From Paraescarpia echinospica (lineage: Eukaryota > Annelida > Polychaeta > Sabellida > Siboglinidae), in contig CM034531.1 of NCBI GenBank assembly GCA_020002185.1, positions 88,562,288 through 88,626,287 on the forward strand: 64,000 nt of DNA. Direction: 5' to 3'. The position numbers and the translations under genes were made by a program. Below the pieces are notes generated by a model. That model searched no databases. It was not told where the DNA came from and was given only the letters and a program-made list of their open reading frames with translations. Below are positions 1-64,000 of this stretch, in pieces; position 1 is the stretch's first letter; every line of letters begins with the position of its first letter.

Positions 1-1197
1 TGAGGGATCACCAGTAGATATCGTCTACTTAGATTTTCAAAAAGCTTTCGACAAAGTACCACATCAAAGATTACTGCTTAAACTAAAGGCCCATGGCATA
101 GGAAATTGTATAATAAACTGGATAGAACAATGGTTGATTGACAGAAGACAACGTGTATTAGTTGATGGGGAGGCTTCAAACTGGAAATCAGTATTGAGTG
201 GGGTACCACAGGGATCAGTATTAGGTCCTATATTATTCTTAATATATATCAACGATTTGGATGATGAAATAACAAGCAAGGTGTTGAAATTTGCGATGAT
301 ACAAAAGTGTTTAGAAGGATTAAAAGTGATGGAGATAGACAGCATTTACAAGATGATCTTGACAGGTTGATCAAATGGTCTGAAAAGTGGCAAATGCTGT
401 TCAATTTTGGGAAATGTAAATGCCTCCACACAGGACATGGGAACGAAGAAGTAGAATATACAATGGGGGGTACTGTACTAAGTACTACTGTAAAAGAAAA
501 GGACTTAGGGTTAACCATTAGTGCTGATATGAAGGTTTCAGAGCAGTGCGGAATTGCAGCTTCAAAGGGAAATCAAATCCTTGGATTAATTAGGCGAAAC
601 ATAACGTATAAGGAAAAAGAGCTAATAATACCGCTGTACAAAACAATAGTTAGGCCTCATTTAGAATATTGTATTCAAGCGTGGAGGCCATATCGCAGGA
701 AGGACATAGATATGCTAGAAAGAGTGCAGAGGAGAGCAACTAAAATGATACCAAAACTGAGGGATCTTAGTTACGAAATACGCCTAAAAAAATGCGGTTT
801 AACAACACTAGAGACCAGGAGATTGAGAGGAGATCAGATAGAAGTGTTTAAAATATTGAAGGGTTATGAAAATATTGATAGAAATATTTTTTTCTCAGTT
901 AAGAAAGATAGAAGGACTAGAGGACATGAACTTACATTGGCAAAGGAGCAGAGTAGATTGGATATAAGAAAGTTTTCATTTTCACAAAGGACTGTAAATG
1001 AATGGAACATATTACCTGCTGATTGTGTGGGTGCTAGTAGCGTGAATATGTTTAAAAATAAAATCGACACATACCTCAGACGGGCGGGATACACATAGAT
1101 AAAAGGGTCGGACTCTCGATAAGCCAAAGGGCTTCCTTGTCCACCTGCCACCTAGAGTTAATTCTCTGGGTGGCAATCTTGTTAAATCTTGTTAAAC
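1..1197 (+). pseudogene. CR1-type LINE, reverse transcriptase 3' half and tail
   Basis: The translation runs through reverse transcriptase blocks starting at YLDFQKAFDKVPH and SGVPQGSVLGPILF, then a thumb and C-terminal region (HLEYCIQAWRPYRRKDID, EWNILPADC) ending at a stop at 1096-1098. The frame breaks near 290-310, where the expected catalytic FADD block is garbled, so the polymerase is dead. A GC-richer 3' untranslated tail follows and ends in a doubled 10-bp ATCTTGTTAA motif at about 1174-1195, as is usual for CR1-like LINEs. The element enters from the left edge, so its 5' part is outside the window. Family assignment rests on motif recognition only. Confidence 0.88.
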
Positions 1198-1294
1198 TGC
1201 ACAGCGTATCGACGTACGTCAGTCGCTTTATCTGGACACGTTTTGTGGTCAACACACGGTTCGAGTCACTATCGACAGCGGGACAACAGGCAAC

Positions 1295-1735
1295 ATGATT
1301 CGTCATTCCACTGCGCTGAGACTAGGTTGTAAAATGAAGAGCTCATCTCAATCTGCATACCAAGCTGATGGGTCGTCTCCTCTAAAGATAGTTGGCGAGA
1401 CTACCCTGTGCCTCACACGCAAAAACAACAAGTTCTCGTTCTGTGGGTTAGTTGTGCAGAATTTGGTTGTCGAAATGTTAGGCGAGGTTCCATTTATGGA
1501 AGTCCACGATGTTGCCATTCGTCCTGCTAAGCAAATCATGACGGTGTCCGATAGCACAACGTACACGTATGGTACAACAGATGCAGCTCTAAACCGACAC
1601 GCAGTCAGACGTGCTCACGTTCTGCGAGCGCCTCCCACTAGCACAACGGTTTGGCCTGGCGAGTTCGTAGTAAGTAAATCTGCCCGCAGATATTTTTATT
1701 GCGGACACCACATTCGCTTTGGAACCACGTTTTGA
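1295..1735 (+). pseudogene. Ty3/gypsy-like Pol fragment around the retropepsin
   Basis: A 146-codon open frame reads like the protease-to-RT linker of Ty3/gypsy polyproteins: a stretch with GSPLKIVGETTLCLTRKNNK, then VPFMEVHDVAIRPAKQ, then VRRAHVLRAPPTSTTVWPGE. It is a fragment without RT, RNase H or integrase, wedged between two oppositely oriented CR1 pieces. The start codon is merely the first ATG of the open stretch and is unlikely to be a true start. Confidence 0.6.
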
Positions 1736-1762
1736 CACCACGGGCAACTAGTTCATGCGAGA

Positions 1763-3414
1763 CAGTTTATTATACCATTTCCTATGCCATGGGTCTTTAG
1801 TTTAAGCAGTAATTTTTGATGTGGTACTTTGTCGAAAGCATTTTGAAAATATAAGTAGACGATATCTACTGGTGATCCCTCATCTACCTACTTAGTTATG
1901 TCTTCCAAAAAATACAACATATTTGTTAAGCATGACCTCGCTTTAAAAAACCCATGTTGAGATGGGTTTATCAAGTTATGTTTAACAAGAAAATCCACCA
2001 TGTGATCTTTAATTAGTATTTCTAATAATTTGCAAATCACTGATGTTAAACTCACTGGTCTATAGTTTCTCGAACCGTTTTAAATAACGGTATAATGTTT
2101 GCCTCTTTCCATTCTAAAGGAACCATTCCCTCTTCTAATGACTAATTGAAAACTGTTGCAAGCGGTACGCTAATTTGTTCTACAATTTCCAATAGTAGTT
2201 TGGGTGGAATCCCATCCACTCCAGGTGATTTATTATCCTTCATAGCCCTTATTTGTTTAGCTACCATTTCCGGGATTACAATAAATTGTCCTAAACAGTC
2301 TGAATCTGCCCCCTTGAACTTAACCTCTGGTACTGGCAGTGAACTAACATATTCCCTGGTAATCACTGAACTAAAGTACTCATTTACGTCTTCTGCCATT
2401 AAGAATCCCTCTGATATTATATTTCCAGCTTTATCTTCTAGAGGACTGACCTTATCTCGAACTTTCTTTTTGCTTCGAACATACGCATACAAACTCTTCC
2501 TGTCGTGTTTTATATTACTAGCTAATTGTTGTTCGTTGCTTCTCTTTGAATTTCTAATTTCAGCTATAGCTTGGTTAAGTGCTTCTTTATAACTGTTGTA
2601 GTCTTCATCATTTCCAGTACATCTATATGACTTCCACAACATTTGTTTATACTTAATTTTTCTAATGGCTTCTTTCGATAAGTGTTTCTTTTTGGACCGT
2701 TTCCCTTGTTTTTTGAAGGGTACAAATTTATAAACTATGTACTTAATTTCACTCGTTAATATATTCCAGCATTCTGTTGCTGTCTTATTTTTCAGTGTAT
2801 TATTCCAGTCTATCTTTGCTAAATATTTCCTCATGTCCTTATACCTTCCTTTGTGGAAATTTCTCCTATACTGCTTTTTAGTATTCTTTTCTGATTTTAC
2901 TTTGATGGTAGAATGTATCTGGTTGTGATCACTACTCCCCAGTGGCTCACATATCTTGACATTGTCAACTAATTCATTCTGTGAGGACAAAACTATGTCT
3001 AACACATTCTCACCCCTGGTTGGTTCTAGCTCATGTTGAGAAAGGAAAGTATCTTGAACTAAAACTAAAAACTTGTGGTCCTCACTCCCCATACTCTGTA
3101 GAGATTTCCATTGTATATGCCCGTGGTTGAAATCCCCCATCCATAATAATACAGTCCCGTTTGCTTACTTCCCTTATAGCATTTTGTATTTTTTCATTCG
3201 CTTCTATGCTTATGTTTGGACTTCGATAAACTAACCCAACTGTTAACGTTGAGTTTCCTGTAACTATGTTACACCAAACAGCTTCTTCGCAATCTGCTTC
3301 TCTTTCTAATTTTATTTCATCAGCCTGGATAGATTCTTTAATATATAAAATAACTCCATCTCCCTTTTTTCCTATTCTATCTTTCCTAGACATTACATAT
3401 CCTGTCAGTCTCAA
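1763..3414 (-). pseudogene. CR1-type LINE ORF2, endonuclease and RT N-terminus
   Basis: Read on the minus strand, 3414-3082 and 3140-2142 encode an apurinic-type endonuclease (RKDRIGKKGDGVILYIKES, IVTGNSTLTVGLVYRSPN, MGDFNHGHIQWKSL, LGSSDHNQI) and then the RT entry region (MKDNKSPGVDGIPPKLLLE). The reading frame shifts near 3130 and is lost again after 2142. The copy stops abruptly at 1763, in the middle of the RT domain. It is the complement of the region carried by the plus-strand element at 1-120, so the two are separate partial copies of one family. Confidence 0.88.
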
Positions 3415-3652
3415 TTCGGCATCTGATATATCGGTTGTGGTCCAGGATTCCGTTATACCTATTATGTGAGGGTCAATATCTTCTATTATAATGTTTAGTT
3501 CATTTCTTTTGTTTACTATACTCCTTGCGTTTAAACAAACACATTTATATCCAGCTTCAGAAGAGTTTTCCAGACTGTTCTTTCCTGCTTTATCTGTGCT
3601 GTCTTTATTTATGCCTCCAGTTTCAGGCTTTTCTGTGAGTCCCCCTGCGAAT

Positions 3653-4821
3653 CTAGTTTAAATAGATGCAACCTATCCCACTGTCAACAGATCGCAGCAG
3701 GTTCTCTGAGAAAACTGCTGCCCCCTTTCCACTAAGATGTGGGCCATCTCTCATGTACATGTCTTCCCTCCCAACAAAGTATCCCCATGAATCTGTGGAT
3801 CCCACCCCCTCTTCTTCACACATCTGCTCAAATAGTGCGTTGATCGCCATCCTCTTGCAATTTCTATACGTTGCCCCCCTTCTTCCCATTACTGGCAAAA
3901 TTCCTGACAAAATTATGTGTTCAACTCTGGTCTTCTTTAGCTTCCTCACTAAATGTCTATACTTCTGTACTATCCCAGTTGTTCCCTCCCTGTCTGCATT
4001 ATTTGTTCCTACATGTACCAGTATAGACCCTCCCTTGCCATGTCCCAATACCTTCTCTACCCTGTCAGTTACATGTTCAATCCTAGCCCCCGGTAGACAA
4101 ACAACGACGTCCTTCCCCTCGCTCAGTGTCTTGTCCGTCTTTCTCATAATGGATTCGCCCATAAACACCCTCCCTTTCCTCATTGCCCCCTCAACCACTG
4201 CCTTAGAGTAGCTCCTTCTTCGGTTTGCATCTGTCTAGTTGTTGTCTTTTCCCCCTGTCGTCTTCTTTCCAGTCACATTCTCTTCCGATCCATTCTTTCC
4301 GGTCGCTGTTTCTCTTGTCACCTTTCCATCTGTCGGCGTCTCTTTTATCGAATTCTGTTCTATCACATTTGCTCTCACTTCTTTCTTCCCTTCTTCTTTC
4401 CTCCCATCTCATTTTATTCTCTCCTCTCCCGTCCCATCTTCCCTCCCTCCTTCTCTACGGTCACTTTCTCCCCTGTCACCTTCACGCTTGTCATGTTTTC
4501 TGTCGTCGATTTTCCAATTTCTTCCCACCCAATCACCTTCACGCCTCTCAATCTCTTTTCCTCAGTTTTCTTGCCACTGCTATTCTCCTTCAGTCTTGCA
4601 GTATTTTCACCTCTCTCCCTGTCGTCTCTCTCCATTCGACCTGTCTGCTTTCTAATTCCCATCTCCATTCCCTTCACAATATCTGTCAACCTAACTTTCT
4701 CCTTCTGCATACACTCCACCTTCCAACACCCAATGCACTGAAAGGTGAATCCTTCCTCCATGGTTTCTGCCCATGACTTCTCACAGCCGGACAATGCACA
4801 ATCTATGACCCAGTATGACAT
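3653..4821 (-). pseudogene. CR1-type LINE ORF1 with SGNH esterase domain
   Basis: Three consecutive minus-strand frames (4821-4414, 4412-4203, 4198-3653) make up a CR1 ORF1. The N-terminus has a cysteine-rich start (CIGCWKVECMQKEK) and a long charged region. The last 181 codons are a GDSL/SGNH-hydrolase-like esterase with the block HVGTNNADREG and a C-terminal DGPHLSGKG block carrying the expected Asp and His. Two frame changes separate the pieces, so the ORF is broken. It lies directly upstream of the endonuclease frames, as in complete CR1 elements. Confidence 0.8.
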
Positions 4822-4877
4822 TTGTCTTTAATTTTTGTGTTCCGCCAAAACACATAAGCAGGGGAAAGCATAGTATG

Positions 4878-5000
4878 CAACTGTGAGACAAGTATCCTTC
4901 AGATCAACGCTTGATATTATATTTTATTCGTTGTCTGGTAACATGGATAGAAATATTAAAGAAAATAACGTAAATGCATGTAAAGCAATTAAAATAAATA
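4878..5000 (+). pseudogene. Relic of a lost EGF exon (type B 3' end and intron)
   Basis: The sequence aactgtgagacaagtatcct followed by cttcagatca-like intron matches the 3' end of the type B EGF exon at 8536-8649 and its downstream intron (gatattgtgttttgttca there, gatattatattttattcg here). The donor is destroyed: the usual gacaGGTATG reads gacaAGTATC. The 5' side is replaced by the CR1 element. This suggests the EGF gene once continued across the LINE block. Confidence 0.6.
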
Positions 5001-5958
5001 ACTGCTATGTATAATAAGAGAAGTAACATTTCTAACGGCAAACTTTTTAATAGTAGAAACAGTGCATAGCTGAACACATCTTCGAGCTCTGTACCAGTCA
5101 TATAAGTATATTCATGTCATTTGACTGGTTCGTGTTATAACACAGAAGAGAACAGTTACTACTTAATCGCAGTCGGGAGTCCTATCCTTCTGTGCATATA
5201 TATGCATTGTCAATTCGCATGATATATATCACATAAAATGTCCTGTAAAGTGTCGTGCTCTATCGACAATGTGTGAGGCAAGTCAATGGCACAGTTAACG
5301 ACGACGTTGCCAGGGTAGGTACCATTTGAGTTACATTATTCATAACAGTTTGAACAAATTACACAGCTAGTGATAGAACTGAAGATTCTAGAGTATGCTT
5401 GGTATTTTAAAAGATTACCACATTCGGGAATTGCGCGATTTCATACAACGGATAAGCAACCAAACGGATATTCTGAATGGAAAATAATCAACACAACTGT
5501 TAAACATAGTTTTGCTAATGATGAATAGTTTCGGCCTACGCAATAACTCATTGCATATAACTGTATTAATCGTTAACTATTATTTTTGATGTACTTTGGG
5601 TATTTCCCTATTGGGACTGTTTACCCTTAAGCAAGGAAAGCGTGGATGGCCTATATATAGCCCCTCTTCCAATATCGTAGATACACCAGTGAAAACATGT
5701 TATTTTAATAGCCATGATGATAAAAATAAACTGTGTATAATTGCCCTTGAATCCCTTTGGGCACAACTGTGAAATATGAATGCTTTTGCTTACGATGGTT
5801 TATGTTGATATGAGCGATTAGTAGATCAAATTAATATGTCGCTTAATATATAACAAGTATCTATATTTAATGCGTACAATGTTCCGTATTGTGTCTTCGA
5901 TGTATACAACTGCTAGCAGGTCCGTAAGTTAAACCGTTGCCTGGTGTTCTTCCTTCAG
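5001..5958 (+). other. Intron or upstream DNA with two further EGF exon relics
   Basis: No coding sequence is visible. At 5289-5322 the polypyrimidine region that normally precedes a type A EGF exon (cagttaacgacgacgttgcc) runs straight into a donor-like gggtaggt, as if the exon between them had been deleted. At 5761-5790, cacaactgtgaaatatgaat looks like a decayed type B exon end. Confidence 0.5.
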
Positions 5959-45722
<39,764 letters not shown>

Positions 45723-46782
45723 CAACCTCCAGCTCTCAGTCATGGTGAGTGGGTAAGGATCAGTTCAGCCTGCTATATATCATATAATTCATAATTCATC
45801 TTAAGGTATCATGCTCTTGCATGAAACCAAACCATGTAGCTACGCACGACTGACTGTATATTTACTGTTTTCACTGCCAAACATTCTCGTCATCCCTATG
45901 GCGCCACTTATACACAGAATATGGGGTTTCACAAACTGGGGCGACTATATATATTCACCGTCTTTACTGGTTAGTGACATTAAACGCCGTTATTATTAAT
46001 AAGACTTAGTGATGACATGTAGGACAAAGTGTACCAAGTATTTCTTCCATTATTGTCACCGTCGTCATCATCATTTTGTCACTCTAAATAATTATAAAAG
46101 ACTTGCATTTTATGGGTTTAGTGATTTACGTACGTTTGTTGTTATATCATATTAATGTTAAAGCCAAGTTACATATTTTGTATGACGCCAAGTTTATTTT
46201 TGCAGTCGTGGAAATAGGCTTAATGATCAATCAAGGAAGGCGAATAGTGTAGACGAACAAAGTGGATTCGCAAGAAAACATCTGATGTCAAAAAGAACAA
46301 CGGCACACCAGAATGTGAAGACAGAATATTCGTAAACAAGGTTGAAAACATATCTCAGGAGTCTGCTTTGCTTAGACTCGCCGAGAGAAACGGAACCACG
46401 TTGTGATCGCGTATTTCAAATCACGTAACGAAAACAACGTGTTTAGTAGCGAACGTTTGTTGTACGTCTACTGCTCGACTTAAAACGGCATACAACAAAA
46501 TTAGTGGTAGCAAATTATGAGCTGGTTAATAGTTACAAAGTAGTTTGCTTCAAACAAACCGTAACTATAACTTTGGTCGTGACTGCGTTTATTCAGATCT
46601 GCACAGTTTATACTAATTGTTTTTTTCCGTAATTAACGTTTCTGTTTATGATCCACTTACCGGTATAATTGGTTACATGTATGCATATATTACAACATTA
46701 ACGTTTTAATAATACATTTATATGTGTGTATACTTGTATACAATGTAACAACGTAACAAAACATGCCACAAACTACATTTTC

Positions 46783-46788
46783 AATAAA
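46783..46788 (+). terminator. Candidate polyadenylation signal
   Basis: AATAAA about 1 kb after the stop codon; plausible distal signal for the EGF gene. Confidence 0.4.
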
Positions 46789-47296
46789 GTGGCCATAACA
46801 CATTGCGTGCACAATTACGCTTTACTGATTCATATATCTTGTTTCTACTTGTTTTCTCCTTATCCTTCTCCGCGTTACTGCAGACGGTATTTTCAGAAGC
46901 GGTATTGTAGATAAACGTAAAAGTATACTTTTTGACTTTACTTTTACTTTCTAAAACTGTACTGAATTTAAACAATTGCATTGCCCTGCAGCGATGATGT
47001 AGTTAAGCTACTAATAATTACTTCACATGATGTTATCATATATCATTATGACACTGCCTTAATTATTATACCATAGTAACGATTTCGCTGTTATGGATAT
47101 CGCACGTTTATATTGTTATATATTATTGTGGCTCGTCACTTATACTAAATTGGATTGTTAATTCGCTGGTGGAAGATGCGGGGCTGGAACTAAAAGGGAG
47201 CTAAATATGGCCATAGGGGACAGAGGCGTTTTGGCGAAGAATTGTTGTAGCAGCAAAGTTTCACCCCAGTGGCCGATATGAGTGAGCGTGTGGATT

Positions 47297-47302
47297 AATA
47301 AA
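47297..47302 (+). terminator. Candidate polyadenylation signal with GU-rich element
   Basis: AATAAA followed 22 bp later by gttgtgggttttttc, a good downstream element. The stronger of the two candidates. Confidence 0.45.
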
Positions 47303-47344
47303 ACATATTGCACAACAACTGTTGTGGGTTTTTTCATTTATTAG

Positions 47345-48290
47345 CTTTTGAACTTTTAGCGTTGTGCGTGCTTTGATCGATGCTAGCAATACAATTATGT
47401 GCACTGCCTGTAATGGCTATTCATTCACGTACAATGTTTATTTTGTCTGAGCTGCCACTTAAATCTTACATGTAAATTCTTCTCAGCATACATGTAAGTT
47501 GCTTTCGGTTAAATTCATAATTTGGAAATGTAGTAACTTACTTTTCTGAATCCTATGTAGCTCGAATGGAGCATTCGGCAATCTCCCGAAACCATGGTCA
47601 GTGTTGTACGGAATCAGGCTCTGTCGTCATGTGACGTTGTTGGTGTTTGTCACATGACAGCAGTTCCAAGAATATCGCTGGAAGTACAAAGGCACCACGA
47701 GGATGTGGAAAGCTTCGTTCGAATCACACCAGGTTTCAGAAATGTAACTAACTACACTTCCAATTGATACATTTAACTGAGTCCGGAAGGAAAATCCATC
47801 CAGACATATTGACACAACACGGGCGAGAAGTCTGGACAACTCTCCGATTAGCAGAAACTATTCGCAAGAGGATTGCTAAATGGAGTTTTTGGGCCAAGAG
47901 TAGTCCCGGGGGAAAATTACGTTATAATGCCAGAAATGGGGGTTGCTGCTAAGGTCGTTTGCGGTAATAACACGGTTAGACTTACCACAGAAATCGTCAT
48001 AATACATAAACTAGTATCAACTTAAATGTGATAGTGTATGCAATTATTTAAAACTAGCTGAGTTTCCCTGCTTTGCACAGGAAAAAATACACTTTCAACA
48101 TAAAGCCGTGTCTATGCTAATGGATATCTAATGATGATATAGAAAAATATTTAATTCCGTCGTTGCATCGCCAGGTGGAATCTTTTGAAATGTTGAGCCC
48201 CCCAACAATGCCCCCAGAGGGAAAATTCGCAAAAACGTAAATCTACGAACCAACCGTCCACTTGCCTGAGTAAGTCCATACATAAGGACA
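47345..48290. other. Intergenic sequence
   Basis: No recognised gene. A 62-codon plus frame at 47764-47952 has no family resemblance. Confidence 0.5.
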
Positions 48291-48299
48291 GTGTCAGGA

Positions 48300-48650
48300 G
48301 TAAAAGTAAAGGTAAGTTCTTATATAGCGCAGTATCCTAAGAACTGCTCAAAGTCCTACGGATTGTTCAAAGCGCTTTACATTTTATTCCCTGGCAGACC
48401 TATTCAACCGTACACCATGTCGACTTCTGTGGGAAGCATTCAGCCACGCTGTAATAAATGCGCGAAACCTATTCGTACACAAATATCCACTAATGTCTAT
48501 AGACAGATACTCATTCATACAGTTAAGTGAACTAGAGCAACGTAGAGTGAACGCACTTTCCTAATGTTCGACACGGCAGTACGTGATTCGACACGGGTTC
48601 TCTCGATTGAAAAACCGATGCTCTGATCACTTCACTCCATCAGTAGGAAT
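48300..48650 (-). repeat. SINE copy 3, split
   Basis: The body at about 48310-48470 matches copy 1 (agcgctttacattttattcc). The degenerate tRNA head (cgacacgggttctctcgatt) appears about 110 bp away at 48588-48650, so an insertion separates them. Confidence 0.6.
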
Positions 48651-49194
48651 TGAGTAAGTAATTTGTGCTATATTTAGGTTTAATATTTTAATTGTTATAA
48701 ACTTATGGTACGTATTATAAACACAACATGAGTCTACCCCTGACACGTCAACACAACTGACTGCCTAAAGGGCGGGTTAGGTTGTACATTGCGCACGCAT
48801 GCGTAGTACGCAAACGCCTAATTTTGGCTTGGTTTAGCTCGGCCAGTTTCAACCTGCCCAATGTTGTGCTTAGACGAGCTGTGCCGACGCGGGGCGGTGT
48901 GTCTGGAGTCAGTGCGAAACTAACCAAGAATAACCACATGCCGAGAGGTGGCGCCGTAATCTGACTGTTTTCAAGCTGTCTGAACTACAAATGCGATTTG
49001 AACTATCATGGAAATACAGGATTTTCGTCAATGTCCGGCCGTTTGCTTAAAAATCCGAGTAGACAAACGGGACCTTTCATTGTAATTAATCACTAGTAGT
49101 TATGGGAAGGTGTGCAGATGCGTAGCCAAATCGGTCAGAGTAAAACATTGCTCTCGCAAAAAAGGATTTTTAGTGTAAGTGTCGGCAAGGGTAT
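48651..49194. other. Intergenic sequence
   Basis: Nothing recognisable beyond a moderately GC-rich patch at 48760-48960. Confidence 0.5.
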
Positions 49195-49680
49195 GAAATA
49201 GGGATGCATTTTGTTCCCCCACCTATTCAGTCCATACACAGAGAATGTCATTATAGAGGTCGAGACTTACACGCGAAGCAAGTTTTTGAATGGACTGAAA
49301 GTGAATAGACAGTATATGAATTGAGATATGCCGATGACACAGCGTTAATATCCGATACAAAAGAAGGATTGGATAAACTGATAACTGCTGTTAAAGAGCA
49401 CAGTGAGATGAAAGGATTTAAATTAAACGTAAAGAAGACTAAGATTATGGATGTGAAGGGATGTCGAAAACCATCCGAAGACATAGCAGATGGCGAGGAA
49501 ATAGAACGAGCGGAAAGTTTTGAATGTCTGGGGTCACCGATAGAAGCGGATTGAGATGGGGCGAAAGAGATCAAGCAGAGAATGGCATTGGCGAGTAAAA
49601 AGTTGACGGAGATGAAGAAGCTGTGGAAAGCAACGAATAAAGATATCAATCTACGAATGATCCGAGTCTGTATATTCCCA
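49195..49680 (+). pseudogene. RTE-type LINE RT fragment
   Basis: The frame at 49321 carries RYADDTALISDTKEGLDKLI, the catalytic YADD block, then NVKKTKIMDVKG and ESFECLGSPIEAD. Upstream, a frameshifted RQGY-type block is visible. The sequence is cut at about 49685, where an endonuclease fragment of the same element type begins. Confidence 0.8.
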
Positions 49681-49693
49681 ACTGCTACCGAAA

Positions 49694-50370
49694 GTGGTCA
49701 ACATGATGGAAAGGAGTAGAATAGAAGTGTTGTGCGTGCAAGAAACCAAGTGGGGGAGAGACCGAGCGAGAGCACTGGCAGGAGGGTATAAGATGCTACA
49801 TGCAGGGGGAGATGGAAGGAGTAATGGTGTAGGCATCACAGTAACGGAGATCAGTAGAGATGCGGTGAGAGTGGAGAGATGGCAAGGGAGGATCATTGTT
49901 GCAAGGATGATGGTGAGGAAGCAGCTGATGTGCATTATGTCGGAGTATGGACCTCAAACAGGAAGGGCAGAGTTACAGAAAAGGGCCTTCAGGGAAGAGC
50001 TAGAGAGAATGATGGGAATGGTTGAAGCGCATGTGATGATGTGCGTAGCTGGTGATTTTAATGCACACATGGGTACAGCGGAGACAGGAGAAGAGGATTC
50101 TGTCGGAGGGTTTGGATGGGGTACAAGGAACCGAGAGGGCCGGGAGTTAGTAGAGTTGGTGATGCGAAATGGGCTGGCGGTGGCGGGGTCATTTTTCCAA
50201 AAGAGGGAAAGTCACAAAGTATTTTATAGGAGTGGCCACCACAAGACAGAGCTGGACCTGCTGATAGTAAGGAAACAGCAAATGTGGCGAGCGAAGGACT
50301 GTAAGGGCATCCCTGGTGAACATTTGACTATGCAACACAAGACCTCGTTTTCATAGTGCGTAAGTAGATA
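49694..50370 (+). pseudogene. RTE-type LINE endonuclease fragment
   Basis: 220-codon frame: RIEVLCVQETKWGRDRARAL (catalytic Glu), VAGDFNAHMGTAE (metal-binding Asp, Asn) and FYRSGHHKTELDLLIV, an apurinic-type endonuclease as in RTE LINEs. The final SDH-type block is not reached. It follows the RT fragment rather than preceding it, so two partial copies lie in tandem. Confidence 0.85.
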
Positions 50371-50374
50371 GTAA

Positions 50375-50897
50375 GCGCTGTTGGGCCTCAAAATCCTACT
50401 TATAAAAAAGAATTTAATGACCACTAAACGATTCGAGCACCCAGCTGAGTCAGCAATAATGCGAGACTAATCCTATGTATAAAAAAGATCAAAGGCTTTG
50501 TGTTTGACACTAATGAGTTTGGGAAATCTACTTATAAAAAACGTGATTGATGAGCGATGTAATTTGATACTAATTGGATGATTGACAGTACACTAGAGAG
50601 ATGCCACCTAGCGGTGAGTGCAGAGAGTATTTTAGTCCTAGCGATCAACGCCGTACCTAGAGCGCGCTGACGTAAGCAATAATGCGTTTAATAATAAAGT
50701 ATATAAGTTTAGTTTCGTACTTTATAACCACGCTAAAGTATATAAGTTTAGTTTCGTACTTTATAACCACGCTAAAGTTAAGTTTCGTACTGGACCACCT
50801 ATAACTGGGGTAGGAGTTGTGCTGACGTAAGCAATACGCTGGGGTAGGAGTTGTGCTGACGTAAGCAATACGCTAACCACGCTAAAACCATTGTATA
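50375..50897. repeat. Left flank of the viral element with short direct repeats
   Basis: Three related cctacttataaaaaa-type motifs occur at about 50394-50545. A 38-bp unit (agtatataagtttagtttcg and on) is repeated at about 50697 and 50736, and a 33-bp unit (tggggtaggagttgtgctga and on) at about 50806 and 50839. This could be a terminal region of the element, but no partner terminus is visible because of the gap. Confidence 0.5.
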
Positions 50898-51212
50898 TTA
50901 AAACCATTGTATAAACGTTGAGATGTCCCCGTATGTGATGTTGACAGCAAGAGCGACGACGACTGCTGCAGCGATAAGGCCACCGGCTGCTCTAGTGGTC
51001 TTTGACCCCTGGATGACAGCATAGCTGGCTAACGGTAAACAACGTTGTTCTGGTGGACGGATTAAAACGAAAGCAATGCGTTTAAATACATCTAGTCGTG
51101 GGATTACAATGACAATCAAATGCATAAATACACTAACATTCAGTAGGGTGTTTATGCATTGAAAATAGACGCGTGAAAACGTGAGTAGTGACTGGAATAT
51201 TTTATTGGGCAT
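50898..51212 (-). CDS. Small ORF with hydrophobic segments, viral element
   Basis: 104 codons on the minus strand. One hydrophobic stretch lies near residues 25-40 and a clearer one near 78-92 (GGLIAAAVVVALAVN), so it may be a small membrane protein. Its ATG overlaps the end of the preceding ORF by 11 bp in another frame. The first half may be UTR or intron, as several acceptor-like sites exist. No family recognised. Confidence 0.4.
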   Translation of the reverse strand: MPNKIFQSLLTFSRVYFQCINTLLNVSVFMHLIVIVIPRLDVFKRIAFVLIRPPEQRCLPLASYAVIQGSKTTRAAGGLIAAAVVVALAVNITYGDISTFIQWF

Positions 51213-51565
51213 AATACTGGAGTATTCGGCCGCGACCGACGGGTTGCTGCCTGCTGGTCTCCGGCGGGGAGCCGATCTCCGGCGGGAGACCGAAGCCTTC
51301 CCGCCGATAGAGTTCGGGAGGCGTTATTGTCCTCCATAGGCCGTTTGCCTGTCGAACGAGAAAGACCCAAGCCAGATCGGGGACGATGTCATCATCGTCA
51401 GACGAGCTGTAGTAAGGCGTGACATTGGGCGGCGTAGGAGGTGGCGAAGGCGCACGGACGGACGCCGCGACCGCGCATGTTGCCCGGGTCGACGTCGTCG
51501 ACGCGTCGGGGAGATCAATTGGCCTACGTGGCGTGTACGTGTTCCTTGTAGGCAGTTGGATCGGT
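51202..51565 (-). CDS. Exon 2 of a spliced viral-element gene
   Basis: Acceptor ttatttcatag ends at 51566, and the frame then runs to TAA at 51202-51204. With exon 1 (52226-52251) it predicts 129 residues. The protein is Pro/Ser/Thr-rich with an acidic patch (SSSDDDDIVPDLAWVF) and a C-terminal Gly/Pro-rich end. AATAAA overlaps the stop codon and may be its polyadenylation signal. Not recognised; it could be a structural or regulatory protein. Confidence 0.65.
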
Positions 51566-52225
51566 CTATGAAATAAACAAAGGATGAATAAAATGAGTGA
51601 GATAAAATGCATGCGTAGTATGCATTGTTTAAACGGTATGTAGTAAATTGAAATAAAATACTGTCTTGGTAAAATACATGCATGCATGTACTTATAAATA
51701 AAATGCATGCATATTTAAACGGTAAAATACATAATGCGTACTAGTAAAAACATGCATTAAATAAAATGCATTACAACAATAAAAACATGCATTTAAACGA
51801 TAAAATACATAATGCGTACTAGTAAAAACAACATGCATTTAAATAAAATGCATGTTACAACAATAAAAACGTGCATTTAAATAAAATGCATGCATGTTTA
51901 AAATAAAATACATGCTATAGTAAGCACTGTTTAAATATGTTACAACAATAAAAACGTGCATTTAAATAAAATGCATGCATGCTAAAAATGCATGCATGTA
52001 CTTATAAATAAAATGCATGCATGTTTAAACGGTAAAATACATATTGCGTACTAGTAAAAACATGCATTAAATAAAATGCATTACAACAATAAAAACGTGC
52101 ATTTAAACGATAAAATACATAATGCGTACTAGTAAAAACAACATGCATTTAAATAAAATGCATTACAACAATAAAAACGTGCATTTAAATAAAATGCATG
52201 CATGCTATAGTAAGCACTGTCTTAC
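51566..52225 (-). repeat. 660-bp intron filled with AT-rich repeats
   Basis: Composed of about ten shuffled copies of aaatgcatgcatttaaa and of acataatgcgtactagtaaa type motifs. It lies exactly between the donor of exon 1 and the acceptor of exon 2. Its function is unknown; the repeats resemble viral iterons in style only. Confidence 0.7.
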
Positions 52226-52251
52226 CGTGGTTTTGTTGTGGACGTGGCCAT
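52226..52251 (-). CDS. Exon 1 of the spliced viral-element gene
   Basis: 26 bp: ATG and eight codons (MATSTTKP plus two bases) before a consensus donor (CACG then gtaaga). Joining in phase 2 to 51565 restores exactly the frame open in exon 2, which is strong evidence for a genuine intron. Confidence 0.65.
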
Positions 52252-52372
52252 GTTGTTGGAGCGATGTGGTGGAGACGTCGTGTGTTCGTGTTTGTAAAAG
52301 TGTGTATGAAATGTGCGCGTCGTCAAACAGCGGCGGCGGCGCATGACACTACGACTGATTTTGATTGACATG

Positions 52373-53160
52373 TGAACGGAGAACAAAGGATTTTTACAAA
52401 CGTTAAACGAAACGTTAAAAGTACGAAATTAAACGTTATATACGATCACTGGGGGGTCAGGAAACACGAGATGCATATATATTAGAGAAATTCGCGGTAA
52501 AAGTCACATTTGACAATGAATGCACTGACGTGAACGCTAACTTTTTTCCTAAAACAAATTCCTCGGTAGAGTAGGCGGAATGCGTTAAGCGCACATGTGT
52601 GACATCTGTTGCGCGTGACTTAACGAGTTGGAATGTGAACGGAGAACAATGGATTTTTACAAACGATAAATGAAACGTTAAAAGCGCGAAATAAAACGTT
52701 GTATAAGATCGCTGGGGGATCAGGAAACACGAGATGCATAGATATTAGAGAAATTCGATGTAAAAGTCACATTTGACAATGAATGCACTGACGTGAACGA
52801 TAACTTTTTTCCGAAAACAAAATGCCTGGGTTGGATGAAGTATGCACGTCGATAATTGAAAAAGATAAGGATATGAGTGTGAAGTGCGCATGCGCGTTAT
52901 AGTGTAGACAATGACATTTCAAAAACAATAAACGAAACGTTAAAAGCACGAAACTAAACGTTGTATAGATTCTCTGTGGAGTCAGGAAACGTGAGGTGCA
53001 TCGATATTAGAGAAAATCGATGTAAGGAGAGATTTAACGGCGAATGTACTGACGTGACCGGATACTTTTTTTCGAAAACAAAATGTCTGAAATGTACGAG
53101 GCACGCACGCTGATAATTGAGTAAGATGACGTATTAGCGTGAAGTGCGCATGCGTGTTAT
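52373..53160. repeat. Triple 265-bp repeat between divergent genes
   Basis: Three diverged copies start near 52373, 52637 and 52905. Each carries a cgaaacgttaaaag-type block, a ggtcaggaaacacgagatgc block, ttagagaaattcg, aatgcactgacgtgaac and a run of T before gaaaacaaa. The first two are closest. Location between the minus gene (52251) and the plus gene (53275) suggests an enhancer, origin or both. Confidence 0.8.
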
Positions 53161-53170
53161 TTAAAAAAGG

Positions 53171-53177
53171 TATAAAA
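53171..53177 (+). promoter_or_regulatory. TATA box for the OB-fold gene
   Basis: tataaaa, 104 bp upstream of the ATG at 53275 and directly after the last 265-bp repeat. Confidence 0.6.
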
Positions 53178-53210
53178 CGGGTGAGAAAAATGTTATATTG
53201 TATGACGCTG

Positions 53211-53241
53211 AACTTCTAACCGTGTATTCTTTCTACAACAG
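53211..53241 (+). promoter_or_regulatory. Leader 3' splice site
   Basis: A branch-point-like ttctaac followed by a pyrimidine-rich stretch and acaacag, 33 bp before the ATG. It could be a leader intron acceptor or a spliced-leader acceptor; the matching donor is not clear. Confidence 0.45.
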
Positions 53242-53274
53242 CAGAGCAGCAAGCAGCAGACGTTCTTCCGCAAC

Positions 53275-54036
53275 ATGGCGGATGAAAGTCAACAACAACA
53301 ACCAAAAAAGTCGAAGGCACCACGTAAGCAGTCGATGAAGGCGGCGACAGCGGCCAGCAGCAGCAGTCAACCTTCGGCACTGATTGCAGCCTTGTCAACG
53401 GGGGTGTCACCACCCGTTAAGCGCCCCGTTACGCTGATCGCGGCCCCGTTGACTGTCGGCCGAAAGAGAAGCGCCGAAGAGGCGCGCTTGGAGCCCGACG
53501 ACACGGCCGAGCAGCCCCCGGTCCTGTCGCGGAGCGGTTCTATGGAGCGTGAATCGGCGGCGTCGACACGCGCCACAGCGGTGAGTCTGAGACATCTGAA
53601 GTGCGCTGTCAACGGTGTGTATAAACTCCTGTCGCCCGTTACGATCGAGGCCGTCTCGTACAAAGGTGAGCCCGGCACCACCTATTTGGGATGTTCCCGT
53701 TGTCGCCGGAAATTGCAGACAAGCAAAGACGGGACCCTGATATGTCGAACGCACGATGAAGTGTTTGTACCGAAATATTTCTTCGCGTTGCGTGTGATGG
53801 TGAAGGACGGCGAGGAGGAAGAAGACGAGCTTTGGCTTACGTTGTTCGATAGCCAAATGTCTAATCTCGTCGAGTTCACGGCCGAGTACTTGACGGAATT
53901 GAACGAGGAGGATCTCCGCGATACCGTGCTCGAGTTAACCGGTACTAAAGTGGAGATTAGTGTGCGGAAGACGAGTTGGAACGGGGACCCCTCGTATACA
54001 GTCCGCACACTAAAAAGATACGTCGACGATGACTAA
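53275..54036 (+). CDS. RPA-like zinc OB-fold ssDNA-binding protein, viral element
   Basis: 253 codons. The N-terminal ~100 residues are Lys/Ser/Ala/Pro-rich and look disordered, with basic clusters (KKSKAPRKQ, GRKRSAEE) suggesting nuclear import. The C-terminal part resembles the third DNA-binding OB fold of replication protein A: CSRCRRKL and CRTHDE as a zinc site, then KYFFALRVMVKDGEEEEDEL, LWLTLFDSQMS and EYLTEL. It probably binds single-stranded DNA during element replication. An in-frame phase-0 donor (GCG then gtgagt) at 53580/53581 separates the disordered and OB-fold halves. Base composition differs sharply from the host gene. Confidence 0.7.
   Translation: MADESQQQQPKKSKAPRKQSMKAATAASSSSQPSALIAALSTGVSPPVKRPVTLIAAPLTVGRKRSAEEARLEPDDTAEQPPVLSRSGSMERESAASTRATAVSLRHLKCAVNGVYKLLSPVTIEAVSYKGEPGTTYLGCSRCRRKLQTSKDGTLICRTHDEVFVPKYFFALRVMVKDGEEEEDELWLTLFDSQMSNLVEFTAEYLTELNEEDLRDTVLELTGTKVEISVRKTSWNGDPSYTVRTLKRYVDDD
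53581..53586 (+). promoter_or_regulatory. Phase-0 splice donor inside the OB-fold gene
   Basis: gtgagt after 102 complete codons. All four downstream acceptors (ending 54061, 54280, 54456, 54555) open phase-0 frames, so this donor is compatible with each of them. Confidence 0.45.
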
Positions 54037-54061
54037 TGTTGTTGTCTTGTGTTGTTTGTAG

Positions 54062-54256
54062 GAGGAGGAGGAAAATTGGCCGCTACTGGTAGATTTATTG
54101 AAGCACGCCAACGAACGACAACGAATGAGAGATCGTCGGGGGCTGGAACTAAGCAAGGAGAGCTTTGAACTATTAGCCGAGTCGGCCGAACAATATATAA
54201 GACCGTTTTGGTTGGGCTATAAAGCAAGCCTATTTCGTAGTAGTTTGATGTACTAA
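54062..54256 (+). CDS. Cassette ORF A, starts at a splice acceptor
   Basis: Open for 64 codons from the base after tttgtag to TAA, with no ATG near its start. It is preceded by gactaat, where taa is the OB-fold gene stop and the motif resembles a branch point. Encodes a helical, charged segment beginning EEEENWPLLVDLLKHANE. No family recognised. Confidence 0.45.
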   Translation, partial: EEEENWPLLVDLLKHANERQRMRDRRGLELSKESFELLAESAEQYIRPFWLGYKASLFRSSLMY

Positions 54257-54280
54257 CAGTTGTGCTTTTATATGCTTTAG

Positions 54281-54436
54281 GAAGTGCGCTGCGTACTCCA
54301 AAAAATGCTTGCAAACAACGAAAGGATTCGCGCTCAGTACGACGAGGTTGCGACGTTCGTAAGAACGTTGTTGGAACGGGGTGTGCCGGGGTCAGTAAAG
54401 ATGGAGGAGAAGGAGGAGGAAAAGAAGGAGGACTAA
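54281..54436 (+). CDS. Cassette ORF B, starts at a splice acceptor
   Basis: 51 codons from the base after tgctttag to TAA. The upstream tactaac is a perfect branch-point consensus and contains the stop codon of ORF A. Helical start (VLQKMLANNERIRAQYDEV), acidic end (EEKEEEKKED). Contains an internal phase-0 donor (TTC then gtaaga) at 54359. Confidence 0.45.
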   Translation, partial: EVRCVLQKMLANNERIRAQYDEVATFVRTLLERGVPGSVKMEEKEEEKKED

Positions 54437-54456
54437 TCATAATAATGTGTTTGTAG

Positions 54457-54537
54457 GACGCTCTGATGCAACACACCAGACGTGAGTGTATGAGCGACTT
54501 CCTACACGCGTTGCTGACGGTGATTCGTAAAGAGTAG
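54457..54537 (+). CDS. Cassette ORF C, starts at a splice acceptor
   Basis: 26 codons from the base after tttgtag to TAG. The stop of ORF B sits in the upstream gactaat. Starts DALMQHTRRECMSDFL. An in-frame ATG is its fourth codon. Confidence 0.4.
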   Translation, partial: DALMQHTRRECMSDFLHALLTVIRKE

Positions 54538-54555
54538 AACTGCTTTGTGCTGTAG

Positions 54556-55227
54556 GGTAGTGGCGGAGGAGTACGTGACGCTCACGTATTGGAGGCGATA
54601 ATCGAGGAGGCGCTGGGCGACTGCTCGACCCGAACGCGCCCCCCTCCACAGACGTATAACGACAGCCTGGGGACGATGGGACCGACGTGTTCGCCGTACT
54701 GGAGCGTATCGGAGGAGCTGGGGACGTGCCAACGGCAACTCGTCGTGCCGAGCCGGAGTCAGTTGATCGGGCGTTACGAACGACTGGCTATGGATCTCGT
54801 CGCCGAGACTATCGGCGAAATGGTTCTGGAGAAGGCGCGGTATCATTGCGGGGTATGCGAACCGAATGAAGGCCGCCCCTACGTTCACATGCCCGGCTAT
54901 CGCGCGGGGCGGCCGAATCGCGTCTACATGCAACGTTTCGATAAGCCGGGCTGTATTGTGACGCGGTATTTCAACGGCGTCATGGACACGTTCCTGCATC
55001 GATCGCTCATCCCCTGTTTCACGAGACTAGTGCATATTCTACACGAGACTACGGTGTCGATTTCTTCTGGAGATCAGCAGCCGCAAACGGGCCGTGCAGG
55101 AGAATTGTATTTGGTGCAATTTGTGTCGAACTGGTTGTTGGGAACGAATTGGCGCGATTATATGAATCGCGTGCAACTCGAGTCGGCCGTGCACACGTAC
55201 GTGCAACGCCGGAGCGGACTGGAATGA
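54556..55227 (+). CDS. Cassette ORF D, unknown viral-element protein
   Basis: 223 codons from the base after gctgtag to TGA; first in-frame ATG only about 40 codons in, so an upstream exon should provide the start. Contains YHCGVCEPNEGRPYVHMPGY with two close cysteines and histidines (possible metal site) and a mostly helical C-terminal half. GC-rich like the polymerase region. I do not recognise the family. Confidence 0.55.
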   Translation, partial: GSGGGVRDAHVLEAIIEEALGDCSTRTRPPPQTYNDSLGTMGPTCSPYWSVSEELGTCQRQLVVPSRSQLIGRYERLAMDLVAETIGEMVLEKARYHCGVCEPNEGRPYVHMPGYRAGRPNRVYMQRFDKPGCIVTRYFNGVMDTFLHRSLIPCFTRLVHILHETTVSISSGDQQPQTGRAGELYLVQFVSNWLLGTNWRDYMNRVQLESAVHTYVQRRSGLE

Positions 55228-55319
55228 ACGAACGCTAGTAGAATAGAGAACATTTTATTATTTGCTTGCTATTGAAACAAAGGCTTCACGCTGTGTTTGA
55301 ATGTTGTAAGAGTACCGAA

Positions 55320-55600
55320 TAAAACGTTGAAAATGTACTTTCCGTTTCCGAGTTACCAAGTTAGAAAAATTACCGCTAGTCGTACCACTAGTTAGAAAAA
55401 CCACCACATTCCACCGCTAGTTTCCGCTACAGTTAGAAAAATTACCGCTCTTCCCGCTAGGGTTAGAAAAACAAAACCACCACACCCTAGTTTCCGCTAC
55501 AGTTAGAAAAACCGTCACCGCATTCCACCGCTAGGGTTAGAAAAATCTTCCCGCTAGGGTGTACTTACCACCACCACCACCGCCACCGTCACCGTCGCCG
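55320..55600. repeat. Degenerate repeats upstream of the polymerase promoter
   Basis: Six occurrences of gttagaaaaa separated by ccaccg/ccgctag-type spacers, ending in a CCACCG-rich run at 55568-55600. Sits between ORF D and the TATA box of the polymerase, so probably regulatory. Confidence 0.6.
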
Positions 55601-55601
55601 T

Positions 55602-55609
55602 TATAAATA
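55602..55609 (+). promoter_or_regulatory. TATA box for the polymerase gene
   Basis: tataaata, 37 bp before the ATG at 55639, implying a very short leader. Confidence 0.6.
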
Positions 55610-55638
55610 GCGACGCTCGAAAAATATAATTAGAGAGA

Positions 55639-56745
55639 ATGCCACCATCACCTACTAGATGGCAATGTCCGAAATGTGGGCGCTATTTCGCGACGCAGTC
55701 GACGTTAGAACGACATGTATAGAGTTCGAAAAGTTGCGGCGACGAAGCGCTATGCGTAAAACGTCGAGAGTGTCCAAAATGTGGCACGCTATTCACCACG
55801 CGTCACGTTATGCTACGACATCTGAGGCTGCAGTGTGGCCGTTCGCCACCTCCTGAATCAGTGGCGGAGGCGGCAGCCGCTAGGGCGCCGTCGCCCGACG
55901 ATCTACAGCGTGTCGTAGACGAGCACCGGCGTAGCATAGAGACGTCGGTGGCGCGCGGCGTCATACAGTCGCGTTACAACTATCGTATGACCGCCTGTAC
56001 GAGTACGCGCGTGCTCGAACCGCGTCTGAGGGAAATGTTTCTCGCGCAAAAGAACGCGTTTAAAATTAACGTAAGCTATGGTTTTGTATTACGCCACAAG
56101 GTGTCGGGTCGGTACCGATATTTTCATTCTTCGTGTAACTGTTGCGGTCGCCTCCTCGAAACACCCGCCCTAGTTACCGATAGCCGTTCATTCGAACGAT
56201 TCCTCGACGCCGTGCGCACTACCGACGTACTGCAGTACGCCATCGCGCAGCGTCCCGACTCGTGATGGATCGTCGAGCTGGTATCTAACGCCACCTACTT
56301 CGTGAACGTCATCATCAATCATCCTATCGGCTGCGTTGGCGTGACGACGCTTCCCGCCTACGTGCGCCTCAACAAGTCCATCGTGTCGTTGACGAACGAT
56401 GATCGAGGTACGCCCTACGACGACCATCTGTGTCTCTTCCGATGCATCGCCCTTCACCTGCAAGGTCACCGACGAGGCGAAAGTGGCCGCCACATCGGTA
56501 CGAGCCGTTTAACGAAAGTCGCTAAACGTCTGCACGCGCGGTATTGTCGCGACACTTCGACATCGAACGGCGGCGGCGTGCGCCTGAACGAATTGGATCG
56601 CGTGGAGACGGTTTTCGGCATCAACGTCGTCGTCTATCGTCGACTGACGAACGACGTCGCCAAACTAGTCCGTCGATCGCGCGAAGCGCACCCCACGACG
56701 CTGAACGTCAACCTGTACGAGTCGCACTTCTCGTACATAAGCGAA
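55639..56745 (+). pseudogene. Family B DNA polymerase, zinc-finger N-terminal part
   Basis: One frame from ATG 55639, broken by in-frame TAG at 55720 and TGA at 56263. It holds two C2H2-like fingers (CPKCGRYFATQSTLERH and CPKCGTLFTTRHVMLRHLRL), then a region with the pattern CLFRCIALH (56432-56458) seen at the N-terminus of polymerases from Polinton-like and related elements, ending near HFSYISEN. The frame is then lost near 56745. Confidence 0.75.
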
Positions 56746-56747
56746 AA

Positions 56748-57945
56748 CGTACAAGTGCTGGAAATGCGGCAGCGTCCTCTGGCGGAGCGCGCACGATTTA
56801 CGACGTAACGAAGCGACGTGCGAAGGCGGCGTTCGTCACGTGTTCCCCGGCGGCGTCTACCGACCGACGGCGTCCGTATTCGAGCGGCTCGACGACGAAT
56901 GCATCGACGTCGGCGACGACGACCTGCGCTAGTACCCGTACCGCGCGACGTTCGATTTCGAGTGCTATTTCGCCAATAACGATCTGCCGACGGATAGCGA
57001 CAAATGCCGCTGGATCGCGCGACACGAACTGCTCAGCGTGAGCGTCGCGTCGAACGTGCCCGGTCACGAAGCGGCGCGCTGTTACGTCACGACCGGCGAT
57101 TCGTCGGAACTCGCGCGTCGCCTCATCGACGACCTGGAAGCGGTGAGCGCGGCGGCGTGCGCGATTATACGTCCCCGCTACGACGCGACCTTCGAGTCGC
57201 TCGACGCGCTCGACGTCGACTGGCGGCGACGATGCAACGACGACGACGACGCCGACGCGTCACCGTACGCCACTCTCGCCGACCGGCTGTGGACGTACCT
57301 TCGTCAAATGCCCGTATTGGGATTCAATTCGGGTAAGTACGACATGAACGTCGTCAAAAAGTACTTGACCCCCCTGCTCATAACCGACGACGCGCAGCAC
57401 ACGTCGTCGGCCTTTACCATTAAACGTCAGAACAATTACATGTGCCTGTCGACGACGACGTTGAAGTTCCTGAACATAACGAATTACCTCGCGCCCGGCG
57501 TTAGCTACAATCGCTTTCTGAAAGCGTACGGTTGCTCGGCAACAAAGGGCTACTTCCCGTACGAGCACATCGACGCGTTGTCGCGTCTGGACGAAACCGC
57601 CCTGCCGTCGCGCGAAGCTTTCTACAGCCAGCTGAAACGCGAGGGAATCTCCGCGGAGGCGTACGAGATTTGCGCGACGGCGTGGCGCGACGAGGGCATG
57701 ACGTCGATGCGCGATTTTCTTGTGTGGTATAACAATCGTGACGTGGCGCCGTTTCTCGAGGCCGTCGATCGCCAGTTCGCCTTCTATCGGCGCCGATGTA
57801 TCGACATGTTCAAGGACGCCATCAGCGTACCGGGGTTGACGTTGTTGTACCTGTTCAACGACCTGCCGAAGTCGATCCATTTCTCGCTCTTCAACGAGCC
57901 GAACAAAGATCTGCACCGTCTGCTGCAGGCGCAGATCGTCGATCA
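56748..57945 (+). pseudogene. Family B DNA polymerase, exonuclease domain part
   Basis: Second frame. Starts with a third Cys-rich finger (YKCWKCGSVLW), then PGGVYRPT, an in-frame TAG at 56930-56932, YPYRATFDFECYF (exonuclease I motif, D-x-E), MPVLGFNSGKYDMNVVKKY (exonuclease II motif) and FLVWYNNRDVAPFLEAV (exonuclease III-like, Y-x3-D). The spacing matches the organellar/viral polymerase B2 family that uses a protein primer. Confidence 0.8.
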
Positions 57946-58341
57946 TCTTCGCGCGCCACCACGAGGCCGACGTGACGTCGTTTCGTGGCGGCGACGCGCC
58001 GTGCCGATCGATAGTAGGCTTCGACGCAAACGGCCTCTATCTATGGGCGATAATGCAGGAGATGCCGACGCGCTGAGAACGCCTTTCGAGCGGAACGCGT
58101 GCACCGCTACGGTCGTATGGCCGTGGAGTGGTTGACGCGCGTGGAGGCGGAAACCGGCGCGCGTAAACGTCACCAGTTGAACGGACGCGAGAAGCGCATC
58201 GGAAAGAACCGAGTCGACGGCTGGTGCGCCGCCACGCGAACGGCGTATCAATTTCACGGCTGCTATTTTCACGGCTGCCCGACGTGTCAGGCGCACGTGA
58301 CGGCGAACGCCGTCAACGGTCAACCGATGACGACGCTGTAG
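57946..58341 (+). pseudogene. Family B DNA polymerase, motif A region
   Basis: Third frame (57948-58076) carries SIVGFDANGLYLWAIMQEMP, polymerase motif A with the catalytic Asp. It hits TGA at 58074. A fourth frame continues with YGRMAVEWLTRVEAE and FHGCYFHGCPTC, a segment found after motif A in this family, to TAG at 58339-58341. Confidence 0.8.
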
Positions 58342-59394
58342 GCCGCGACGATCGCCGTGACTGCCTACCTGCGCCGTTTCGTCGACGAAGTCGTCGAAAT
58401 GTGGGAGTGTCAGTGGCACGCCGTGCAACCGCCGGCGGTGCCGACGCCGCCCGACGCGTCACGATGGGAACCGCCGCCGACCGCCATTACGCTCTCGACG
58501 ATACTGGAGGCGGTGCGCGACGGCTCTCTGTTCGGCCTCGTGCAGTGCGATATCGCCGTACCGGAAGCGTTGCGCGACAAGTTCGCCGAGATGCAGCCGG
58601 TATTCAAGAACGTCGATATTGTGCGCGACGATCTCAGCCCGTTCATGCGCGACTACGCCGAGTCGCACGATCTCCTAACGCGACCTCAACGCACGCTCGT
58701 CGGTAGCTACTTCGGCGCGGCGATCGTGCTCGCGACGCCGCTCCTACGCTGGTATATGGCGCACGGGCTCGTCGTCGAGCGCGTCTACCAGATCGTCGAG
58801 TACGCGCCGATAGCGTGCTTTCGCCGCTTCGGCGACGCGGTTTCGACGGCGCGCCGCGAGGGCGATATCGATCCCGACAAATCGATCATCGCCGATACCT
58901 TTAAACTTCTCGGGAACAGTTCCTACGGGAAAACGATTACGCGCGTCGATCGGCACCGGGAAATCAAGTACGCGACGCCGGTCGGCGCGTCGATGCTCGT
59001 CAACAATCGGCGCTTCCGGCAACTGGACGTCGTCGTCGACGACGCGCTGTACGAGGTGGCGCTGAATAAGCGTAAAATCGTCTACGGCCTGCCGATACAT
59101 ATCGGCTATTTCGTATTGCAGTACGCAAAATTGAGAATGCTGGAATTTTATTACGATTTCGTCGACGCCTACATTCCCCGTCCGCTCTTCCAGTACTGCG
59201 CTATGGACACCGACTCGGCGTACATAGTCCTAGCCGGACGTGACGTCGACGCGCTCGTACCGGAAGAACGTCGCGAACACTATTTCCGGAATCGTTCGCT
59301 CTGGTTTCCGGCCGAATGCTGCGACGCGCACGTGGACGCCTACGTACGACGGCGCGTGGGACTAGCGTGGGACGGCGCGGCGGCCTGCTGCGCG
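58342..59394 (+). pseudogene. Family B DNA polymerase, motifs B and C, cut by gap
   Basis: Open in the same frame as the preceding piece after its TAG, to the gap. Contains TAYLRRFVDEVVEMWECQW, motif B as FKLLGNSSYGKTI and motif C as YCAMDTDSAYIVL (DTD). The longest intact part of the polymerase; its C-terminus is hidden in the Ns. Strong CpG richness. Confidence 0.85.
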
Positions 59395-60394
59395 NNNNNN
59401 NNNNNNNNNNNNNNNNNNNNNNNNNNNNNNNNNNNNNNNNNNNNNNNNNNNNNNNNNNNNNNNNNNNNNNNNNNNNNNNNNNNNNNNNNNNNNNNNNNNN
59501 NNNNNNNNNNNNNNNNNNNNNNNNNNNNNNNNNNNNNNNNNNNNNNNNNNNNNNNNNNNNNNNNNNNNNNNNNNNNNNNNNNNNNNNNNNNNNNNNNNNN
59601 NNNNNNNNNNNNNNNNNNNNNNNNNNNNNNNNNNNNNNNNNNNNNNNNNNNNNNNNNNNNNNNNNNNNNNNNNNNNNNNNNNNNNNNNNNNNNNNNNNNN
59701 NNNNNNNNNNNNNNNNNNNNNNNNNNNNNNNNNNNNNNNNNNNNNNNNNNNNNNNNNNNNNNNNNNNNNNNNNNNNNNNNNNNNNNNNNNNNNNNNNNNN
59801 NNNNNNNNNNNNNNNNNNNNNNNNNNNNNNNNNNNNNNNNNNNNNNNNNNNNNNNNNNNNNNNNNNNNNNNNNNNNNNNNNNNNNNNNNNNNNNNNNNNN
59901 NNNNNNNNNNNNNNNNNNNNNNNNNNNNNNNNNNNNNNNNNNNNNNNNNNNNNNNNNNNNNNNNNNNNNNNNNNNNNNNNNNNNNNNNNNNNNNNNNNNN
60001 NNNNNNNNNNNNNNNNNNNNNNNNNNNNNNNNNNNNNNNNNNNNNNNNNNNNNNNNNNNNNNNNNNNNNNNNNNNNNNNNNNNNNNNNNNNNNNNNNNNN
60101 NNNNNNNNNNNNNNNNNNNNNNNNNNNNNNNNNNNNNNNNNNNNNNNNNNNNNNNNNNNNNNNNNNNNNNNNNNNNNNNNNNNNNNNNNNNNNNNNNNNN
60201 NNNNNNNNNNNNNNNNNNNNNNNNNNNNNNNNNNNNNNNNNNNNNNNNNNNNNNNNNNNNNNNNNNNNNNNNNNNNNNNNNNNNNNNNNNNNNNNNNNNN
60301 NNNNNNNNNNNNNNNNNNNNNNNNNNNNNNNNNNNNNNNNNNNNNNNNNNNNNNNNNNNNNNNNNNNNNNNNNNNNNNNNNNNNNNNNNNNNNN
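59395..60394. other. Assembly gap, exactly 1000 N
   Basis: Round-number length indicates an unsized scaffold gap. Open frames running through it are meaningless. Confidence 1.
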
Positions 60395-60458
60395 TTATTT
60401 ATCACCATGTTCAGACAAGCTTTGAAATTAATGTGTTATGATGCAAATTATAGTGTAC

Positions 60459-60625
60459 CTTCCCACCCGATGGAGCAGTTGCACTGGACGATCCTGAATG
60501 TCTGCTTCAGCTCGTAGTCGTCAGCGAGCAGGTCAAACATACACTCGCCGCGGCCGGAACAGTTGCACAGGTTAACGGAGACATCGGCCGCCGCGACACC
60601 TCCCTTACCGTCCGAGGCCGAAAAC
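60459..60625 (-). CDS. Inverted copy of exon 27
   Basis: Same splice sites and codons as 30814-30980. Confidence 0.85.
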
Positions 60626-60840
60626 CTGTGAGCAGTCAGACATGGTAAACGCTATCAAACAAGAGTCAGACTGAGTGGTATGGTTGATATCCAAGTAATC
60701 AAAGACAAACAAATTCCTATGCACATATCAACAATTGCCGTGACGGAAAAGGCAACAATTGTTTATTATGTGTTGGCCATATTGCAACAAATTGTATCTA
60801 AGCCCAACGTTATTCTGTAAAGTCATACAATAGTACATAC

Positions 60841-61039
60841 GATATATTCATGGCTGCCATGCTGGTGGGCATCCACGTGTAAACGTTGTTCTCGAATGTG
60901 GCGCCATCTGGGAGTGTCGACTCGAGTGTGACGTTGACAGTATCGCCATCTAGATCGACCGTCGTCAACGTCAGAGAATTGACCTCCCCCGCAGTCACAT
61001 TGAATACTACATCAACGGTAATATTCGGGCTCGCGTTGG
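60841..61039 (-). CDS. Inverted copy of exon 26
   Basis: Same splice sites and codons as 30400-30598. Confidence 0.85.
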
Positions 61040-61299
61040 CTGAAAAACAAAGGAACAACCAATGTATAAAAGATAAATGCCAGGAAGAACTACTGTTTCG
61101 GATAGGCACGAGGTGGTTTATTGGCAGATTTTATATCAACAAATGTAAAAAAATAATTTAACAAATGTATACAGCGACAAAACCTCGCTTTACAATCACT
61201 TCGATAATACAGCCATTTCGCCTCATATACAACATAAACGAAGTGTTACATCAATAATATTATTGATTCATGATGACATCATTCATCACTTTCCCTTAC

Positions 61300-61368
61300 A
61301 CAAGGTTTCCGCGTTCTCTTTGTTCTTGGAATTTGTTTCCAGCGTTGCTTCAGCAGCATCTTCTTTGC
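61300..61368 (-). CDS. Inverted copy of exon 25
   Basis: Same as 30071-30139. Confidence 0.75.
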
Positions 61369-61557
61369 CTGAATGAAACATAATTTGCTGGTACATCATC
61401 TGTAGCACATCACGTGAATCGTACGGTGCTTTAAATATATCGATGTTCGTTTACATAACTATAAGTTTAAAAACTAATATAATTAGTATCGGTAGTGTAC
61501 ATTAGACTGTGTTTTACTTTCACATTTACGTTATTGTTACATAATCGCGCATCGGGG

Positions 61558-61990
61558 TCGCTGCTAGTCCCGCACCCTTGGCATGTGGCGTCGCTGCTAG
61601 TCCCGCACCCTTGGCATGTGGGGTCGCTGCTAGCCCCGCACCCTTGGCATGTGGGGTCACTGCTAGCCCCGCGCCTTGGCATGTGGGGTCGCTGCTAGCC
61701 CCGCACCCTTGGCATGTGGCGTCGCTGCTAGCCCCGCACCCTTGGCATGTGGCGTCGCTACTAGCCCCGCACCCTTGGCATGTGGCGTCGCTGCTAGCCC
61801 CGCACCCTTGGCATGTGGGGTCGCTACTAGCCCCGCACCCTTGGCATGTGGCGTCGCTGCTAGCCCCGCACCCTTGGCATGTGGCGTCGCTGCTAGCCCC
61901 GCACCCTTGGCATGTGGCGTCGCTGCTAGCCCCGCACCCTTGGCATATGGGGTCATTGCTAACCCCGCACCCTTGGCATGTGACGTTGTC
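61558..61990. repeat. 33-bp minisatellite, inverted copy, about 13 units
   Basis: Reverse complement of the array at 29294-29885 with five fewer units; the short unit is retained near 61670. Confidence 0.95.
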
Positions 61991-62333
61991 GAAACGTGTA
62001 AAATAGACTGCGCCCGTTATTCAACAATCTCGTTGTCACTTAAGTTAAAATAATTAATAAAACTCGCATTACAGTGGAATGGCTTGATTGGACAATACTA
62101 GATTTTTTGGGGAATTCGCTTTAGTATGGGACGCGGGCGTTTCCAATATTGCAACAGTCAAATTCTAGACCGTCGAAATCATACACTAGAACGAACTACG
62201 ACGAAATACAATTTAATCTGCCTCAATCAACTACCACTCATGGCTTGCGAGGGTGTGCTGTTTTTTACAGAAGTTATACGTGTGTTTGTTTGCTAGTGCG
62301 CTTGCGCGTGCGCGTACACACGGGTCTAGCTAC

Positions 62334-62522
62334 CTGTAACAGCGAAGTCGAAAATACATTCCTTGTTGTCGCCACACTTCTTTTGGGCCTTGTCCCGCTG
62401 CGATGACGTCATGTCCGCCAGTACGTCTTCCAGGAACCGTGGCACGAACGTGGGGTGGGCGAATGTCGTGTAACTCTCGCCCGATGCGTAGTAGAACAGT
62501 GAGTCGATATTCTGTATCCTCC
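62334..62522 (-). CDS. Inverted copy of exon 24
   Basis: Same splice sites and codons as 28752-28940. Confidence 0.85.
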
Positions 62523-62855
62523 CTGACCAGAAATGTGTAAAGGTGATATACTTATTCGAGTAAACATGAAGAAAATTAACGCCCCGAAAACCACGAAGCG
62601 ATTTGCCAATATATTTTGGAACACGGATGCAGAAACAACACTACTAAGATGTGCACACAGGGTGTGATAACCCACAGAGGGACTCTGATAATTGGCTGCG
62701 CAGGAAGTTATATAATAAATTACCTTATCGTACGGAACCAATATCACGCCGCACGCAAGCACATTCATACATGCACACGCATCAACGTACGAACTGGCAT
62801 TACACGCGCTTAAACATGCATATAGAGCAAAGGCTTCGTGACTTGCATCGTTCAC

Positions 62856-63050
62856 CAAACTGTGTAAATATCGTCTTCTCCGACGAGCTGTTTGACAACG
62901 GCACGGCGTTCTCCCCTGGCGGCAGGAGGTCGTCAGTCGGGTCGTCATTGAACACACCCATCAGGCCTTTCGTGTTGCTCTTGAATGTGCTGGGGGCTCC
63001 AACCGTAATGTCAAGCTGCTGTGCTTTCACGCCAATTGTCAATGAGAATC
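62856..63050 (-). CDS. Inverted copy of exon 23
   Basis: Same splice sites and codons as 28224-28418. Confidence 0.85.
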
Positions 63051-63462
63051 CTGCATAAAAACAACAAGCAAAGACCCAAAAACCCGGTTTAAGTAATCGT
63101 AGACGCCACATGAGACAGCATTACAAAATTACGATAATAATGTAATAAAGAAGCCACCGTTCATTTTGAAGTAGTAAATGTATGAATGAAACACAAATGG
63201 GGAAGGAAAATGATACACACTTGAAAACGTAATCAGTGTTAGTATTTAAATTAGTAACAATTATTTTAGCTGTGCAACTCAATTGTATCATTGCAGTTTG
63301 GTTTACAGAAAACATTAGTTAGTATAAAAACTGCAGTAAGTTATTTAGGTATGTATACCACGGGGAAACAACACTAACTTTTTTAACATTAGTCTCATTT
63401 ATAAGTGTTACGTCGTCGGCTAAAGCATCACGCCAGTTTGGGTTGTATGGCTGACATCATAC

Positions 63463-63597
63463 CTGTTGAGTAGGCTACTACGAGCTGAGTGTAGTTCGTC
63501 TTCGTGACACTGACACAGTTGTATTCCAGGAAATCTGTTACGTTGGCTGATGTGAACCAATCCGTGACGTCTTTGTTTTCAATAAAAATCACCAAAC
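63463..63597 (-). CDS. Inverted copy of exon 22
   Basis: Same splice sites and codons as 27677-27811. Confidence 0.8.
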
Positions 63598-64000
63598 CTA
63601 GAGCAGCAATGATGAAAAATATATAGTTATTGCTCATCTAATCGCTACTTGAACATAACGGTTCTCTTAACTGGTATTTGTTTAACTTTATTTGTGATAT
63701 TGTCATATCATATTCACATCTTAGAGACAAAACGTGATAACGCCGATCTGAAAAAATGAAATATTAGTATGATGTTTGATTATATGTAGCAACACAATCG
63801 ATAGTCAGATATGACGTTTATTTAGGTAGGAACACAATCATAAGTCCGCAAACATATAAGATACTACAATTAACAAACCATGTTTCATTTTAAATTACAC
63901 TACTTCTTCTGTTATTACACATTCTACTTCGATAAACACTACTCTTTGTTTAGGCCTATATGGTGACAGGGCATTGTAACTGCTGTAGTAGTTGGAAGTC

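What the first reader, a model, noticed from the sequence alone, without database searches (positions are those of the whole stretch)
53275..55227. Cassette ORFs that begin at splice acceptors, with stop codons inside branch-point-like motifs
After the OB-fold gene come four ORFs (64, 51, 26 and 223 codons). Each begins exactly at a splice-acceptor-like TAG, all in phase 0, and each acceptor lies 18-25 bp after the stop of the ORF before it. For three acceptors the preceding stop TAA lies within gactaat, tactaac or gactaat, which look like branch points. A phase-0 donor (gtgagt at 53581) after 102 codons of the OB-fold gene fits all four. The simplest model is one promoter and a shared disordered, basic N-terminal exon spliced to alternative C-terminal modules, or trans-splicing at each acceptor. 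Such a compact stop/branch-point overlap is not something I know from Polinton-like elements.
Basis: partly seen in the sequence, partly recalled or inferred. Interest (0 to 1): 0.88.

Follow-up and report, generated by a model that had tools for sequence, protein, structure and literature searches.

The report
Viral transposon's plug-in splice cassettes
A virus-like transposon in what looks like a deep-sea tubeworm genome appears to make several proteins from one gene by splicing a shared front piece onto a row of interchangeable tail pieces, each of which starts at a splice site, has no start codon of its own and ends in a stop codon close to the next splice signal; no RNA has been seen yet.

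Summary
OB gene and ORFs A-D are where stated, spaced 25, 24, 20 and 18 bp; the four acceptors rank 2, 3, 5 and 7 of 144 AGs. 'Phase 0' is partly built in, since stop-to-stop ORFs after an in-frame TAG are phase 0 by definition, so relatives decide. In 39 near copies plus the window, donor GTGAGT at 53581 is intact in 40 of 40, and indels in the shared exon and B mostly keep frame. In 29 diverged loci plus the window, GTGAGT is kept in 27 of 30; A, B and C are full length from the acceptor in 23, 24 and 21 of 30. D starts at a TAG acceptor in 27 of 31 diverged loci. An Escarpia-associated contig has OB, stop-in-CTAAC, acceptor and D, but no A-C. The element is adintovirus/Polinton-like (rve plus chromodomain integrase). 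Best reading: cis alternative 3' splicing of one shared N-terminal exon onto four tail cassettes, OB being the unspliced form. Trans-splicing is less likely. No transcript was examined.

The parts
53170..53179 (+). TATA-box-like sequence upstream of the shared exon
   Evidence: read in sequence; inference
53275..53580 (+). shared N-terminal exon (102 codons, basic, low complexity, with runs that look like nuclear localisation signals)
   Evidence: ORF; pN/pS 0.37, 31 of 39 copies with an indel and only 3 net frame-changing
53581..53586 (+). 5' splice donor GTGAGT, phase 0
   Evidence: rank 2 of 158 GT in the region; identical in 40 of 40 copies; first base of a 17-nt invariant run; 27 of 30 in the diverged set
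53581..54036 (+). unspliced continuation: RPA70 C-type OB-fold domain and stop TAA in gactaat
   Evidence: PF08646 E 2.5e-9; PDB replication factor A protein 1, E 3.5e-6; pN/pS 0.35
54031..54061 (+). branch-point-like gactaat (holding the OB stop), T/G-rich tract and acceptor TAG for A
   Evidence: branch A 26 nt from exon; rank 2 of 144 AG; TAG 38 of 40 copies
54062..54256 (+). cassette A, 64 aa, no start codon at its head
   Evidence: best of six frames by codon usage; full length in 23 of 30 of the diverged set, pN/pS 0.61
54251..54280 (+). tactaac holding the A stop, then acceptor TAG for B
   Evidence: branch A 25 nt from exon; rank 5 of 144; TAG 40 of 40
54281..54436 (+). cassette B, 51 aa
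   Evidence: best of six frames; full length in 24 of 30, pN/pS 0.49; 26 of 38 copies with an indel, 2 net frame-changing
54431..54456 (+). gactaat holding the B stop, then acceptor TAG for C
   Evidence: branch A 21 nt from exon; rank 7 of 144; TAG 37 of 40; motif ACTAAYCA present in 29 of 30 of the diverged set
54457..54537 (+). cassette C, 26 aa
   Evidence: best of six frames; open in 38 of 38 copies; full length in 21 of 30, pN/pS 0.60
54538..54555 (+). spacer with acceptor TAG for D (gctttgtgctgtag)
   Evidence: rank 3 of 144; TAG 38 of 40 copies; 27 of 31 diverged loci
54556..55227 (+). cassette D, 223 aa, all-helical prediction, first Met at residue 41 although conservation starts near residue 5
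   Evidence: P0001, P0002, P0003/L001; pN/pS 0.36
55630..59394 (+). type B DNA polymerase gene with N-terminal zinc fingers and OTU-like stretch, broken in this copy by stops and frame changes, ending at a run of 1000 N
   Evidence: ORFs; 72% and 55% identity of two stretches to the open frame in L001; family name partly recalled

Best explanation
The block is one transcription unit of an adintovirus/Polinton-like element. The unspliced mRNA encodes a disordered, basic N-terminal segment joined to an RPA-like OB fold. Cis-splicing from one phase-0 donor (53581) to any of four phase-0 acceptors removes the OB domain and puts the same 102-codon N-terminal segment on tail A, B, C or D, so one start codon serves five proteins. 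Each cassette is compact: branch point on or next to the previous stop, 18-25 nt, AG, open frame, stop. Shown: ORFs, signals, their conservation, purifying selection on the shared exon, OB, D and the pooled A+B+C, and lack of a start codon at the conserved head of D. Inferred: that the junctions form, in cis, in tubeworm cells; that the shared segment brings the tails to the nucleus or to DNA; the tails' functions.
For: Near copies (window + 39): donor GTGAGT 40 of 40; acceptors A 38, B 40, C 37, D 38 of 40; a 17-nt invariant run starts exactly at 53581. Shared-exon indels nearly all keep frame (31 of 39 copies have indels, 3 net frame-changing) against 18 of 21 frame-changing upstream and 13 of 17 downstream. 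Pooled A+B+C pN/pS 0.59, bootstrap 0.38-0.91. Diverged set (29 loci + window): GTGAGT 27 of 30; A, B, C full length from the acceptor in 23, 24, 21 of 30. D's conserved head (IIEEAL region) starts within a few residues of the TAG acceptor in 27 of 31 loci. L001: OB stop in CTAAC, acceptor ranked 1 of 148 AGs, D in phase 0 with first Met at residue 112. A-B spacer 24 bp in 30 and 23 bp in 10 of 40, which excludes readthrough from A into B in those copies.
Against: No RNA evidence. Splice columns as a set are not more conserved than random columns among the near copies (P 0.41, 0.46, 0.16), partly because insertions at the OB stop misalign. An invariant codon pair is not rare in N+OB (35 of 252). 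A and B alone do not exclude pN/pS 1 (0.33-1.44 and 0.35-1.44), and in B the +1 frame gives a lower ratio than the proposed one (0.50 against 0.68). Openness alone does not pick B's frame: from the same acceptor the third frame is longer in 14 of 30. By codon usage the shared exon is not best in its own frame. In D, 10 of 37 copies have a net frame change, and in A 3 of the 4 copies with indels do. Host exons use CAG acceptors (16 of 18), the window's cassettes TAG. D's acceptor has no good branch point (nearest yUnAy at 39 nt). L062, L063, L072 and the neighbouring diverged element L044 lack a TAG acceptor directly at the start of the D frame; L059 has the TAG with a weak score, 3.6. L001 does not reach back to the donor.
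Confidence: 0.84

Rival explanations
1. Spliced-leader trans-splicing of a polycistronic RNA: each acceptor, and perhaps one at 53242 before the OB start, receives a leader, which would have to supply AUG.
For: Every ORF has an acceptor just upstream; 53242 ranks 4 of 144 with ctaac 23 nt upstream and is in frame with OB; reported flatworm leaders end in ATG (PMC12582326, passages).
Against: Host points to siboglinid annelids (relative from an Escarpia-associated assembly), for which I know of no spliced leader (recalled; search did not settle it). It gives no reason for one internal donor to stay GTGAGT in 40 of 40 and 27 of 30. A 26-aa C would be a free peptide.
Confidence: 0.08
2. A chain of ordinary constitutive exons (N-A-B-C-D) with tiny introns, the donors lying before each stop.
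For: GT sites exist inside A, B and C.
Against: In-phase donors inside A-C are weak or leave introns that are too short: best phase-0 scores are A 4.7 after 9 codons, B 4.1 after one codon, C 6.4 giving a 36-nt intron. Conserved peptides run to the stops. L001 goes straight from OB to D.
Confidence: 0.03
3. A decayed single ORF, or chance ORFs between two genes.
For: Many copies are decayed; the window's PolB has stops and frame changes. Phase 0 is partly circular.
Against: A, B and C are conserved peptides in diverged elements; the spacers carry conserved acceptors; A and B change relative frame in 10 of 40 copies.
Confidence: 0.02
4. Translation without splicing: non-AUG initiation, readthrough or reinitiation at each ORF.
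For: TTG at codon 12 of D in the window and codon 18 in L001.
Against: D conservation starts upstream of those codons, close to the acceptor; spacer length varies by one base between A and B; a donor and acceptors would have no role.
Confidence: 0.03

Closest known systems
Parvovirus NS1/NS2, polyomavirus T antigens and adenovirus E1B splicing (recalled, not fetched)
   Same: small DNA virus genes in which a shared N-terminal exon is spliced to alternative C-terminal frames
   Different: here four compact 3' cassettes in a row, each with its stop on or beside the next branch point (except before D), behind an RPA-like gene; cassette content differs between related elements
Adintoviruses / Polintons
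   Same: PolB with zinc fingers and OTU-like N-terminus (by eye), rve integrase with C-terminal chromodomain (definition in PMC11071296, passages)
   Different: no spliced cassette gene found in the passages read; PMC11071296 proposes frameshift-made alternative C-termini for Penton (passages), not splicing
SL trans-spliced operons with no intercistronic sequence (SL1-type of C. elegans, Ciona)
   Same: stop codon, little or no gap, acceptor, next ORF (PMC12582326, passages)
   Different: conserved internal donor, cassettes without start codons, host not known for spliced leaders (recalled)
Eukaryotic RPA70 C-terminal OB domain
   Same: PF08646 above its cut-off, E 2.5e-9
   Different: in a virus-like element, short, with a spliceable N-terminal exon

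Membership tests
Adintovirus/Polinton | retrovirus-like integrase with C-terminal chromodomain | tested here: met
   L043:7806-9050 minus, flank of near copy L006: rve E 7.7e-13, Chromo E 1.8e-7
Adintovirus/Polinton | protein-primed PolB with N-terminal OTU-like domain | tested here: inconclusive
   PolB motifs and LCLFRC stretch read by eye (recalled); no OTU hit; DNA_pol_B_2 only E 0.031 in neighbour L042
Adintovirus/Polinton | hexon (double jelly-roll major capsid protein) | tested here: inconclusive
   candidate ORFs L043:4633-5814 and L042:3025-4098 gave no Pfam hit; likeness to Polinton capsid proteins is recalled only
Alternative 3' splicing from a shared exon | one conserved donor in frame with all acceptors | tested here: met
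   GTGAGT phase 0, 40 of 40 and 27 of 30
Alternative 3' splicing from a shared exon | spliced transcripts | not testable with these tools
   no RNA data at hand
SL trans-spliced operon | common leader on mRNAs of the downstream ORFs | not testable with these tools
   no RNA; host group has no known leader (recalled)
RPA C-terminal OB fold | profile match above the curated cut-off | tested here: met
   PF08646 37.5 bits against 28.5
Bcl-2-like (for cassette D) | Bcl-2 fold or BH motifs | tested here: inconclusive

The most novel reading that the evidence does not exclude
The block is a plug-in terminal-exon array: each cassette carries branch point, acceptor, phase-0 domain and stop, so cassettes can be gained, lost or swapped without touching the promoter, the start codon or the neighbours. 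Evidence in hand: no A-C in the Escarpia-associated element, and a different peptide at the C position, with shortened A, in the group L045-L051. A family of animal viruses would thus diversify tails on a fixed nuclear or DNA-binding head by splicing, in a way that resembles a gene-cassette array.
Probability: 0.5. Interest if true: 0.82.

Novelty: new variant of a known kind. Interest (0 to 1): 0.73.

Why it matters
Adintoviruses and Polintons are usually annotated as strings of unspliced ORFs (recalled). If this is right, small start-less ORFs near their replication genes are hidden exons, and their protein sets are undercounted. The one-donor, many-acceptor layout would give a testable example of how a replication protein (RPA-like) and accessory proteins can be made in set ratios from one promoter, and of cassette evolution by splicing. 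I found no report of it in searches (listings and abstract starts only, apart from passages of PMC11071296 and PMC11071308).

Tried and rejected
A, B and C as tandem duplicates of one module: rejected, A-B and B-C no better than shuffles (978 and 690 of 1000 shuffles score as high; A-C 266). Donor 53666 as the real donor: rejected, GT in 3 of 40 copies. 5'UTR donor 53181: GT in 34 of 40, not needed. IMG/VR scans for OB, D and PolB (7 of 8 allowed): no relatives. Protein search with OB: none at E 0.01. Phage records with a PolB stretch: none. Rfam: none. Fold of D: no confident match. The test that D's first 40 residues are conserved upstream of its Met gave 11 of 5000 shuffles against P0002 and 57 of 5000 against L001, but a proline-rich control stretch of L001 also scored (10 of 5000), so I rely on the loci instead. 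Search for spliced retrocopies by a pattern for the shared-exon end not followed by GT did not complete. L001-D as a query in the own genome did not complete. Host name by literature: searches failed.

Full report
What is there. With a recalled metazoan 3'-splice matrix the four acceptors rank 2, 3, 5 and 7 of 144 AGs in 53100-55300. The donor gtgagt at 53581 ranks 2 of 158 GTs there. One part of the claim is weaker than it looks: an open frame listed from stop to stop that follows a TAG is phase 0 to that TAG by construction. Relatives were therefore needed.

What the block belongs to. The first gene has the RPA70 C-type OB domain (PF08646, E 2.5e-9; solved RPA1, E 3.5e-6). Downstream lies a type B DNA polymerase with N-terminal zinc fingers, broken here by stops and frame changes and ending in 1000 N at 59395-60394; the same gene runs open for 626 codons to the contig end in a relative, L001 (72% and 55% identity in two stretches). 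The flank of a near copy carries an integrase with rve (E 7.7e-13) and chromodomain (E 1.8e-7). That fits the adintovirus/Polinton definition given in PMC11071296 (passages); the OTU-like domain and a capsid gene were not shown by profile.

Host. The genome is 1.084 Gb in 3111 contigs. Cassette D has a relative in a contig filed under 'bacterium endosymbiont of Escarpia laminata', evidently not bacterial: it holds the OB tail, D and the polymerase. A siboglinid tubeworm host is therefore likely; Paraescarpia echinospica is my recalled guess and was not verified (searches failed).

Near copies. The own-genome search listed 41 matches at 93-100% identity, the window itself included, with 40 of 1105 candidates scored. 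I aligned 39 loci (L003-L041) with the window. Donor bases GTGAGT are identical in 40 of 40; the TAG of acceptors A, B, C, D is present in 38, 40, 37 and 38 of 40, where for C and D one copy has no sequence there. A run of 17 invariant bases starts exactly at the first base of the donor, the third longest in 759 bases. pN/pS is 0.37 for the shared exon, 0.35 OB, 0.65 A, 0.54 B, 0.29 C, 0.36 D; with a simpler count and bootstrap, A and B alone do not exclude 1, while C and A+B+C together do (0.59, 0.38-0.91). In control frames the ratio is 0.82 or higher except B +1 (0.50). By codon usage A, B, C and D score best of six frames in the proposed frame, the shared exon does not. Indels: shared exon in 31 of 39 copies with 3 net frame-changing, B 26 of 38 with 2, against upstream 21 of 39 with 18 and downstream 17 of 36 with 13; D has 28 of 37 with 10, A 4 of 39 with 3. 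Splice columns as a set are not more conserved than random columns in these young copies (P 0.41, 0.46 and 0.16). The A-B spacer is 24 bases in 30 copies and 23 in 10, so A and B are not held in one frame; of the 9 of those 10 that reach the end of B, 6 keep B open to the same stop.

Diverged copies. Searching the genome with P0002 scored 150 of 1971 candidates; 30 loci were fetched and the neighbour L044 added. The D frame begins right after a TAG acceptor in 27 of 31 loci; misses are L062 (a stop just inside D, acceptor still there), L063 (head of D missing), L072 (base change at the acceptor) and L044 (a more distant element whose D frame begins after a TAA; not resolved). For the window and 29 of these loci (L044 and L063 left out) the donor reads GTGAGT in 27 of 30, GTTAGT in 2, GTGAAT in 1. 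Read from the acceptor in phase 0, A, B and C are full length in 23, 24 and 21 of 30, counted with length limits of 45-90, 46-57 and 25-29 residues; the counted ones are by eye the same peptides; pN/pS among distinct ones is 0.61, 0.49, 0.60. Openness alone would not pick B's frame, since the third frame from the same acceptor is longer in 14 of 30; the conserved peptide does. In L045-L051 A is short and the C position holds a different peptide. The OB frame read through the donor ends in a TAA inside CTAAY in 18 of 30; of the other 12, 11 have an earlier stop and one (L046) has lost the motif and reads on. The motif ACTAAYCA at the B>C boundary is present in 29 of 30. For A>B most diverged loci have the stop a few bases before CTAAC rather than in it. 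So the overlap of stop and branch point is common but not the invariant part; the better kept parts are donor, acceptors and phases.

An independent element. In L001 the OB frame ends in a TAA inside CTAAC, the next AG (ranked 1 of 148) ends 23 bases on, and D starts there in phase 0, its first Met being residue 112 of 271. There is no A, B or C. The contig starts inside OB, so the donor cannot be checked.

How it most likely works. One promoter; unspliced RNA gives the shared segment plus OB fold; splicing from 53580 to one of four acceptors replaces the OB fold by A, B, C or D. The shared segment has two basic runs that look like nuclear localisation signals, so I infer that it brings all products to the nucleus. 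D is predicted all-helical (pLDDT 58.7 whole, 70.9 core of L001) with a conserved CxxC...H stretch; a Bcl-2-like identity was considered and is inconclusive.

Cis or trans. Trans-splicing of a leader would explain acceptors but not the intact donor, and the host group is not known for it (recalled). It remains possible at the several-percent level until RNA is seen.

Novelty. Shared-exon alternative splicing is well known in small DNA viruses (recalled). A row of compact start-less tail cassettes in an adintovirus-like element, with cassette content differing between relatives, I found in no paper (searches; listings and abstract starts, plus passages of two papers).

Noticed in passing
59395-60394 and 60395-63120 against about 28154-31130: After the run of 1000 N the window continues with what reads as the reverse complement of about 28154-31130 (same translated stretches and the same 33-bp repeat array), which suggests a scaffolding or haplotype duplication at the gap.
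   Followed up: no
L001 (QGON01000007.1): A contig filed in a bacterial endosymbiont genome of GTDB is a piece of an adintovirus-like element of the tubeworm or its virus: contamination.
   Followed up: partly
L042, L044 (C9:58151500-58168753): A second, diverged element lies directly upstream of near copy L006; its polymerase stretch is about 75% identical to the window's and its D frame does not start at a TAG acceptor.
   Followed up: partly
host exons 5959-39013: Host EGF-type exons use CAG acceptors in 16 of 18 sites found by script, the window's cassettes TAG in four of four; a TAG acceptor also stops any reading into the cassette from unspliced RNA.
   Followed up: no
52370-53100: Diverged direct repeats of roughly 260 bases precede the promoter of the block.
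   Followed up: no
53581-53597: 17 bases from the donor into the OB frame are invariant in 40 of 40 copies, longer than a donor needs.
   Followed up: no
G000: D relatives are very numerous: 150 scored of 1971 candidates, most of the listed ones with open frames of about 200-230 codons, a large expansion.
   Followed up: partly
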